Below, one piece after another: positions 1 to 64,000 of a DNA stretch of 64,000 bases. The translations under genes were made by a program, and so were the position numbers. The stretch is taken from positions 124,001 to 188,000 of the forward strand of contig NZ_LGHL01000048.1 in the NCBI RefSeq assembly GCF_001908205.1, read 5' to 3'. Every line of letters starts with the position of its first letter. Position 1 is the first letter of the stretch. Under the pieces are notes generated by a model. The model searched no databases. It was given only the letters and a program-made list of their open reading frames with translations, and was not told the DNA's origin. Origin of the DNA: Bradyrhizobium sp. NAS80.1 (GTDB lineage: Bacteria; Pseudomonadota; Alphaproteobacteria; Rhizobiales; Xanthobacteraceae).

Positions 1-1
1 T

Positions 2-535
2 TATACCGGCGAGATCGTGCGCGGCGGCGACAAGCTGCGCGGCAGGAGCCCGGCGAAGATCGCACGCAGCGGTCTCGTGCAGTGCCCGGAATCGCGCGAG
101 CTGTTCGGCGAGATGAGCGTGCGCGAAAACCTCGATCTCGGCGGCCAGCACCTCGCCGACGAGAAGCGCGCCGCGCAGCTTGCCTGGCTGTTCGAGCTGT
201 TCCCGATCCTCAAAGAGCGCCAGGGCCAAATGGCGCAGACCCTGTCGGGCGGCGAGCAGCAGATGCTCGCAATCGGCCGCGCGCTGATGATGCAGCCGCA
301 GATCCTGATCCTGGACGAGCCGACGCTGGGCCTCGCGCCCGTCATCCTCGAGCAATTGTCCAAGGCGCTGGAGAAGCTGCGGCAGACGACCTCGATCACT
401 GTACTGCTCGGCGAGCAGAACGTGACTTTCGCGCTGCCCCACGCTGACCGCGTCTACGTGCTGGAGCATGCCCGGATCGTCTGGGAAGGCGATCCCGGCC
501 GCTTCGCCGCGGAAGCCGGCGCCGACTTTCTCTAG
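2..535 (+). CDS. livF: Branched-chain amino acid ABC transporter ATP-binding protein, LivF type (5' end outside window)
   Basis: Cytoplasmic ATPase subunit of a HAAT-family (branched-chain amino acid/amide) importer. The reading frame is already open at base 2, so the Walker A part lies before the window. What remains shows the ABC signature LSGGEQQM (near 244-267), a Walker B segment ILILDEPTLGLAP (near 300-338) and the LivF-style ending with the EQN motif (GEQNVTFAL, where VEQN is usual). It ends at TAG 533-535, about 40 bases before the signal-peptide region of the next gene, which encodes a matching binding protein. The two are probably co-transcribed. The partial state comes from the window edge, not from decay. 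Confidence 0.9.
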   Translation, partial: YTGEIVRGGDKLRGRSPAKIARSGLVQCPESRELFGEMSVRENLDLGGQHLADEKRAAQLAWLFELFPILKERQGQMAQTLSGGEQQMLAIGRALMMQPQILILDEPTLGLAPVILEQLSKALEKLRQTTSITVLLGEQNVTFALPHADRVYVLEHARIVWEGDPGRFAAEAGADFL

Positions 536-621
536 TTCTGGCGTATCAACAACAAAACAAGCAAAGGGAAACGACCATACGATCATCGACGATTCTCGGC
601 AGCAGCTTCCTCGCCTCCGCG

Positions 622-1815
622 TTGGCGCTGTGCCTCGCCGCACCCGCCTACGCGCAGTCGAACGATCCGATCAAGATCGGAGTCATCGCCGAGGTGCAGT
701 CGATCGCAGGTGCCGCGACCCCGGGCGGCGCGCAGATCGCCGCCGACGAGATCAACGCCAAGGGCGGCGTGCTCGGCCGCAAGATCGAGATCGTCACCTA
801 CGACAACAAGAGCTCGTCCGCGGATTCCGTGCGCGCGTTCCAGCGCGCGGTGAGCGAGGACAAGGTCTCCGCCGTGATCGCGAGCTACATCAGCGAGGTC
901 GTGCTGGCGCTCGAGCCCTGGGCCGCGCGGCTTAAAATGCCGCTGATCACGCCCGGCGCCGCCTCGAACGAGATCACCAAGGCTATTCACAACGACTATG
1001 AGAAGAACAAGTACACCTTTCACGGCTATCTGACCTCGGCCGCACAAGCGCAGCTCGTCTGCGACGCAGCCAAGGATCTTCTCGTCGACAAGCTCAAGTT
1101 CAAGACGGTCGCGATCATGAGCGAGGACGCTGCCTGGACCAAGCCGCTCGACGTCGGCTACGAGGCCTGCCTGCCCAAGGCCGGGCTGAAGGTCGTCGAG
1201 CATGTGCGCTTCTCGCCCGATACCACCGACTTCACGCCGATCTTCAACAACATCGAGAGCAAGAAGCCGGACGTGATCGTGACCGGCATCTCGCATGTCG
1301 GCGTGCAGCCGACGGTGCAGTGGAAGAACCAGCAGGTGCCGATCCCGATGTTCGGCATCAGCGCGCAGGCGCTGAGCCCTACTTTCTGGAAAGACACCAA
1401 CGGTGCCGCCGACGGCGTGCCCTCGCTCGCGGTGGCGACGCCCGATGTCGCCGTGACCTCCAAGACGAAGCCGTTCGCGGCCGCCTTCAAGGCCAAGTTC
1501 GGCACGCCGCCGGCCTATACCGGCTACACCTCTTATGACGAGGTCTACATCATCTCCGAGGCGATCAAGCGCGCCGGTTCGACCGATCCCGACAAGATGG
1601 TCACTGAACTCGAGAAGACCGATTTCGAAGGCACGATCGGCCAGATCAAGTTCTACGGCAAGGACGACGAGTTCACCCACGGCATCAAGTCCGGCCCCGG
1701 CGCCGTGACCGGCCTCGTCTTCCAGTGGCAGGACGGCAAGCAGATCGTGGTCTGGCCCGAGAAGATCGCCGAAGGCAAGATGAAGTTTCCGAACTTCGTG
1801 AAACTGTCGCAGTAA
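622..1815 (+). CDS. ABC transporter periplasmic binding protein, branched-chain amino acid/amide type
   Basis: A Peripla_BP_6-type solute receptor of about 400 aa that should deliver an amino acid or amide to the LivF-type transporter encoded just upstream. The mature part starts QSNDPIKIGVIAEVQS and keeps the family's GGAQIAADEINAKGG segment. The start is problematic. The first ATG/GTG/TTG codon in frame is TTG at 622, inside the hydrophobic core of the signal peptide. The in-frame residues before it (RSSTILGSSFLASA) make an ideal signal-peptide n-region and lead back to ATA at 577, which has an AAGGGAA ribosome-binding site at a good distance. The real start may therefore be ATA 577 (a rare start codon or a mutated ATG). 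A strong terminator follows at 1835. Confidence 0.88.
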   Translation: MALCLAAPAYAQSNDPIKIGVIAEVQSIAGAATPGGAQIAADEINAKGGVLGRKIEIVTYDNKSSSADSVRAFQRAVSEDKVSAVIASYISEVVLALEPWAARLKMPLITPGAASNEITKAIHNDYEKNKYTFHGYLTSAAQAQLVCDAAKDLLVDKLKFKTVAIMSEDAAWTKPLDVGYEACLPKAGLKVVEHVRFSPDTTDFTPIFNNIESKKPDVIVTGISHVGVQPTVQWKNQQVPIPMFGISAQALSPTFWKDTNGAADGVPSLAVATPDVAVTSKTKPFAAAFKAKFGTPPAYTGYTSYDEVYIISEAIKRAGSTDPDKMVTELEKTDFEGTIGQIKFYGKDDEFTHGIKSGPGAVTGLVFQWQDGKQIVVWPEKIAEGKMKFPNFVKLSQ

Positions 1816-1834
1816 TCGGCTCACGCCGGCGTCA

Positions 1835-1872
1835 AGCCCATCGCTCTGCAAGGAGCGGTGGGCTTTTTCTTT
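1835..1872 (+). terminator. Rho-independent terminator after the livF-binding protein unit
   Basis: Arms 1835-1846 and 1853-1864 form a 12-bp stem with one G-U pair (AGCCCATCGCTC / GAGCGGTGGGCT) around a six-base loop, followed at once by TTTTTCTTT. It lies 20 bases after the stop codon of the binding-protein gene. Confidence 0.85.
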
Positions 1873-2008
1873 GTCTCTCGCAGATGCGTAGGGCCGCGGC
1901 CGGCGCGTATCGACCTTGGGCGATGTTGACTTTCCGCTTTCCCGCTCCCCATACTTCGCAAACAAGAATAACAAGACCAATCACACGACGGTTTTGAGGG
2001 AGGATAGG

Positions 2009-3319
2009 ATGCCGACTTCACGCAGGCAGCTGCTGAAGACTTCGGCGGCTGCCGCCGCCGCACTCAGCCTCGATTGGACACGGGCCCAGGCGCAAGCCGA
2101 GACATTGCGCATCGGCCTGATTTACGACCTCACCGGTCCGTTTGCCGCCGGCGGCTCGGTTGCTTCCTCGGTCGGCGCGCAGATCGCCATCGACCTCGTC
2201 AACGAGAAGGGCGGCATCGGTGGCAAGACCAGGATCGTGCCTGTTGCCGCCGACTCCCAGAGCAAGGCCGATGTGGCGATCAACGAGGCCGAACGGCTGA
2301 TCAGCCAGGAAAAGGTCGACATAATCAACGGTGTCTATTCCAGCGCGCACGCGGTGCCGATGGCGGCGAAGGTCGAGCAGCAGAAGAAGATCCTCTGGAT
2401 CACGACTGCCGTCTCCACCGCCGTGTTCAAGGACAAGAACCTGCAATACGTGTTTCGCGCGCAGATCCACTCGGATCAGTATGGCCAGGCGTTTGCCGGC
2501 TTCATGAGCGAGCACGCCAAGGCGAAGCTCGGCATGGAGCCAAAGGACGTCAAGATCGCGCTGATCCACGAGGACGGCCCTTACGGCGTCGGTGTCGCCG
2601 CCGCCGACGAGGCCTATGCCAAGGAGGCCGGGCTTCAGGTCGTGCTGAAGGAAGGCTATTCGGCCTCGGCCCCGGATTTGTCGGTGCTGGTCACGAAGAT
2701 CAAGCGCGCCAAGGCCGACGTGATCTCGCATGCCGGCTACAACCCCGACATCACCCTGTTCCTGCGCCAGGCGCGAGAAAGCGGCTTGCGCTTCAAGATG
2801 CTGTTCGGCGCGGGTGCCGGCTATAGCCAGCTCGACAAGCTGCGCGCGACCTTCGGCGCCGACATCGACAATTTCTGCAACATCGATCCGGTACCGGCGC
2901 AGCTGCTGGACCCGGCAAAGCTCGCACCGGGCATCGGCGATCTCATCAAGACCATGGTCAGCCGCTACCAGGCCAAGACCGGCGCAACCGACGTGCCGCC
3001 GCACTGCTCGATGGGCTTCAACCAGACCTGGGTGCTGCTCAACAACGTGCTGCCGGTCGCCAAGGAAAAGTACGGCAGCTTCGAACCCGAGGCTGTTCGG
3101 AAAGCGGCGCTCGACGTCGACATCCCGGCCGGCGGCACCATCCAGGGATACGGCGTGAAATTCTTCCCACCGGGCACGCCGCTCTCGGGCCAGAACGAGC
3201 GCTCGACACCAGTCGTGATGCAGAACGCCGGCGAGCACATCTCGGTGGTGTGGCCGACGAACATTCGCACACAAGACCCGGTGTTCCCGCTGCCGAAGGG
3301 ATCGACTTACGGGGCGTAG
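2009..3319 (+). CDS. ABC transporter binding protein with twin-arginine signal, branched-chain amino acid type
   Basis: Periplasmic receptor of 436 aa, Peripla_BP_6 fold. ATG 2009 is chosen because GGGAGG (1998-2003) precedes it and the protein then starts with a Tat-like signal (TSRRQLLKTSAAAAAA, cleavage near AQAQA). A longer in-frame reading from 1916 has no ribosome-binding site. The mature protein is clearly paralogous to the receptor at 46205-47515: it has the same length, and both share blocks such as DLTGP, SQSK/AQSK-DVAINE, IHEDG-YGV, GYNPDIT and the ending PLPKG-TY. No permease or ATPase gene follows, so it may serve the transporter encoded upstream or act as an orphan receptor. The ligand is unknown. 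Confidence 0.9.
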   Translation: MPTSRRQLLKTSAAAAAALSLDWTRAQAQAETLRIGLIYDLTGPFAAGGSVASSVGAQIAIDLVNEKGGIGGKTRIVPVAADSQSKADVAINEAERLISQEKVDIINGVYSSAHAVPMAAKVEQQKKILWITTAVSTAVFKDKNLQYVFRAQIHSDQYGQAFAGFMSEHAKAKLGMEPKDVKIALIHEDGPYGVGVAAADEAYAKEAGLQVVLKEGYSASAPDLSVLVTKIKRAKADVISHAGYNPDITLFLRQARESGLRFKMLFGAGAGYSQLDKLRATFGADIDNFCNIDPVPAQLLDPAKLAPGIGDLIKTMVSRYQAKTGATDVPPHCSMGFNQTWVLLNNVLPVAKEKYGSFEPEAVRKAALDVDIPAGGTIQGYGVKFFPPGTPLSGQNERSTPVVMQNAGEHISVVWPTNIRTQDPVFPLPKGSTYGA

Positions 3320-3783
3320 CTCTTTGCGCTGCGTTGACGGTGCCCCCTCTCCCCTCGTGGGTCCCCTTGTGGGAGAGGGTGGCATAGGCGGCCTTCGGCG
3401 GCCGTTTCACAGCCTGCCTGCCGCTAACCAATCGGTACTGAGACTCTACAAAACCTCCTCATCGCGCTGACGGCGTTGCATGCGATTGTGCTTGCATCCA
3501 GAAGTAAGTTGTTTCGCTTTGTAGTTGGATTTTTGACCGCGCGGCAGCGCGCTCAGGTTGTTTGACGAAATTTTTCTGAAACAGAAAACCGCTACAAATG
3601 TGATCTAGGTAATTTTGCCTGTTCCGCTTTCTTTGTACATACAGGCCAGTCAGCCAATCGCGTTTGAGTCGAATTGGCGCAGTCTGCCGAGAGGCTCCCA
3701 TAGAGGAGCCAAGGCTCTCGTTGAGGAGCCTTCGAGCAGTACCTTGAAATTTCAGACCGTGAATTTCAACGATGGGGGTGAGG
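3320..3783. other. 464-base intergenic region, lower GC, with a repeat fragment and short hairpins
   Basis: Bases 3340-3382 (CCCCTCTCCC...GGGAGAGGG) look like a degenerate piece of the palindromic repeat seen at 41414 and 61903. Around 3690-3730, GAGGAGCC/GGCTCC units recur and can form small hairpins upstream of the next small gene. AT content is visibly higher than in the flanks. No convincing gene is seen; the open frame on the minus strand (3459-3794) has no ribosome-binding site and no recognisable motif. Confidence 0.5.
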
Positions 3784-3972
3784 ATGCCCGCCATATTTGA
3801 CTTGCTCTATCGCGAATATTGCCGCGCCCGCCTTGCAGAAATGCGCAAACAGCTTCTGCTCACGGGCAAGCATCCCGAACTCTTTCATGCAGATTACGAC
3901 CCTGCTGATCCGAATAGCGTTGGCGGGAAGGACACTCAAGACGACATCGAATCGAAGCGCGCCCCGAAATAG
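3784..3972 (+). CDS. Small hypothetical protein (62 aa)
   Basis: ATG 3784 follows the purine-rich stretch GGGGGTGAGG; an ATG at 3772 is possible but lies before it. The product begins MPAIFDLLYREYCRARLAEM, then has a hydrophilic tail (ADYDPADPNSVGGKDTQDD). It has no membrane segment or signal peptide; the N-terminal half looks like a short amphipathic helix. It sits 56 bases before another small gene with its own strong ribosome-binding site, so the two may form one transcript. The function is not recognised, and the call rests on start context and plausible codon use only. Confidence 0.5.
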   Translation: MPAIFDLLYREYCRARLAEMRKQLLLTGKHPELFHADYDPADPNSVGGKDTQDDIESKRAPK

Positions 3973-4028
3973 GGGCCTCTCGTCGTGGCCACAGAAATCA
4001 GGAAAGGACATTAACTCAGGAGGCAACA

Positions 4029-4115
4029 ATGAACACACCCGAATTCTATACTGCGTCGATTGCCTGCATCTCATGTATGACCATTTTTGTTATGATGGCT
4101 ATCGGGGCGTGGTAA
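4029..4115 (+). CDS. Very small single-pass membrane protein (28 aa)
   Basis: ATG 4029 is preceded by CAGGAGGCAACA, a near-perfect Shine-Dalgarno at ideal spacing. The frame encodes 28 residues: a short polar head (MNTPEFYTAS), then a hydrophobic stretch rich in Ile, Cys, Met and Val (IACISCMTIFVMMAIGAW) long enough to cross the membrane, and TAA at 4113-4115. The length and single helix fit the pattern of bacterial small membrane proteins that modulate larger partners. No family is recognised. The two Cys residues within four positions at the start of the helix are notable. It is next to, and may be co-transcribed with, the gene at 3784. Confidence 0.6.
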   Translation: MNTPEFYTASIACISCMTIFVMMAIGAW

Positions 4116-4153
4116 GTGGCGGCATCGCCGGTCAGCAAGCACGTGGCGGCGTC

Positions 4154-5323
4154 CTACAGCACCACCCGCCGCCCCTCCTCCGCCGCCCAATAGCCGGCGT
4201 AATTTACCTTGATTGTCTCGTACGCCAGCGCCAGATCCGACAGTGGCTGTCGTCCGCTCGCGGCGCATTCCATGAAATCCTGCATCTCCTGCAAATATCC
4301 GCGCGTCCATTCCTCCTCCAGGCAGACATATTGCCAGCCGGTTTTGCGATCGACCTTCTCGGTGATGTAGACTGAGCTGAGCTTTTCTTCGCTGGTCTGG
4401 TAGCTCATCAGATGTGTGTTCGGCGTGATGTTGGCGAACAGCGAACCGCCGCTCGTGTAGGTCTCGATCAGGTTGCGCACACCCCCCATGATCATGTCAC
4501 CGGAGAACAGGGTCGCCTTGGTGCCGTCGGAGAACGTGGCCGTGAGCGTGCCCCAGTCCTCGACATCGACCGGGTTGGCCTTGATGTAGGTGCGCTCCTC
4601 CGGCCTGAGGCTGGCTGTGACGTTGCCGACATCGCCGGTGACGCTGGCGACGCGGATGGTCTCGCCGCGCGCTTTCGCCTCGACCTGCTTGAGATAGAGC
4701 ACTGCCGAGAGCGGATGACAGCCCATGCGGATCAGCGAACCGCCGCCGGTCATCGCCCATTGCGCGGCATGCGCCGCGTGTGAGCCGGAATGGCTCTCCT
4801 CGCCCTTCATGAACAGGATCTTGTCCTTGGTCGCCTTGATGATCTCAGCGGTCTTGGTCACCGCAGGCGCGTAGATCCAGTCCTCGGCATACATGAAGAG
4901 TTTTCCGGTGCGCTCGATCGCAGCACGGGTCTGGTCCATCTCCTCCAGCACGCGCTCATACATCAGCGCCTTCGGCACGTGCTTGCCGATCGGCTGCCTG
5001 TCGCCCTCGCGGCCGAAATAGCCAGCGAACGGCTTTTCGCAGATCACATGCTTGCCGGCCTGCATGCTGGCTATGATCATCTCGGCATGGAGATTGGGCG
5101 GCGTGCAGATGTCGATGACATCGAGCTCGCGGTCCGCGATCAGCTCGGCGAAGCTGCGATAGACCCGCGCAATCTGATGCCGGCGGGCGAATTCGACGAC
5201 ATGGTCGCCGCGCGCGGCCACAGCCACGACCTCGACGTCCACACCGTAGACGCGCCGGAACGCATACATATGCAGCTCCGACACGAAGCCGCAGCCCACC
5301 AAACCCACCCTGATCTGCGTCAT
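4154..5323 (-). CDS. Gfo/Idh/MocA family NAD(P)-dependent oxidoreductase
   Basis: Cytoplasmic dehydrogenase of about 389 aa, the family that oxidises sugars, inositols and related polyols. The N-terminal Rossmann motif VGLVGCGFVSELHMYAF binds NAD(P). The family signature EKP is present (GKHVICEKPFAGYF), followed by an insertion of about 18 residues before the helix that normally follows. ATG 5323 is preferred over GTG 5335 because GAGGGGC sits just before it. The gene stands alone between a small membrane protein gene and an RlpA-like gene, so its substrate cannot be read from context. Confidence 0.9.
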   Translation of the reverse strand: MTQIRVGLVGCGFVSELHMYAFRRVYGVDVEVVAVAARGDHVVEFARRHQIARVYRSFAELIADRELDVIDICTPPNLHAEMIIASMQAGKHVICEKPFAGYFGREGDRQPIGKHVPKALMYERVLEEMDQTRAAIERTGKLFMYAEDWIYAPAVTKTAEIIKATKDKILFMKGEESHSGSHAAHAAQWAMTGGGSLIRMGCHPLSAVLYLKQVEAKARGETIRVASVTGDVGNVTASLRPEERTYIKANPVDVEDWGTLTATFSDGTKATLFSGDMIMGGVRNLIETYTSGGSLFANITPNTHLMSYQTSEEKLSSVYITEKVDRKTGWQYVCLEEEWTRGYLQEMQDFMECAASGRQPLSDLALAYETIKVNYAGYWAAEEGRRVVL

Positions 5324-5369
5324 AGCGCCCCTCACCTTGCTTTGGGGGCACTATAGCGCGCCGTCAGGC

Positions 5370-5684
5370 CTATTCCACCGAGACCCGCACCACGCCGGCG
5401 CTCATCATGCCGAGCGCGCGGGCGGCAGGCACCGAGAGATCGACGATACGGCCGCGGATGAAGGGGCCGCGATCGTTGACGCGGCACTGGATGGTGCGAC
5501 CGCTATAGGACACCGTGAGCACGCTGCCGAACGGGCGCGTGCGGTGCGCGCAGGTCATCTCGCCGCTCCTGCCAACTTTTCCGTACCCGTAGTAGGAGGC
5601 AAGCCCGCTTTCGGCATGTGCAAAAGGAAGAGCTGAAAGCGAAAAGGTGGACAGGCAAAACAGTAGCGTCGTTTGCGCTCGCAC
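5370..5684 (-). CDS. RlpA-like double-psi beta-barrel protein, periplasmic
   Basis: 104 aa with a signal peptide (cleavage near AHA-ES) followed by a single DPBB domain of the septal-ring lytic transglycosylase RlpA family: GLASYYGYG, then SGEMTCAHRT, PFGSVLTV and VNDRGPFIRGRIVDLS, with the family Asp at residue 71 in NDRGPF. It lacks the C-terminal SPOR domain of classical RlpA, so septal targeting is not expected. The start is GTG at 5684. A second RlpA-like gene lies at 33397. The likely role is peptidoglycan cleavage or binding in the cell wall. Confidence 0.85.
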   Translation of the reverse strand: MRAQTTLLFCLSTFSLSALPFAHAESGLASYYGYGKVGRSGEMTCAHRTRPFGSVLTVSYSGRTIQCRVNDRGPFIRGRIVDLSVPAARALGMMSAGVVRVSVE

Positions 5685-5782
5685 GGCATCGCTCCGGGTT
5701 TGCCCCGCGCTGCAAACGACCGCTTGTTCCGATAAGTTCCTAAAGCTGCCGGGCTAGCGCCCGGCAGTTCCATCAAAGATTG

Positions 5783-6629
5783 TTACTGTTTGTGAAAGAC
5801 GAGGGTCCGGATTTCGATGCTCTCGCGCGGGGCTGCGTCGGCCGGCGTGGTCGGATCGACGAAGGCCGTGTGCGGCCCGAAGCGCGTGCGGCCGTCGGTT
5901 GCGGAATCATAGCACTTGAGCAGCAACGCTTCGTCCGGCGTCATCTCCGGGAAATAGAACCAACGATGGTTCGGATTGTATTTCACCGAATAGGTCTCGC
6001 CCCGGCGGTTGGGATAGATCAGGTCGGAGGCAACGAGATCATCAGCCGCCACCGTCGTGCCGTCGGCCATCGCCAGCGGTGAATCGCGAAGCGGACCGCG
6101 GATCGGCCGCCACAGATTGATCACCTGCACACGCCCCCCTGAGCAGCTCGTCGGCTTCATCAGGCAGATGCTCGCGCACGCGGTTGGCGCCCGAGATATC
6201 GGTCTGGTCCACATGGACGCGCGTTGCCGGCTGACGCGGTCCGCCACCGCGGATATCGGCTGCGCCTTCGACACGCTTGCGAACAGTATGGTCGAAGATG
6301 AAGACGCGTTCGGCCTTCAGCGTCGCGCGCAGGAACGCTTCGACAGCGGGATAGTAGACCGCCCTCACCTCCTCTTCGTTGTAGAAATCCTTCACCTGCG
6401 TCGGATGACGGACGAGCGCAAAGCCCTCGCGATCGAGCGAGAAGTTCTGCGCGATAAGGCGTGCATCGAAGATCGGGACCTGGTGCGGCTCTGGCAGCGA
6501 CGTGCTCTTGGGCTCGCCCGGCGGCGGATCGAAGGCATAGGTGCGAGGCTTGCCCGAAACCGGCGCGAGGTAGTTGAGTTCGGCAGTGACGAAGGGAAGC
6601 GATTCGATTTTTGTTTCTTGCAGGCCCAT
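5783..6629 (-). pseudogene. CmcJ/NvfI-family oxidoreductase, broken by a one-base frameshift
   Basis: Two overlapping frames together make a complete CmcJ/NvfI-type protein of about 281 aa. The first part runs from ATG 6629 (ribosome-binding site GGGAGA) through NYLAPVSGKPRTYAFDPPPG and DHTVRKR to DEADELLRG. The second part, in another frame, continues RVQVINLWRPIRGPL, ASDLIYPNRRGETYSV and NHRWFYFP to ESIEIRTLVFHKQ. The break falls in a run of six C (6134-6139 on the plus strand). Removing one base restores a continuous reading. Family members are thought to be iron/2-oxoglutarate-type or related oxidoreductases. Either the gene is recently inactivated or the run was misread in sequencing. 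Confidence 0.8.
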
Positions 6630-6820
6630 GGCCGGTCTCCCGATGTGGTCGTCTGTCTGATTTTTGCCGGGATGCAGCGCGCTGCAAGGGAGGTGGTGCA
6701 AATAGCAACGCGGCTATCGCCGAGCGCAGGAAATGCAGAAGGAATGTTTCGAGGACGGCGATCAGGTTGGAAGCCTCGTTCCTATCTCACGGGCCCTTGA
6801 TGAACTCGTGAGGTATCGTG

Positions 6821-6943
6821 CCCCGGACGCAGCGCATCACGCAGTGGTGCGCTGCCGAGCCGGAGCCCATGTGACCAGGAGCAATCCGTGTGGCATGGGT
6901 CCCGGCTCTGCGCCGCAGCGTTGCACGCTGCGCCGCGTCCGGG
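6821..6943. repeat. Intergenic imperfect inverted repeat
   Basis: Begins CCCCGGACGCAGCG and ends CGCTGCGCCGCGTCCGGG, with further symmetrical pieces inside (GAGCCGGAGCCCATGTG and CATGGGTCCCGGCTC), so most of the stretch can fold into one long hairpin. The same building blocks occur at 56801-56938, pointing to a dispersed repeat family. It fills most of the gap between the broken oxidoreductase gene and the sulfonate cluster. Confidence 0.7.
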
Positions 6944-6952
6944 ACACGGGGC

Positions 6953-7891
6953 CTATAATCCCGCCTTCGCAATCGCGTCCGCGAAGGAGCGATCGACGAT
7001 CTCCGCCGCATCGAGCTTCTGCTTGATCAGTCCCCAGCGGAAGTAAAGGTCGATCGTGCCCTGCTCGTCCGCGACCACGCCGTCATCGATCGGCGCGATC
7101 CGGATCTTTGCGCGCGACAGCCAGTTTTGCGGCACGGCCGTCGGGACGTTCATCAGCTTGCCCCACATCGCAGCGTAGCTGTCGACGTTGTTCAGCGACC
7201 ACGCCCGTGCCGTAGTGAGGCGCCGGATGAAGTCCGTCAGCTCGGCGCGCTTGTCGTGGATGGCGTCGGGCCTGGCCACCTGAAAGCTCAGCCCCGGCGT
7301 CAGGCCCTCCGAGGTGATGACACGGCGCGACCGGAACAGCACCTCCTCCTGGCTGACATAGGGCTCCCAGGTCGACCAGGCATCGACGGCGCCTTGCGTG
7401 TAGGCGATCTTGGCATCGGATGGCGCGAGGAACGCGATCTGCACGTCGCTCGCACTCCAGCCGTTCTTCTCGAGCGCGGCGAGAATCAGCTGGTGGCCGA
7501 TCGAGCCGCGGCCGGTTGCGATCTTCTTGCCACGCAGATCGTCGAACGTTCGGATCGGCGAGTTCTCCGGCACGAGGATAGCGAGCCCCTCGCGCGTCTG
7601 CCGGATCGCAGCGATCGCCTTCACCGGCGCGCCCGAGGCGGCGGCGAAGGTGAACGGCGCATCGCCGACGAGACCCGTCTCGATCGCACCGGCGCTGAGC
7701 GCCTCGAGCAGCGGCGCGGCGGCCGGGAATTCCTTCCACTCGATCTTGTACGGGACGTCCTTGAGCACGCCCGCCGCCTCCATCACGGCTTGCGAATTGC
7801 CCTTCTGGTCGCCGACACGCAGTGTGGTCTGCGCCGCCGCCAACTCGAACGAGCCGAACAGCAGCGCGCCGGCCAGCATGAGGCGGATCAT
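6953..7891 (-). CDS. ABC transporter binding protein, aliphatic sulfonate (SsuA) type
   Basis: 312 aa with a signal peptide (AAAQT cleavage) and an NMT1/SsuA fold: TLRVGDQKGNSQAVMEA, FPAAAPLLEALSAGAIETGLVGDAPF, then KIATGRGSIGHQLILAALEK. It should bind a sulfonate or similar organosulfur anion for the permease and ATPase of this cluster. The start ATG at 7891 overlaps the stop of the SsuD-like gene by four bases, so the two are translationally coupled. It resembles the divergently encoded protein at 13538 closely (both contain VGDQKxGN, YKIEWxEFPAAAPxLEAL and DAW-TWEPYVS/DAWAVWEPYVS), so they are probably paralogues. Confidence 0.9.
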   Translation of the reverse strand: MIRLMLAGALLFGSFELAAAQTTLRVGDQKGNSQAVMEAAGVLKDVPYKIEWKEFPAAAPLLEALSAGAIETGLVGDAPFTFAAASGAPVKAIAAIRQTREGLAILVPENSPIRTFDDLRGKKIATGRGSIGHQLILAALEKNGWSASDVQIAFLAPSDAKIAYTQGAVDAWSTWEPYVSQEEVLFRSRRVITSEGLTPGLSFQVARPDAIHDKRAELTDFIRRLTTARAWSLNNVDSYAAMWGKLMNVPTAVPQNWLSRAKIRIAPIDDGVVADEQGTIDLYFRWGLIKQKLDAAEIVDRSFADAIAKAGL

Positions 7892-8988
7892 TCCGCCGCC
7901 TCGCCGCGAACAGCCTGACGCTTCGCGATCAGCTCGCGCGTCAGCGGGATCAACTCGCGGCCGTATTCGATGGTGTCGATCAGGGGATCGAAGCCGCGGA
8001 TCAGGAAATGGCTGATGCCGAGGTCGTAATAGTCGCCGAAGACTTCGGCGACCTGCTCGGGCGTCCCCACCAGTGCGGTGGTGTTGCTGTTGGCGCCGGT
8101 GAGCTTTGCGATCTCGGTCCAGAGCCGCTTGTCGATGCGGGTGCCCTGGTCGGCGAGCGCAAGCAGCCGCCGCGCGCCGGCAGTGGCGTGGCCGTCGGCG
8201 GGCTTGCGGTAGCCGGTCTTGTCCTGAAGCGCGGTGGCGCGCGCGAGAATCTCCTCCGCCTTCTCCCAGGCCTGCTTTTCGGTCGGGGCGATGATCGGCC
8301 GCACTGAGAGGCTGAAGCGCGGCGTCGACCGCCCGTGCCTGATTGCCGCGTTGTGGACGCGGGAGGTGACATCGCGCACCTGCGCGTAGGACTCACCCCA
8401 CAGCGCGAAGGTGTCGGCATGCTTGCCGGCGACGTCGATCGCCGCATCCGAGGCCCCGCCGAAATAGATGCGGATGCCCTCGGGACGATACGGCTTCACC
8501 TGCGAGAAGGCGTTCTCGACCTGGTAGTACTTGCCCTTGTAGGTGAATGGCTTGTCGCTGGTCCATTCCAGCTTGAGGATGTCGAGGAACTCCGAGGTGC
8601 GGGCGTAACGTTCATCCTTGTCGTCAAGCGTATTGCCGTCCTGCCGGAGCTCTGTCGCGTTGCCGCCGGTGATGACGTGGAGCGCGACGCGGCCACGGGA
8701 GAACTGGTCGAGCACCGCGAACTGCCGCGCCAGCAACGTCGGGGCGGTGAAGCCCGGCCGCTGCGCGATCAGCACGTTGAGGCGATCGGTGACACCAAGG
8801 ATGTGCTGGGCAACCTGGAGCGCGTCCGGCGTGGTCGAATGAAACGCCAGCAGCGCACGATCGAAGCCGGCATTCTCGTGCGCTTTCGCCACCGTCTCGA
8901 TGTGGGTCGGGTTGAGGATCGGACCTTCGCGGACGATGGTCTCGGACGAATTGTTGTTGCTGATGAAGCCGATGAACTCGATCGACAT
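7888..8988 (-). CDS. LLM-class FMNH2-dependent monooxygenase, SsuD-like
   Basis: 366 aa, about the usual size for alkanesulfonate monooxygenases, which use reduced flavin and oxygen to release sulfite from sulfonates. Segments typical of the bacterial-luciferase-like TIM barrel are visible: GFDRALLAFHS, HILGVTDRLNVLIAQRPGF, ARQFAVLDQFSRGRVALHVITGG, and the FGGASDAAIDVAGKHADTFALWGE segment. The start ATG 8988 has GGGAGACGACC before it. It lies between the DszC-like flavoenzyme gene and the binding-protein gene, within one transcription unit. The exact organosulfur substrate cannot be told from sequence alone. Confidence 0.9.
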   Translation of the reverse strand: MSIEFIGFISNNNSSETIVREGPILNPTHIETVAKAHENAGFDRALLAFHSTTPDALQVAQHILGVTDRLNVLIAQRPGFTAPTLLARQFAVLDQFSRGRVALHVITGGNATELRQDGNTLDDKDERYARTSEFLDILKLEWTSDKPFTYKGKYYQVENAFSQVKPYRPEGIRIYFGGASDAAIDVAGKHADTFALWGESYAQVRDVTSRVHNAAIRHGRSTPRFSLSVRPIIAPTEKQAWEKAEEILARATALQDKTGYRKPADGHATAGARRLLALADQGTRIDKRLWTEIAKLTGANSNTTALVGTPEQVAEVFGDYYDLGISHFLIRGFDPLIDTIEYGRELIPLTRELIAKRQAVRGEAAE

Positions 8989-9009
8989 GGTCGTCTCCCT
9001 GTTTGTCTC

Positions 9010-10182
9010 TTAGAGCCCGAGCGCCGCGCGGCCGAGGCCGGTGCGTGTGGAATCGTCCTGCGGCGTGTGCACGCGCCCGCATAGGACATCGCGATAATGC
9101 CGCTCCAGCGGATTGGTGCGGGACAGGCCGTGATTGCCGGTCAGCGACAGGGCATCCTCGACCACGGCGACGGCGTTGTTGGTCACCGTCAGCTTGATGA
9201 CGTTGGATTCGCCGGCGGAAAGCTGGACCCCGTCATCGAAATCGCGGGCGAAGGACTCGATCAGCCGCGCATTGACGGCGAGCCGCGCCTCGATGGCGCC
9301 GAGGATTTCCTGCGCGCGCGGCAAGGTCGCGAGCGGCGCGCCGAGGCTGGCGGGGACACGCTGTTTCAGGAACGAGATCAGCCAGTCGCGGGCGGCGCGC
9401 GCGACGCCGTCATAGATCGCAGCGACGAAGACCGTGTGGACGGTCGCTTGCGCAACGTCGGGCGCACGCCACTCCGCCGGCTTGCGGAGATCGACCTCGG
9501 CATCAAGGGGGATCACGACGTCGTCGAAGATGACGTCATGGCTGCCGCTGGCGCGCAGGCCGTGATGATCCCAGGTCTCGACGATGCGGGTGCCCGGCAG
9601 GCCCGCCGGCACCAGGAACTGTCCGACCCGCGGCTCGGCTTCGTCCGTCCGCGCCCAGACGAGATACCATTTCAGGATCGGTGATCCCGTCGAATAGATC
9701 TTGTGACCGGTCAGGCGCCAGCCGGTCTCGGTGCGACGCGCGATTGTTGCCGGCAATCCGCCGCGCGCAGGCGAGCCGAGCTCGGGCTCGACGCGCAGTG
9801 CGTTGATGAGCGCGAGACCCTCCACACTCTCGCGCGCGAGCTTGCGCGACAATCGCGCCGGCCAGGTCGGGCTTCGCGCCATGACCAGATGGTTGATGTA
9901 ATGCATCGACAGCACCAGCGCGGTCGACGGATCGGCCTTGCCGATGATGCCGACGACGCGCGCGGCATATCGTGCGCCCGCTCCGGCCCCGCCATGGGCC
10001 GCCGGCACCGTGAGCGACAGCAAGCCCGCCTCGGATAGTTCGCGAACATTTTCGAAGGGGAAGCTGCCGGTGCGGTCATGTTCAGCCGCACGCGCGGAAA
10101 AGCTGTCCGCGAGCCCTTCGGCACGCGCGATGTAGTCGGGCTCGCCATGAATTGCCCGGCCCAGAGCTACAGAGGTCACCAT
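9010..10182 (-). CDS. Acyl-CoA dehydrogenase-fold flavoenzyme, DszC/SfnB sulfur-acquisition type
   Basis: 390 aa with the acyl-CoA dehydrogenase fold, but in a sulfonate cluster, which points to the DszC/SfnB branch that oxidises sulfones or other organosulfur compounds. Visible segments are ARAAEHDRTGSFPFENVREL at the start, LTVPAAHGGAG, GHKIYSTGSPILKWYLVWAR (flavin and substrate pocket), DHHGLRASGSHDVIFDDVVIP, and the C-terminal LSLTGNHGLSRTNPLERHYRD typical of this branch. ATG 10182 overlaps the end of the ATPase gene by seven bases (ATGGTGA), indicating translational coupling. A general acyl-CoA dehydrogenase role is possible but less likely here. Confidence 0.85.
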   Translation of the reverse strand: MVTSVALGRAIHGEPDYIARAEGLADSFSARAAEHDRTGSFPFENVRELSEAGLLSLTVPAAHGGAGAGARYAARVVGIIGKADPSTALVLSMHYINHLVMARSPTWPARLSRKLARESVEGLALINALRVEPELGSPARGGLPATIARRTETGWRLTGHKIYSTGSPILKWYLVWARTDEAEPRVGQFLVPAGLPGTRIVETWDHHGLRASGSHDVIFDDVVIPLDAEVDLRKPAEWRAPDVAQATVHTVFVAAIYDGVARAARDWLISFLKQRVPASLGAPLATLPRAQEILGAIEARLAVNARLIESFARDFDDGVQLSAGESNVIKLTVTNNAVAVVEDALSLTGNHGLSRTNPLERHYRDVLCGRVHTPQDDSTRTGLGRAALGL

Positions 10183-10976
10183 GTGGCGTCGAGCCCCAAC
10201 AGGCTGAGGATCTGGCGGCGCAAATCGGCCAGATACGGATCACCGCGATGGCGCGGATAGGGCCGGTCGACGCGGATGTCAGCCTTCACGCGCGCGGGGC
10301 GATCGCTGAACACGATCACGCGGTTGGCGAGCACCAAAGCCTCCTCGGCGTCATGCGTCACCAGCAGCGTGGTGAATCCCTTACGCTGCCAGAGCGCGAC
10401 GATCTCGGCCTGCATGGTGATGCGGGTGAGCGAGTCGAGTTTTCCCAGTGGCTCGTCGAGGATGAGGATCTTGGGATCGTTGACCAGCGCACGGGCCAGC
10501 GCGACGCGCTGCGCCATGCCGCCCGAGAGCTGATGCGGATAGGCATTGCGGAAGGAGGCAAGGCCGACGAGATCGAGCGCGTCGTCGACACGCTGCCGCT
10601 GGCTCTTCAGGATACCCTGCGCCTCCAGCCCGAGCGCGACATTGTCCCACACCGATCGCCAGGGAAACAGCGTCGGATCCTGGAACACGACGACGCGCGA
10701 AGGATGCGGCCGGGTGATGCGGCTCTCGTCCTCGCGCAGCGTTCCTGCCTTCGGCTTGTCGAGGCCGGCGACGAGCCGCAGCAAGGTCGACTTGCCGCAA
10801 CCGGAGGGGCCGAGCAGCGCGACGAATTCGCCCGGCTCGACCGAGATGCTGACGTCGCTCAGCACCGGCAGCTGGGCACCATCGATGTCGAAGGCGTGGC
10901 TGACCTGCTCGATATCGAGCGCGGCACCAGCGGCGGGCAGAGTGACAGTTTCGGCTAATGCGGCTGCGGCTACCAT
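10176..10976 (-). CDS. Sulfonate-type ABC transporter ATP-binding protein (SsuB-like)
   Basis: 266 aa cytoplasmic ATPase of the NitT/TauT/Ssu group. Walker A is GPSGCGKSTLLR, the Q-loop is VVFQDPTLFPW, the signature is LSGGMAQRVALARAL, Walker B is ILILDEPLGKLD and the switch His is in LLVTHDAEEA. ATG 10976 is chosen because it overlaps the permease stop codon (ATGGTAG). A longer open frame to 11486 runs inside the permease gene in another frame and is not part of the protein. Overlaps on both sides place it in the middle of a tightly coupled operon. Confidence 0.93.
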   Translation of the reverse strand: MVAAAALAETVTLPAAGAALDIEQVSHAFDIDGAQLPVLSDVSISVEPGEFVALLGPSGCGKSTLLRLVAGLDKPKAGTLREDESRITRPHPSRVVVFQDPTLFPWRSVWDNVALGLEAQGILKSQRQRVDDALDLVGLASFRNAYPHQLSGGMAQRVALARALVNDPKILILDEPLGKLDSLTRITMQAEIVALWQRKGFTTLLVTHDAEEALVLANRVIVFSDRPARVKADIRVDRPYPRHRGDPYLADLRRQILSLLGLDATW

Positions 10977-11992
10977 TTCACGGTCCCCTTCTGCCAGACC
11001 AGCAGGCGATCGCGGATCGCGAACAGCAGCGTGATCGCGCCGGAGCAGAGCAGCGACATCACGATCAGCGCGGCATACATGTTGGCGTAGGCGGCCCAGC
11101 CCTGCGCCCATTGCAGGTACCAGCCGAGCCCGGCCTTGACGCCGATCATCTCGGCGACGACGAGCACGGCGAAGGACGAGCCGAGCCCCATGAACAGGCC
11201 GACGAAGACGTGCGGGAGTGCGGCCGGTATCGCGACCTTCAGCACCAGGAAGGACGGCTTCGCGCCGAGCGTCCGCGCGACGTCGTAGTAGGCGTTGCTG
11301 ACGCTCGCAACGCCCGACCACGTCAGCACGGTCACCGGGAAGCCGGTTGCGAGCGCGATCAGGAAGGTCGAGGCGCTCCAGCTCGATGGGAAGGTGAAGA
11401 AGGCGATCGGGAGCCAGGCGGTCGCCGGCAGCGGCCCGATGAAGCGGAGCACCGGATGCACCCAATAGCCGACAGCGCGCGACCATCCAATCGAGACGCC
11501 GGTCAGGAAGCCGACCGTGGCGCCTATCAAATAGCCGCCAAGCTGGAGCTTGACCGAGGCGAAGACACTGTCGAGCAGCTTTGGCAGGTCATCGGTATAG
11601 ACCTCGACGATCGACTGCGGCGGCGGAAAGAACGGCAGCGGCAACCAGGCGAACTTTGCCGTGGCGACCTCCCACAAGGTCAGGAATGCGCCAAGCGCGA
11701 CGAGCCAGGGCGCGCGCTGGCGCAGAGCGCGGCCTGCGGAGCCGAGATAATCGGCGCCGACCGTCCCGAACAAGGCGACCGCAGCGACGACGAAGGCGGC
11801 AATGCCGAGCGAATGGGTGCGCGACCAGTCGCCGACATCCTCCCACCACAGGCAGGACAGGCCGAAGGCGACCCACGCGATGCTGGCGAGCACGCCGACG
11901 CCCGATTCCCGCACCCAGTTCGCAAGCAGTGGCGCGCGCGACAGGCGCGGCGCGCCGGACGCGAGACCGTCAGACAGCGAATACGTCGACAT
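10970..11992 (-). CDS. Sulfonate-type ABC transporter permease with N-terminal extension (SsuC-like)
   Basis: 340 aa integral membrane protein of the BPD_transp_1 family. The core permease (about the last 250 residues) contains the EAA-type loop ARTLGAKPSFLVLKVAIPAALPHVFVGLF. The first 90 or so residues add two extra hydrophobic segments (around SIAWVAFGLSCLWW and LGIAAFVVAAVALFGTV) that ordinary SsuC/TauC permeases lack. ATG 11992 lies 23 bases inside the end of the upstream binding-protein gene. The in-frame codons before it belong to that gene's other frame. Confidence 0.9.
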   Translation of the reverse strand: MSTYSLSDGLASGAPRLSRAPLLANWVRESGVGVLASIAWVAFGLSCLWWEDVGDWSRTHSLGIAAFVVAAVALFGTVGADYLGSAGRALRQRAPWLVALGAFLTLWEVATAKFAWLPLPFFPPPQSIVEVYTDDLPKLLDSVFASVKLQLGGYLIGATVGFLTGVSIGWSRAVGYWVHPVLRFIGPLPATAWLPIAFFTFPSSWSASTFLIALATGFPVTVLTWSGVASVSNAYYDVARTLGAKPSFLVLKVAIPAALPHVFVGLFMGLGSSFAVLVVAEMIGVKAGLGWYLQWAQGWAAYANMYAALIVMSLLCSGAITLLFAIRDRLLVWQKGTVKW

Positions 11993-13061
11993 AGATGCGC
12001 TCCGCGAATTTGGCCGTGTCGGTGCCCTGCTTGAAGACCTGCACGCTCTTGAGATCGTCGGCATAGGACTTCAGCTCGCGCTTCAGCACCTCGCCGACGG
12101 GATGATGGTGGTGGGTGTGGTAGCGCACCATGCCCTCGATATCGGCGAGCGTTGCCGCCTTCGGCGCGTAAGGCTGGAACGACTTTGCCGCCACTGTCGG
12201 ATTCTGCGAGGTGAACATCGCGGCATCGAGCAACGCCTGCGTGATGGCGCGGGCGACCTGCGGCTCCTCGCGCACGAGGCTGCCGCGCAGGCCAACGATG
12301 CAGCAGCTCTTGTCGCGATATTCACCGTCGAGATTGGAGGCGACTTCCTTGTACTGGGTGTCCTTGAGCCAGAGATATGCCAGCGGATCGGACGACAGGA
12401 AGGCCTGCACCTCGCCCTTTTCCACGGCGACGTTGAGGAGGTTGCCGGGATAAGCGCGCCAGTCGACATCCTTGTTGGGATCGATGCCGAGCTTGGCCAA
12501 CTGGATCGAGAAGAAGTTCTTGTCGGGCCCGGCGAGGTCGCCGACAGCGACGATCTTGCCCTTGAGGTCGGCAAGCTTGGCGACGCCGGAATCCGTGCGC
12601 GTCAGGACGCGCATGCAGCCGCCATGGGTGCCGGCGGCGATCTTGACGTCAAAGCCCTGCTCCAGCGGCTTCAGCCAGCGCAGCGCCATGCCGAGGCCGG
12701 CATCGCTCTTGCCGGTCGCGATCGCCTCGAGCAGCTGGTCGGTCGAGCCGGAATAATTGACAAGTTCGACGTCGAGATTCTGCTTCTGAAAGAAGCCGTG
12801 CTCGATGGCGACGGGCAGTGGCGCGAGACACACCGCGCCGGCATTCCATGACAGTTTCAGTTTGCGCGGCGCGCCGGTGAGCGCGGGGCCATCTGCGGCC
12901 GTCCGGCACAGCGGAAACTCCGAGAAGTCGACACCGAGCGCGATCCCGCGCGGCGCAAAGGCCTGCGCACCCAGCGGCGCAGCGAAAGCCGCCGCAAGCC
13001 CCGCCTGGAGCAGATGGCGCCGGTCGAGGCTCGATCCGCCGCGCTTGTTGTCGTTGTTCAT
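11970..13061 (-). CDS. Tat-exported ABC transporter binding protein, sulfonate/nitrate/taurine type
   Basis: About 363 aa. The N-terminus carries a twin-arginine motif (LDRRHLLQAGLAAAF) and a hydrophobic stretch ending APLGAQAFA. The receptor part is NMT1/SsuA-like: KLSWNAGAVCLAPLPVAIEHGFFQKQNLDVELVNYSG, then DLKGKIVAVGDLAGPDK. It has unusual features: several Cys (including a CC pair in DKSCCIVGL) and an HTHHHHP stretch near residue 310 that could bind metal. ATG 13061 is preferred (AGGA nine bases before), although ATG 13070 is possible. It heads the minus-strand operon that goes on to permease, ATPase and flavoenzymes. Confidence 0.88.
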   Translation of the reverse strand: MNNDNKRGGSSLDRRHLLQAGLAAAFAAPLGAQAFAPRGIALGVDFSEFPLCRTAADGPALTGAPRKLKLSWNAGAVCLAPLPVAIEHGFFQKQNLDVELVNYSGSTDQLLEAIATGKSDAGLGMALRWLKPLEQGFDVKIAAGTHGGCMRVLTRTDSGVAKLADLKGKIVAVGDLAGPDKNFFSIQLAKLGIDPNKDVDWRAYPGNLLNVAVEKGEVQAFLSSDPLAYLWLKDTQYKEVASNLDGEYRDKSCCIVGLRGSLVREEPQVARAITQALLDAAMFTSQNPTVAAKSFQPYAPKAATLADIEGMVRYHTHHHHPVGEVLKRELKSYADDLKSVQVFKQGTDTAKFAERIYVDVFAV

Positions 13062-13096
13062 CAGTCCCATTCCTGCGCTGGCACGGCTCCACCACT

Positions 13097-13119
13097 TGCG
13101 CAACGTTTCGCGTTGCGCA
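13097..13119. promoter_or_regulatory. 9-bp inverted repeat, candidate operator of the minus-strand sulfonate operon
   Basis: Perfect arms TGCGCAACG and CGTTGCGCA separated by TTTCG, 36 bases upstream of the start codon of the Tat-exported binding protein. The position and symmetry suit a dimeric repressor overlapping the promoter or leader. A hairpin acting on the mRNA is the alternative. Confidence 0.5.
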
Positions 13120-13394
13120 TGTTCCCGGCGGAGCTGCGTTGAGAGAAAATCTTTCCGTCGGCGCTTCGCGCGCCGAATTGGTGCGATGCGCAAATCATGC
13201 GACGCGCACGCCGCATCGTCAATGAAATGGAATTTCGAATGTTGCGCAAAGCGAAGTCATTCTCTCCATCGGCGTGCGCGGACGCGATGAAAGGATTTTC
13301 GCAGATGAGATTGCCGGCGATGCGCATCGCGATCTCGCGATCTGAATCACCTTCATGCATCTTTCCAGCGAGCGCACGCTGCCTTCTCACGCAA

Positions 13395-13413
13395 GACGTT
13401 TCAGTGAAACGTC
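13395..13413. promoter_or_regulatory. 19-bp near-continuous palindrome in the divergent region
   Basis: GACGTTTCAGTGAAACGTC: 9-bp arms around one central base. The symmetry extends outwards as GCAA and CTTGC with a one-base offset. This architecture is typical of LacI/GntR-type operators. It lies 125 bases upstream of the plus-strand binding-protein gene. Confidence 0.5.
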
Positions 13414-13427
13414 CTTGCTTGATGCAT

Positions 13428-13467
13428 GCGCAATACGGACGGACATTTTATTGACTGCGTATTGCGC
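13428..13467. promoter_or_regulatory. Widely spaced 10-bp inverted repeat in the divergent region
   Basis: Arms GCGCAATACG (13428-13437) and CGTATTGCGC (13458-13467), perfect, with 20 bases between them, so the arm centres are about three helical turns apart. The GCGCAA core is shared with the repeat at 13097, hinting at one regulator binding several sites. Confidence 0.5.
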
Positions 13468-13537
13468 GGTCATAGACTTGATTATCTCGCTGCATCGTTC
13501 GCTCACGCGTCGTGAGCAAAGCAACAAGACAGGCCAC

Positions 13538-14518
13538 ATGAGCATCAACTCCCACGACCATCCCATCACGCGTCGGCTCGCGCTATCGCTGTTCGCCGCC
13601 GTCGTCACCTTGTCGACGACGGCCGCGTCATTCGCGGCGGACGCGGTCGTACTGCGCGTCGGCGACCAGAAAGACGGCAACCGCTCGCTGCTCGAAATCT
13701 CCGGCTACGCGAAAGATTTGCCCTACAAGATCGAGTGGTCGGAATTCCCCGCGGCCGCGCCGATCCTGGAAGCACTCAACGCCGGCGCGCTCGACGTCGG
13801 CTATACCGGCGATCTCTCCTTCCTCTCGGTTTATGCGGCCGGCGCGCCGATCAAGGCGATCGGCGGCACCAGGTCGGATGCGAAGACGCAAGCCATCCTC
13901 GTGCGCCAGGATTCGCCGATCAAGTCGGCGGCCGACCTCAAGGGCAGACGCCTCGCCGGCACGCGCGGCGGCTGGGGCCAGTTCCTGATCGACGCGACGC
14001 TGGAGAAGGCTGAGATCAAGCTGGAGGATGCGACTTTCGCGCCGCTCGGTCCTGTCGATGCCAAGATCGCGCTGGTGGCCGGCTCGATCGACGCCTGGGC
14101 GGTGTGGGAGCCCTACGTCTCGTTCGCGACGCTGAAGGACAAGGCCCGCGTGATCGCCGACGGCGAAGGCCTGACACCGACCATCACCTTCATCGTCGCC
14201 TCCGACAACGCCATCGCCACCAAGCGCGCGGCGGTGCAGGACCTGGTGCAGCGGCTGAACAAGGCGCGGCTGTGGTCGCTGGATCACCTCGGCGAATACG
14301 CCAGGAACACGGCCGAGCTGACCAAGCTGCCCGAAGACGTGCTGCTGTCGGCCTACACCGCGCAGCGCACCAGCCCGATCGTGATCGACGAGACCATCGT
14401 GAAGGAGGTCCAGGAAGCGTCCGACCGCTCCACGCGCTACGGCATCCTGCCGAAGCCGCTCGATGTGAACAAAGCCGTCGACCGCAGCTTCACGGCCGCG
14501 GCCGCCGGATCGAACTAG
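13538..14518 (+). CDS. ABC transporter binding protein, aliphatic sulfonate (SsuA) type
   Basis: 326 aa with a signal peptide (RRLALSLFAAVVTLSTTAASFAAD) and an SsuA/NMT1 fold: VVLRVGDQKDGNRSLLEIS, YKIEWSEFPAAAPILEALNAGALDVGYTGDLSF, RLAGTRGGWGQFLIDATLEKA. It is the third sulfonate-type receptor of this cluster and the only one transcribed to the right. It is closely related to the receptor at 6953. ATG 13538 fits the signal peptide; the longer frame from 13355 covers the palindromic control region. It probably feeds the permease and ATPase encoded across the divergent region. Confidence 0.9.
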   Translation: MSINSHDHPITRRLALSLFAAVVTLSTTAASFAADAVVLRVGDQKDGNRSLLEISGYAKDLPYKIEWSEFPAAAPILEALNAGALDVGYTGDLSFLSVYAAGAPIKAIGGTRSDAKTQAILVRQDSPIKSAADLKGRRLAGTRGGWGQFLIDATLEKAEIKLEDATFAPLGPVDAKIALVAGSIDAWAVWEPYVSFATLKDKARVIADGEGLTPTITFIVASDNAIATKRAAVQDLVQRLNKARLWSLDHLGEYARNTAELTKLPEDVLLSAYTAQRTSPIVIDETIVKEVQEASDRSTRYGILPKPLDVNKAVDRSFTAAAAGSN

Positions 14519-14532
14519 GCGGAGGCGGCGAG

Positions 14533-14631
14533 ATGCGTGGGCTTCCTCTCAAGGCCGGCCCGCTGCATCTCGCCGTGATCGTGCTCGCGCATCTGGCCTG
14601 CATGAGTCTGCTCGTGTGGCTTTCGCTCTAG
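14533..14631 (+). CDS. Small single-pass membrane protein (32 aa)
   Basis: ATG 14533 is preceded by GGAGGCGGCGAG, a good Shine-Dalgarno, only 14 bases after the binding-protein stop codon. The frame encodes 32 residues: a short basic head (MRGLPLKAGP) and a hydrophobic helix (LHLAVIVLAHLACMSLLVWLSL) reaching the TAG stop. It may be co-translated with the sulfonate receptor gene. No family is recognised. The evidence is the ribosome-binding site, the spacing and the clean membrane-helix composition. Confidence 0.5.
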   Translation: MRGLPLKAGPLHLAVIVLAHLACMSLLVWLSL

Positions 14632-14644
14632 CCGCGCGAGGCGC

Positions 14645-15088
14645 TCACCAATATCCGCCGTAATAGCTGCGCGGATAGACCGGGTACGGCCGGTAGTAGT
14701 CACCGTAATACGGACGATAAGGCCGATAGTACCGCCGATAGGCGTAGGCAGGCCCATAGCCATAATAGGCCGGCGCATAACCATAGCCGTAACCCGGCCC
14801 CGGATATCCATAGCCGCCGTAATACGGGCCGCCGCCATAATAGCCATAGGGTGTGCTGCTCGCGATAGCAGCGCCGATGATCGCACCGGCCGCGAAGCCA
14901 CCGAGGCCCCATCCCCAACCGCCGCCCCAGCCTCCGCCGCGCCATTGTACTTGGGTGACATCATCGCCCACAGCGGCCTTGATGGTCGCGACATTGGTTG
15001 GAAGCGGGGCCGCCGCCACCTGCTCCATTTGACCGGCCATAACCGCGCCCGCCAGCGAACAGGCAATTACCCTTTTCCACATACTCAT
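14645..15088 (-). CDS. Secreted Gly/Tyr/Pro-rich low-complexity protein
   Basis: 147 aa. The N-terminus is a signal peptide (KRVIACSLAGAVMAGQ... AAAP). After about 25 ordered residues there is a Gly/Trp-rich patch (WRGGGWGGGWGWGLGG), a short hydrophobic Gly/Ala segment (AAGAIIGAAIASS) of glycine-zipper type, and then about 75 residues of Tyr/Gly/Pro repeats (YGYG, PYYGGYGYPGPGYG, YYRPYRPYYG). ATG 15088 has GGGAGGGAGACC before it. Similar proteins are common and uncharacterised in Bradyrhizobiaceae; surface or envelope localisation is likely. The function is unknown. Confidence 0.8.
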   Translation of the reverse strand: MSMWKRVIACSLAGAVMAGQMEQVAAAPLPTNVATIKAAVGDDVTQVQWRGGGWGGGWGWGLGGFAAGAIIGAAIASSTPYGYYGGGPYYGGYGYPGPGYGYGYAPAYYGYGPAYAYRRYYRPYRPYYGDYYRPYPVYPRSYYGGYW

Positions 15089-15442
15089 GGTCTCCCTCCC
15101 TGTCTGACGTTTTCACCTGGAAGAGGATCGCCGGCGCATGATCGGTCATCCTTGCGCCAGGTCAAAGCCCCGATTTTTGCGTGCGACGCACAAGAGAGCC
15201 GCGCATGCCAGGATTGTGGTCTGCCCGGCGCCGGCACGCCGTGCGGTTATGACACCGGTGCGACGAAGCCCAAGGCCACCTCAAAGGCCACAGACACCGC
15301 AAAGCATTAAGCTTCCCGCGCGGTCGCAACCAACAACGACCTTTCCGATTTACTATTCGTACCGCTACTATCGGTTCCAATGGTGCGCGGCCGAAAGCCG
15401 TCTCGCGAAGGCCGGGCATGCGCCAGAGTGTGGGAGGATGAC
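15089..15442. other. 354-base intergenic region before glgC
   Basis: Divergent region between the Gly/Tyr-rich protein gene and glgC. Open frames here (for example 15138-15446 plus) are Arg/Pro-rich and lack start signals. Apart from the ribosome-binding sites at its two ends, no repeat, hairpin or known operator was recognised. Confidence 0.4.
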
Positions 15443-16705
15443 ATGAGTGCCGTCGGAAATGAGCCGCTTGCCCGTCAGGCGCTAGCGTTCGTCCTCGCCG
15501 GCGGGCGCGGCAGCCGGCTTTTGGAGTTGACCGACCGGCGCGCCAAGCCTGCGGTCTATTTCGGCGGCAAATCCCGCATCATCGATTTCGCCCTCTCGAA
15601 CGCGGTGAACTCAGGCATCCGCCGTATCGCGGTCGCCACCCAGTACAAGGCACACAGCCTGATCCGGCATTTGCAGATGGGCTGGAACTTCTTCCGTCCG
15701 GAGCGCAACGAGAGCTTCGACATTCTTCCCGCCAGCCAGCGCGTCTCCGAGAACATGTGGTATGTCGGCACAGCAGATGCGGTGTACCAGAACATCGACA
15801 TCATCGAGTCCCACAACGCCCGCTTCATCGTGGTGCTCGCCGGCGACCACATCTACAAGATGGATTACGAGGTGATGCTGCGCCAGCACGTTGCGAGCGG
15901 CGCCGACGTCACGGTCGGCTGCCTCGAAATGCCGCGCGCGGAATCCTCTGGCTTCGGCATCATGCATATCGACGAGAACGGCTGGATCCAGTCGTTCCTC
16001 GAGAAGCCCGCCGATCCGCCGCCGATGCCTGGCAAGCCGGACGTCTCGCTCGCCAGTATGGGCATCTATGTGTTCGATGCGAAATTCCTTTACGAGGAAC
16101 TCAAGCGCGACGCCGCGGACCCGAACTCGAACCACGATTTCGGCAAGGACATCATTCCCTACATCGTCAAGAACGGCCGCGCGATCGCGCACCAGTTCTC
16201 GACCTCCTGCGTTCGCTCCGGCAACAACGGCAGCGCCTATTGGCGCGATGTCGGTACCGTCGACGCCTATTGGGCCGCCAATATCGACCTCACCGATGTG
16301 GTGCCGGAACTCGATCTGTTCGACCGCGCCTGGCCGATCTGGTCCTACGCGGAGATCACGCCACCTGCGAAATTCGTCCACGACGAGGAGAGCCGGCGCG
16401 GCCAGGCCGTGAGCTCGCTGGTCTCGGGCGGCTGCATCATCTCCGGCGCCTCGCTGCGCCGTTCCCTGCTGTTCACCGGCGTGCGCATCAACTCCTACGC
16501 CAATGTCGAAAACGCCGTGATCATGCCCTATGTGAGTGTCGGGCGCGGGGCGCGGTTGAAGAACGTCGTGATCGATCGCGGCGTCGAGATTCCCGAGGGC
16601 CTCGTCGTCGGCGAGGATCCGCAATTCGATGCCCAGCGCTTCCGGACCACTGAGACCGGCATTTCGCTCATCACCCAGCCGATGCTCGACAGGCTCAATA
16701 CATGA
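15443..16705 (+). CDS. glgC: Glucose-1-phosphate adenylyltransferase
   Basis: 420 aa enzyme that makes ADP-glucose from glucose 1-phosphate and ATP, the committed step of bacterial glycogen synthesis. The nucleotidyltransferase motif [36 protein letters not shown]... begins near residue 17, followed by the effector and sugar-phosphate segments [12 protein letters not shown] and [13 protein letters not shown]. The C-terminal left-handed beta-helix region is present. ATG 15443 has GGGAGGATGAC before it. The stop codon overlaps the glgA start (ATGATG), so the two are translationally coupled. Branching enzyme and phosphorylase genes are not in the window. Confidence 0.97.
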
Positions 16706-18159
16706 TGCCTGTTCGCGTCCTCGCGGTCGCCTCCGAAGTCTACCCCATCGTCAAGACCGGCGGCCTCGCCGATGTCGCCGGCGCGCTGCCGCTCGCACTG
16801 AAGGCGCACGGCGTAGAGATGCGCACGCTGATGCCGGGCTATCCCGACGTGATACGGCTCGTCTCGGGCACAGAGGAAATCCGGCGCTGGCCGGACTATT
16901 TCGGCGGACCAGGCCGGCTGCTCGCCGGCTCCCAGAATGGGCTCGACCTCTTCGTGCTCGACGTGCCGCATCTCTACGCACGGCCGGGCAACCCTTACGT
17001 GACAGCCGAGGGCGTCGACTGGCCCGACAATGGCATGCGCTTCGCAGCGCTGTCGCGCGTCGCCGCCGACATCGGCCACGGCCTCGTTCCGGCTTTCGTG
17101 CCCGATGTCGTGCACGCCCATGACTGGCAGGCGGGGCTCGCGCCAGCCTATCTGCACTATGACAATCGTCCGCGGCCCGGCACCGTGATGACCATCCACA
17201 ACATGGCCTATCAGGGCAAGTTCGACCGCGAGCTGATCGGTGCGATCGGCCTGCCCTGGTCCTCCTTCGACGTTCATGGCCTCGAATATTTCGGCGGCAT
17301 CAGCTTCCTGAAGGCCGGACTGCAATTCGCCGATCGCATCACGACGGTGTCGCCGACCTATGCGCATGAGATCCAGAGCGACGAAGGCGGGATGGGGCTC
17401 GGCGGCTTGCTTCGCGAACGCGCGGGCGTGCTGAGCGGCATCCTCAACGGCATCGACATCGAGGTCTGGAATCCGAAAGAGGATCCGCACATCGCCTACC
17501 GCTTCGGCGCGGAGGATCTTACGTTTCGCGCGGCGAACAAGGCGGTGCTTCAGAAGCAGTTCAATCTTGCCTCCTCGGACGAGGCGCCGTTGCTCGGCGT
17601 CATCAGCCGCCTGTCCTGGCAGAAGGGACTCGATGTCCTGCTCGAGGCCATTCCGACCATTTTGGGCGAAGGCATGCAGCTCGCGCTGCTCGGCAGCGGC
17701 GACCGCGATCTCCAGGACCGCTATCAGGCGGTTGCGCGCGCAAATCCCGGCCGCATCGGGGTTGTGATCGGCTACGACGAGATTCTGGCGCATCTGATCC
17801 AGGCCGGCTCCGACGCGCTGATCGTGCCGTCGCGGTTCGAGCCATGCGGCCTGACACAGCTCTGCGCGCTGCGCTATGGCGCCGTGCCGATCGTGTCCCG
17901 CGTCGGCGGTCTCGAGGATACCATCGTCGATATCGGCGAGGCCGACACGTCGGACCGCGATGCCACCGGCTTCAAGTTCGGCCCCGTGACCGCGGATGCC
18001 CTCGCCGGCACGCTGCGCAAGGTCAACACCGCCTTCCACGACAAGCTGACCTGGCGCCGGCTGCAATTGAGTGGACTTGCGACCGACGTCTCCTGGCGCA
18101 ACCGCGCCGGCGACTATGCCGCGCTCTATCGCGGTCTCATGGCATCCCGCCGGGCCTAG
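16702..18159 (+). CDS. glgA: Glycogen synthase (ADP-glucose-dependent)
   Basis: 485 aa GT5 glycosyltransferase that extends alpha-1,4-glucan from ADP-glucose. The N-terminal ADP-glucose motif is [16 protein letters not shown] (residues 15-30). [37 protein letters not shown] and the C-terminal [23 protein letters not shown] signature are all intact. It starts within the glgC stop codon, and the stop codon TAG (18157-18159) lies inside the left arm of a long inverted repeat that may end the transcript. Confidence 0.97.
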
Positions 18160-18260
18160 AGCCATTTCCGTTCCGATGGAATCGGAACGGGGCTCTAGAT
18201 TCTCATTTTGACGCGTTTTCTTTACGCGAACCGGTATCCACTTCGCTCGAAAACGCTCCA
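18156..18260. repeat. Dispersed inverted repeat overlapping the glgA stop codon
   Basis: CTAGAGCC...CCGTTCCGAT and ATCGGAACGGGGCTCTAG form a long hairpin (18156-18199). It is followed by the motif GACGCGTTTTCTTTACGCGAACCGGTATCCACTTCGCTCGAAAACGCT, a sequence that recurs as an intergenic repeat in Bradyrhizobium-type genomes. A shorter relative (TAGAGCATTTTCAGG...) is seen at about 58045, upstream of ilvC. The hairpin could also act as a transcription terminator for glgCA. Confidence 0.7.
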
Positions 18261-18297
18261 GGCACGCCCAGGAGCGAATCCATGCTATAGAGTCGGC

Positions 18298-18558
18298 ATG
18301 GAACCATTCGCGATCAAGCTGCTCGGCTTTGCCGCCGCAACCTGCACCACCGTCGCCTATGCGCCGCAGTTCATCAAGGTGTGGAAGACGCGCTCGGCCC
18401 GCGACATCTCGCTCGGCATGTTCCTGGTCATGGTGCTGGGCCTGGCGCTCTGGCTCGTCTACGGCCTGCTCAGCGGCGACGCCCCGCTGGTCGCCGCCAA
18501 CGCCGTCACCATGGTGCTCGCCGGCGGCATTCTGTTCATGAAGCTGAAGTACGGGTGA
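18298..18558 (+). CDS. SemiSWEET (MtN3/saliva family) transporter
   Basis: 86 aa with three predicted membrane helices, the size of one SWEET repeat, which works as a dimer to move sugars passively across the inner membrane. The characteristic proline-glutamine pair is in AYAPQFIKVWKTRSARDISL, followed by LALWLVYGLL and a final hydrophobic helix. It sits just after the glycogen genes but is separated from them by a repeat, so co-regulation is uncertain. The ribosome-binding site is weak (GGAGCG is 23 bases away). Confidence 0.88.
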   Translation: MEPFAIKLLGFAAATCTTVAYAPQFIKVWKTRSARDISLGMFLVMVLGLALWLVYGLLSGDAPLVAANAVTMVLAGGILFMKLKYG

Positions 18559-18599
18559 GCTTGCAGCTGCGTAGGACGGATTAGCGCGTGCCCCCATAA

Positions 18600-19356
18600 A
18601 TCCGGAATGTCTGCTTTTACGAAGAGGTCGCCGTTGAACTAACCAAAGCGCGGCCGAACGTACTCGTGGTATTCGGACCCGACGCAGCACGCGCTGCACA
18701 AAAAGCTACTCAACGCATTCCCATCGTTGCGCTTGCAGATGACTTGCTCGGCAGCAAGCTCGTCGCCTCCATGTCTCATCCCGACGGCAACACAACCGGT
18801 GTCGCCATTTTCGCATTTCAGCTAGATGTAAAGCGGTTGGCGCTGTTACATGAGGCACTCCCCGCAGCTCGAAAAATAGCTGTGTTTGCCGATCACGAGC
18901 CAATACGAAACATCGACGCTCTTGAAAGTGCTGCCCGTGCGTTCGGCATCGAGATCGTTCCGTATGTCGCAGGGTCTGAGGGGGAAGTCATTCGGGCGAT
19001 AGATGCCATGAAGGCGACATCGGTCGAGGCGGTCAATGTCTTGGCGTCACCCTTACTGGGGGGATCTCTCCGTTTGCTAATCCGTGACCGCTTCGATCTG
19101 CATCGCCTGCCGGCCATCTTGCAATGGCCTGAAGAGGCTGAGGCAGGCGGCCTGATTGCCTATGGTCCCCGTCTCAGCGTTGTTTTTCGTCAATGCGCTC
19201 GTCAGGTCGCGAAGCTCTTGCGAGGCGCCAAAGTGGCGGAAGTACCTGTGGAACAGCCGACTGAAATCGTTCTGGCTATAAACCTTAAGACGGCCAAAGC
19301 ATTTTGTGATCATTCCGCCAACGCTCCTCAGCGGTGCGGACCAAGTGATCGACTGA
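18600..19356 (+). pseudogene. Decayed ABC_sub_bind (TrpX-like) binding-protein gene
   Basis: The open frame reads EEVAVELTKARPNVLVVFGPDAARAA, IPIVALADDLLGSKLVASMSHPDGNTTGVAIF, PAARKIAVFADH and ends EQPTEIVLAINLKTAKAF, all typical of the ABC-transporter substrate-binding family usually listed as PF04392. The first 80-100 residues, including the signal peptide, are missing. Near 19302-19306 the frame breaks: the expected ending IIPPTLLSGADQVID with stop TGA 19354-19356 is found in another frame. It is therefore truncated at the 5' end and frameshifted at the 3' end. The region is poorer in GC than its neighbours. Confidence 0.75.
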
Positions 19357-19371
19357 GGTCTGGTGTTGGTT

Positions 19372-19402
19372 CTGAGCTGACATCGCCGCGGTGCTGGCCG
19401 AC
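19372..19402. repeat. Left copy of a 31-bp direct repeat flanking the cyclase-TPR gene
   Basis: CTGAGCTGACATCGCCGC followed by GGTGCTGGCCGAC. It matches 21821-21851 at 27 of 31 positions, in the same orientation. The two copies bracket the cyclase gene and the broken small gene after it. Confidence 0.55.
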
Positions 19403-19474
19403 ATCCTAGCGTCAGCTTCTGCCAGTTCGCCGTTGTGCTAGAGTTTTGCGGTCAATCCAAGGGGGGGACGGACT

Positions 19475-21388
19475 TTGGTCGAGCAGCATGTCGAGCGCAG
19501 GCTTGCCGCGATCCTGGCCGCCGACGTGGCTGGCTACAGTCGGCTGACAGGGGCTGATGAAGAAGGAACAATTGCAAGGCTACGGACGCTGCGGAAGGAG
19601 GTCATCGATCCGGCTGTCTCGACCCATCATGGCCACATCGTCAAAACGACCGGAGACGGAATGTTGGTAGAGTTCGCTTCCCTCGTCGATGCCGTCCGGT
19701 GCGCCGTCGAGTTGCAGCGGCAGACGATCGATCGAAATACCGGCATCACTGCCGACAAGCAGATCAGTTTCCGGATCGGCATCAACCTCGGTGACGTCGT
19801 GGTCGAACCGGACGGCGATCTGATGGGCGATGGCGTCAATGTGGCTGCCCGCTTGGAGAACTTGGCGCCTCCGGGCAATATCTGTCTGTCCCGCGCGGCC
19901 TACGATCAGGTCAAGGGCAAGATTGCAATCGCGATGCACGATTGGGGTCAACAGCGCCTGAAAAACATCGCGGAGCCGGTCCAGGTGTTCATGCTCGATC
20001 CGGTCGGCGCGAAGCTGCCGACGCTGGCGAAACCCGGCATGCGATCAATCACAGTGGCCGCATCCGCAATTCTCGCTCTCGTAACCATTGGAGGCGGCGG
20101 GGCGTGGTATCTGTTAGGTGGCACGGGCGTCACATCGCGGGTAATCCAGGCCCCGAATACAGTGCCACTCAGGACGGCACCGCGCTTATCGATTGTCGTG
20201 CTTCCCTTTACCAACATGAGCGGAGATCCTCGGCAGGATTACTTTGCCGATGCGGTCGCCGACAGCCTGACCACAGATCTCTCCCGGATTCAGGGCAGCT
20301 TTGTTATCGCGCGCAATACGGCGTTCACCTACAAGAGCCGGGCGATAGAAGTCCGCCAGATCGGACGTGAACTCGGTGTTCGCTACGCACTCGAAGGCAG
20401 CGTGCAGCGCGCCGGTGATCAGGTTCGGGTCAACGCGCAGCTCATCGATACCGAAACTGGGGGCTATGTCTGGTCCGACCGCTTCGATCGTCCGCGCAGC
20501 AACTATCTGGAATTGCAGGATGATATAACCGGCCGGATTGCACGCATGCTGGGATTGGAACTGGTCGTCCTCGCGGCCAGGAGCATCGAACTGGAGCACC
20601 AGACCAATCCGACCGCGTCGGACCTTGCCTTGCAGGGATGGGCCGCGGTGTACAAGCCGACGACGCCCGAGACGCGAGAGGAAGCGCGGCATCTGTTTGA
20701 GCGGGCGCTTGAGCTTGATCCCCACACGTTACGGGCATTGACAGGCCTTTCCCTGACGCTCGCCAATCTGGTCATCAATGGACAATCGAGCAACGCGGCC
20801 GAGGATTTGCGGCGTGCCGACGTGCTCTCGCAGCAAGCAATCACGCTCGATCCGAACAGCTCAGTTGCCCATGCGCAACGCGCCCGAGTTCTGCAGGCAC
20901 ACGGGCGGCAGCAGGAGGCCGCCGAAGAGTACAGGATCTCGCTGCAACTTAACGGCAATCTACCGGCGCCGACGCTTTTTCTTGGCGAAACATTGGTATT
21001 CACCGGGAAATCCGTGGATGCAATTCCGCTGTTCGAACGCGCCATTGAACTCAGTCCCCGCGACCCCGGCCTAGGTACGTGGCAGTTTGAAATGGGCCGC
21101 GCGATGATCCTGCTCAGGCGCGATGACGATGCGCTGGCCTGGCTGAGCAAGTCGGTCGCGACCAATTCGAGACTGGCGTATGGCCAGCTTTATTACGCCG
21201 CGATCATGGCTATTAGAGGTGACCTTTACGCTGCTCGCGCGGCACTTGCGTCGGCGGGTCGCCTGAATCCAAATTACACGACACTCGCGAAATTTCGGGC
21301 CACCGATCTATCGGACGATCCCACCTATGTGGAGCAGCGCGTGTACGTGGAGAACGCGTTGCACAAGGCGGGACTGCCGGAGCAGTGA
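19475..21388 (+). CDS. Class III adenylate/guanylate cyclase with membrane helix and TPR repeats
   Basis: 637 aa. Residues 8-170 form a class III nucleotide cyclase domain with both metal aspartates (D17 in AADVAGYS, D61 in TGDGMLVEF) and the catalytic Asn/Arg pair (N122 and R126 in GVNVAARLENL), so it should be active. A single membrane helix follows near 190-213 (VAASAILALVTIGGGG). Then comes a periplasmic region resembling TolB/FlgO-like proteins (SIVVLPFTNMSGDPRQDYFADAVADSL), and tetratricopeptide repeats fill the C-terminal half (ERALELDPHTLRAL, QAITLDPNSSVAHAQ, ERAIELSPRDPG). The start is TTG 19475 with a GGGGGGGAC purine run before it. This architecture is frequent in Bradyrhizobium. 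The signal it senses is unknown. Confidence 0.9.
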   Translation: MVEQHVERRLAAILAADVAGYSRLTGADEEGTIARLRTLRKEVIDPAVSTHHGHIVKTTGDGMLVEFASLVDAVRCAVELQRQTIDRNTGITADKQISFRIGINLGDVVVEPDGDLMGDGVNVAARLENLAPPGNICLSRAAYDQVKGKIAIAMHDWGQQRLKNIAEPVQVFMLDPVGAKLPTLAKPGMRSITVAASAILALVTIGGGGAWYLLGGTGVTSRVIQAPNTVPLRTAPRLSIVVLPFTNMSGDPRQDYFADAVADSLTTDLSRIQGSFVIARNTAFTYKSRAIEVRQIGRELGVRYALEGSVQRAGDQVRVNAQLIDTETGGYVWSDRFDRPRSNYLELQDDITGRIARMLGLELVVLAARSIELEHQTNPTASDLALQGWAAVYKPTTPETREEARHLFERALELDPHTLRALTGLSLTLANLVINGQSSNAAEDLRRADVLSQQAITLDPNSSVAHAQRARVLQAHGRQQEAAEEYRISLQLNGNLPAPTLFLGETLVFTGKSVDAIPLFERAIELSPRDPGLGTWQFEMGRAMILLRRDDDALAWLSKSVATNSRLAYGQLYYAAIMAIRGDLYAARAALASAGRLNPNYTTLAKFRATDLSDDPTYVEQRVYVENALHKAGLPEQ

Positions 21389-21447
21389 CTTCCGATTTTT
21401 CCGGCTATAACTGGCAGAGGTCGCGCTTTGAGCTAGAGGAGGCAAAT

Positions 21448-21731
21448 ATGAAGCGATCAATCGCCTTGTCCGCGTCGCTAATTGTTGACTTCTCGATAGG
21501 AAGCATGGAGGCGTGAGTGCCGCAACTTACTGCCAATACGTTGGCTATCCCGCCAATTGTGTCGTTCGGCCCGGCGTCATTGTCGCGCCAATCCATGATG
21601 CTCGCGGACCGCCACCGTCGACTGATCCCCGCCCGAGCGGCGTGATAAGGCAGGACTTGTTCGAAAGGAACAATCCGAACAACCTGCGATCGGATTGGCC
21701 CAGTCCACCCGCTCAACCGGCCCAGTTCTAA
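21448..21731 (+). pseudogene. Small secreted protein gene interrupted by a frameshift
   Basis: A strong ribosome-binding site (AGAGGAGG) precedes ATG 21448, which opens a typical signal peptide (MKRSIALSASLIV...) but stops at TGA 21514-21516. From 21513 another frame reads SAATYCQYVGYPANCVVRPGVIVAP, the usual mature part of small secreted Bradyrhizobium-type proteins, and continues to 21731. Joining signal and mature parts requires a frameshift between 21489 and 21513. If not a sequencing error, the gene is broken. It lies in the decayed stretch after the cyclase gene. Confidence 0.5.
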
Positions 21732-22082
21732 AATTACGCGGCACGGTCGTGGCTGTGGAGTAGAAGTAGCAGAACCAAATTCGCGGGCATTTCCCAAACC
21801 GCTTCGTCCGAGTTTGGGCCCTGAGCTGACATCGCCGCAGCGCCGGCCGATGCCGCCCTTTGAATCATTCTGATCTTATCGCAAGCACTCGAAGCTGAGC
21901 ATCTATGCGCTGCGCTGCGAATGGCTGCGCCGCGCGGCCCCGGCCGCGACGCACGGAGGCCTTTCGCCATGATAGGATAACGCACGGTCCACCCAGGCTG
22001 TCCGAGAGCAAGTCAAGCCCGGGCCGTTGAGCGAGACTATCTTTGTCTTAAATTCCTCTGCCTCAAGAAGGGAGGACACTCT
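21732..22082. other. 351-base intergenic region before ppk2
   Basis: Holds the right copy of the 31-bp repeat (21821-21851) and the ribosome-binding site of the next gene. The repeat read on the minus strand gives MSAQGPNSDEA, similar in style to repetitive spurious peptides in these genomes. No gene is supported. Confidence 0.4.
21821..21851. repeat. Right copy of a 31-bp direct repeat flanking the cyclase-TPR gene
   Basis: CTGAGCTGACATCGCCGC then AGCGCCGGCCGAT; four mismatches to the copy at 19372-19402, same orientation. Confidence 0.55.
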
Positions 22083-22985
22083 ATGCCGAGAAAAGAGATT
22101 CTCGACCAGATCCAGAAGTATATCCACCCATTCCGTATCTCCAGCGGCAAGGGCTTTCAGCTGAAGGACTTCGACCCCGGCGACACGCGCGGTCTAAACA
22201 TGGAAAAGGGCGAAGCTGCTGACCTTCTTCAACGGGGCACCCGGTGGCTCGCAGAAGAACAGGACATGCTTTATGCCCAGGACCGTTGGTCGCTGCTGCT
22301 CGTGTTCCAAGCCATGGATGCGGCTGGCAAGGACAGCACGATCAAACACGTCATGACGGGGGTGAATCCGCAGGGCTGCCAGGTCTTTTCGTTCAAGCCG
22401 CCCTCACAGGAGGATCTCGCACATGACTTCATGTGGCGCTACGTCTCGCGTCTGCCCGAACGTGGGCGGATCGGAATCTTCAATCGTTCCTATTACGAGG
22501 AGGTCCTCGTTGTGCGCGTTCACGAGGAAATCTTGAAGCAGCAGAGACTCCCGCCGCCGTTCGTGAGCTCCCGGATCTGGGACGAACGGCTGGCAGACAT
22601 CGCGCACTTCGAGGATTACCTCACCCGGCAGGGCACAGTCATTCTCAAGTTCTTCCTGCATGTCTCGCGCGAAGAGCAGAAGAAGCGCTTCATGAAGCGC
22701 CTCGACAACCCCGGAAAGAACTGGAAGTTCTCGGCATCGGACGTGCGCGAGCGCAAGTACTGGCTCGACTTCATGGACTCGTATGAAGGGGCGATCGCAG
22801 CCACTGCATCCGAGCACGCGCCGTGGTACGTGGTGCCGGCCGACAACCGATGGTTCACCCGCCTAGTCGTCGCAGCGGCAATCGTGGAGGCCGTAGAGAA
22901 GCTCGACCTTGCGTATCCGAAGGTGAGCCCGGAGCAGAAGAAGGAGCTGGCAGCGGCTCGTGCGGAACTTGCGCGAGAAGCTTAG
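22083..22985 (+). CDS. ppk2: Polyphosphate kinase 2 family protein
   Basis: 300 aa cytoplasmic kinase that moves phosphate between polyphosphate and nucleotides (class I PPK2 members mainly phosphorylate nucleoside diphosphates). The Walker A motif is DAAGKDS (residues 79-85), the Walker B/lid region has GIFNRSYYEEVLVVRVH, and WYVVPADNRWFTRL lies near the end, all standard for the family. ATG 22083 follows GGGAGGACACTCT. It converges with the P-type ATPase gene downstream, with two GC-rich hairpins in between. A second ppk2 lies at 41903. Confidence 0.95.
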   Translation: MPRKEILDQIQKYIHPFRISSGKGFQLKDFDPGDTRGLNMEKGEAADLLQRGTRWLAEEQDMLYAQDRWSLLLVFQAMDAAGKDSTIKHVMTGVNPQGCQVFSFKPPSQEDLAHDFMWRYVSRLPERGRIGIFNRSYYEEVLVVRVHEEILKQQRLPPPFVSSRIWDERLADIAHFEDYLTRQGTVILKFFLHVSREEQKKRFMKRLDNPGKNWKFSASDVRERKYWLDFMDSYEGAIAATASEHAPWYVVPADNRWFTRLVVAAAIVEAVEKLDLAYPKVSPEQKKELAAARAELAREA

Positions 22986-23040
22986 CTCCCGTAGCCCGAA
23001 CACTCGAAGGTCGGCGCAATCGGCGCAGCAACAAAAATCA

Positions 23041-23096
23041 CGCCGCGGGTGACGCTCCGCGGCGCATTTCTGTCGGCCGCGGCGCCAAGCCGCGGC
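23041..23096. terminator. Two GC-rich hairpins between the convergent ppk2 and P-type ATPase genes
   Basis: CGCCGCGG/CCGCGGCG (23041-23048 with 23057-23064) and GCCGCGG/CCGCGGC (23076-23082 with 23090-23096). They lie after both stop codons and could end transcription from both sides. Long T-runs are absent, so termination is inferred from structure and position only. Confidence 0.45.
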
Positions 23097-23136
23097 AAGA
23101 GATCGAAGCACGCGCACGCCTGCGAAAAGGAACCGC

Positions 23137-25887
23137 TCACGCGCCTGCTTCCGCGGCGACAACAAACTTTCGCAACGAGCTCGACGAGCGAATGACAAGC
23201 TTTTCTGCCTCGACCACGAGGAAGAACAGCAATCCGCCGGCAAGGAGCCAGGGCCACACCCAAAGCGGGATGGATTCGTTGCCGAACATCGCCTGGACCG
23301 GTGGTGCGTAGGTGAAAATCAGTTGCAAGATCACGACGGCAATGATGCCGAGCGGCAAGTACGCGTTGCCTATGTGCGCCTTCAGGGAGAGCGACGAATC
23401 GAGCAGGTAGCGGCTATTGAGCAGATAGAACACCTGGCCAATCGTGATGGCATTGACGGCTACCGTTCGGGCAAGCCCATCCGAGGCGCCTTGCGCCTTC
23501 ATCCAGAAGAACGCCAACAAGGTGTAAGCAAGCAGCGCCAAGCCGACAAAGATGATCCGCCAGATCCCGAAGCCGGTCACGATGGGGCGGTCTACTGCGC
23601 GCGGGGGCCGATCCATCACATCGATCTCGTGCGGCTCAAAGGAGATGACCAGGCCGAGCGCGACCGACGTGACCATATTGACCCAGAGCACTTGCGGGGC
23701 CGTGATCGGCATCGTGAACCCTGCAAAGATTGCCACCGCAATGACCAGCGCCTGCGCGACGTTGGTCGGCAGGATGAATAGCATCGCCTTCTCGATGTTG
23801 TTGTAGACGGTGCGCCCTTCCTTCACCGCCGCCGAGATCGAGGCGAAGTTATCGTCGGCCAGGATCATTTCAGCCGCTTCCTTCGTGACCTCGGTGCCTT
23901 TGATACCCATCGCGACCCCGATGTCGGCTTTCTTGAGAGCGGGCGCGTCGTTCACCCCATCGCCTGTCATCGCCACGATTTGATTGTTGGCCTGGATCGC
24001 TTTCACCAGGCGCAGCTTGTGTTCGGGGCTGGCGCGCGCGAAAACGTCAACCGCGCGAACGCGTTCCTGCAGCGTCGCGGCGTCCATGTCCTCGATTTCG
24101 GCGCCGGTGATCGCGGTCTTTCCGTCACCAAGCCCAAGCATCTTGGCGATGGCCGCGGCGGTGATCTTGTGATCGCCGGTGATCATGGTGACGCGGATGC
24201 CACCACCGTGGCACTCCTTCACGGCTTCGATGGCCTCTTTGCGCGGCGGATCCAGCAGGCCGATCAGACCAAGCAAGACAAGCGTCCTTGGCAGGTCAGC
24301 CGCGGTGAGACCGCCAGCCTTCACCTTCGGGTTCTGGAGCCACGCGAACGCCAGCACACGTTCGCCTTGGGCCGCAAGCCTGTCCGATTGTTTCAAGAAG
24401 TGCTCGCGATCGAGCGGACTCGACTGGCCGTCGGCGGTCTGCTGGCGATCGCAGTGCTCAAAGATGACTTCCGGGGCGCCCTTGACGAGCAGGACTTGCT
24501 CCCCGTTCGCATCTCTTTGGAGCGTCGCCATGAACTTGTGCTCGGATTCGAACGGAATGGCGTCGATACGCGGAGATGCTGTCTGCTCGAGCTGCCGATC
24601 CATACCGAGCTTGGCTGCGAACGGATAAAGCGCGCCCTCGGTCGGATCGCCCTCAACCTTCCAGGTGCCCTCCTGCTGGAACAGCTCTGCGTCGTTGCAG
24701 AGCAAGGAGACTCGCCCCATCAGCGCGAGTACCGGGTCCTTGCCCGCGGGCTGTCCGTCCTTTTTGATTTCCCCCTCGGGAGAATAGCCGTCGCCGGTGA
24801 CCTGATACGCCGACTCAGCCGTGACGGCGGACACCACCATCATCTCCATGAGCGTCAGCGTGCCCGTCTTGTCCGAGCAGATCCGCGACACCGAGCCGAG
24901 CGTTTCGACTGCGGGCAACCGCCGGATAATCGCGTTACGCTGGGCCATGCGCTGGACGCCGATGGCCAGGGTGATCGTGATAAGTGCGGGTAGTCCTTCC
25001 GGGATGAGCGATACGGCGATGCCGACGACTGCCTGGAAGAGCTCCACAAAGTCGATCCCCTTCACCCACTTGCCGTAGGCAAAGACCAGAACGCTGATCA
25101 CCCCGATTACCGCACTGATGGTGTAGCCAAACTTCTTGATCTGGCGCAGCAGCGGAGTCTCGAGCGGGCTCACGTCGGCGAGCAACTGGTTGATACGGCC
25201 GAGTTCCGTCTCAGTACCGGTCGCGACGACCAATCCGGTCGCGCGACCCGATACAACCATGGTGCCGGAAAATGCCATGTTTGCGCGGTCGCCAACCGTC
25301 GCGTTCGCAGGCACCGGCTCGACGCTTTTTTCTGCCGGCACCGATTCACCTGTGAGGGCCGCCTCTTCAGTTCGCAAGTTCTTTGTCTCGAACAGTCGCA
25401 GATCCGCAGGAATCTTGTCTCCCGACTCCAGGAGCACGACGTCCCCCGGAACGAGATCCTCCGCGGGAATCATGCGGGTCTCCCCACCGCGTACCGTCCG
25501 TGCCTCCGCGGTCAGCATATTGCGGATGGAATCCAGCGCCTTCTCGGCCTTGCCCTCCTGAATGAACCCGAGAAGCGCGTTGAGAACGACCACGCCAAAG
25601 ATGATGGCCGCGTCGACCCACAGGTTCAACATCAGCTTGGTGAACCCTGCAGCGAGCAGCACGTAGACCAGGATGTTGTTGAACTGTGAGAGAAGCCTCG
25701 CAAACCAACCGCGCTTCCTGCCTTCGGGCAGGCGGTTCTGACCGTATTTCTGAAGTCGGACAGCGGCCTCAGCCGGAGCAAGCCCGTTCTCGTAGCTGGT
25801 AGCATGTCGCTCCACGACCTCATGTTGAGGTAGTGCGTGCCAGCGCGCCACCTCATTGGTCGTGTTCGCATTCGCTGCTGCGCTCAT
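23137..25887 (-). CDS. P2-type cation-translocating ATPase
   Basis: 916 aa inner-membrane pump with the full P-type set: N-terminal cation-ATPase domain (VARWHALPQHEVVERHAT), TGES at residues 179-182, phosphorylation site SDKTGTLT with Asp 339, hinge GDGVNDAPALKKADIGVAMG, and about ten membrane segments. The M4 ion-binding segment IPEGLPALITITLAIGVQRM is of the Ca2+/Na+ (P2) type rather than heavy-metal type, so Ca2+, Mg2+, Na+ or H+ are the likely ions; the sequence alone does not decide. A perfect FixK/FNR-type box lies about 118 bases upstream of the start, suggesting low-oxygen induction. Confidence 0.93.
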   Translation of the reverse strand: MSAAANANTTNEVARWHALPQHEVVERHATSYENGLAPAEAAVRLQKYGQNRLPEGRKRGWFARLLSQFNNILVYVLLAAGFTKLMLNLWVDAAIIFGVVVLNALLGFIQEGKAEKALDSIRNMLTAEARTVRGGETRMIPAEDLVPGDVVLLESGDKIPADLRLFETKNLRTEEAALTGESVPAEKSVEPVPANATVGDRANMAFSGTMVVSGRATGLVVATGTETELGRINQLLADVSPLETPLLRQIKKFGYTISAVIGVISVLVFAYGKWVKGIDFVELFQAVVGIAVSLIPEGLPALITITLAIGVQRMAQRNAIIRRLPAVETLGSVSRICSDKTGTLTLMEMMVVSAVTAESAYQVTGDGYSPEGEIKKDGQPAGKDPVLALMGRVSLLCNDAELFQQEGTWKVEGDPTEGALYPFAAKLGMDRQLEQTASPRIDAIPFESEHKFMATLQRDANGEQVLLVKGAPEVIFEHCDRQQTADGQSSPLDREHFLKQSDRLAAQGERVLAFAWLQNPKVKAGGLTAADLPRTLVLLGLIGLLDPPRKEAIEAVKECHGGGIRVTMITGDHKITAAAIAKMLGLGDGKTAITGAEIEDMDAATLQERVRAVDVFARASPEHKLRLVKAIQANNQIVAMTGDGVNDAPALKKADIGVAMGIKGTEVTKEAAEMILADDNFASISAAVKEGRTVYNNIEKAMLFILPTNVAQALVIAVAIFAGFTMPITAPQVLWVNMVTSVALGLVISFEPHEIDVMDRPPRAVDRPIVTGFGIWRIIFVGLALLAYTLLAFFWMKAQGASDGLARTVAVNAITIGQVFYLLNSRYLLDSSLSLKAHIGNAYLPLGIIAVVILQLIFTYAPPVQAMFGNESIPLWVWPWLLAGGLLFFLVVEAEKLVIRSSSSLRKFVVAAEAGA

Positions 25888-25998
25888 GCTATTTTGCCTA
25901 CCGGCCGACGTCTAAGACTGGTCAAGCCCGCTTACGGCGTTGACGTCTGACAGTTCTTTCGAAGCTCCCGATGACATCGGTTGTGAGCCGCAAGGCCC

Positions 25999-26012
25999 TT
26001 GATCTGAATCAA
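25999..26012. promoter_or_regulatory. FixK/FNR-type binding site
   Basis: TTGATCTGAATCAA matches the TTGAT-N4-ATCAA consensus at every specified position. It is centred about 118 bases upstream of the start codon of the P-type ATPase; the only gene on its other side is an integrase remnant pointing the same way. In Bradyrhizobium such boxes are bound by FixK2 under microaerobic conditions. Confidence 0.7.
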
Positions 26013-26061
26013 GGAACTTAGGCCCCTAGGAAAACTGGTTTCAATCCGGAGAATCCCTCAC

Positions 26062-26310
26062 TCAACTTGGAGCTTCGCAGTATGGTTTGACGAGAGAAAC
26101 CCCGATGCCGAGATAGCGCTCCGTGCTTTCGATCTTGGTGTGGCCGAGCAAGAGCTGCGCGGCTCGCAAATTCCCCGTGTCACGGATCAGTGTTTCGATC
26201 AGGAGCCGGGTTCGGATCGGCCAGAATTGGTTTGGCCGCGACGGAGGTTTGGCTCCGATCAGCTTGCCCTTGTTCCAGGGTTCGCGGCATGGCCGGTCAA
26301 TCGGCGCCAT
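26062..26310 (-). pseudogene. Tyrosine recombinase (phage integrase family) with large internal deletion
   Basis: The product starts like complete integrases of this group (MAPIDRPCREPWNKGKLIGAKPPSRP... IRTRLLIE) and ends like them (TLIRDTGNLRAAQLLLGHTKIESTERYLGI), but the roughly 130-150 residues normally between are absent, and the frame continues cleanly across the junction near 26210. The box-I arginine and the H-x-x-R motif are lost; only the LLGH histidine and the RYLG tyrosine remain. It cannot be active. It lies between the FixK-controlled ATPase and a dioxygenase gene and marks an old mobile-element event. Confidence 0.75.
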
Positions 26311-26469
26311 GATGGAATTTTGCCGCTGTTTTGCCCGACGTGTCAAATGTCTTCAGGACGGCGCTTGAGCAAGCTAGCCTGCCGGGGCGATTTTGCTAAG
26401 CTTTTCTACTTTGCATGGGGTTGTTTTCGAGATTTTGCGTTTGCCCGGTCTCGCCCGCAACAAGCAACA

Positions 26470-27267
26470 TCAGCCGCCGAACACATACGACGCCATCGCA
26501 ACGCTCGCGACCTCGTCGACGAAGACGCGATGGCCGACGTCGCTGCCGGCGGCACCGGCGGCCACCATCAGAGGCAGCAGATGATCCTCGCGGGGATGGG
26601 CAAGGCGCGCGCTGGGTGCGTTCTCCCAGTCCACCAGCATCGCGTTACGGCGCGCCGCATCCGGATTGCTGATCGCCTCGTTCAGATAGGCCTCAAAATC
26701 ATACGAGACCGGCTTGGACTCCGCCCGGCCGAAGCCGCGCATGTTGTGATAGGTCAGACCGCTGCCGATGATCAGGATGCCTTCGTCGCGGAGCGAGGCG
26801 ATCGCCTGCCCGGCCCTGATGTGCTCGGCCGCATCATAGGTCGACTTCAACGACAGCAGCACAATCGGCATGTCCGCGTTCGGATACATCAGGCCGAGCG
26901 GCACGAAGGTGCCGTGATCGAATCCCTGGTTGGCATCCTCTCGGCAATCGAGGCCTGCGCGCGCGAGCAGCGTCTTCACCTCCGCGGCGAGCTCGGGCTT
27001 GCCCGGCGCCGGATATTTGAGGTGATAGGTATGCTCGGGGAAGCCGTAATAGTCGTACACCATCGGCGGATGCGCCGAGGTGGACACTGTGAAGGCGTCG
27101 GCTTCCCAATGTCCGGTGATGACGAGCACGGCCTTCGGCCTCGCCGGCAGAAGCTGCGGCAGCCGGCCGAACTCCTCGGCAGTCTTCGCATACTGCACCC
27201 GCCTGTCCTCTATGAAGGGCCAGGGGCCGCCGCCATGCGACAGGAACAGGGTCGGAAATCGCGTCAT
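26470..27267 (-). CDS. DODA-type extradiol dioxygenase (LigB family)
   Basis: 265 aa, the usual size of bacterial class III extradiol (4,5-DOPA dioxygenase-type) enzymes, which cleave catechols using a single metal ion. Putative metal ligands are His 11 (LFLSHGGGPWPF), His 53 (VITGHWEADAF) and possibly His 118 (GFDHGTFVPLGLMYP). GSGLTYHNMRGF near residue 170 is also characteristic. The physiological substrate in heterotrophic bacteria is unknown. The gene stands alone, with an integrase remnant downstream and a small divergent gene upstream. Confidence 0.9.
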   Translation of the reverse strand: MTRFPTLFLSHGGGPWPFIEDRRVQYAKTAEEFGRLPQLLPARPKAVLVITGHWEADAFTVSTSAHPPMVYDYYGFPEHTYHLKYPAPGKPELAAEVKTLLARAGLDCREDANQGFDHGTFVPLGLMYPNADMPIVLLSLKSTYDAAEHIRAGQAIASLRDEGILIIGSGLTYHNMRGFGRAESKPVSYDFEAYLNEAISNPDAARRNAMLVDWENAPSARLAHPREDHLLPLMVAAGAAGSDVGHRVFVDEVASVAMASYVFGG

Positions 27268-27425
27268 GGGCGAAGGCTCGTCTCGTTGGCAACATGCGCG
27301 TGCGAGCTGCCCGCGCGACAGGCGGCGAGCATAGGCAAACCGGTATGGTTAGCAAGTCGTTAACGATTTGCCGCCCAGAATCCCCGGCGTGGCCGAAGGA
27401 ATAGGCCAGAAGACAAGGACGGAAT

Positions 27426-27605
27426 ATGAAGAAGTTTGCGCTGGGGGATGTCGTCAACAGTGACAAGGGCCGCCGCGGCGTCATCCGCGCCGCCTTCAGG
27501 TCGAGGGAAGGCCAACAGTTCTACGCCGTCGAGAAGGACGGAGCGGTGGACTATCTGGAGGAAGGCCGCCTCACCCCGGCGCCGCGCGTCGAGCTCGCGG
27601 CCTGA
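27426..27605 (+). CDS. Small hypothetical protein (59 aa)
   Basis: ATG 27426 follows AAGGACGGAAT. The 59-residue product (MKKFALGDVVNSDKGRRGVI..., VEKDGAVDYLEEGRL) has a compact beta-rich look, similar to small SH3-like or KOW-like proteins, with alternating charged and hydrophobic residues and no signal peptide. It converges with the carboxylesterase gene 16 bases away. Codon use matches the neighbours. No function can be given, but the start context and composition support a real gene. Confidence 0.6.
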   Translation: MKKFALGDVVNSDKGRRGVIRAAFRSREGQQFYAVEKDGAVDYLEEGRLTPAPRVELAA

Positions 27606-27621
27606 TCCAACTCATCCTGCT

Positions 27622-29082
27622 CTAGCGCGCGAGGCGATCGAGACGGTCCGACCAGGGGTCGTCTCCGCTCGCGATGCGATCATTCGTGATCAGCAAAAGA
27701 CGATCGCCTCCTGCCGCTGCGTCCCAGCGCGGCAGGTCGGCACCGTTGGGATCGCCGCTCTTCGCGAAGTTGATCCAGTAGGTGCGCATCCGGTTTGCGA
27801 CCTCGCGATCGCGCCGTGAAAACATGCCCGCACCCGGCACGCCTTCCGCGCCGAAGATGAACTGCAACTCGCGCCCGTGACCGCCATCGGGATTCGCGCG
27901 CTGCGCCTCCGGCACATAGGCGAAGCGATAGCGAAAGGTCGGCGCGCCGCTTGCGGCATGCAGGCGAGCCAGCAACCTCACCGGCTCGGAGAAAACCTCG
28001 TCGGTGTAGAAGCGCGCCGCAAGTTCGGAAGGTGTGGTGAGACCGGGGTAGAGCTTGCGCAGCTCATCGAGCGTGCCGCCTGACGATGCTAGCTGCTCCT
28101 TGATATCGAGGTCACTGTCAAACCGCGTCTCGTCATCATTCGAGCCGATGATGAGGGGAATGCGACTTTCATGTCCCGCCGCGAACCCCGCGGCGTGACC
28201 TTCGGCAATCAGGCTTCCATCGATCGCCGGGGCGAAGCTGTGCGAGGATTTTGCCAGCAATCGCTTTTCAGCGGCCAGCAGTTGCGCCGGTGAGGCCGTG
28301 CGCAAATCAGTCTCCTGCCCGAGTGCCGCTACGAATTCCCGGCCTGCGGCTTCCGCCTCCTGCGCCGGACGCAGTCGCGCGCGGCCCGGCACCGATTGCA
28401 GAATGGCTTTCTGAAACAGATCGCGCGACTGCGTACACAGCATCAGGAGCGCGATTGAGGTCGCGCCTGCACCGCTGCCAAACAAGGTGACGTTGTTCGG
28501 ATCGCCGGCGAAGGCCGCGATGTTGTCGTGCACCCAATGCAGCGCTGCAATCTGGTCCATCAGGCCGTAATTGCCAGAGCTGCCTTCCGACAGCGTGGGA
28601 TGGGTGAGCCAGCCGAGTGCGCCGAGACGATAATTGACGCTGACCACGATGAGGCCGGCCTGTGCGAGCTTTGCACCGTCGAACAACGGATCATTCGCTG
28701 TGCCGCTGACGAAGGCTCCGCCGTGGATGAACACCATCACCGGCAGCGGGCCATCGACGCCGAAGGGACGGAATACGTTCAGCGTGAGGCAATCCTCGCT
28801 CGCGCCGGGCAACGACGGCTGAAGGCACGGCGCCGCGTAGTCGTAAGCGGTCCGCATCTCCGAACTCTCGGGCGTCGCCTGTGGTGGACGCCACCGCAGC
28901 GGGCCCACCGGCGGCGTTGCGTAAGCAAGTCCCCTGAACGAGGCCACCTCGCCTTCGACGGCGCCGAGCATCTGTCCTTCACGCGTCACCGCAAATGGAA
29001 ATTGTCCGACCGCCTGGGCTACGGCCATATCGGCGCAACCGAGGAACGCGGAAGCGGCAAGAAGCGCAAGCAGGGACCGCAT
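27622..29082 (-). CDS. Type-B carboxylesterase family protein lacking the usual nucleophile serine
   Basis: 486 aa with a signal peptide (LAASAFLGCADMAVAQ) and a full type-B carboxylesterase fold: EDCLTLNVFRP signature (residues 96-106), oxyanion hole HGGAF (120-124), SVNYRLGALGWL, and WVHDNIAAFAGDPNNVTLFG. The nucleophile elbow, normally F-G-E-S-A-G, reads F-G-S-G-A-G (201-206), so glycine 204 stands where the catalytic Ser should be. The acidic residue (NDDETRFD) and His (GGHGRELQFIFG) of the triad are kept. Either Ser 203 has been recruited or the protein is a non-hydrolytic binder. The cysteine in the signal region could also make it a lipoprotein. Confidence 0.88.
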   Translation of the reverse strand: MRSLLALLAASAFLGCADMAVAQAVGQFPFAVTREGQMLGAVEGEVASFRGLAYATPPVGPLRWRPPQATPESSEMRTAYDYAAPCLQPSLPGASEDCLTLNVFRPFGVDGPLPVMVFIHGGAFVSGTANDPLFDGAKLAQAGLIVVSVNYRLGALGWLTHPTLSEGSSGNYGLMDQIAALHWVHDNIAAFAGDPNNVTLFGSGAGATSIALLMLCTQSRDLFQKAILQSVPGRARLRPAQEAEAAGREFVAALGQETDLRTASPAQLLAAEKRLLAKSSHSFAPAIDGSLIAEGHAAGFAAGHESRIPLIIGSNDDETRFDSDLDIKEQLASSGGTLDELRKLYPGLTTPSELAARFYTDEVFSEPVRLLARLHAASGAPTFRYRFAYVPEAQRANPDGGHGRELQFIFGAEGVPGAGMFSRRDREVANRMRTYWINFAKSGDPNGADLPRWDAAAGGDRLLLITNDRIASGDDPWSDRLDRLAR

Positions 29083-29164
29083 CTTCAGGGGATCTCGATG
29101 CGCTGAAGGGTTCCCTGCAGGTTACGTCCGCGGCCGGCAGCGAAGCAAGCTCCGCGACGGACGG

Positions 29165-29386
29165 TTAGCTGCTCTTGTAGCTGCTCTTGCCGGCGATCTC
29201 TGCGAGCGCACGGCGGGCGACAATGCCAAGTTCGCCCAGCGTGGCGTGACCGGATTGCGCCGCTTCGATCAGGCGCTCGGCGATGAATCTGCGGCTGTCG
29301 TGATCACCGCCGTGAGGCAATTCGCGGCACGTCTCCTCAAGGACGACGTCCATGTTGGCTTTGGTCCGTTCACTCAACTCTGTCAT
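29165..29386 (-). CDS. Small conserved hypothetical protein (73 aa)
   Basis: ATG 29386 (MTELSERTKANMDVVLEETC...) is preferred over the upstream start at 29437, whose extra 17 residues look like non-coding sequence. The product is hydrophilic and helical, with HDSRRFIAERLIEAAQSGHATLGELGIVARRAL in the middle, and has no signal peptide or membrane segment. It looks like the small soluble helical proteins common in Bradyrhizobiaceae. It is divergent from the monooxygenase-hydrolase fusion gene; the function is unknown. Confidence 0.65.
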   Translation of the reverse strand: MTELSERTKANMDVVLEETCRELPHGGDHDSRRFIAERLIEAAQSGHATLGELGIVARRALAEIAGKSSYKSS

Positions 29387-29615
29387 GACATCCGGTGGGC
29401 AACGCGTGGCACGGAACCGTAGCATACACAGACACATCGAGCCTGATTAGCCCGGAGAATCACGGCCATTGTGCATCGCGATAGGTGTACGCCCGCAACC
29501 TTCGCGCCGCCACGATGTCGGCGCAAACGACTACCGAAGATTGCACTTGTCCTGATGACAAGCCCGCCCCCCGGCGATAGCCTGCCGGCACAACAAAATA
29601 CACGGGAGGAATGCC

Positions 29616-32306
29616 ATGCCTGACGCAACGGTCGCCGCACGTGAGTCCAAAGCGGCGAGTGGAAAAGCCCAACAAGTCGACGTTGCCGTCGTCGGCGCCG
29701 GATTTGCCGGTCTCTATCTTCTCCATCGCCTGCGCAAGGCCGGGCTCACGACAGTCGCTCTCGAAGAGGCCGGCGATGTCGGTGGCACCTGGTACTGGAA
29801 CCGTTATCCCGGCGCCCGCTGCGATATCCAGACCATCGATTACAGCTACACATTCGATCCGGAACTCGACAAGACCTGGACCTGGTCGGAGAAATACGCG
29901 ACCCAGCCCGAGATCCTGCGCTATCTCGGCTTCGTCGCCGATCGCTACGATCTGCGCCGCGACATTCGCTTCAACACCAAGGTCACGGAAGCCAAGTGGG
30001 ACGAGGCGACAGAGCGCTGGCAACTCACCACCGACAACGGCGATCCCGTCTCCTGCCGCTACTACATCATGGCGACCGGCTGTCTCTCCGCGCCAAAGCC
30101 GCCGGAGATCGATGGCGTCAACGAGTTTAAGGGCGAGGTCTATTTCACCGGCCGCTGGCCGCATGACGGCGTCAATCTCGCCGACAAGCGCGTCGCCGTG
30201 ATCGGCACCGGCTCGTCGGGCATTCAATCGATCCCGCTGATTGCCGAACAAGCCGCACATCTGACCGTGTTCCAGCGCACGCCGAATTTCGCGCTGCCTG
30301 CGCATAATGGTCCCTCGCCGTCCGATCGCATGAGCTTTTTCCAGGACGACCGTGCGGCCTATCGCGAGCAGGCGCGGCAATCGATGGCCGGCGTGCCCTA
30401 TCCGCAGCAGATGGCCGTGAGCTGGCAATTGAGCGACGCCGAGCGCCGCGCACGCTTTGAAGAGGGTTGGGGTAAGGGCGATCTCGTCTACATCCTCACG
30501 CAGCTCTGGGCCGACCAGGCCGTCGACTTCGACGGCAACAAGCTGATCTGCGACCTCATCCGCGAGAAGATCTCGGCGGCCGTGAAGGATCCGGAGACGG
30601 CGGCGGCGCTGATGCCGCATGACCATCCTTTCGGTGCAAAACGTCCCTGCCTCGATACCAATTATTACGCCACCTACAACCGGCCCAACGTCACGCTGGT
30701 CAATCTGCGCCAGGAGCCGATCAAGGCGATCACAGCAAGCGGCATCTCGACAGACAAGCGCACCTTCGATGTCGACGTCATCGTGTTCGCGACCGGCTTC
30801 GACGCCATGACCGGCGCGATCCGGGCCGTGCATCCGATCACCGGGCGCAGCGGCAAGTCGCTCACCGATGTCTGGGCGCACGGGCCGCAGACCTACCTCG
30901 GTCTCACGGTCGAAGGCTTCCCCAACTTCTTCATGGTTACCGGTCCCGGGAGCCCGTCCGTGCTGTCGAATATGGCGGTGTCGATCGAGCAGCATGTCGA
31001 CTGGGTGGTCGACCGCCTCGCCGAGCTGCGCGACGCCGGCTTCACCACGATCGAACCGACCGAGACAGCACAGGCCGGCTGGGGCCAGCACATGGCCGAC
31101 TGTTCGATGCTGACGCTGCACCGGCTCGCCAACACCTGGTACACGGGCGCCAATGTGCCGGGTAAGGTGCAAGGCCTGATGCCCTATACCGGCGGCGTCG
31201 GCCCCTATCGCAGCATCTGCGACGACGTCGTCAGCCGCGGCATGCTAGGCTTCAAGCTCACCGGCCCCAACGTCGCAGCGCAGTGCAACGATGGCGAGGT
31301 GGTGCGCCTGCAGCCGGACGTGCGGCTGGTGCTGAACCTGCTTGCATCGCTGAATCTGCCACCGATCGAGTCGATGGGCGCGATCGGCGCGCGCGCCTTC
31401 GTCAACGAGTTCAACAAGGGCCGGCCCGCGGGACGGCCGATCGGCGACATCGTCGATGGCACCCTGCCCGGCCCCGACGGACCTCTGCCGTACCGTGTGT
31501 ACCGGCCGGCAGCGCCCGGACCGCATCCTGTCGTGGTCTACTTCCACGGCGGCGGCTGGGTGCTCGGTGACGAACAGTCGGACGAGCCGTTCTGCCGCGA
31601 CATGGTGCGGCGGACCGGCATGATCTTCGTCAGCGTCGGCTATCGCCATGCGCCCGAGCATCGCTTCCCGGCCGCAGCCGAAGACGGCTATGCAGCGACT
31701 CGCTGGATCGCGGAGCACGTCGCCGAACTCGGCGGCAAACTCGGTCCGGTGCTGGTCGCGGGCTGGAGCGCCGGCGGCAACATAGCCGCCGTTACCTGCC
31801 AGCTTGCGCGCGATCGCGGCGGGCCTGAGATCGCCGGCCAGCTCCTGGTGTGTCCGGTCACCGACTGCACCTACGATCGCCCGTCTTACAACGACAATGC
31901 GACCGGCTACTTCCTGACGCGCTCGCTGATGTACTGGTTCTGGGACCTTTACTGCTCGCCGGCCGACCGCACTGATCCGCGCGTCTCGCCGCTACGCGGC
32001 AAGGTCGCGGGTCTGCCGCCGGCCTTCGTCGTCACCTGCGAGTTCGATCCGTTGCGTGACGAGGGCGTCGCCTATGCCGAGGCGATGGCTGCTGCCGGGG
32101 TCCCGGTCGAGCAGCTCAAGGCGCGCGGCCATTTCCACTCGTCCTTTGCGATGGTGGACGTCGTGATCACCGGTGTGTCTGGACGGGTGAAGATGGCCGA
32201 GGCCTTGCGGGGCTTCGCCGGGCTTCCTCCGCAGGTCAGGCGCGGCGATGAGAACAGCCACGGTCAAACCAGCCCGGGGCAAAAGATCGCGGCGGCCGCG
32301 AGCTAA
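29616..32306 (+). CDS. Baeyer-Villiger-type flavin monooxygenase fused to an alpha/beta hydrolase
   Basis: 896 aa two-domain protein. Residues 1-550 form an FAD/NADPH monooxygenase: FAD motif [10 protein letters not shown] (25-34), [20 protein letters not shown] motif [10 protein letters not shown] (near 194-203) and the Baeyer-Villiger fingerprint F-K-G-x-x-x-x-x-x-x-W-P at 171-182, in which the usual His at position 177 is Phe. Residues 580-870 form an HSL-type esterase: oxyanion HGGGW (644-648), nucleophile elbow GWSAG with Ser 718, Asp in [10 protein letters not shown], and His in ARGHFHSSF. The first domain would turn a ketone into an ester or lactone and the second would hydrolyse it. 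It starts at ATG 29616 (GGGAGGAATGCC before it) and ends at a strong terminator. Confidence 0.9.
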
Positions 32307-32373
32307 CCGCAGGCGGCCGGGAACCTTTTCCCGGCTGCCGCGTTGAGTGCTTGAGATGCAGCGACAGTTGTAG

Positions 32374-32410
32374 ACCCCGGCACGCAGGTCCGCGTGCCGG
32401 GGTATTGTTT
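32374..32410 (+). terminator. Rho-independent terminator after the monooxygenase-hydrolase gene
   Basis: A perfect 12-bp stem (ACCCCGGCACGC / GCGTGCCGGGGT, 32374-32385 with 32392-32403) with a six-base loop, then ATTGTTT. It lies 68 bases after the stop codon. Confidence 0.8.
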
Positions 32411-32425
32411 GCGTGAGGCAGGACG

Positions 32426-32701
32426 ATGGGGGATGTGTCAGTTGCGGATTCAAAGGTCAATTTTGGTGCGCTCGCGGCCCTGCACAAATGGCCGTCGCTT
32501 GCAAACCAGCGAAGGCCGCAGAGAGCGTCTTATCAGGTGAGCGAAGGCACTCTCGATGAGTGCATCTCCGCTTTCATGGGGAAGCCGGCGGCGACGCGGC
32601 ATCTCTATGAGATCCACACGACGGCGCAGCCGCCGCTGGTCACGGATATCCTCTCGCCCGAGCACGTCACCGAACTATCGCGGCTGAGAGAGTTTCTCTG
32701 A
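32426..32701 (+). CDS. Small hypothetical protein (91 aa)
   Basis: ATG 32426 has a weak GGACG before it; the product is MGDVSVADSKVNFGALAALHKWPS... ending LSPEHVTELSRLREFL. The stretch SEGTLDECISAFMGKPAATRHLYEIHTTAQPPLVTDIL has the regular look of a small folded domain, with no signal peptide or membrane helix. Similar short proteins are widespread and uncharacterised in related genomes. It follows a terminator, so it has its own promoter. Confidence 0.6.
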   Translation: MGDVSVADSKVNFGALAALHKWPSLANQRRPQRASYQVSEGTLDECISAFMGKPAATRHLYEIHTTAQPPLVTDILSPEHVTELSRLREFL

Positions 32702-32814
32702 CTGCGTGTGGTTGCTCCGGCTGCACGCTCGCGGCAAGCTTTTCGCGAGGCTAGGAACCTTCTTCCGGTTCTTCCCGTTAACCGGGATCGGAAGCCAAGG
32801 CGTGAGTCCTTTCG

Positions 32815-33120
32815 ATGCTTGAAGCCGGAGCCCCTTCCCCGATCGTGCCCTATGGCGCAGATCAGACCCTGTTCGTGGTGATCGACCGCCGCGACGACGC
32901 TACTGAAATCCGGATCGAGCGCAGCGACCTCGAAGCCACGATCGGCGAACTCGTCGCCGGCTGCTTCAACGACCCCATCAAGGTGATATCGTTCAACACG
33001 CTCGAACATTGGATGAAGGACATTTCGACCGATGTCGCCGGTGAAATCCGGACGCGCTGCGACATAGACGGCGTGACGCTGCCCGATTATCTCAGCGATT
33101 TCGTCGAGAGCCACACCTGA
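32815..33120 (+). CDS. Small hypothetical protein (101 aa)
   Basis: ATG 32815 (MLEAGAPSPIVPYGADQTLFVVIDRRDD...) encodes an acidic soluble protein with mixed alpha/beta pattern (TEIRIERSDLEATIGELVAGCFNDPIKVISFNTLEHWMKDIS). It has no signal peptide, membrane helix or known motif. It converges with a 51-aa gene five bases away. The frame has normal codon use and fills its region, which supports a real gene; the function is not recognised. Confidence 0.65.
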   Translation: MLEAGAPSPIVPYGADQTLFVVIDRRDDATEIRIERSDLEATIGELVAGCFNDPIKVISFNTLEHWMKDISTDVAGEIRTRCDIDGVTLPDYLSDFVESHT

Positions 33121-33125
33121 GCGGA

Positions 33126-33281
33126 TTAGGCGCGCCGGTACTTGCCGGCGATGACTTCGATCTCGCGGCGGCGTTCGCCGGCGAAGGTCAGGAGCTTTTC
33201 GATCGTCAGCGTATCCGTGATCCGTTTGGCAAGCCGCTCGGCGCGTGCGGCCTGATCTTCGAGATACTGGATCGTGTTCAA
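33126..33281 (-). CDS. Small hypothetical protein (51 aa), TTG start
   Basis: TTG 33281 has an excellent GGGGAGGCGGCGC ribosome-binding site and gives MNTIQYLEDQAARAERLAKR..., a single long amphipathic helix (QAARAERLAKRITDTLTIEKLLTFAGERRREIEVIA). A longer reading from ATG 33332 adds a basic, low-quality N-terminus across that ribosome-binding site and is rejected. A coiled-coil or helix-hairpin role is likely; the function is unknown. Confidence 0.65.
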   Translation of the reverse strand: MNTIQYLEDQAARAERLAKRITDTLTIEKLLTFAGERRREIEVIAGKYRRA

Positions 33282-33396
33282 GCGCCGCCTCCCCGAAAGG
33301 CCCCGAATTGAAGCCCCGATGTGTTCGGGCATCCATGGTGCGCCAGAGCGACTAACAGCCGGTTAAGCGCGGCGCCTCAATTCGAAGAACCGCAGA

Positions 33397-33921
33397 CTAT
33401 TGGACGACGTCGAGCCTGACATTGGCGACGCCCTTGTCGACCATGCCGAGCTCCGCGGCCGCGGAAGGAGAGATGTCGACGACGCGTCCGCGAACATAGG
33501 GCCCGCGATCGTTGACCCTGACTGTCACGAAGCGGCCGGAGGAGACATCAGTGACCCGCAGCTTTGTGCCGAACGGCAGGGTGGGATGGGCCGCGGTCAA
33601 TTCGTTCTTGTCGAACTTCTCGCCGCTCGCGGTCTTCGTATCCGAGTAGAAGCTGGCAACGCCATTTGCAGCGGCTTGCCTTGCGTCTCCGGCACGATGA
33701 GCGACACGCACACGGTTGTTCGGCCGCGGGTGCAGGTGCGCTACTCGGTGGGGCCGCTGCACGGCGGCCTGCCGGCTTGTGACGGCGAGATCGGCCCTCT
33801 GGCGGCCGACCGGCGATTGCGCGCACGCGGCGAGCGAAGCGGCACCGATGATGGCAAGCAGCAATCGGCTCAGGGTTGCGAGGGAAATCCAGGCACTTTC
33901 GGTATGCGTAATGTGAGACAT
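33397..33921 (-). CDS. RlpA-like septal ring lytic transglycosylase-type lipoprotein
   Basis: 174 aa. ATG 33921 follows GGAGGGGCGTACC and gives a lipoprotein signal (LLLAIIGAASLAAC, lipobox Cys near residue 34). A basic, low-complexity linker precedes a DPBB domain: GVASFYSDTKTASGEKFDKNELTAAHPTLPFGTKLRVTD and VNDRGPYVRGRVVDISPSAAAELGM. It has no SPOR domain. This would be the outer-membrane-anchored counterpart of the shorter RlpA-like protein at 5370. The extension upstream to 34014 is not supported. Confidence 0.88.
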   Translation of the reverse strand: MSHITHTESAWISLATLSRLLLAIIGAASLAACAQSPVGRQRADLAVTSRQAAVQRPHRVAHLHPRPNNRVRVAHRAGDARQAAANGVASFYSDTKTASGEKFDKNELTAAHPTLPFGTKLRVTDVSSGRFVTVRVNDRGPYVRGRVVDISPSAAAELGMVDKGVANVRLDVVQ

Positions 33922-34210
33922 GGTACGCCCCTCCGAACAACCCTGAGTTTCGGTGGTTAATCGGGGCAGAACCTTGTCGGAACAAAAGCGGGCCTGAGGC
34001 TGCGGCCGTTTCACATCAGCTGTGACGATTCCACCACAGTGCGTGTCCTGAATTGGGACAGACTCTGGAAAAAATCACCCTGCGACGCGCCAGACGATCG
34101 GGCGCGCGTCTGGCTGAGCTTCGGTGACCCACCTGAAATGGTATCGCTGTGCTGACCTAATCGCGATCGGGCCGGCCACCCGCTGATCAAATAATGTGAG
34201 AGCTTGAGAG

Positions 34211-34301
34211 GTCGTCATGCCCGGGGCCTGTCATTGCTTGTCCCGGGCATCCACGTTCTTCGTGCCATCGTGGATGGCCGGGACAAGCCCGGCCATGACG
34301 A
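34211..34301. repeat. Intergenic palindromic repeat in a 426-base gap
   Basis: GTCGTCATGCCCGGGG...TGTCCCGGGCATCCACG and CGTGGATGGCCGGGACAAGCCCGGCCATGACGA form nested inverted repeats about 90 bases long. It is of the CGTCATGGCCGGGCTTGTCCCGGCC type that is common between genes in Bradyrhizobium. It lies downstream of the malic enzyme gene and may also terminate its transcript. The rest of the gap (33922-34347) shows no gene. Confidence 0.75.
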
Positions 34302-34347
34302 TGTGGGAATATCAGCGCACTAACCACGCCGTTCGGGCTTGGCGAGG

Positions 34348-36000
34348 TTAGTAATGCGGCTCGTACATCTGCGACTGGACCAGGCCCTTCACGTCGTTGG
34401 GCGCCGGGCCGTCGGCCAGCCCACGCTGATAGGCGACGTCTGCGACAGCGGCGGCGATGCGGGCCGAGACCTCGCGGATACGGGGCAGCGCCGGATAGAG
34501 GCTGCCTTGATCCAGATCCTCCTTGCCGACGCAATCGGCGAGCGTATGGGCGGCCGCCATGAACATCTCGTCCGTCACCAGGCGCGAGCCACTCGCAATG
34601 ACGCCGAGGCCGACGCCGGGGAAGATGTAGGAGTTGTTGCCCTGGCGAGGCACGAAGGTACGGCCACTCAGCTTCACCGGGTCATAGGGGCTGCCGCAGG
34701 CGAACAGCGCGCGGCCCTCGGTGTAGCGGTAGGCATCCTCGGCCGAGCATTCGGCCTTCGAGGTCGGGTTGGAGAGCGCGAACACGATCGGTTGTTCGTT
34801 GAGCTCGGCCATCGCCTTGAGCACATCGGGCGTGAAGGCGCCGCCAACCGCGGCGACACCGATGATCGCTGTCGGCTTCAGCGTCTTGATCGCGGTGAGG
34901 AAGTCGGCGATTGGCGCCTGGCCGGCATGCGCATAGCGGAGCTTGTGGCCGGAGAGGCCCTCGCGGCCGCTGACGACAAGGCCGCGGGAATCCACCAGCC
35001 AGTTGCGCCGGAGCGCCTCTGCCTCCGAGGCGCCCTCGGCCAACATGGCGGAGACCACGAGATCCGCGATGCCGGTCGCCGCCTCGCCCGCGCCGAGGAA
35101 CAGGATGCGCTGGTCCCTCAGCTTGCCGCCGGATACGCGCAGCGCCGAGAACAGGCCGGCGAGCGCAACCGCCGCAGTGCCCTGGATGTCGTCGTTGAAG
35201 ACGCAAGTCTCATCGCGATATTTGTGCAGCAGCTTGAATGCCGAGTGATTGGCGAAATCCTCGAACTGGATCAGCACGCCCGGAAAGGTCTTTCGCGCGG
35301 CCTGCATGAATTCGTCGACGAAGCTGTCATAGGCCGCGCCCGTGAGCCGCCGCTCACGCAGGCCGAGATAATAGGGATCGTTCAGGAGCTCTTCATTGTT
35401 GGTGCCTACGTCGAGCACGATCGGCAGGCACAATTCGGGATGCACGCCTGCGCAGGCGGAATAAAGCGAGAGCTTGCCGACCGGAATGCCCATGCCGTTG
35501 GCGCCGAGATCGCCGAGGCCAAGGATGCGCTCGCCGTCGGTCACGACGATCAGCTTGGCCGGATAGGGCCAGTTCTTCAGAATCTCCGCGATCTGCCCGC
35601 GATCGCGCGAGGAGATGAACATGCCGCGCGGCCGCTGGAAGATCAGGCCGTATTTCTGGCAGGCGAGCCCGACCGTCGGCGTGTAGATGATCGGCTGGAT
35701 CTCGTCGATATTGTCGACGACAACGCGGAAGAACAGCGCCTCGTTGCGGTCATGCAGCGCGTTCAGCGCGACGTATTTTTCGAGATCGGTCGGAAGCGTG
35801 CGCAGATTGGTAAGCACGCGCTCGACCTGGGTCTCCATCGTCAGAACGCAAGGCGGCAGCAGGCCTCGCAAGCCGAGCGTGTCGCGCTCCGCTTCCGTGA
35901 AGGCGGTGCCCTTGTTGAGCAGGGGATCGCGCAGCAACGTCATGCCGTGCGTAGGATCGGATGGTGTCAAATGGGCGTTGACCGGAGCAGGTCTATTCAC
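34348..36000 (-). CDS. maeA: NAD-dependent malic enzyme (malate dehydrogenase, oxaloacetate-decarboxylating)
   Basis: 550 aa, the size of SfcA/MaeA-type malic enzymes, which convert malate to pyruvate and CO2 in the cytoplasm. The N-terminal domain has PIIYTPTVGLACQKYG and DRGQIAEILKNWP. The catalytic/metal region reads VTDGERILGLGDLGANGMGIPVGKLSLYSACAG and QFEDFANHSAFKLL...FNDDIQGTAAV. The Rossmann motif is ILFLGAGEAATGIADL. It lacks the C-terminal phosphotransacetylase-like domain of the longer rhizobial Dme/Tme enzymes. ATG 36000 (MNRPAPVNAH) is used; no operon partner is adjacent. Confidence 0.92.
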   Translation of the reverse strand: MNRPAPVNAHLTPSDPTHGMTLLRDPLLNKGTAFTEAERDTLGLRGLLPPCVLTMETQVERVLTNLRTLPTDLEKYVALNALHDRNEALFFRVVVDNIDEIQPIIYTPTVGLACQKYGLIFQRPRGMFISSRDRGQIAEILKNWPYPAKLIVVTDGERILGLGDLGANGMGIPVGKLSLYSACAGVHPELCLPIVLDVGTNNEELLNDPYYLGLRERRLTGAAYDSFVDEFMQAARKTFPGVLIQFEDFANHSAFKLLHKYRDETCVFNDDIQGTAAVALAGLFSALRVSGGKLRDQRILFLGAGEAATGIADLVVSAMLAEGASEAEALRRNWLVDSRGLVVSGREGLSGHKLRYAHAGQAPIADFLTAIKTLKPTAIIGVAAVGGAFTPDVLKAMAELNEQPIVFALSNPTSKAECSAEDAYRYTEGRALFACGSPYDPVKLSGRTFVPRQGNNSYIFPGVGLGVIASGSRLVTDEMFMAAAHTLADCVGKEDLDQGSLYPALPRIREVSARIAAAVADVAYQRGLADGPAPNDVKGLVQSQMYEPHY

Positions 36001-36169
36001 GGATTCCCCCAGGGAGTTTCTTATTGAAGGGCAAACATTGTCGGCCAGCGCTCAGCTGAGATCAAGAACGTAGAATCTCGTGCATCGATTGTGATCTCGC
36101 ACCGCAGCGAATTTCGCAACGAACCGCGGGTTGAGCGCGACAAAAGGTTAACGCCGCGAGGCTTCCACC

Positions 36170-36296
36170 CCTCATGGTGAGGAGCGCGGAACGCGCGTCT
36201 CCGGACGATGCTTCGCATCGCCGGGAGAACCATGAAGGCCCCTCGCCCGCAGCCATCCTTCGAGACGCCCGCTTTCGCGGGCTCCTCAGGATGAGG
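36170..36296. repeat. Intergenic mosaic repeat with CCTCA(T/G)GATGAGG ends
   Basis: Starts CCTCATGGTGAGG and ends CCTCAGGATGAGG; inside are GCGCGGAACGCGCG, GATGCTTCGCATC and GCCCGCTTTCGCGGGC hairpins. The same family, with the same CATCCTTCGA core, occurs at 54095-54222. It occupies most of the 315-base gap between malic enzyme and the TctC-type gene; no gene is seen there. Confidence 0.75.
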
Positions 36297-36315
36297 AAGA
36301 GTGCATGTGAGACAG

Positions 36316-37317
36316 CTATTCCGGCTTGATGTCGGCAGCCTTCACGATCGGCCACCATTTCTCGGTCTCTGCCTTCTGGAAGCGCGCAAGCGCCGCGGGC
36401 GTCTGCTGATCCGGTGGCGGAATCTCCTGTCCCAATTCGGCAGAGCGCTGCTTGACCGAGGGGTCGGCAAGCACAGTGACAATGGCCGCGTTGAGCTTTG
36501 CGACGATGTCCTTCGGCGTGTTCTTCGGTGCCCAGATGCCGTGCCAGTAGGAGATGTGGAGGCCGGGCAGGCCCGCCTCGTCGACCGTCGGAATATCAGG
36601 CGCGGATGCGAGCCGCGTCGGCGACGTCACCGCGAACGCCTTGATCGCGCCGTTCTTGTATTGTGGCAGCGAGTTCGACGCCTGGTCGAACATGATATCG
36701 ATCTGGCCTGCGACGAGATCGATCATGGCGGGCCCGGCGCCGCGATAAGGCACAAACTGGAAGTCGGTGCCGGTCTTCTCCTTGAAGAAGACGCCAGCGA
36801 CATGGGCGCCTGTACCGGCACCGGCCGTGCCGGCGGTGGCCTTGCCGGGGTTGGCCTTCAGCCAGGTGATCAGCTCTTTGAGATTGTTGGCCCCGAGGGC
36901 CTTCCGGCCGACGATGAGCTGCGTGCCCATCGCGATCGTCGCGACCGGCTCGAAATCGGCGAGCACGTCATAGGGCAGCTTGAAGATCGCGCCATTCAGC
37001 ACATGCGTGCCCCAATGGCCGATCGTGATGGTCGTGCCGTCAGGCGTTGCGCGCGCCACGCGGGCACCGGCGATGCTGCCGGAGGCGCCCGCCACGTTCT
37101 CGACCACGACCGTCGTGTGCAGCTCGGCGGCGATCCGCTCAGACAGGATCCGCGCCAGCGTATCGGTCGGGCCGCCCGCTGCGAACGGCACCACGAGGGT
37201 GATGGGACGCGATGGAAACGGTTGTGCGCTCGCCGCTGCAGTCCACACCGCAGATCCGAACAACGCGCAAATGACGATCACAAGGCCGCGCAACCCGGCC
37301 CACAGCCCCCGCATCAT
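36316..37317 (-). CDS. Tripartite tricarboxylate transporter receptor (TctC/Bug family)
   Basis: 333 aa periplasmic receptor with a signal peptide (AVWTAAASAQPFPSR). The Bug-family opening ITLVVPFAAGGPTDTLARILSERI is clear, followed by VVVENVAGASGSIAGARVARATPDGTTI and the ligand-loop segment YRGAGPAMIDLVAGQIDIMFDQ. Family members bind carboxylates such as citrate, or amides and aromatic acids. No TctA/TctB membrane genes are near; orphan Bug receptors are common in this kind of genome. ATG 37317 or 37314 starts the gene. The neighbouring malic enzyme may hint at a dicarboxylate ligand, but this is only inference. Confidence 0.92.
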   Translation of the reverse strand: MMRGLWAGLRGLVIVICALFGSAVWTAAASAQPFPSRPITLVVPFAAGGPTDTLARILSERIAAELHTTVVVENVAGASGSIAGARVARATPDGTTITIGHWGTHVLNGAIFKLPYDVLADFEPVATIAMGTQLIVGRKALGANNLKELITWLKANPGKATAGTAGAGTGAHVAGVFFKEKTGTDFQFVPYRGAGPAMIDLVAGQIDIMFDQASNSLPQYKNGAIKAFAVTSPTRLASAPDIPTVDEAGLPGLHISYWHGIWAPKNTPKDIVAKLNAAIVTVLADPSVKQRSAELGQEIPPPDQQTPAALARFQKAETEKWWPIVKAADIKPE

Positions 37318-37418
37318 TCTCTCCCCACCCCTTTTGCCGCCCGCATCTTGTCAGCGGACTGGAGCCGGAGTGAACCCTGCCGGGCGAGCAGAGGCAAGCT
37401 GGAATTTTTGCGAAGGGA

Positions 37419-39758
37419 CTATCCAGCCGCCCGCCGCGGCGCCAGATTGACCGAGCTATCAGCCGGCGGCGCGATCTGCATCAAGATGGTCTGGACCGGG
37501 GACGCGACCTCGATGCCGTTCTGCTGGAAGCGCAGCTTCATGCGACGGTTGAATTCGCGCTGGACCGGCCAGCGGCCGGCCTCGGTGCAGCGGATCTGGC
37601 CGACGATCGACACCATCGCGCCGTCGACCTTGTCGATGCCCCATAGATCGAGGTCGCCGCGGATCGCCGCGCGGAATTCCGGCTCGCGGCGCATCTCCTC
37701 GACGATGTCCTTGAGGATCTGGCCGGCGCGGTCGGTGTCCTCCTTGTAGGCAACATTGACGCTGACGGATGCATTGCCGGCGCCGCGACTGGCATTGGTG
37801 ATGGTCGTCACCGCGCTGAAAGGTACGATGTGCACGGCGCCGTCGCCGGCGCGGAGCCGAATGGTGCGGATCGAGACGTTCTCGACCACGCCGGAAAGTC
37901 CGGAAACGCTGACGTTATCACCAACCTGAACTGTGTTCTCCAGCAGCAAAAAGAGGCCGGTGATGAGGTCCTGCACCAGCTTCTGCGAGCCGAAGCCGAT
38001 GGCGATACCGATGATGCCGGCGCCCGCGAGCAGCGGCGCAACATTGACGCCGATCTCGCTCAGCGCAGTGAGCCCGACGACCGTAGCGATCAGGCAGAGA
38101 AGCGCCGTTCGCAACATCGGCTGGAAGGTGCGCAGGCGCGCGGCACGGGCGTAGTGCCCATCGCGTGACAGCGTATTGATCTGGCGGTCCAGGAGCGCAT
38201 TACTGGCTTCCCAGATCGCTGCAGCAATGAATACGGCGATGCCGATAGTCACCACAGCCGAGATCAGCCGGCCGCCAATCTGGCCGCCATAGAACCAGAC
38301 GACGGCGTCCACGCCCCAGACCTCGAGCACGGCGACGAAACCGATGAAGGCGATCACGCTAGATACGATCTTGCGTAGCAACGGCAGATAGCGGTTGGCG
38401 CGGGTCTCCAGGCCGGGAAAACGCTGGAGGATCTCCGGCTTGATGCGGAAGCCGCGGTCGATCAGGCCGAGCGTCACCATGATGGCGACGCGGGTGATCA
38501 GCGCGACCACGACGGTGCCCACGAAATATTGCAACAGAAGCGAATAGCCGTTGCGGATGTTGAGCGCCCAGACCGCCCACAGCGCGAGATCGAGCGCGAT
38601 GGCGAGATAGTGCCAGCCGCCGGCGATGCGGTTGCGCAGACGGGCCGCGATCCCCTGCCGGTCGGCCGGCGCGCGGATGGCCTCGGCGACCTGACGGCGG
38701 CACTGCAAGATGATGACGACGACGAAGAGATGCACGACAAGCATCACCATCCGCAACAGCGCGGCGTAGCCGGCGCGATGCAGACCGAGCAGCAGCGCCA
38801 CATTGGCGAAGGCGATGCCGGACACGCCGACGCCGACAATGCGGCGCGCCCAGATCTCGACATAGGCCGCAGTCTCGGCGCGTACCGGAAACAGGCCGAA
38901 TGGACCCGCGAGCGAACGGACCACACAGATGAGTCCGCGCGAGAACGCATAGGCATTGACGACCGCGAGGATCACGAGGCGGACGGTTGCGGGATCGCCG
39001 ATCTCCGTTCCGAGCAAGGCGGTTGCCAAGCCGACAAAGACGAACACCGGAAGCAGTTCGAGCACGAGGCGCCCGAGCACGAAGGGCAGCCGCAACAGCA
39101 GCTGCAACGCCCGTGCTAGACTATGGCGGCGCTTTTGCAGTTCAGGCGCGGGCGTCACGTCGGCCACTGACGACGGCGGATCGGCAATCGGCAGCGCCTG
39201 CACCGGCAGGCGCGCGGTTTGCGGCATGCGCCCTTCGAGGAAGGCGACCGGACGCCGGATCACCCGGAAGACCACCCACTCCGCACTGAAGGCGCAGCCG
39301 AACACCAGCGCGAGCTTCCAGGCGATCTCGATCAGGAGGTTGTAAGCCGCCGGATCATTGGCGGTCCGCACGATCCAGTAATAGAAGGTTGGGAAGTGCG
39401 TGAGCGTCCGCGCCACATCGGCGATCTCGCGCGAGATCTCGCCAATCTGTTCGGACACGGTGAGCAGGAGTTGCGCGCCGAGACCATCGGCCGAGAGCGG
39501 GATCGGCGATTTCTGCTCGGGCGCGGGCGTGGCGATCTGCTGCGGACCGGACGCGTTCGCGATCGCGCGCAACGTGTCGATCATCTGCGCGCGCTTCTTG
39601 TCGTCCTGCAGCGTCTCCAGCGCGCGCTTGGCCTGGTCGGACGACAGTGCGGCCGCTCCATTGGCGGCCGGCGCGGACGGCTCGGCATAGGCGCCGGACA
39701 AAGATGAGATGGCGAGGAAGAGCGCTGCGAGAAGCGCAGAAGCCAGCTTATGCGACAC
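37419..39758 (-). CDS. Large mechanosensitive ion channel protein, MscS family
   Basis: 779 aa inner-membrane protein. GTG 39758 with AGGGAATCCTC before it gives a proper signal peptide (LASALLAALFLAISSLSGAYA). A periplasmic segment of about 130 residues with helical stretches follows, then about ten membrane helices, and the MscS core at the C-terminus: GAGIIGIAIGFGSQKLVQDLITGLFLLLENTVQVGDNVSVSGLSGVVENVSIRTIRLRAGDG. Its size and extra helices resemble the large MscK/YbdG/YjeP-like channels that release solutes on hypo-osmotic shock. The reading upstream to 39881 is not supported. Confidence 0.9.
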   Translation of the reverse strand: MSHKLASALLAALFLAISSLSGAYAEPSAPAANGAAALSSDQAKRALETLQDDKKRAQMIDTLRAIANASGPQQIATPAPEQKSPIPLSADGLGAQLLLTVSEQIGEISREIADVARTLTHFPTFYYWIVRTANDPAAYNLLIEIAWKLALVFGCAFSAEWVVFRVIRRPVAFLEGRMPQTARLPVQALPIADPPSSVADVTPAPELQKRRHSLARALQLLLRLPFVLGRLVLELLPVFVFVGLATALLGTEIGDPATVRLVILAVVNAYAFSRGLICVVRSLAGPFGLFPVRAETAAYVEIWARRIVGVGVSGIAFANVALLLGLHRAGYAALLRMVMLVVHLFVVVIILQCRRQVAEAIRAPADRQGIAARLRNRIAGGWHYLAIALDLALWAVWALNIRNGYSLLLQYFVGTVVVALITRVAIMVTLGLIDRGFRIKPEILQRFPGLETRANRYLPLLRKIVSSVIAFIGFVAVLEVWGVDAVVWFYGGQIGGRLISAVVTIGIAVFIAAAIWEASNALLDRQINTLSRDGHYARAARLRTFQPMLRTALLCLIATVVGLTALSEIGVNVAPLLAGAGIIGIAIGFGSQKLVQDLITGLFLLLENTVQVGDNVSVSGLSGVVENVSIRTIRLRAGDGAVHIVPFSAVTTITNASRGAGNASVSVNVAYKEDTDRAGQILKDIVEEMRREPEFRAAIRGDLDLWGIDKVDGAMVSIVGQIRCTEAGRWPVQREFNRRMKLRFQQNGIEVASPVQTILMQIAPPADSSVNLAPRRAAG

Positions 39759-39969
39759 GAGGATTCCCTGAAAATAAACGCGCTGTCGGAGTCGGGACGT
39801 TCGCCGCCGAAGCACTGCGTCATGTCGGACCGCAGTTATTCGCCCCGATCCTGTGTCGGAAGTTGGCCACCGAGACGACATTCTCTTGGCATTTGCCGCG
39901 GTGCGCGAACGGGAACCGCGAGCTCAGCCCGGAAGAACCACGGACTGGAATACCGCGCAGAAGACCTCT

Positions 39970-40003
39970 GCCGTCATTCCAGGATTCGGCCCGGAATGAC
40001 GGC
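39970..40003. repeat. Short perfect inverted repeat
   Basis: Arms 39970-39980 and 39993-40003 (11 bp) around a 12-base loop. The GTCATTCC...GGAATGAC type is frequent between genes in this group and is probably a small repeat element; there is no T-run on either side. Confidence 0.55.
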
Positions 40004-40303
40004 GAGGAGGAGGAGAGGAAAAGCAGGATCTCAGAGGCGCCCCGTGGCCTCATCGCGGCCATCCGACACACTCAGCGTGTCAGAATACAGCGCCGGGAAG
40101 GTAGGGGCCTTGCCTCACTGATGCGGCCCACTAAACCTTGTCCCGGCGTGCCGTTCGCGGTTTTCCGCCGCTATGCGATAGTCCGAACGAGCTCCATCGC
40201 AATCAACGCGGCTGGATTTGCGGAGGTGGCGTCATAGACCTCCCCTTGCTCATGAGATGGACATTACGCGTCGCTTGTTTGCGACCACCCGGATGCTCCT
40301 CCT

Positions 40304-40321
40304 GTGACACAAAACTGTCAA
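40304..40321 (+). promoter_or_regulatory. Pho-box-like element upstream of the MBL-fold gene
   Basis: GTGACAC-AAAA-CTGTCAA: two 7-base half sites with 11-base periodicity, the second matching CTGTCA. The first half differs from consensus (CTGTCAT) at several positions. It lies about 195 bases upstream of ATG 40514. A closely similar element occurs at 56044. Confidence 0.35.
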
Positions 40322-40513
40322 GCGGGATCAATGGCCTGAAGATCACAAATGAACGCGCGAGTTCCTTAAGCAGCTGCGCACTGCGACAGGATTTATCGTG
40401 CCTGGATGGCCCTGCGACTCAATGCTGCGGAATAAAGTCTTCCAGGCAGCGTTTGTGATGGCGAGTATAGCCATCACTTCTCCCGCTCTCGTTCATTTCC
40501 GGAAAGTCAAAAG

Positions 40514-41404
40514 ATGAAGATATCGATTTGCCTCACCGCGCTCGCCGCTTTCGTTGCGGGGCTTGGATCCGCCACCGCGCAAAATCCGCCGCAGACTTCG
40601 ACCAAAAAGGTCGACGGCACCGAGAACGTCTACATCTTCCGCTATGGCGGCCATCAGTCGATGTTCATCGTGACCCCGCAAGGCGTGATCGTGACCGACC
40701 CGATCTCGTATTTGTGTCCTGCAAAGCCCTATATCGACGCGATCAAGGCCGTCACCGACAGGCCGATCAAATACGTCATCTACAGCCACCACCATTACGA
40801 TCACATCGCCGGCGGCCAGCCGTTCAAGGATCTCGGCGCCACCTTCATTGCCCATCGCCGGGCCAAGGAGCGCCTGCTCGAGTTGAAGAAGCAGAATTCG
40901 CTGCTCGCGGATGTCGTGCTGCCGGACCAGGTGGTCGATGACAAGAAGAGCATCACGCTCGGCGGCACCACGCTGGAGCTGAACTATGTCGGCCGCAACC
41001 ATTCCGACAATTCGCTGGTGATGCGGCTTCCGAAGGAGAAGATAGTCTTCGTCGTGGACTTCGCGCCGATCGAGTCCGTCCAGTTTCGCAACATTCCCGA
41101 CAACGCCTCGCCAGTGGAATATATTGCCTCCCTGAAGAAGCTAGCGTCGCTCGACTGGGAGCGGATGATCCCAGGCCATCCCTATGCCGGTGGCCGCCTC
41201 GGCACCAAAAAGGACATCGAAGACGACATCGCCTACATGGAAGACCTCTCCGCCGAGGTGAAGAAGGCCGCCGATGCCGGCAAGTGCTTCGACACAGCGA
41301 TGAAGGAAGTGAAGCTTCCGAAATACGAGAAGTGGGCGAACTACGAGGCGAGCCTTCCCGCCAATGTGGAGCGCCTCTGCTACTGGTGGGGCCGCGGTTA
41401 TTGA
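40514..41404 (+). CDS. Secreted MBL-fold metallo-hydrolase
   Basis: 296 aa with a signal peptide (LTALAAFVAGLGSATAQN). The zinc-binding motif is SHHHYDH (residues 91-97), followed by a later GRNHSDNS His, an Asp in VVDFAP and a terminal GHPYAGGR, so a di-zinc metallo-beta-lactamase-type site is intact. The substrate is unknown; related periplasmic MBL proteins include quinoprotein-relay/SoxH-like hydrolases and lactonases. ATG 40514 fits the signal peptide. It is transcribed alone and has a Pho-box-like element well upstream. Confidence 0.88.
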   Translation: MKISICLTALAAFVAGLGSATAQNPPQTSTKKVDGTENVYIFRYGGHQSMFIVTPQGVIVTDPISYLCPAKPYIDAIKAVTDRPIKYVIYSHHHYDHIAGGQPFKDLGATFIAHRRAKERLLELKKQNSLLADVVLPDQVVDDKKSITLGGTTLELNYVGRNHSDNSLVMRLPKEKIVFVVDFAPIESVQFRNIPDNASPVEYIASLKKLASLDWERMIPGHPYAGGRLGTKKDIEDDIAYMEDLSAEVKKAADAGKCFDTAMKEVKLPKYEKWANYEASLPANVERLCYWWGRGY

Positions 41405-41413
41405 GGGGCCATT

Positions 41414-41557
41414 CTCCCTCTGCCCGTTCTTACGGGGAGAGGGCTGGGGTGAGGGGCCCATCCGCCAAAATGGTAGCAGACGGACTCGCGGAGAGTCCCC
41501 CTCACCCGGATTGCATCTTCGATGCGATCCGACCTCCCCCCGCAAGCCGGGCGAGGT
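41414..41557. repeat. Intergenic palindromic repeat (CTCTCCCCG...CGGGGAGAGG family)
   Basis: Starts CTCCCTCTGCCCGTTCTTACGGGGAGAGGG, continues CTCGCGGAGAGTCCCCCTCACCCGGATTGC and ends GACCTCCCCCCGCAAGCCGGG. The same units in the same order occur at 61903-62043, where the hairpins are better preserved. Confidence 0.8.
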
Positions 41558-41573
41558 AAAGGCGATAATCAGC

Positions 41574-41828
41574 TTAGCGAACGCGCCGTCCCGTCCTCGA
41601 CGACTGCGCTTGCGCGAAATAGGGATTCATCAGGCAGGTCGCCGGCCGACCCGATGCGGAGGCCTGGCACTGGGCGAAGGAGGCGAAGATGCAATCCATC
41701 CGCTCGCCTTCGAGCTCGCCGAAAACGTGCAGGCAGACCGGAGAGCGCGGATCGTAGGTCTGGGCGCACACGGACGCACTCATCACGAGCGCGACAAATG
41801 CGGACATGGCAAGAACAGACTTCAGCAC
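41574..41828 (-). CDS. Small secreted DUF3551-type protein
   Basis: 84 aa. GTG 41828 has GAGG five bases before and opens a signal peptide (LKSVLAMSAFVALVMSASVCAQ). The mature part follows the DUF3551 pattern: TYDPRSPVCLHVFGELEGERMDCIFASFAQCQASASGRPATCLMNPYFA, with paired Cys in PVCLHV, DCIF, QCQAS and TCLMNPY that probably form disulfides. These proteins are numerous and uncharacterised in Bradyrhizobium. The upstream in-frame extension to 41918 is not supported. Confidence 0.8.
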   Translation of the reverse strand: MLKSVLAMSAFVALVMSASVCAQTYDPRSPVCLHVFGELEGERMDCIFASFAQCQASASGRPATCLMNPYFAQAQSSRTGRRVR

Positions 41829-41902
41829 GGCAACCTCGAATCCGGAAATAATGCTTGGCGGATCGACCGTAGAGCAACTCCGATCCCGGTCAATGCCCGG
41901 CA

Positions 41903-42844
41903 TCAAGCCGCGCGCCACATTACCGCTTCCCGCCCCCCCTTCCCTTCACGCTCAAGCGCCTTGCGGACCTCATTGAATTCCTCCAGCGACGCCTTGTCCG
42001 CGCGGGGGAAGCGCAAGTCGAGCTTTTCGAGCGCCGCATTGATTACGGAGCCGATCACGACGCGTGCGAACCATTTGTGGTCAGCCGGCACGATGTACCA
42101 GGGCGAATGAGGCGTTGACGTGTGCCGGACGATGTCCTGATAGACCGCCTGATAGCGCGGCCACAGTGCGCGTTCCTTGATGTCGTCCATGGAAAACTTC
42201 CACTGCTTGGACGGATTCTCCAGTCGCTCGAGAAAGCGCTCGCGCTGCTCGTCCTTGGAGACATTGAGGAAGAATTTCAGCACGACGGTACCATTGCGGC
42301 AGAGGTAGCGCTCGAAGGCCGAGATGTCCTCGAACCGCTCCTTCCAGATGTTCTTGGTCACAAGTTTTGGCGGCAACTTCTCCTTGGCGAGGATCTCCGG
42401 ATGCACGCGCGTCACCAGGCATTCCTCGTAGTGGGAGCGATTGAAGATACCGATATGGCCGCGCTCCGGCAGCGCGATCACGTGCCGCCAGAGGAAGTCG
42501 TGGTGGAGCTCCTTGGTACTCGGCGCCTTGAAGGCATGTACCTCGCAGCCCTGCGGATTGATGCCCTCGAAGATTGCCTTGATCGCAGAATCCTTGCCAC
42601 CGGCGTCCATGGCCTGAAGTACAATCAGGAGCGACCAGCGATCCTGGGCGTAAAGCTTCTCCTGAAACTCGATCAGCCGCTTCTTGTTGGTGTCGAGTAT
42701 CTCCAGCGCCTTCTCCTTATCGAGGTCGCCCTTCTCGTTGGTCTTGTGGTCCTTGAGGTGAAACTTGCCGGATCCGTCGTAACGGAATGGCGTGATGTAG
42801 CGGTCAAGTTCCTGGGCGAGCGATTTGGACGGCTTCTTGTTCAT
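41903..42844 (-). CDS. ppk2: Polyphosphate kinase 2 family protein at the end of the liv operon
   Basis: 313 aa. Walker A is DAGGKDS (residues 80-86), followed by GINPQGCEVHAFKAPSTKELHHDFLWRH, the lid/Walker B region GIFNRSHYEECLVTRVHPEIL and WYIVPADHKWFARV. It is a full-length PPK2, clearly related to but diverged from the one at 22083. ATG 42844 lies 41 bases inside the end of livM in another frame, so it should be translated together with the transporter subunits. PPK2 enzymes make or use nucleoside triphosphates from polyphosphate; why one belongs to an amino-acid importer operon is open. Confidence 0.93.
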   Translation of the reverse strand: MNKKPSKSLAQELDRYITPFRYDGSGKFHLKDHKTNEKGDLDKEKALEILDTNKKRLIEFQEKLYAQDRWSLLIVLQAMDAGGKDSAIKAIFEGINPQGCEVHAFKAPSTKELHHDFLWRHVIALPERGHIGIFNRSHYEECLVTRVHPEILAKEKLPPKLVTKNIWKERFEDISAFERYLCRNGTVVLKFFLNVSKDEQRERFLERLENPSKQWKFSMDDIKERALWPRYQAVYQDIVRHTSTPHSPWYIVPADHKWFARVVIGSVINAALEKLDLRFPRADKASLEEFNEVRKALEREGKGGREAVMWRAA

Positions 42845-43823
42845 GAGCGCGAGGCACCTTGCGTTGCGGCTTCAACCGGTCGAGCAAGCTACCAAGGATA
42901 CCCTTGGGAAGGAATATGATGAAGAGGACGAGCAGCACGCCGTAGACGAGGTTGTCCCAGCCGACCGCCTTGGTGCCGAAGCCGATGCGCAAGGTCTCGG
43001 CCAGCAAAATGGTGATGACAGCACCGACGGTCGGGCCGAGCGAGACGAAGAGCCCGCCGACGATGGCCGCGAACACCATCTGAAGGGACACGGCGATGCC
43101 GCTGACCGTGTCGGGCGTGATGAACATCTGATACTGGCAGTAGATAGCGCCTGCCAGGGCCGTCATCAGCGCACTGAGCAGCGTGATCTTCAGCTTCTCG
43201 GCCGTGACGTCGACACCGGCGGCGGCCGCGGCATCCTCGTCCTCCGAGATCGCCTCCAGCGCATAGCGCGCCATGCTGCGATCGACCCAGTGCCAGACCA
43301 GGATGCCCGCAAGCCATACCCCCAGCGCGATCAGGTACCAGGTCGTCTTGTCGTCGAATTGCAACGCCAGCAGCTTGCTGCCCGAGGCCCGGTTCGGCGT
43401 ATAGCCGAGGGAGCCGCCGGTGTAGTCGCGCGTTGCGGTGATGACCTGAAGCACGATGCCGGAGAGCGCCAGCGTCACCAGCACGAAATAGTGCCCGGTG
43501 ATGCGGAAGCGGAAACAGGGGTAGCCGACGACCAGCGCGAGCGCGCCGGCCGCGACCATGCTGAGGGGAATGCCGATCCAGGGCGTCAGCCCGAGATGAT
43601 TCCAGAGCAGCGCGGTGACATAGGCTCCGATCCCCATGAATCCGCCATGGCCGAGCGAGACGAGGCCGAAGCGCCCCATCATCGACCAGGACGTATAGGC
43701 GAACGACCAGATCAGGATCAGCACCAGAATGTGCAGATGATAAGGATCGCGATAGACGAAGGGCAGCGCGACCAGCGCCGCCAGTCCCAGCGCCCATGCA
43801 GCAAGCCGTCCCTGCCCCATCAT
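42804..43823 (-). CDS. livM: Branched-chain amino acid ABC transporter permease
   Basis: 339 aa inner-membrane permease with about ten hydrophobic segments. Typical LivM pieces are seen: SLGHGGFMGIGAYVTALLW, GYPCFRFRITGHYFVLVTLALSGI, a long cytoplasmic loop YALEAISEDEDAAAAAGVDVTAEKLKITLLSA, and the end VLLVLFIIFLPKGILGSL. ATG 43823 overlaps the livH stop (ATGATG). The longer frame to 44000 runs inside livH and is not part of the gene. The last codons overlap the ppk2 start by 41 bases. Confidence 0.92.
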   Translation of the reverse strand: MMGQGRLAAWALGLAALVALPFVYRDPYHLHILVLILIWSFAYTSWSMMGRFGLVSLGHGGFMGIGAYVTALLWNHLGLTPWIGIPLSMVAAGALALVVGYPCFRFRITGHYFVLVTLALSGIVLQVITATRDYTGGSLGYTPNRASGSKLLALQFDDKTTWYLIALGVWLAGILVWHWVDRSMARYALEAISEDEDAAAAAGVDVTAEKLKITLLSALMTALAGAIYCQYQMFITPDTVSGIAVSLQMVFAAIVGGLFVSLGPTVGAVITILLAETLRIGFGTKAVGWDNLVYGVLLVLFIIFLPKGILGSLLDRLKPQRKVPRAHEQEAVQIARPGT

Positions 43824-44701
43824 CGGCGCCTCGCCAAGAGGCCCGCGGGCCGGATGAACATCATGACGATGAAGAAGGCGAAGGCGAGCACATAGCCCCA
43901 TTCGAGATCGGAGAACAGGCCACCGAGCGAGATGATCTCGGCGAAGACGAAGGAGGCGACGAAGCCGCCGACGAAATTGCCGAGGCCACCAAGCACGCAA
44001 ATGAGGAAGGTGATCGGCCCGAAGGAAAGACCGACGAAGGGGTGCACGTCATATTGCAGCACCAGCAGGCAGGCCGCGAGCCCGGCCAGCGCGCCGCCGA
44101 GCGCCGACGTGATGAGATAGATCCGCTTCGTATCGACGCCCATCAGCGCCATGATCTGCCGGTCCTGCGAGATGGCGCGGATGGCGGTGCCGGTGAACGT
44201 GCGCGTCATGAACAGGTAGACCGCGACCATGCCGACCAGCGCCGCCAGGAACGAGAGCAGCCGCGCGTAACTGAAATTCATGTCGCCGAAGGCGAGCACC
44301 GGCAGGCGGATGCCGAGATTGCGGAAGTCGATGCCGAAGGCGACGGTGGCAAAGCTCTGGAGCACGATCAGCACGCCGCCGGTCGCGAGCAACTGGTTGA
44401 TCGGTGGCGCGGTCAGCAGTGGCGCGATCACGAGGTAGTGCAGCGCTGCGCCGAGCACCGCGACCAGAAGGATCGTGAGCGGCGCGGCGATGAAGTAGCT
44501 GATGCCGTAGTACTGAACCATGAAATACATGGCATACATGCCGATCATCACGAGTTCGGCGTAGCAGATCCAGGTCACGTCGATGACGCCGAAGATCAAG
44601 TTGAGCCCGAGCGCAAGGAGCGCCAACACGCCCCCGAGCAGGATGCCGTTGATCACGGCCTCCAGCAGGTAGATGTCGAAAATGTCCAAAAATGCTTGCA
44701 T
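43820..44701 (-). CDS. livH: Branched-chain amino acid ABC transporter permease
   Basis: 293 aa permease. The opening LLEAVINGILLGGVLALLALGLNLIFGVIDVTWICYAELVMIGMY and the EAA-like loop FTGTAIRAISQDRQIMALMGVDTKRIYLITSALGGALAGLAACLL are standard for LivH. ATG 44701 lies 12 bases after the livF stop. It forms the membrane channel together with livM. Confidence 0.92.
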   Translation of the reverse strand: MQAFLDIFDIYLLEAVINGILLGGVLALLALGLNLIFGVIDVTWICYAELVMIGMYAMYFMVQYYGISYFIAAPLTILLVAVLGAALHYLVIAPLLTAPPINQLLATGGVLIVLQSFATVAFGIDFRNLGIRLPVLAFGDMNFSYARLLSFLAALVGMVAVYLFMTRTFTGTAIRAISQDRQIMALMGVDTKRIYLITSALGGALAGLAACLLVLQYDVHPFVGLSFGPITFLICVLGGLGNFVGGFVASFVFAEIISLGGLFSDLEWGYVLAFAFFIVMMFIRPAGLLARRR

Positions 44702-44713
44702 TCCTGCATGCCC

Positions 44714-45418
44714 CTACACCCCGAGATACGCTTCCTTGACCGTGTCGTTCGCCAGCATCTCGGCAGAGGTGCCGGAGGCCCTGATCGTACCCGCCTCGAT
44801 CAGATAGGCGCGGTCGACCACCCGCAGCACCTGCTGCACGTTCTGCTCGACGATCAGCACAGTCAGCCCGCTGGCGCGGATCCGCCTCACCAGCTCGAAC
44901 ACCTGCTGCACCACGACCGGCGCCAGCCCGGCCGAGGGTTCGTCGAGCAGCAGGAGCTTTGGATTCGACATCAGGGCGCGGCCGATCGCGCACATCTGCT
45001 GCTCGCCGCCGGACATGGTGCCGGCCATCTGGTGGCGGCGCTCCTTCAGGCGTGGGAACAGGTCGAACACGACATCCAGCCGCTCGGCATAGTGGCCTCG
45101 GGCCTCCTTCATGAAGGCGCCCATCTTGAGATTGTCGTCGACCGAGAGCTGTGGAAACAGCCGCCGGTTCTCCGGCACATGCGCGATCCCGAGGCTGACA
45201 ATCTTGTGCGGCGGCGTCGCCACGACGCTGGCGTCCTCCATCCTGATCGACCCGCGCGAGGGACGGATCAGGCCGGAGATCACGCGCATCAGGGTGGTCT
45301 TGCCGGCGCCGTTGGGACCAATGACGCCGACGGCCTCGCCGGCCCTCACGTCGAGATTGATGTCGAACAGGGCCTGGAACGTGCCATAGCCGGCATTGAC
45401 GGCGCGGAGCTCCAGCAT
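44714..45418 (-). CDS. livF: Branched-chain amino acid ABC transporter ATP-binding protein
   Basis: 234 aa ATPase: Walker A GPNGAGKTTLMRV, Q-loop and LivF-type VPENRRLFPQLSVDDNLKMGAF, signature MSGGEQQMCAIGRAL, Walker B LLLLDEPSAGLAPVVV, and the LivF ending LIVEQNVQQVLRVVDRAYLIEAGTI. Only three bases separate it from livG. The last residues KEAYLGV are typical for the family. Confidence 0.95.
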   Translation of the reverse strand: MLELRAVNAGYGTFQALFDINLDVRAGEAVGVIGPNGAGKTTLMRVISGLIRPSRGSIRMEDASVVATPPHKIVSLGIAHVPENRRLFPQLSVDDNLKMGAFMKEARGHYAERLDVVFDLFPRLKERRHQMAGTMSGGEQQMCAIGRALMSNPKLLLLDEPSAGLAPVVVQQVFELVRRIRASGLTVLIVEQNVQQVLRVVDRAYLIEAGTIRASGTSAEMLANDTVKEAYLGV

Positions 45419-45421
45419 TGT

Positions 45422-46189
45422 CTAGCCCCCCGCGCGGCGGCGCGCTTCGGCGGCCGCGGCCTGCGTGATCTCCGCATCGGTTCCGAGATAGACCTCGATC
45501 ACGCGCGGATCACCGGCAACCGCGCTCGGTAGTCCCTCAGAGATCTTCTCGCCGTGATCCAGCACCATGACGCGGTCGACGACGCGCATCAGCACGCCCA
45601 TGATGTGCTCGACCCAGATGATTGTGATGCCGAGTTCGTCGCGGATGTTGCGCAGCATGTCGGCCGCCTGGTCCATCTCGGCCTCATCGAGGCCGCCGAG
45701 GCTCTCATCGGCGAGCAGCAATTTGGGCGCGGTGGCGAGCGCTTTCGCGAGTTCGAGCTTCTTCAGGCCGGCCGCGCCCAGGCCGTCGACGCTGGCGTGG
45801 CGATCGGTCGGCAGGCCGACCATGGCCAGCGAACGCTCGGCTGCCTCCTCCGCCTTGACGCGGCTGTGTCGACCCTGGCCGTAGAAGCCTGCGAGCGCGA
45901 CGTTCTCGAAGATGGTCAGTCGCCGGAACGGCCGCGGGATCTGAAAGGTACGGCCGATGCCGCTGTTGATGATCCGATGCGGGGCAAGGCCCGCGATCTC
46001 TGAGCCGCCGAACAGGATTGAGCCGGAGCTCGGTGCCAGCGTGCCGGAGAGCATGTTGAAGATCGTGCTCTTGCCCGAGCCGTTAGGGCCGATCAGGCCG
46101 AGGATCTCGCCCTGATCGACCCGAAACGAAACGTTGTTGACGGCGGTGAAGCCACCAAACCGCTTCACCAGCCCGCTGACCTCCAACAC
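45422..46189 (-). CDS. livG: Branched-chain amino acid ABC transporter ATP-binding protein
   Basis: 255 aa ATPase: Walker A GPNGSGKSTIFNMLSG, the LivG segment SGIGRTFQIPRPFRRLTIFENVALAGFYG, Walker B LLLADESLGGLDEAEMD, and the switch His in WVEHIMGVLMRVVDRVMVLDHGEKI. The usual LSYG-type signature is diverged (DGLGAAGLKKLELAKAL). It starts 15 bases after the livK stop. Confidence 0.95.
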   Translation of the reverse strand: MLEVSGLVKRFGGFTAVNNVSFRVDQGEILGLIGPNGSGKSTIFNMLSGTLAPSSGSILFGGSEIAGLAPHRIINSGIGRTFQIPRPFRRLTIFENVALAGFYGQGRHSRVKAEEAAERSLAMVGLPTDRHASVDGLGAAGLKKLELAKALATAPKLLLADESLGGLDEAEMDQAADMLRNIRDELGITIIWVEHIMGVLMRVVDRVMVLDHGEKISEGLPSAVAGDPRVIEVYLGTDAEITQAAAAEARRRAGG

Positions 46190-46204
46190 CGGAACACTCC
46201 GCCG

Positions 46205-47515
46205 CTACTGGTTGCTGTAGGTGGTGCCCTTCGGCAGCGGCAGCACGGCCTCGCGCTGCGCCTGGCTCTTGGGCCACACCACAGAGGACTTGTCGTCGAT
46301 ATACTGGATCACGACCGGGAACGAGCGCTCGTTCTGCCCGGCCATGGGCGTGCCCTCGCCATAGAACTTCACGCCGAAGCCGAGCATGGTGCCGCCTTCG
46401 GGGATGTCGGTGTCGAGCGCCGCCTTGCGCAACGCGTCAGGATCGACCCCGCCATATTTCTTGATCGCGCGCGGCAGCACGTCGTTCATGAAGACATAGG
46501 TGTTGGATGCGCCGATGCCGACATGCGCGGAGCGGATTGCTACGCCCGGCTTGATCTTGTCGAATTCCTCGCCGACCATCTTGATGACCGGCGCGAGCTT
46601 CGGATCCATCGTCTTCTGGTTGGCGAGCCAGATCGAGATCGGGTCGGTGTTGAAGATGTAGTTCGCGTCAGTGCCCATCCCTTCCTTGAGCTTCTCATAG
46701 ACGCCGTAGCCGGCGCCATGACCGACGAGAGCTGCGAACTTCAGGCCCTGCTCGCGGGCCTGGCGGAGCAGAAGCGTGATGTCGGGATTGTAGCCGGTGT
46801 GGAAGATCACGTCGGGCTTGGCGCGCTTGAGCTTGGTCACCAGCGCGGAGAGATCCGGTGCGGTCGCCGAATAACCCTCCTTCAGCACCACGTTGAAGCC
46901 GGCCTTCCTCGCGCCGGCCTCATTGCCCTTGGAGACGTCGACGCCGTAGGAGCCGTCCTCGTGGATGATGGCGACGCGGAGGTCCTTCGGCTCCTTGCCC
47001 AGCTTCGTCTTGGCGTTCTGCGCGATGAAATCCATCGTCATCGCACCGAACTGGTCGCCGCTCGCCTGCGGACGGAAGACGTACTTGTAGTTCTTGTCGG
47101 CGAAGACGGCGGACGAGATGCAGGTCGTCATCCACATGAACTTCTTCAGCTGCTCGACGCGGGCCGCGACCGGCACGCATTGCGCGGAGGAGAAGAAGCC
47201 GAGCACCATGTCCACCTTCTCCTGCTCGAGCAGGCGGACGGATTCGTTGATGGCGACGTCAGGCTTGCTCTGGGCATCGGCGTAGACAGCCTCGACCTTG
47301 TAACCCTCGACGCCGATCTTACTGAACTGGTCGAGGATGATCTTGGTGCCGATATATTCGAGCTCGGATCCGCCGCCGGCGAGCGGGCCGGTCAGGTCAA
47401 AAATAACGCCGATCTTGATCTTCTTGTCCTGAGCCTGGGCGGACATCGCCAGACCCGTTGTCGCAACCGCGACCATCAGCCCACACACCACGCGGGCAGC
47501 CATGCGCAAGCGCAT
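46205..47515 (-). CDS. livK: Branched-chain amino acid-type ABC transporter binding protein
   Basis: 436 aa receptor and first gene of the liv operon. ATG 47515 follows GGGAGGTTTTG and gives a signal peptide (ARVVCGLMVAVATTGLAMSAQAQD). The mature part (IKIGVIFDLTGPLAGGGSELEYIG..., HEDGSYGVDVSKGNEAGARKAG, ending PLPKGTTYSNQ) is a Peripla_BP_6 fold of the urea/amide/branched-chain type. It is a paralogue of the Tat-exported receptor at 2009. The ligand might be an amide or aromatic acid rather than leucine; the gene symbol reflects position only. Confidence 0.9.
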   Translation of the reverse strand: MRLRMAARVVCGLMVAVATTGLAMSAQAQDKKIKIGVIFDLTGPLAGGGSELEYIGTKIILDQFSKIGVEGYKVEAVYADAQSKPDVAINESVRLLEQEKVDMVLGFFSSAQCVPVAARVEQLKKFMWMTTCISSAVFADKNYKYVFRPQASGDQFGAMTMDFIAQNAKTKLGKEPKDLRVAIIHEDGSYGVDVSKGNEAGARKAGFNVVLKEGYSATAPDLSALVTKLKRAKPDVIFHTGYNPDITLLLRQAREQGLKFAALVGHGAGYGVYEKLKEGMGTDANYIFNTDPISIWLANQKTMDPKLAPVIKMVGEEFDKIKPGVAIRSAHVGIGASNTYVFMNDVLPRAIKKYGGVDPDALRKAALDTDIPEGGTMLGFGVKFYGEGTPMAGQNERSFPVVIQYIDDKSSVVWPKSQAQREAVLPLPKGTTYSNQ

Positions 47516-47609
47516 CAAAACCTCCCTGAACGATTGTGCATTGCATTCTTTTTGGTTTTTCTTTTTGCCCATCACATGGGCTGGGCGATGCGATGTCAAG
47601 CCTCGCGCA

Positions 47610-48314
47610 TCAGCGCGAAGCGAACTGCCGCTCGACGAAGGCCGTGACAAATCGCGGCATGGACGGCGTGAGATCGCTCATCCCGCGCACGAGATGAATG
47701 GCCGACAGCTCAGGCTCGGCCTCGCGGGCGAGATTGGCTTCTATCCGGGCACGGGCCACCTCGCCCGGCATATCCAGGTTGAGGACCTGCATCATTGCAA
47801 TCGACGGACCGGTGACAACACAGTGCCAATCCGGCTCGGCCCGGTAGTCGGCCGTGGTCAGGCCGGTCTCCTCCCCGATCTCGCGCACGACGCTGCCGGG
47901 GATATCGAGTGTGCCGTCCCTGACGTCGTCGAGGTCCGGCGTGCCCGAAGGGAAATAGATGCGGCCCGCGTTAGCGGTGTGCTGCGCCATCTCGCCCATG
48001 ACGAAGGCGCCGTCGGAGGTGCGCAGCGCGCCCATGCCGAAGCCGTTGAACACGGCCGGATCAGGAAAGCCCCAGTCGCGCCAGGCAAGGAAGCTCGCGA
48101 AATCGGTCTCGAAATAGGTCGCTGAGAGATGGCCGTCCGTGAACACGGCGTCGCGCCCGAGCAGAACGCGGCCGTTCCATATCTTCGGCCGCTCCCGTTG
48201 CTTCTCGGCGAAATGCGCTTCGATCTCCGCACGCCGTTCCTCCGCGAACGGCCAGACGATCGGGCGTACCGCAAGATCAAGCGTCGTGACGCGATGAATG
48301 ACCGGTGACGTCAT
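47610..48314 (-). CDS. Nudix hydrolase
   Basis: 234 aa. The Nudix box core REIGEETGL is present, preceded by GTPDLDDVRDGTLDIPGSVV. The upstream Glu expected seven residues before the Arg is replaced by Leu, so the motif is incomplete at that point. The first half carries a family-specific domain (KIWNGRVLLGRDAVFTDGHLSATYFETDFASFLAWRDWGFPD) seen in plant-Nudix-like bacterial homologues. Nudix enzymes hydrolyse nucleoside diphosphate derivatives. It lies 95 bases upstream of livK on the same strand and could share its transcript. Confidence 0.85.
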   Translation of the reverse strand: MTSPVIHRVTTLDLAVRPIVWPFAEERRAEIEAHFAEKQRERPKIWNGRVLLGRDAVFTDGHLSATYFETDFASFLAWRDWGFPDPAVFNGFGMGALRTSDGAFVMGEMAQHTANAGRIYFPSGTPDLDDVRDGTLDIPGSVVREIGEETGLTTADYRAEPDWHCVVTGPSIAMMQVLNLDMPGEVARARIEANLAREAEPELSAIHLVRGMSDLTPSMPRFVTAFVERQFASR

Positions 48315-48338
48315 GACGCCTGACTACCTTCGCGTCAG

Positions 48339-49364
48339 TTATTTGGCGTTCCCCGTGGTCTTCTTGGCCTGGTCGGCGAACTTGTTGGTGAAGGTCTTGC
48401 TGACGTCGATCTTGGCGTTGGCCACCTCTGGCGAGCCGACGCTGAACACCGCGAGCACTGCGTCCGCGCCCTTCGGGTCCATCTTGCCGGTTTCGGAGAA
48501 CATCGGGATCGTGTTCTTCAACGCGGCGAGATAGAGATCCTTGTTCTTGCCGACCATCTCGTCGGGCATCTTCGCCATGATCTCTTCGGGCGAATGCGAA
48601 TGGATCCAGGCAAGCGTGCTCAGCATCGCATTGGTGAGCGCCTGCGTTTCCTTCTCGTGGCCTGAAACCCAGGCCGCGGTCGAGTACAGGGCGCCGCCAG
48701 GATATTCGCCGCCGAAGGTCTCGAGCGTGTCCTTTTGGGTGCGGGTGTCGCTGAGGATGCGCAAATCCTTGTGGCTGCCCTGGAGCACGGTGACCGAGGG
48801 ATCGAGCATCACGGCCGCGTCGAGCTGCCCCTGCTCCATCGCGGCGACCGCGGTGGCGCCGAGGCCGACGCCGATCACGGCGGTGCCGGCGGGATCGAGC
48901 CCGTTCTTCTTGAGGAGATACTTTAGGAAGAAGTCGGTGGAAGAGCCAGGCGCGCTGACGCCGACCTTCTTGCCGGCGAGGTCCTTGATCGACTTGATGT
49001 CATTGGTCCGCGACGGAGCGACTACCAGCACGAGACCGGGATAGCGGTCATAGACCACGAAGGCCTGGAGCTCCTGCTTCTTGGCCGCGAGGTTGACGCA
49101 ATGGTCGAAATAGCCGGAGACCACGTCGGCACTGCCGCCGAGCACGGCCTTGAGCGCGTCCGAGCCGCCCTTGAGGTCCACGAGCTCGACATTGAGACCG
49201 GCCTTTTCGTACTCGCCGAGCTGCTTTGCCAGCACCGTCGGCAGATAGCACAGGCAGGCGCCGCCGCCGACCGCGATGGTGACCTTGCTTTGCGCCGCGG
49301 CAAGACCCGTGGTGAGCGTCAGCGCGAGCAACGCGCCGGCGAGCCTGGCAATCGTGTTCTTCAT
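48339..49364 (-). CDS. ABC transporter binding protein, NitT/TauT/SsuA type
   Basis: 341 aa. ATG 49364 with GGAGGAAACCA before it opens a signal peptide (ARLAGALLALTLTTGLAAAQ). The NMT1-type receptor follows: VTIAVGGGACLCYLPTVLAKQLGEYEKAGLNVELVDLKGGSDALKAVLGGSADVVSGYFDH and DLAGKKVGVSAPGSSTDFFLKYLLKKNGL. It should work with the permease (49999) and ATPase (50787) on the same strand, although a cupin gene on the opposite strand lies between. The ligand may be a sulfonate, taurine, nitrate or a pyrimidine-like compound. Confidence 0.9.
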   Translation of the reverse strand: MKNTIARLAGALLALTLTTGLAAAQSKVTIAVGGGACLCYLPTVLAKQLGEYEKAGLNVELVDLKGGSDALKAVLGGSADVVSGYFDHCVNLAAKKQELQAFVVYDRYPGLVLVVAPSRTNDIKSIKDLAGKKVGVSAPGSSTDFFLKYLLKKNGLDPAGTAVIGVGLGATAVAAMEQGQLDAAVMLDPSVTVLQGSHKDLRILSDTRTQKDTLETFGGEYPGGALYSTAAWVSGHEKETQALTNAMLSTLAWIHSHSPEEIMAKMPDEMVGKNKDLYLAALKNTIPMFSETGKMDPKGADAVLAVFSVGSPEVANAKIDVSKTFTNKFADQAKKTTGNAK

Positions 49365-49500
49365 TGGTTTCCTCCGTTCGGCCGGCGGCACCATAGAGCA
49401 GCACGGCTGGCTTGAGAAGCACGGCCTAAGGCTCTGGTCATCGGACTTTCGGCGCAATAGCATGCGCGAACAACAACAACCCTTGATAGGAGGATCGTTC

Positions 49501-49950
49501 ATGAATCGCCTTGCTGCCGGGCTGTCGACCGCCGCCGCCTTTGTCGCCGGATGCGGCGCGACCTACCTGCTCGGGCCGGCGCTCGCCGCCGAGAGCATCA
49601 CCGCGCAGATCATTCACACCGGTGAGATGGAAGGCGATGCGCTGGGCCCCGCCAACAAGGTCGGCTACCGCTCCAAGACCTTCATGACCGCCGACGGTGC
49701 CACCGTGTCAATCCAGGTCGGCAATGTCCCCAAGCACCTGCATCCCAACACCAACGAGATCCAGTATATCCTCGACGGGACCGGAACGATCTGGCTCGGC
49801 GACAAGGAAGTGACGGTAAAGCCGGGCGACCTCGTCATCATTCCAAAGGGCACGCCGCATGGCGGCACCAAGCCGATCAGCGGACAGGTCAAGGCGATCG
49901 CGATCAAGACGCCGCCGCAGGCGCCTGACGACGTCAAGCTGCTGGATTAA
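49501..49950 (+). CDS. Exported cupin-domain protein
   Basis: 149 aa with an N-terminal membrane/signal segment (GLSTAAAFVAGCGATYLLGPALAAE) and a single cupin barrel: motif 1 around VPKHLHPNTNEIQYILDGTGTIWLG, with His and Glu metal ligands, and motif 2 around KPGDLVIIPKGTPHGG. ATG 49501 has AGGAGGATCGTTC before it. It is divergent from the binding-protein gene and lies within an ABC transporter cluster of the other strand. Its role is unknown; metal-dependent binding or enzyme activity in the periplasm is possible. Confidence 0.85.
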   Translation: MNRLAAGLSTAAAFVAGCGATYLLGPALAAESITAQIIHTGEMEGDALGPANKVGYRSKTFMTADGATVSIQVGNVPKHLHPNTNEIQYILDGTGTIWLGDKEVTVKPGDLVIIPKGTPHGGTKPISGQVKAIAIKTPPQAPDDVKLLD

Positions 49951-49998
49951 GCCTTCGCTATCCGGGGCTCGCGCCGATGCGCGGGCCCCGCCTAGCAA

Positions 49999-50787
49999 CT
50001 AGCCGCGCCCATCCGATGCGGTCGGCCGCCACACCAGGAGGCGACGCTCGACCAGCGTGACGCCAAAGTCGATCAGGATCACGAAGGCCGACAGCACGAA
50101 CATGCCGGCAAACACGCCGGCAACGTCGAATACGCCTTCGGCCTGCTGGATCAGATAACCGAGCCCTGCCGCCGATCCCAGATACTCGCCGACGACCGCG
50201 CCGACCACGGCGAAGCCGACTGACGTGTGCAGCGAGGAAAACATCCAGGACAGCGCCGACGGCCAGTACACGTGCTGCATCAGCTGCCGCTCGCTCATGC
50301 CGAGCATGCGGCCATTGTCGAGCACGGTGCGGCTGACCTCCTTGACGCCCTGATAGACGTTGAAGAACACGATGAAGAACACCAGCGTCACGCCGAGCGC
50401 GACCTTGGACCAGATGCCGAGGCCAAGCCACAGCGCGAAGATCGGCGCCAGCACGACGCGCGGCAACGCGTTGGCCATCTTCACATAGGGGTCGAACACC
50501 GCCGCGACCCGCGGCTGCCGCGCAAACCAGAAGCCAACCAGGACGCCGCCGACCGAGCCGATCACGAAGGCGAGGATGGATTCCCAGAGCGTGATCGCGA
50601 GATGCTTCCAGATCACGCCGGTCGCAAACCACTTCACGATCTGGCTGAACACATCGACGGGGTTAGAGAAGAAGAACGGCGGCAGCAGGATCTTGCCGAA
50701 CACCGGCACGGTCGAAAAGAACTGCCAGAGCACGATGCAGACGACGGCGACCAGCACTTGCAGTGCTAACAGCGTGACACGCGACAT
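49999..50787 (-). CDS. ABC transporter permease, NitT/TauT/Ssu type
   Basis: 262 aa integral membrane protein with six or so helices. The EAA loop reads DNGRMLGMSERQLMQHVYWPSALSWMFSSLHTSVGFAVVGAVVGEYLGSAAGLGYLI, typical for the group. ATG 50787 overlaps the stop of the ATPase gene (TGATG); a GTG one codon earlier is less likely. It would form the channel for the receptor encoded at 48339. Confidence 0.92.
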   Translation of the reverse strand: MSRVTLLALQVLVAVVCIVLWQFFSTVPVFGKILLPPFFFSNPVDVFSQIVKWFATGVIWKHLAITLWESILAFVIGSVGGVLVGFWFARQPRVAAVFDPYVKMANALPRVVLAPIFALWLGLGIWSKVALGVTLVFFIVFFNVYQGVKEVSRTVLDNGRMLGMSERQLMQHVYWPSALSWMFSSLHTSVGFAVVGAVVGEYLGSAAGLGYLIQQAEGVFDVAGVFAGMFVLSAFVILIDFGVTLVERRLLVWRPTASDGRG

Positions 50788-51605
50788 CACACCGCCTCCA
50801 CCGCCTGGGTGGACTGCGCGTAACCCTTCATCACCTCGTCCTTGAGCACGCTCCAGATCTCGCGATGGAGCGCATGGAACTCCTTGTCCAGCCTCACCTC
50901 GAAGATGTCGCGCGGGCGCGGCAGCGTCACGCGCCAGTCGCCGATGATGCGCGAGGACGGCCCCGCCGACATGATGACGACGCGGTCGGCAAGCGCGATT
51001 GCCTCTTCGAGATCGTGCGTGACGAACAGCACCGCCTTGCGGTCGGCGTTCCAGAGATCGAGCAGCAGATTACCCATCACCTGGCGCGTCTGCGCATCGA
51101 GCGGCCCGAACGGCTCGTCCATCAGGAGGATTTTGGGATCTCGGATCAAGACCTGCGCCAGCGCCACGCGCTTGCGCTGGCCGCCCGAGAGCATGTGCGG
51201 ATAGCGATTGGCGAAGGCGCCGAGGCCGACGGACGTCAGCCATTTCTGCGCCCGCGGCAGCGCCTCGGCCCGCGGCGTGCCCCTGATCTCGAGCCCGATC
51301 GCGACATTGTCGAGCGCGGTCTTCCAGGGGAACAGCGCATCGGCCTGGAACAGGTAGCCGGCGTCCCGGTTCAACCCCGCGAGCGGCCGGTCGAAAATCT
51401 TGACGCTGCCGTCGGCCGGCTTCAGCAGCCCGGCCGCGACGTTGAGCAACGTCGATTTCCCGCAGCCGGTCGGGCCGACAATGGCGACGAACTCGCCCTG
51501 CGCGACCGTCAGATGGGCCTTCTCCACCGCCGTGTAGACGCGCCCGTCCCCCAGCCGGAACGCGACCTTGGCATCTTCCAGCGCCACTGCCGTGGGCGTT
51601 GACAT
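50787..51605 (-). CDS. ABC transporter ATP-binding protein, NitT/TauT/Ssu type
   Basis: 272 aa: Walker A GPTGCGKSTLLNVAAG, Q-loop YLFQADALFPWKTALDNV, signature LSGGQRKRVALAQVL, Walker B ILLMDEPFGPLDAQTRQ and switch His in FVTHDLEEAIALADRVVIMSAGP. ATG 51605 follows GGAGGGAACAT. It is the first gene of the unit and is coupled to the permease by overlap. Confidence 0.93.
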   Translation of the reverse strand: MSTPTAVALEDAKVAFRLGDGRVYTAVEKAHLTVAQGEFVAIVGPTGCGKSTLLNVAAGLLKPADGSVKIFDRPLAGLNRDAGYLFQADALFPWKTALDNVAIGLEIRGTPRAEALPRAQKWLTSVGLGAFANRYPHMLSGGQRKRVALAQVLIRDPKILLMDEPFGPLDAQTRQVMGNLLLDLWNADRKAVLFVTHDLEEAIALADRVVIMSAGPSSRIIGDWRVTLPRPRDIFEVRLDKEFHALHREIWSVLKDEVMKGYAQSTQAVEAV

Positions 51606-51739
51606 ATGTTCCCTCCGAACCTGGCTTGATGCCTTAGCCGCTCGCGCCGCCAAGTTCAATCAACCGGCCAAGCGTGGTACGCATGGGTCTCGTCATCCCC
51701 TTCACCCTCCCTGGAGGGTAAACAAAAGAACCCCGCCCG

Positions 51740-52522
51740 ATGCCCTCCAGGCCGATGATTGGCTACACCCACGTCACCAAGCGCTTCGGTCCCCTCAAGG
51801 CCGTCGATGACGTGTCGCTTGACATCGCCGAAGGCGAGTTTGTGGCCATCGTGGGGGGCTCGGGATCGGGCAAGACCACGCTGCTGCGGCTCGCCAATCG
51901 GCTGATCGAGGCCAACGGCGGCAGCATCACGGTCGAGGGCGAGGATGTCCGAAGCGTCGATCCGGTCGCGCTGCGGCGCCGGATCGGCTACGTCTTCCAG
52001 AGCGGCGGGCTGTTTCCGCACTTAAGCGTCGCGGACAATATCGGGATCACACCAAAACTGCTCGGCGTGGCGGCCGCGGACATCGCCGCGCGGGTCGGCG
52101 AATTGCTCGATCTCGTGCAGCTAGATGGAACGGCGCACCGTGACCGGCTTCCGGAAGCGCTCTCGGGCGGCCAGCGCCAGCGCGTCGGCGTGGCGCGTGC
52201 GCTTGCGGCAAAGCCCCGGATCGTGCTGATGGACGAGCCGTTCGGCGCGCTCGATCCGCTCACCCGCGACGCGCTCGGCGACGACTACCGTTCGCTGCAT
52301 CGCAAGCTTGGCCTGACCACGGTGATGATCACGCACGACATGACGGAGGCGATCTTGCTTGCCGACCGCATCGCAGTGATGCGCGGCGGAAAGATGCTCG
52401 CGCAGGGCACGCCGGCGGAGCTGTCGAAGAGCAGCGAGGCCTATGTGCTCGAGCTATTGCGGACGCCGCGTCGCCAGGTCGAGCGGCTGAACGCGCTGCT
52501 GCCGCAGAGTGGTTCGGTATGA
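51740..52522 (+). CDS. Glycine betaine/osmoprotectant-type ABC transporter ATP-binding protein (OpuCA-like)
   Basis: 260 aa: Walker A GGSGSGKTTLLRLANRLIEANGG, signature LSGGQRQRVGVARALAAKPRIVLMDEPFGALDPLTRD, switch His in ITHDMTEAILLADRIAVM. The sequence around YVFQSGGLFPHLSVADNI is typical of the OpuCA/YehX group. It lacks CBS domains. The stop codon overlaps the ATG of the permease-receptor fusion gene (52519), so the two form a complete importer in two genes. Confidence 0.92.
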   Translation: MPSRPMIGYTHVTKRFGPLKAVDDVSLDIAEGEFVAIVGGSGSGKTTLLRLANRLIEANGGSITVEGEDVRSVDPVALRRRIGYVFQSGGLFPHLSVADNIGITPKLLGVAAADIAARVGELLDLVQLDGTAHRDRLPEALSGGQRQRVGVARALAAKPRIVLMDEPFGALDPLTRDALGDDYRSLHRKLGLTTVMITHDMTEAILLADRIAVMRGGKMLAQGTPAELSKSSEAYVLELLRTPRRQVERLNALLPQSGSV

Positions 52523-54078
52523 GCTTGTTCGCCGATCCACGCTGGGGCGAGGCGCTGTCGCATCTCGCGGATTATCTCGGCAACCATGTGCGGGTCAGTC
52601 TTGCCGCCCTCGCGCTTGGCCTCGTCGTCAGCCTGCCGCTCGCGATCCTGACACGCAACCGCCCGGCGCCGCGCGCCATCCTGCTCGCGCTCGCCAGCAT
52701 CGTGCAGACGGTGCCGGGACTGGCGCTGCTCGCGCTGTTCTATCCGCTGCTGCTGCTCGCCGCCTCGGTGACACTCGCCTGGTTCGGCGCCTCCTTTTCC
52801 GCCTTCGGATTCCTGCCGGCCATGCTGGCGCTCGCGCTCTATTCGATGCTACCGGTGCTGCGCAACGGCATCACCGGCCTCAACGGCATCGATCCCGCGT
52901 TGATCGAAGCCGCCAAGGGTGTCGGGATGACTCCGCAGCAGTCGCTCGTGATGGTCGAGCTGCCGCTGGCCCTGCCAGTGATGATGGCGGGCATCCGCAC
53001 CGCCGCGGTGTGGGTGATCGGCACCGCGACGCTCTCGACCCCGATCGGGCAGACCAGCCTCGGCAACTACATCTTCGCCGGGCTCCAGACCCAGAACTGG
53101 GTGTTCGTGCTATTCGGCTGCTTTGCCTCGGCCTTGCTGGCGCTCGCCGTCGATCAGCTGCTTGGCCTGATCGAGGGCGGCTTGCGCCGCCGCAGCCGCC
53201 TGCGCACCGGGCTCGGCGCGGTCGGGATCGCGGCGCTGGTCGCCGCAACGCTGGTGCCGACGATGGGGCGCTCGTCGCAGAGCTATGTCGTCGGCGCAAA
53301 GACTTTTGCCGAGCAATATGTGCTGTCGGCCCTGCTGAGGGACCGCCTTCAGGCGGCCGGGCTCTCTGCCACTTCGCGCTCGGGCCTGGGCTCCAGCGTG
53401 ATTTTCGAGGCGCTGAAGGCGGGCGATATCGATCTCTATGTCGATTACTCCGGCACGCTCTGGGCCAACCAGTTGCATCGCACCGACATCAAGCCACGTG
53501 CGGAGTTATTGGCAGAGCTGAAGACAGCACTCGCGAAGGAGAACATAACCCTGCTCGGTGAGCTCGGCTTCGAGAATGCCTATGCCCTGGTGATGCCGAA
53601 GAAGCGCGCCGAGGCGCTTGGCATCCACAGCATCGCCGATCTCGCCGCGCACGCATCGACGATGTCGATCGCCGGCGACTACGAGTTCTTCTCGCGGCCC
53701 GAATGGGCGGCGCTGCAAAAGGCCTATGGCCTTTCGTTCCACGCGCAGCGCCAGATGCAGCCGGACTTCATGTACGCCGCGGTCGCGAGCGGCGAGGTCG
53801 ACGCGATCGCCGGCTACACCAGCGATGGGCTGATAGCGAAATACGATCTCGTTGCGCTCGACGATCCCAGGCACGCGATCCCGCCCTACGACGCGATCCT
53901 GCTGCTCGCCCCCAAGCGCGCCGGTGACGAGCGATTACAGGCCGCGCTCAAGCCGCTGCTCGGCAAGATCGACATCGCCACCATGCGCGAGGCAAACCTG
54001 CGCGCCAGCGGCAACGACGCGAATTCGTCGCCGGATGCGGTGGCGCGGTGGCTGTGGGAGAAGGTGGGCAAGCGGTAG
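52519..54078 (+). CDS. Osmoprotectant-type ABC transporter permease fused to its binding protein
   Basis: 519 aa. Residues 1-215 form the permease, with about five helices and the EAA loop GITGLNGIDPALIEAAKGVGMTPQQSLVMVELPLALPVMMAGIR. After a helix near 228-246 the remainder is an OpuAC-type receptor: YVVGAKTFAEQYVLSALLRDRLQAAGLSATSRSGLGSSVIFEALKAGDIDLYVDYSGTLW, and YAAVASGEVDAIAGYTSDGLIAKYDL. The receptor is thus tethered to the membrane. Such fusions are known for glycine betaine/choline/carnitine-type systems; the ligand here is not certain. Confidence 0.92.
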   Translation: MSLFADPRWGEALSHLADYLGNHVRVSLAALALGLVVSLPLAILTRNRPAPRAILLALASIVQTVPGLALLALFYPLLLLAASVTLAWFGASFSAFGFLPAMLALALYSMLPVLRNGITGLNGIDPALIEAAKGVGMTPQQSLVMVELPLALPVMMAGIRTAAVWVIGTATLSTPIGQTSLGNYIFAGLQTQNWVFVLFGCFASALLALAVDQLLGLIEGGLRRRSRLRTGLGAVGIAALVAATLVPTMGRSSQSYVVGAKTFAEQYVLSALLRDRLQAAGLSATSRSGLGSSVIFEALKAGDIDLYVDYSGTLWANQLHRTDIKPRAELLAELKTALAKENITLLGELGFENAYALVMPKKRAEALGIHSIADLAAHASTMSIAGDYEFFSRPEWAALQKAYGLSFHAQRQMQPDFMYAAVASGEVDAIAGYTSDGLIAKYDLVALDDPRHAIPPYDAILLLAPKRAGDERLQAALKPLLGKIDIATMREANLRASGNDANSSPDAVARWLWEKVGKR

Positions 54079-54094
54079 GTCCGCTGCACGCCCC

Positions 54095-54222
54095 GTCATC
54101 CTGAGGCGCGACGCGTGCGCTGCGAAGCGGCGCGTGCGGAGCCTTGAAGGATGAATGGCCCCGATGCAGCCGGGCCGCTCATCCTTCGAAGCCTCCGCTA
54201 CGCTCCGGCACCTCAGGATGAC
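54095..54222. repeat. Intergenic palindromic repeat with GTCATCCTGAGG ends
   Basis: Begins GTCATCCTGAGG and ends CCTCAGGATGAC, a 12-bp perfect terminal inverted repeat. The inside carries CTTGAAGGATGAATGGCC and CATCCTTCGAAGCCTCCGC blocks. It is related to the repeat at 36170. It lies between two convergent genes and may end both transcripts. Confidence 0.8.
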
Positions 54223-54233
54223 GGTGATAAAGG

Positions 54234-55946
54234 CTAAAGCCCCCTGATCATCCCCGCAGTGATCAGCAGCCGGTTCAGCCGCCGCGCTTCCGCGCCGTCA
54301 TTGCAGCCGTAGAAGATGCCCTTGCAGCGGAGCATGATCTGCTTCTGCTCGGCGAAGGACGGATCGAGCGGAATGCCGGCGGCTTCCTGGATGACTAGCG
54401 GCAGATAGGGGCCGTCGATGGTGTCCATCACGGCGTCGCTCTTCACCGGTTCGAAATTGATGGCGTCGATCGCATAATAGGTCGCGTAGAGACGCGGATC
54501 GTAGGCGTCGAGCTTCTTGCCGATGCCGCCTTCGTCGAGCCCAGGCTCGAGGATGCCCGGCGCGAACTCAGGCTGATGATCGCCATAGCGCACGATCAGG
54601 AAAGGCTCACCCGGAAATTGCTTCTTCAGGCCCGCGACGAAAGCCTTGTACTGCTCGGCGCTCATCGCCTGTCGGCGCAGATACTCGTCGATGGACGGTA
54701 GATTGCCCGGCGCGCGCCAGCTCGGCACTAGATCGGGGCGGAAGCGCGTCTCCCAGGGGAAATGATTGGCGCCGAGATAGATGAAGGTGAACAGCGGCTT
54801 GTTCGGCGGCTGCTGCCCCATCAATCGAAGCGCCTTGTCGTAGAAGAAGCTATCGGGCTCGACATCCTTGGCGCCGAGATCCTTCGAGTCGAGGAAGCGT
54901 TCGATTCCGGTCGTCATCTGAAAGCTGCGCGCGCCCATGAAGCCGCCATGGGCGGGATAGAGCGACATTGTGTCATAGCCGCAGCGGCGCAGCGCCAGCG
55001 GCAATCCGCGCTCGACGCGGCCGGACGCGATGCGCGTCACGAAATAGGCGAAGCGGCCGAACGACCGCGAGGAAAGCCCCGCGAGCACGTTGTATTCGGT
55101 GAACCAGCTCGGCCCGCCATTGCTCTCGGCCAGAAACGTGCGCTCCTTGCCGTCCCAGGACTTGAAGTGACTGCCATAGCCAGGGGGCACCTTGATGCCC
55201 TGCGCGGCGCGGATGTCGAAGCTCGATTCATCATGGATCATGATGATGTTCGGCCGGCGGCCGGCCGGATGGCAGGCATCGACCAGCGGCATGTTGAGCC
55301 GCTCATTGGTCGAGGCCGCAGATTCCATGAAGCCGTACTGCACGAAGTCAGAGACCGCGGTGACGCCGGAGCGGAAGAACTTCGAGAGATAGCCGTCGTC
55401 GTAATAGCCGCGCCAGGCTTCGTCGGGATGATAGAGCGAATAGCCGACGAGCGCGGCAAGACAAGCGAGCTTGCAGGCGAACGCAGGCAGGCGGCGGATG
55501 CGGAACGGATCGAGCCACCACAGCGCATACATCAGCGGCAGCGTGACGAGGCCGGCCAGGATCACTGACCAGCGCAGGTTCGGGAAGATCGTAAACAGGA
55601 ACGCGACGGTATCGCGGTCGATCATCATCAGGTCAATGAAGTTGACCGTCATCTGCGCGACGTCGTGCTTGAGCCGCGACAGCAACACCAGGACCACGAC
55701 CATGGTCAGCGACAGCGCGCCCGACAACGCGGGCCGCCGCAACAGCGTGATCCAGAAGAAGTTGAGGATGCCCCAGGCCAGCACAAAGGAAAACCGAGAG
55801 CCGAAATCGGTCTCGGTCTCGTACATCAGCGCGAGCGCTGCCAGATGCGGCGACGCAACCGCGAGCAGCCGCCAGATGCCGAGCGCGGCGACGCTCGCCA
55901 GCACGGCGGTCGTGGCAGAAGGACCTGGATTGGGCGCGGACGCCAT
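54234..55946 (-). CDS. Sulfatase-fold membrane protein, LTA synthase/phosphoglycerol transferase-like
   Basis: 570 aa. About five N-terminal membrane helices are followed by an extracytoplasmic alkaline-phosphatase/sulfatase-fold domain: RRPNIIMIHDESSFDIR (first metal-binding block), SNGGPSWFTEYNVLAGLSS (where the nucleophile Thr/Ser of the LTA synthase family sits; here Ser of GPSW by position), GANHFPWETR and YGDHQPEF. This matches the phosphoglycerol/phosphoethanolamine transferase clan. In a Gram-negative it may decorate periplasmic glucans or lipids with phosphoglycerol. ATG 55946 is used; GTG 55955 is possible. A Pho-box-like element lies about 100 bases upstream. Confidence 0.85.
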   Translation of the reverse strand: MASAPNPGPSATTAVLASVAALGIWRLLAVASPHLAALALMYETETDFGSRFSFVLAWGILNFFWITLLRRPALSGALSLTMVVVLVLLSRLKHDVAQMTVNFIDLMMIDRDTVAFLFTIFPNLRWSVILAGLVTLPLMYALWWLDPFRIRRLPAFACKLACLAALVGYSLYHPDEAWRGYYDDGYLSKFFRSGVTAVSDFVQYGFMESAASTNERLNMPLVDACHPAGRRPNIIMIHDESSFDIRAAQGIKVPPGYGSHFKSWDGKERTFLAESNGGPSWFTEYNVLAGLSSRSFGRFAYFVTRIASGRVERGLPLALRRCGYDTMSLYPAHGGFMGARSFQMTTGIERFLDSKDLGAKDVEPDSFFYDKALRLMGQQPPNKPLFTFIYLGANHFPWETRFRPDLVPSWRAPGNLPSIDEYLRRQAMSAEQYKAFVAGLKKQFPGEPFLIVRYGDHQPEFAPGILEPGLDEGGIGKKLDAYDPRLYATYYAIDAINFEPVKSDAVMDTIDGPYLPLVIQEAAGIPLDPSFAEQKQIMLRCKGIFYGCNDGAEARRLNRLLITAGMIRGL

Positions 55947-56043
55947 CGACGACACGCAACTTTAGGTCCGGCGCGGTGATGCCTAGCCATCCTGGCCGGC
56001 CTCAAGACGACCAGGACGTCCGGTACAGCCGGAAACCTGCACC

Positions 56044-56061
56044 GTGTCACAAAACTGTAAC
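56044..56061. promoter_or_regulatory. Pho-box-like element
   Basis: GTGTCAC-AAAA-CTGTAAC, two half sites 11 bases apart, close to CTGTCAT-N4-CTGTCAT. It lies about 100 bases upstream of the phosphoglycerol-transferase-like gene, though in the reverse orientation to that gene. Confidence 0.4.
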
Positions 56062-56146
56062 GGAACGGTCAAGAACAGGCAACGCGCGCTGCGATCCGAC
56101 CTTCGCCTAAGAGTGAGCGGCGAAGCGCCGCACGCCTTCGGGCAGG

Positions 56147-56440
56147 TCAGGTGCCGCGGGTCAGCTTCGCAATCCCTGCGATGAACCGGTCGATTACCCC
56201 CTCCGCCGTCCGGTCGATCTCGCCCTCCTCCACGCCCCAGCGCGGAAAATGACCATCGAGATTCATCCGGGCAAAATCATAGACCAGGGCGCGGCCGGCA
56301 ATCTGGATGCGCTTCAGGTCCGCCGGCCGCAGCAGCCCCTGCTCCGCCGCATCGGTCAGCATTGCTCCGTCAGCGCGACCAGCTCGGCATTGTCGCGCGC
56401 TACCAGGCGGATCGTCGAAGCGCAATAGCTAGCGGTCAAG
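56147..56440 (-). pseudogene. Remnant of a TetR-family regulator (C-terminal part only)
   Basis: Two frames together read LTASYCASTIRLVARDNAELVALTEQ and then MLTDAAEQGLLRPADLKRIQIAGRALVYDFARMNLDGHFPRWGVEEGEIDRTAEGVIDRFIAGIAK, the look of a TetR/AcrR C-terminal ligand domain. The frames change near 56365, and the DNA-binding N-terminal half is missing. It is inactive as a regulator. It sits between the phosphoglycerol-transferase-like gene and a gene-free stretch before ilvC. Confidence 0.65.
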
Positions 56441-56800
56441 AACGCACAGCAAATGCGGGCTCTTAAGATGAAGCGGCACGCGCGCGTCGCGACGCGAGAA
56501 GGTTCGCTCGATGAGAACGCGGATGAAGAGCGGAATCCTAGACTCTGAAGACGCTGGCGTTTTGCCGTCGGGAAATCCTGAAAATCGACGCGAGACCAAG
56601 AATGTGGTTTAAGCGTCAGTCCTTCGCGCTCAGGCTGCGCTTCAGCTCGCGAAGAATTTGAATGAAGAAGAATTTGAATGAAGCAGCAATGCTTCGCGCG
56701 AGATGAAATGAGCGAGACCGCTGTGTGCGATCTCGCTCGAATTTAGCCGCGAAGGTTTAAGAACTGGTTTGGCGAGCGAAGCTCGTGTTTTCGCTCTCTT
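56441..56800. other. 360-base gene-free stretch
   Basis: Contains a tandem of GAAGAATTTGAATGAA (56651-56680, two nearly adjacent copies) and fragments such as TTTAGCCGCGAAGGTTTAAG. GC is lower than in the flanks. No gene with start signals is seen. Confidence 0.4.
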
Positions 56801-56938
56801 GTCCCGGACGCGGTGCAGCGCACATAAGCCGCGTTCACGCGCGTCTTCCAAGCGATGCACCGCAGAGCCGGGACCCATCTCACCCGCATGGACCCCGGAT
56901 CAGCAGCGCAGCACTCCGCGCCGCGCTGCATCCGGGGA
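56801..56938. repeat. Intergenic mosaic repeat downstream of ilvC
   Basis: Two units: GTCCCGGACGCGGTGCAGCG...GATGCACCGCAGAGCCGGGAC, and GGACCCCGGATCAGCAGCGC...GCGCTGCATCCGGGG. Each can form a hairpin. The blocks match those of 6821-6943. Being directly after the ilvC stop, the second hairpin may serve as its terminator. Confidence 0.7.
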
Positions 56939-56946
56939 ACGCAAGC

Positions 56947-58044
<1,098 letters not shown>

Positions 58045-58098
58045 CTAGAGCATTTTCAGGCCCCTGGGAAACCCGTTTCTGCATGGAAAACTGCGGCA

Positions 58099-58701
58099 TC
58101 ATGCATCCATGAAGACAGGGTAGAGCGATGCCAAGAGCAGGATCGCCATCAGTTTATTGAAGGCGCGCACCAGCCGCTCGGAGGTCAGGACCGGCCGTAG
58201 TGCAGTGCCGAAGAAGGCCCAGACCACGGTCGAGGCCGTGCCCACCAGCAGGCTGATCAGGGTCTGGATCGCAATGTTCAGGGGGAACTGGGCGATCGCC
58301 GCATAGGCGGTGATCGTCCCGATTACGATCACCCAGCCCTTGGCGTTGATCCATTGGAACATGGCCGCGCCCCAGAAGGTCATCGGGCCGCGGGCACCCT
58401 CCTCGCCCGGCTTCGCCGGACCGGACAACGCGATCGCAGCGGCCAGGTAAATCAGGTAGGCGGCGCCGGCATATTTCAGAATGGTTTGAAGGATCGGATA
58501 GGCCAGGAACACCGTGCCGAGCCCAAGGCCGACGGCGCCGACCATGAAGGCGAAGCCGATGGTGATGCCGGCGATATGCGGGATAGTACGGCGGAAGCCG
58601 TAAGTGAGCCCCGACGACAGCAGCATGATGTTGTTCGGCCCCGGGGTAAAGAACATCACGAGGGCGAAGATGATGAAGGCATAGAGCAGCGACTGGGACA
58701 T
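58099..58701 (-). CDS. LysE/RhtB family exporter
   Basis: 200 aa, six predicted helices, typical for amino-acid exporters of this family. It has the conserved early motif FTPGPNNIMLLSSGLTYGFRRTIPHIAGITIGFAFM and a second half beginning FWGAAMFQWINAKGWVIVIG. ATG 58701 is chosen (GAGGTGAGC before it); GTG two codons earlier is possible. It begins seven bases after the EamA-type gene and lies between ilvH and ilvC, so export of branched-chain or related amino acids is a reasonable guess. Confidence 0.9.
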   Translation of the reverse strand: MSQSLLYAFIIFALVMFFTPGPNNIMLLSSGLTYGFRRTIPHIAGITIGFAFMVGAVGLGLGTVFLAYPILQTILKYAGAAYLIYLAAAIALSGPAKPGEEGARGPMTFWGAAMFQWINAKGWVIVIGTITAYAAIAQFPLNIAIQTLISLLVGTASTVVWAFFGTALRPVLTSERLVRAFNKLMAILLLASLYPVFMDA

Positions 58702-58708
58702 GCTCACC

Positions 58709-59584
58709 TCACGCTGTCTTCGCCAGCGGCTGCGAGCGCCTTGCCAGCACCATCACCGCAATACCGCCGATCACGGTCAGCATGCCGGCGAGCCTTAGGA
58801 ATCCGAACCTTTCACCGAACACGATGCTGGAAGCGGCCGAGCCGACGAACGGCACCAGCAGTGCGAACGGCACCACCTGGGCGGCCGGATGGTCACGCAA
58901 AAGGCGACCCCAGAGCCAATATGCAATGCTGGTCGAGACGACGCCGAGCGCCAGCAGGCAGATGAGGCCGGTGAGCGACATATGGATCAACGAATGCCAG
59001 GTCGGCTCCGGCCCGTTGACGACCAATGCAAGCGCAAACAGCGGCACCGCGGAGATGAGGCACAGCCAGGCGAACAGGTCGAACATCGGCGCGCCTCGGG
59101 CACCGCGCAGCAGGAGGTTGCCTACCGCAAAACTGATCGGCGAGATCATCAGCACCGCGAAGGCCGCAACGCTGAAATCATAGCCCACCGTGCCACAAAT
59201 CATCAGGAGGCCGGCCGCAGCGATACCGATGCCGAGCGCCTGCATCGCCGTCGGACGCTCGCCGAATGCGACTGCGGCAAAGCCGATGGTGAATAGCGCC
59301 TGGCTCTGCACGACAACGCTGGTCAGCCCGACCGGAACGCCATGGGCGATGCCGTAGGCCTGTGACAGGAACTGGCCGAGAAACAGCGTGAAGCTGATCG
59401 CCATCAGAAGCGACCAGGCTATCTTCGGCCTGGGAATGAAGAGGCACGGCAGCGCTGCAATGATGAAGCGCATCGCCGTCATCAGCTCCGGCGAGAACTC
59501 GTCGAGTGCGATTCGGCTGGCCACGAAGGCAAGCCCCCAGATGACCGCCACCAGGATGGCGATGAGGATATCGGCCGGCTTCAT
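58709..59584 (-). CDS. EamA-family (DMT) transporter
   Basis: 291 aa, ten predicted helices in two homologous EamA halves. The first repeat starts ILIAILVAVIWGLAFVASRIALDEFSPELMTAMRFIIAALPCL, and the second includes LALGVVSTSIAYWLWGRLLRDHPAAQVVPFALLVPFVGSAASSIVFGER. Similar to YdeD/EamA exporters of amino-acid metabolites. It lies just upstream of the LysE-type gene in the same direction, which suggests a two-exporter unit inside the ilv cluster. Confidence 0.9.
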   Translation of the reverse strand: MKPADILIAILVAVIWGLAFVASRIALDEFSPELMTAMRFIIAALPCLFIPRPKIAWSLLMAISFTLFLGQFLSQAYGIAHGVPVGLTSVVVQSQALFTIGFAAVAFGERPTAMQALGIGIAAAGLLMICGTVGYDFSVAAFAVLMISPISFAVGNLLLRGARGAPMFDLFAWLCLISAVPLFALALVVNGPEPTWHSLIHMSLTGLICLLALGVVSTSIAYWLWGRLLRDHPAAQVVPFALLVPFVGSAASSIVFGERFGFLRLAGMLTVIGGIAVMVLARRSQPLAKTA

Positions 59585-59632
59585 TGTTGTTCTCGGTTCT
59601 GCCCTGTCGTGCAGCCCTGTTGTTGTTCTGGT

Positions 59633-60328
59633 CTAGCCTTGCTCGCCGGCTTTCGGTTTCCGCAGCAGATAAGTGCCGTGCATCGGTGCGTGATAGTCGG
59701 CCGAGACCAGAGTGAAGCCGACGTCGGTCAGCATCCGCTCCATCACCCAGCCGAAGGTGGAATATTCGTCGCGCATGTGCGTCACCACGCCCCCGCGCGA
59801 GAAATCGTGGTTCTTGATCTGGAAATCAGCCCATTGCTCGACGTCGCGCTCGACGGTATCAGGCATCGACGCGTAGACGATGTCGCGCAGATAGAAGCTC
59901 GCGCCCGGCTTGAGCGCGCGATAGATCCGCGACATCGCCACCGCCTTCCAGAAATCCGGCAGATGATGCAGCGTGAACTCGCTGACGATCAGATCGTAGG
60001 ATTCCGGCCGGTAGGTGAAACTGAGCAGGCCAGCTGATTGCGTGCGCACGGGCGCCTTGCGGTCGCGGGCATAGATTTCAGCAAGCGCCAACATTGCAGG
60101 CGAGATGTCGATGGCGTCGACCTCGGCGCCCATCAGCGCAGCTTCCGTGGCGAGCACGCCGTTGCCGCAGCCGATATCGGCGATGCGCCAGCCGCGCTGG
60201 ACCCCGAGCATTTTCAGCGCGGCGCGCGCCCGCAGATCGGCATCATCATGGTTGTCGTAGATCGATGCCACCGCGGGCTCGATCCCCATCCGGTTCCGCT
60301 CGTTATAGTACCAGTCGCGCGCCAGCAT
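59633..60328 (-). CDS. SAM-dependent methyltransferase (class I)
   Basis: 231 aa. Motif I is IADIGCGNGVLATEAALMGAEVDAIDIS; motif II/III is YDLIVSEFTLHHLPDFWKAVAMSRIYRALKPGASFYLRDIV. The N-terminal RDWYYNERNRMGIEPAVASIYDNHDD is particular to this subgroup. Only three bases separate it from ilvH, so it is very probably co-translated. The acceptor substrate is unknown. Confidence 0.88.
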   Translation of the reverse strand: MLARDWYYNERNRMGIEPAVASIYDNHDDADLRARAALKMLGVQRGWRIADIGCGNGVLATEAALMGAEVDAIDISPAMLALAEIYARDRKAPVRTQSAGLLSFTYRPESYDLIVSEFTLHHLPDFWKAVAMSRIYRALKPGASFYLRDIVYASMPDTVERDVEQWADFQIKNHDFSRGGVVTHMRDEYSTFGWVMERMLTDVGFTLVSADYHAPMHGTYLLRKPKAGEQG

Positions 60329-60331
60329 CGT

Positions 60332-60874
60332 TCACATCCCCTCAGGCCCACGACCGATCGCGGCAACGCCGGTGCGCGACACCTCGACGAGGCCGAGCGG
60401 GCGCATCAGGTCGATAAACTGGTTGATCTTGTCGGTATTGCCTGTGATCTCGAACACGAAGCTCTCGGTGGTGGCGTCGATCACACGGGCGCGGAACGCA
60501 TCCGCCAGCCTGAGCGCCTCGACGCGGTGATCGCCTTGCCCGCGCACCTTCACCATCGCCAGTTCGCGCTCGATCGAGCGCCTGGTCTGCGTCATGTCGA
60601 CGACGCGGTAGACCGGGATCATGCGGTCGAGCTGGTGCTTGATCTGCTCGATCACCATCGGCGTGCCCGTGGTGACGATGGTGATGCGCGAGAGGTGCTT
60701 CTGGCTCTCCGTCTCCGAGACCGTGAGGCTCTCGATGTTGTAGCCTCGCCCCGAGAACAGGCCGATGACGCGGGCGAGCACGCCCGGCTCGTTCTGCACA
60801 AGCACTGCGAGCGTGTGCGTCTCGTTCGGATCGTGGCGGTCCTCGATGAAGTAGGCGGATGCGGGCTGGTTCAT
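60332..60874 (-). CDS. ilvH: Acetolactate synthase small (regulatory) subunit
   Basis: 180 aa. The N-terminal ACT domain (HTLAVLVQNEPGVLARVIGLFSGRGYNIESLTVSETE) binds valine and confers feedback inhibition on the large subunit; the C-terminal ALS_ss_C part follows (ATTESFVFEITGNTDKINQFIDLMRPLGLVEVSRTGVAAIGRG). ATG 60874 follows AAAGGGGACGATC. It is separated from ilvI by a threonine-dehydratase-like gene and a repeat, unlike the adjacent arrangement of many bacteria. Confidence 0.96.
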   Translation of the reverse strand: MNQPASAYFIEDRHDPNETHTLAVLVQNEPGVLARVIGLFSGRGYNIESLTVSETESQKHLSRITIVTTGTPMVIEQIKHQLDRMIPVYRVVDMTQTRRSIERELAMVKVRGQGDHRVEALRLADAFRARVIDATTESFVFEITGNTDKINQFIDLMRPLGLVEVSRTGVAAIGRGPEGM

Positions 60875-60897
60875 GATCGTCCCCTTTATTTTCGTCG

Positions 60898-61881
60898 TCA
60901 CGCCGTTGCCCGCAGGGCAGCCGGCGCATCTGTCCCGACCCAACGGCGGAACAGATCGAAATCGATATTGCCGCCGGAGAGCACGAGACCGACGCGCTTG
61001 CGTGACAGCCTGGTCTTTTCCTGAAGCGCCGCGGCCAGCGCGGCCGCACCGGCGCCTTCGGCGAGATTATGCGTATCGGTCCAGTAGGCGCGGATCGCGG
61101 CCGCGACCTCGTCGTCGGTAACCTGGACAATGCGCGAGGCGCCCTTGCGGATCAGCGCGAACGCATCCGCGTCCGGAATGCGCGTCGCCATGCCGTCGGC
61201 GAGCGTGTTGCTGGTCTCGGTCGTCACGATCTTGCCGGCCGCAAACGACAGCGCATAGGACGGTGCTTCGGTCGACTGCACGCCGACGATCTCGGTCTTC
61301 AGGCCGAGCAGGTCGCGCGCCATGATGCAGCCGCAGATGCCGGAGCCCTGCCCGATCGGCACGTAGAGAATGTCGAGATCCGGCGCCGATCTGAACAGCT
61401 CGAGCGCATAGGTTGCAACGCCCAGCACGAGGTCCGGATGGAACGACGGCACCATGTGGAGCCCGGCGAACTGCGCGCGGCGCTCGGCCTCCTCACGGGC
61501 GGCCTGAAAGTCCTCGCCATGCTCGACCAGCTCGGCGCCGAAGGCCTTCATCGCGCGATTCTTCTCGACGGAATTGCCGCGCGGTACATAGATCACCGCC
61601 GGAACGCCGTGGCGGCTGGCTGCAAACGCGAGGCTCTGGCCGTGGTTGCCGCGCGTTGCCGAGATGATGCCGGGCGTATTTGGTCGCTCGCGCTTCAGCC
61701 GTTCGAGATAGACGAGCCCGCCGCGCACCTTGAAAGCGCCGATCGGCGTATGGTTCTCGTGCTTGACCACGACCTCGGTGCCAAGCCGCTCAGCGAGCAA
61801 AGGCCAGCCGCGTGCCGGCGTTGCCTGCACCGCCTGCCCCACGATCGCATGTGCGCGCTCAAGCTCCGTCAGGTCGAACAT
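60898..61881 (-). CDS. PLP-dependent threonine/serine dehydratase-like enzyme
   Basis: 327 aa fold-type II PLP enzyme. The PLP lysine is K51 in PIGAFKVRGG. The phosphate loop region has ISATRGNHGQSLAFAASRHG, and the C-terminal cofactor-binding Ser is in VLSGGNIDF. It lacks the C-terminal regulatory domain of biosynthetic IlvA, so it is of the short (TdcB/serine-racemase-like) type. In this context it may supply 2-oxobutanoate for isoleucine synthesis; D/L-serine or threonine catabolism is the alternative. ATG 61881 is chosen; the upstream extension runs into a repeat. Confidence 0.9.
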   Translation of the reverse strand: MFDLTELERAHAIVGQAVQATPARGWPLLAERLGTEVVVKHENHTPIGAFKVRGGLVYLERLKRERPNTPGIISATRGNHGQSLAFAASRHGVPAVIYVPRGNSVEKNRAMKAFGAELVEHGEDFQAAREEAERRAQFAGLHMVPSFHPDLVLGVATYALELFRSAPDLDILYVPIGQGSGICGCIMARDLLGLKTEIVGVQSTEAPSYALSFAAGKIVTTETSNTLADGMATRIPDADAFALIRKGASRIVQVTDDEVAAAIRAYWTDTHNLAEGAGAAALAAALQEKTRLSRKRVGLVLSGGNIDFDLFRRWVGTDAPAALRATA

Positions 61882-61902
61882 CAAAGCCCCGCGAGAGATC
61901 TG

Positions 61903-62043
61903 CTCCCTCGCCCCGCTTGCGGGGAGAGGGTTGGGGTGAGGGGGAGTCTCCACAGGGACGGTGAGAGCTGGACTCGCGGAGACTCCCCCTCACCCGGATT
62001 GCGCTCGCGCGCAATCCGACCTCTCCCCGCAAGCGGGGAGAGG
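61903..62043. repeat. Palindromic repeat between ilvI and the dehydratase gene
   Basis: Left hairpin CCCCGCTTGCGGGG within CTCCCTCG...GAGAGGG, a centre with CTCGCGGAGACTCCCCCTCACCCGGATTGC, and right hairpin CCTCTCCCCGCAAGCGGGGAGAGG (62020-62043). It is the best-preserved copy of the family also found at 41414-41557 and, as a fragment, near 3340. Confidence 0.85.
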
Positions 62044-62086
62044 TGAAGAGAGAGTGCTCGTCGCGACCCGATCATCGTTTACCAGC

Positions 62087-63862
62087 TCACACCAGCGCCT
62101 TGCCGCCGGCGAATGCCTTCGCGGTGGCCTCGTCGTTCGCCTGCTCCGGCAACAGCATCTCGTTGTGCGCCTTGCCGGAGGGGATCATCGGGAAGCAGTT
62201 TTCGAGCGCCGCGACGCGGCAGTCGAACAGCACCGGACGCTTGACCGAGATCATCTCCTGGATGGCGCCGTCGAGATCGGCGGGCTTGTGCACCTGGAGG
62301 CCGACGCCGCCATAGGCTTCCGCGAGCTTGACGAAATCCGGCAGCGCCTCCGAGTAGGAGTGCGACAGGCGGTTACCGTGCAGCAGCTGCTGCCACTGCC
62401 GCACCATGCCCATGTACTGGTTGTTCAGGATGAAGATCTTGATCGGCAGCTCGTACTGAACCGCCGTCGACATCTCCTGAATCGTCATCTGCACCGAGGC
62501 ATCGCCCGCGATGTCGATGACGAGACTGTCCGGATGCGCCACCTGCACGCCGACCGCGGCCGGCAGGCCGTAGCCCATCGTGCCGAGACCGCCCGACGTC
62601 ATCCAGCGATGCGGTTCCTCGAAGCCATAGAACTGCGCCGCCCACATCTGGTGCTGACCGACTTCCGTCGTGATGTAGGTGTCCCTGCCGCGTGTCGCCT
62701 CGAACAGGCTCTGGATCGCGTGCTGAGGCAGGATGACGTCGTTGCTCTTCTTGTAATAGAGCGAATTGCGGGCGCGCCACTGCGCGATCTGCTGCCACCA
62801 CGCCTTGATGTCCGGCTTCTTCACCTCCGCCTTGAACACCTGGAGGATGTCGCCGAGGATGTTACCGCAATCACCGATGATCGGCACGTCGACGCGGATG
62901 TTCTTGTTGATCGAGGACGGGTCGATGTCGATGTGGATCTTCTTCGAGCCCGGCGAGAACGCATCGACGCGGCCGGTGATGCGGTCGTCGAAGCGCGCGC
63001 CGACGCACAGCATGACGTCGCAATCATGCATGGTCATGTTGGCTTCGTAAGTGCCGTGCATGCCCAGCATGCCGAGCCAGTTCTTGCCCGACGCAGGGTA
63101 GGCGCCGAGGCCCATCAGCGTGGAGGTGATCGGGAAACCGGTGACCTCGACGAGCTCGCGCAACAGCTTGGTTGCTTCGGGGCCGGAATTGATGACGCCG
63201 CCGCCGCTGTAGATCACGGGGCGCTTGGCGTTGGCGAGCAGCGACACGGCCTTGCGGATCTGCGTCGCATCGCCCTTCACGCGCGGCGCGTAGGACCGGT
63301 GCACGTCGGACTTGCGCGGCGGATGATAGGTGCCGGTCGCGAACTGCACGTCCTTCGGCACATCGACGAGCACCGGGCCCGGACGGCCGGTGGTTGCGAC
63401 ATAGAAGGCCTCGTGCAGCACCTTTGCGAGATCGTTGACGTCGCGCACCAGCCAATTGTGCTTGGTACAGGGGCGCGTGATGCCGACGGTGTCGCATTCC
63501 TGGAACGCGTCGTTGCCGATCAGATGCGTCGGCACCTGGCCGGAGATGCAGACCAGCGGGATCGAGTCCATCAGCGCGTCGGTGAGCGGCGTCACCATGT
63601 TGGTGGCGCCGGGGCCGGAGGTCACCAGCGCGACGCCCGGCTTGCCGGTCGAGCGCGCATAGCCCTCGGCGGCATGGCCCGCGCCCTGCTCGTGACGGAC
63701 CAGGATGTGCTGAACCTGGCTCTGCTGGAAGATCTCGTCATAGATCGGAAGCACCGCACCGCCGGGATAACCGAAAATGTCGGTCACGCCATGATCGATG
63801 AGCGCGCGAACGATCATCGCGGCGCCGGTCATCTGGTTCGGATCGTGGCTCTTGTCGGTCAT
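62087..63862 (-). CDS. ilvI: Acetolactate synthase large (catalytic) subunit
   Basis: 591 aa ThDP- and FAD-dependent enzyme of the first common step of valine and isoleucine synthesis. The catalytic Glu is in ILVRHEQGAGHAAEGYARSTGKPGV. The ThDP motif is GDASVQMTIQEMSTAVQYELPIKIFILNNQYMGM. GPGATNMVTPLTDALMDSIPLVCISGQVP is standard for IlvB/IlvI/IlvG. ATG 63862 follows GGAGCAAGCCA. A hairpin and U-run lie 55 bases upstream (see the attenuator entry). Regulation by attenuation is plausible. Confidence 0.97.
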   Translation of the reverse strand: MTDKSHDPNQMTGAAMIVRALIDHGVTDIFGYPGGAVLPIYDEIFQQSQVQHILVRHEQGAGHAAEGYARSTGKPGVALVTSGPGATNMVTPLTDALMDSIPLVCISGQVPTHLIGNDAFQECDTVGITRPCTKHNWLVRDVNDLAKVLHEAFYVATTGRPGPVLVDVPKDVQFATGTYHPPRKSDVHRSYAPRVKGDATQIRKAVSLLANAKRPVIYSGGGVINSGPEATKLLRELVEVTGFPITSTLMGLGAYPASGKNWLGMLGMHGTYEANMTMHDCDVMLCVGARFDDRITGRVDAFSPGSKKIHIDIDPSSINKNIRVDVPIIGDCGNILGDILQVFKAEVKKPDIKAWWQQIAQWRARNSLYYKKSNDVILPQHAIQSLFEATRGRDTYITTEVGQHQMWAAQFYGFEEPHRWMTSGGLGTMGYGLPAAVGVQVAHPDSLVIDIAGDASVQMTIQEMSTAVQYELPIKIFILNNQYMGMVRQWQQLLHGNRLSHSYSEALPDFVKLAEAYGGVGLQVHKPADLDGAIQEMISVKRPVLFDCRVAALENCFPMIPSGKAHNEMLLPEQANDEATAKAFAGGKALV

Positions 63863-63916
63863 TGGCTTGCTCCGGATGCGCTGTTGCCAGCGGCTTTTTT
63901 TCGTGTCGGGTTCGGG

Positions 63917-63943
63917 AAATAAAAAAGGCCCCGAAGAGGGCCC
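63917..63943 (-). terminator. Hairpin with U-run in the ilvI leader, attenuator candidate
   Basis: On the minus strand: GGCCC-TCTTCG-GGGCC followed by TTTTTTATTT, an ideal intrinsic terminator, ending about 55 bases before the ilvI start codon. It may be the terminator of a leader transcript (attenuation) or of an upstream gene outside the window. Confidence 0.7.
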
Positions 63944-63945
63944 AC

Positions 63946-63994
63946 GCACACCGCCTGTCTTGTGGATGGCAGCTAGCCATCCCCGGCGGTGTGC
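63946..63994. promoter_or_regulatory. Nested inverted repeat upstream of the ilvI leader terminator
   Basis: Outer arms GCACACCGCC (63946-63955) and GGCGGTGTGC (63985-63994), inner arms GGATGGC (63964-63970) and GCCATCC (63976-63982). All arms are perfect. In the ilvI transcript it folds immediately before the terminator hairpin, the position of an upstream attenuator stem. No short leader peptide could be identified; it may lie beyond the window edge. Confidence 0.6.
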
Positions 63995-64000
63995 CTGGGT

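What the first reader, a model, noticed from the sequence alone, without database searches (positions are those of the whole stretch)
29616..32306. Baeyer-Villiger-type monooxygenase and esterase in one polypeptide, with a changed fingerprint residue
One 896-residue frame contains a full FAD/NADPH monooxygenase and then a full HSL-type alpha/beta hydrolase with catalytic Ser 718. An enzyme that makes an ester or lactone and one that cleaves it are thereby joined, suggesting channelled ketone breakdown (compare separate monooxygenase/esterase gene pairs in ketone degraders). In addition the Baeyer-Villiger fingerprint F-x-G-x-x-x-H-x-x-x-W-P has Phe at position 177 where His is conserved, which could alter NADPH handling or convert the enzyme to an ordinary hydroxylase/N-oxidase.
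Basis: partly seen in the sequence, partly recalled or inferred. Interest (0 to 1): 0.65.

Follow-up and report, generated by a model that had tools for sequence, protein, structure and literature searches.

The report
Ketone-oxidising enzyme fused to an esterase
In this soil bacterium's genus one protein joins an enzyme that turns ketones into esters to an enzyme that cuts esters; the same fusion appears to have arisen several times in bacteria, which suggests that the two steps belong together.

Summary
[quoted passage not shown] 46-50% to PAMO/STMO) joined by a short conserved junction to an HSL-family esterase (45% to Est8). Phe177 replaces the fingerprint His; it is no base error (Phe in 28 of 28 aligned sequences).

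New here: 80 of 98 genomes of the genus carry the fusion full length. Fused ORFs fall on four branches of the BVMO tree, three BVMO-esterase and one esterase-BVMO. In 67 fused ORFs (64 distinct) the other BVMO catalytic residues, and in 66 the esterase triad, are invariant. The His is missing in 64 of 67, but also in 28 of 110 unfused frames; the association is not significant. The window's branch also has GWSAG/GYSAG for GDSAG (41 of 41).

Best reading: a bifunctional enzyme, ketone to acid plus alcohol. Consecutive action is well supported by comparison, channelling is untested, and conversion to a hydroxylase or N-oxidase is not supported; a BVMO with Gln at this place is active (PMC3762062). 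My searches listed no paper on this fusion.

The parts
29616..32306 (+). CDS of the 896-aa BVMO-esterase fusion
   Evidence: full length in 80 of 98 genomes of the genus
29604..29609 (+). GGGAGG, ribosome-binding-site-like, 6 nt before the ATG
   Evidence: sequence printed
29661..31262 (+). type I BVMO half, residues 16-549
30126..30161 (+). BVMO fingerprint F171-x-G-x-x-x-F177-x-x-x-W181-P182
30144..30146 (+). codon 177, TTC (Phe), where PAMO and STMO have His
30642..30644 (+). Arg343, aligned with PAMO Arg337
31263..31313 (+). conserved junction, residues 550-566 (block pLDDT 94 at 551-570)
31302..32225 (+). HSL-family alpha/beta hydrolase half, residues 563-870 (overlaps the end of the junction)
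31761..31775 (+). nucleophile motif G716-W717-S718-A719-G720; Trp instead of the usual Asp/Glu
32046..32048 (+). Asp811, triad acid by alignment
32136..32138 (+). His841, triad base by alignment
32374..32403 (+). terminator-like hairpin after the gene
   Evidence: 4 such sites in the region, 1.8 expected from shuffles

Best explanation
A natural bifunctional enzyme. The N-terminal half uses FAD, NADPH and O2 to insert oxygen next to a ketone carbonyl (Baeyer-Villiger reaction); the C-terminal half hydrolyses the resulting ester (Ser718-Asp811-His841), so that ketone becomes carboxylic acid plus alcohol on one chain. Because the closest solved BVMOs are STMO and PAMO (substrates recalled: progesterone, phenylacetone) and HSL-family esterases often take short acyl groups (recalled), the likeliest substrate type is a methyl ketone R-CO-CH3, cut to R-OH and acetate (inferred). 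Shown by computation: domain identity, intact catalytic residues, conserved fusion and junction, recurrent fusion. Inferred: both activities and their consecutive action. Unknown: substrate, and whether the ester is handed over directly. Phe177 is a natural variant of the fingerprint that need not abolish Baeyer-Villiger activity.
For: Domain matches. Fused ORFs on four branches of the BVMO tree, 3 BVMO-esterase and 1 esterase-BVMO; same-strand hydrolase frames within 400 bases in 14 further loci, 9 BVMO-first and 5 esterase-first. In 67 fused ORFs Trp59, Asp70, Phe171, Gly173, Trp181, Lys342 and Arg343 are invariant; in the 66 whose hydrolase was aligned the triad Ser-Asp-His is invariant; 64 of the 67 are distinct sequences. 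Low Ka/Ks in both halves and the junction. Two plasmid records with an annotated BVMO/hydrolase pair lie beside ABC importers and SDRs, a third beside an alcohol and an aldehyde dehydrogenase, and a fused relative lies beside aromatic-ring catabolic genes.
Against: No activity is shown. The mutated His lowers the efficiency of CHMO and inactivates HAPMO according to PMC3762062. The window gene stands alone, with no catabolic operon around it, and neighbours of the window's branch differ between taxa. Only four fusion events are seen, on a quick tree with many unsupported forks.
Confidence: 0.75

Rival explanations
1. The BVMO half has lost Baeyer-Villiger activity (Phe177) and works as an S- or N-oxygenase or as an uncoupled NADPH oxidase; the esterase half works alone on other substrates.
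For: His replaced in 64 of 67 fused ORFs; mutation of this His impairs CHMO and inactivates HAPMO (cited in PMC3762062, read).
Against: The other BVMO catalytic positions examined are invariant in the 67 fused ORFs and Ka/Ks is low; BVMOAf1 with Gln is active, on sulfides as well as a bicyclic ketone, though not on cyclohexanone or phenylacetone (PMC3762062); the FMO hallmark is a change of the W, which is kept.
Confidence: 0.12
2. The two halves act on the same pathway but not consecutively on one molecule; fusion merely fixes a 1:1 ratio and common expression.
For: Unfused pairs exist, so a physical link is not obligatory; no interdomain coordinates could be examined.
Against: Ester is the BVMO product and the esterase substrate; several separate fusions and both gene orders favour direct succession.
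Confidence: 0.13
3. The first reader's channelling proposal (compatible with the best explanation): the ester passes from one active site to the other without leaving the protein.
For: Confidently modelled junction and pTM 0.86; junction Ka/Ks 0.056 over 17 codons.
Against: Not tested: no coordinates or error matrix available; fusion in both orders shows that no single geometry is needed.
Confidence: 0.25

Closest known systems
Phenylacetone monooxygenase (PAMO) and steroid monooxygenase (STMO), type I BVMOs
   Same: Fold over the whole BVMO half, 46-50% identity, FAD/NADPH motifs, Arg337/Lys336/Asp66 equivalents
   Different: No esterase half; fingerprint His present
Est8 (PDB 4ypv) and other HSL-family (family IV) esterases
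   Same: Fold over 309 residues, 45% identity, HGGG, GxSAG and triad
   Different: Stand-alone; Est8 has GDSAG, here GWSAG
BVMOAf1 of Aspergillus fumigatus (PMC3762062)
   Same: Type I BVMO at the N terminus of a predicted natural two-domain protein (905 aa) with the fingerprint His replaced; its BVMO domain, expressed fused to phosphite dehydrogenase, is active
   Different: Gln, not Phe; the authors call the partner a putative polynucleotide synthase domain; the full-length protein gave no soluble expression
Separate BVMO plus hydrolase pairs, e.g. BpfC/BpfD in bisphenol F breakdown (PMC12724174, passages read)
   Same: Ketone to ester to acid and alcohol
   Different: Two proteins; BpfC keeps the two type I motifs as reported there

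Membership tests
Type I BVMO | GxGxx(G/A) dinucleotide motifs before and after the fingerprint | tested here: met
   GAGFA and GTGSSG
Type I BVMO | [A/G]GxWxxxx[F/Y]P[G/M]xxxD | tested here: met
   [15 protein letters not shown]
Type I BVMO | FxGxxxHxxxW(P/D) fingerprint, full | tested here: not met
   Phe at the His position; F, G, W, P kept. Single departures (F/Y or H/Q) were accepted in the genome mining of PMC3762062, so this lowers but does not exclude membership
Type I BVMO | Catalytic Arg and Asp (PAMO Arg337, Asp66) | tested here: met
   Arg343, Asp70
Type I BVMO | Baeyer-Villiger activity with NADPH and O2 | not testable with these tools
   -
HSL-family esterase (family IV) | HGGG oxyanion motif, GxSxG, Ser-Asp-His triad | tested here: met
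   HGGGW 644, GWSAG 716, D811, H841
HSL-family esterase (family IV) | GDSAG or GTSAG-type subfamily motif | tested here: not met
   Trp717; PMC6986724 (passages) describes Asp or hydrophilic residues there; NCBIfam LipP1 scores 331.8, under its cutoff of 350
Bifunctional ketone-to-acid enzyme | Both halves on one translated chain | tested here: inconclusive
   One open frame, no convincing internal start; translation as one chain was not measured
Bifunctional ketone-to-acid enzyme | Ester made by one half is cleaved by the other | not testable with these tools
   -

The most novel reading that the evidence does not exclude
The esterase half docks on the BVMO half and takes part in its cofactor-domain movement, which frees the fingerprint His (replaced by many residues in three of four fusion lineages) and, in the window's lineage, reshapes the esterase entrance (GDSAG to GWSAG), so that the ester is handed over directly: a self-contained ketone-cleaving enzyme that arose repeatedly.
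Probability: 0.12. Interest if true: 0.75.

Novelty: new variant of a known kind. Interest (0 to 1): 0.5.

Why it matters
The natural substrates and roles of BVMOs are widely unknown (abstract of PMC4498894 in the listing); a repeated natural fusion names the partner and the reaction sequence directly. It offers possible ready-made ketone-to-acid catalysts, a natural set (Phe, Tyr, Leu, Ser, Val, Ile, Thr, Arg, His at one column) for testing what the fingerprint His does, and an enzyme whose removal in Bradyrhizobium could reveal the ketone that these soil bacteria use.

Tried and rejected
Base error or frameshift: rejected (28 of 28 with Phe; full length in 80 of 98 genomes). Separate translation of the esterase: the six ATG/GTG codons at residues 543-587 have no convincing ribosome site (by eye). 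Operon in the window: of ten frames scanned, the matched neighbours are a P-type ATPase, a carboxylesterase, a double-psi beta-barrel protein, malic enzyme, a mechanosensitive channel, a polyphosphate kinase 2 and a metallo-beta-lactamase-fold protein; three frames had no match; no pathway. Conserved neighbours outside the genus: none consistent; 20 stretches of 10 loci were scanned (one of them, in L022, is the N-terminal part of the fused frame itself), picked by a rough codon-bias caller that did not work for the low-GC loci.

Link between fusion and loss of His: four independent pairs, mean 2.3 the same way, 0 the other way, 1.7 without difference, sign test median p 0.5: not significant. 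Duplicates: of the 67 fused ORFs three BVMO domains are exact copies of another (L050/L137, L018/L094, L015/L117), probably genomes held twice; without them 61 of 64 lack His. Two of these pairs are also among the 28 sequences. Rows dropped: L010 (short) and rows over 80% alike with the same state for the tree, leaving 103; L037 and L038 have unknown state (contig ends) and L032 was set to fused in that tree, but all three count as unfused in the 110. The lineage count rests on a quick tree (SH-aLRT only) with many open forks. Hydrolase hits shorter than 200 residues were left out; one of the 42 fused ORFs of the window's branch is missing there, probably L019, whose hydrolase holds a masked or unknown stretch. 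Loci from the genome search carry only about 1.5 kb of flank, so more distant pairs there were not seen. Interdomain distances could not be measured: model coordinates are not readable. The literature library holds open-licence papers only, and long result lists were cut at 20-25 rows.

Full report
What is there. Window 29616-32306 (+) is one open frame of 896 residues, preceded by GGGAGG six bases before the ATG and followed by a terminator-like hairpin at 32374-32403. Pfam finds FAD/NAD(P) domains in residues 22-228 and Abhydrolase_3 in 640-842 (253.8 bits). NCBIfam finds LipP1 (331.8 bits, cutoff 350) and PtlE (324.4, cutoff 1100), both under their cutoffs. By sequence the N-terminal half matches STMO (578 bits) and PAMO (559 bits) end to end, and the C-terminal half matches Est8 (272 bits). 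An AlphaFold2 model from 51 aligned sequences has mean pLDDT 89.5 and pTM 0.86, with 94 at residues 551-570; each of the 50 listed solved structures matches one half or the other, PAMO over 527 residues and Est8 over 309.

Phe177. PAMO has His at this column (H173 in PMC3762062) and STMO too. The codon is TTC at 30144-30146, and all 28 aligned sequences (the window's and 27 relatives', two of them duplicates) have Phe. The other BVMO positions examined are intact: Asp70, Lys342 and Arg343 align with PAMO Asp66, Lys336 and Arg337, and F171, G173, W181, P182 of the fingerprint are kept.

Distribution. Of 98 genomes of the genus (own included), 85 have a match at E <= 1e-190; in 80 it covers at least residues 2-869, in 5 it is partial, and 13 have none at that limit. 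The nearest named fused relatives are Bradyrhizobium, so the window is most likely Bradyrhizobium (inference). In a sample of 249 genomes of the order, 8 match at the same limit: 7 of the genus, and one of another genus with an unfused BVMO. In 149 genomes of the family, 8 match at 1e-200: 7 of the genus and one of another genus (G816, residues 1-890, with one TAG in the match). In 398 genomes of the phylum, 21 match at 1e-170. In 385 of the class, 80 match at 1e-150; 9 of these 80 proved fused among the matches fetched, the matches without a locus were not examined. In 105 genomes of the family of G621, 44 match at 1e-150, among the fetched ones 12 esterase-BVMO and 2 BVMO-esterase fusions; in 7 of the family of G371, 2 match, both fused. 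Named fused loci outside the genus come from Vineibacter, Pseudonocardia, Mycobacterium, Acidimicrobiia, gammaproteobacterial, burkholderial, alphaproteobacterial and actinomycetotal MAGs, three Bacillota, Solirubrobacterales and Actinomadura. A plasmid of Bradyrhizobium sp. CB82 carries another fused relative, annotated only as an alpha/beta hydrolase.

How often it arose. All 182 loci held were scanned with profiles of the two halves. Of the 177 with a BVMO frame, 67 are fused (64 distinct sequences): 50 BVMO-esterase and 17 esterase-BVMO; 110 are unfused, among them 14 with a same-strand hydrolase frame within 400 bases (9 BVMO-first, 5 esterase-first). The first esterase-BVMO case was L050, followed by L120 and L121. 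On a tree of 103 less redundant BVMO domains, column 177 left out, fusion needs four changes: the window's branch, a branch with L041/L043/L112/L119/L131, the Bacillota branch, and the esterase-BVMO branch. A tree of 45 hydrolase domains also keeps the window's branch together (19 rows, SH-aLRT 100), and sets the esterase-BVMO fusion L050 with the five esterase-first pairs (6 rows, 100), although the BVMOs of those six do not form one clade. So the halves of the window's branch have travelled together.

Residue 177 across the set. Window's branch: 39 Phe, 1 Tyr, 1 Ser, 1 Leu of 42. Second branch: Thr 2, Ser, Leu, Arg of 5. Esterase-BVMO: 10 Val, 7 Ile of 17. Bacillota: His in 3 of 3. Unfused: 82 His of 110 and 28 others (14 Arg, 4 Ser, 3 Gln, 3 Val, 2 Phe, 1 Trp, 1 Asn), of which 3 (L032, L037, L038) are cut by contig ends and group with the window's branch. 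Loss of His is thus common among the fusions but neither required by nor limited to them; with four independent contrasts the association is not significant. The variety of residues suggests relaxed need for His rather than one new fixed function (inference).

A second change. In the hydrolases of the window's branch the residue before the catalytic Ser is Trp in 40 of 41 and Tyr in 1; in the 25 other fused and 23 free hydrolases read it is Asp or Glu in all 48. PMC6986724 (passages) divides HSLs into GDSAG and GTSAG types, the latter with hydrophilic residues; no held paper has the term GWSAG together with hormone-sensitive lipase or Baeyer-Villiger (papers with GWSAG alone would not have been listed). 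Triad residues are invariant in the 66 fused hydrolases read. The junction keeps Asn followed by Asp/Glu in 20 of 20 rows of the window's branch shown, and has the lowest Ka/Ks (0.056 over 17 codons; halves 0.130 and 0.105; the tail 0.408; 27 comparisons with the window).

Function. BVMOs make esters, HSL enzymes cleave them. Such pairs are known as separate genes: BpfC/BpfD in PMC12724174 (passages) and, from a title in a reference list, a 4-sulfoacetophenone BVMO with an esterase. Annotated neighbours of fused or paired relatives include muconate-pathway genes, P450s, SDRs, alcohol and aldehyde dehydrogenases and ABC importers and, in L043, aldehyde dehydrogenase, an AMP-binding enzyme and a Rieske oxygenase. 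The window gene itself has no such neighbours. The methyl-ketone proposal rests on the nearest solved relatives and is inference.

The hydroxylase/N-oxidase proposal. PMC7570161 (passages) gives FxGxxxHxxxW for BVMOs, FxGxxxHxxx(Y/F) for FMOs and a lone conserved His for NMOs. Losing His while keeping W and P does not move the sequence towards FMO or NMO. PMC3762062 (abstract, sections on expression and Discussion, and passages read) reports the BVMO domain of BVMOAf1, Gln at this place, as active and stereoselective, kcat about 0.5 per second, without activity on cyclohexanone or phenylacetone; the same paper cites reduced efficiency for the CHMO mutant and inactivation for HAPMO. So activity is plausible, and a reduced rate or narrow range is possible.

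Novelty. Of the searches of the open library aimed at such a fusion (lists cut at 20-25 rows where longer), none listed a paper whose title or abstract start describes a natural BVMO-esterase fusion; I read seven papers in part, none whole. A two-domain natural BVMO is on record (BVMOAf1, by prediction). I therefore file it as a new variant of a known kind.

Noticed in passing
window 27622-29082 (-): A type B carboxylesterase gene lies divergently upstream of the fusion and is kept near it in six named Bradyrhizobium loci (L013, L014, L015, L018, L019, L030), not detected in L016 or L017. A similar gene is about 3 kb from the fused gene in Mycobacterium sp. ACS1612 (L027).
   Followed up: partly
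window 31761-31775: Esterase motif GWSAG instead of GDSAG; among the 89 hydrolases read, Trp or Tyr occurs only in the window's fusion branch.
   Followed up: yes
L050, L120, L121 and 14 other loci: Reverse-order fusions, esterase first and BVMO second, with Val or Ile at the fingerprint His position.
   Followed up: partly
L022:2941-8592: The stop-to-stop frame of the fused gene is 1884 residues long; the extra N-terminal stretch has no Pfam match at 1e-8, probably a chance open frame in high-GC DNA.
   Followed up: partly
L038 (contig CAMCZG010000042.1): A MAG labelled Bifidobacterium breve carries a BVMO of the fusion branch; probably a mislabelled or mixed bin (guess from the taxon only).
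   Followed up: no
window 32211-32303: The last 31 residues evolve fast (Ka/Ks 0.41) and the model is unsure from residue 875 on.
   Followed up: no
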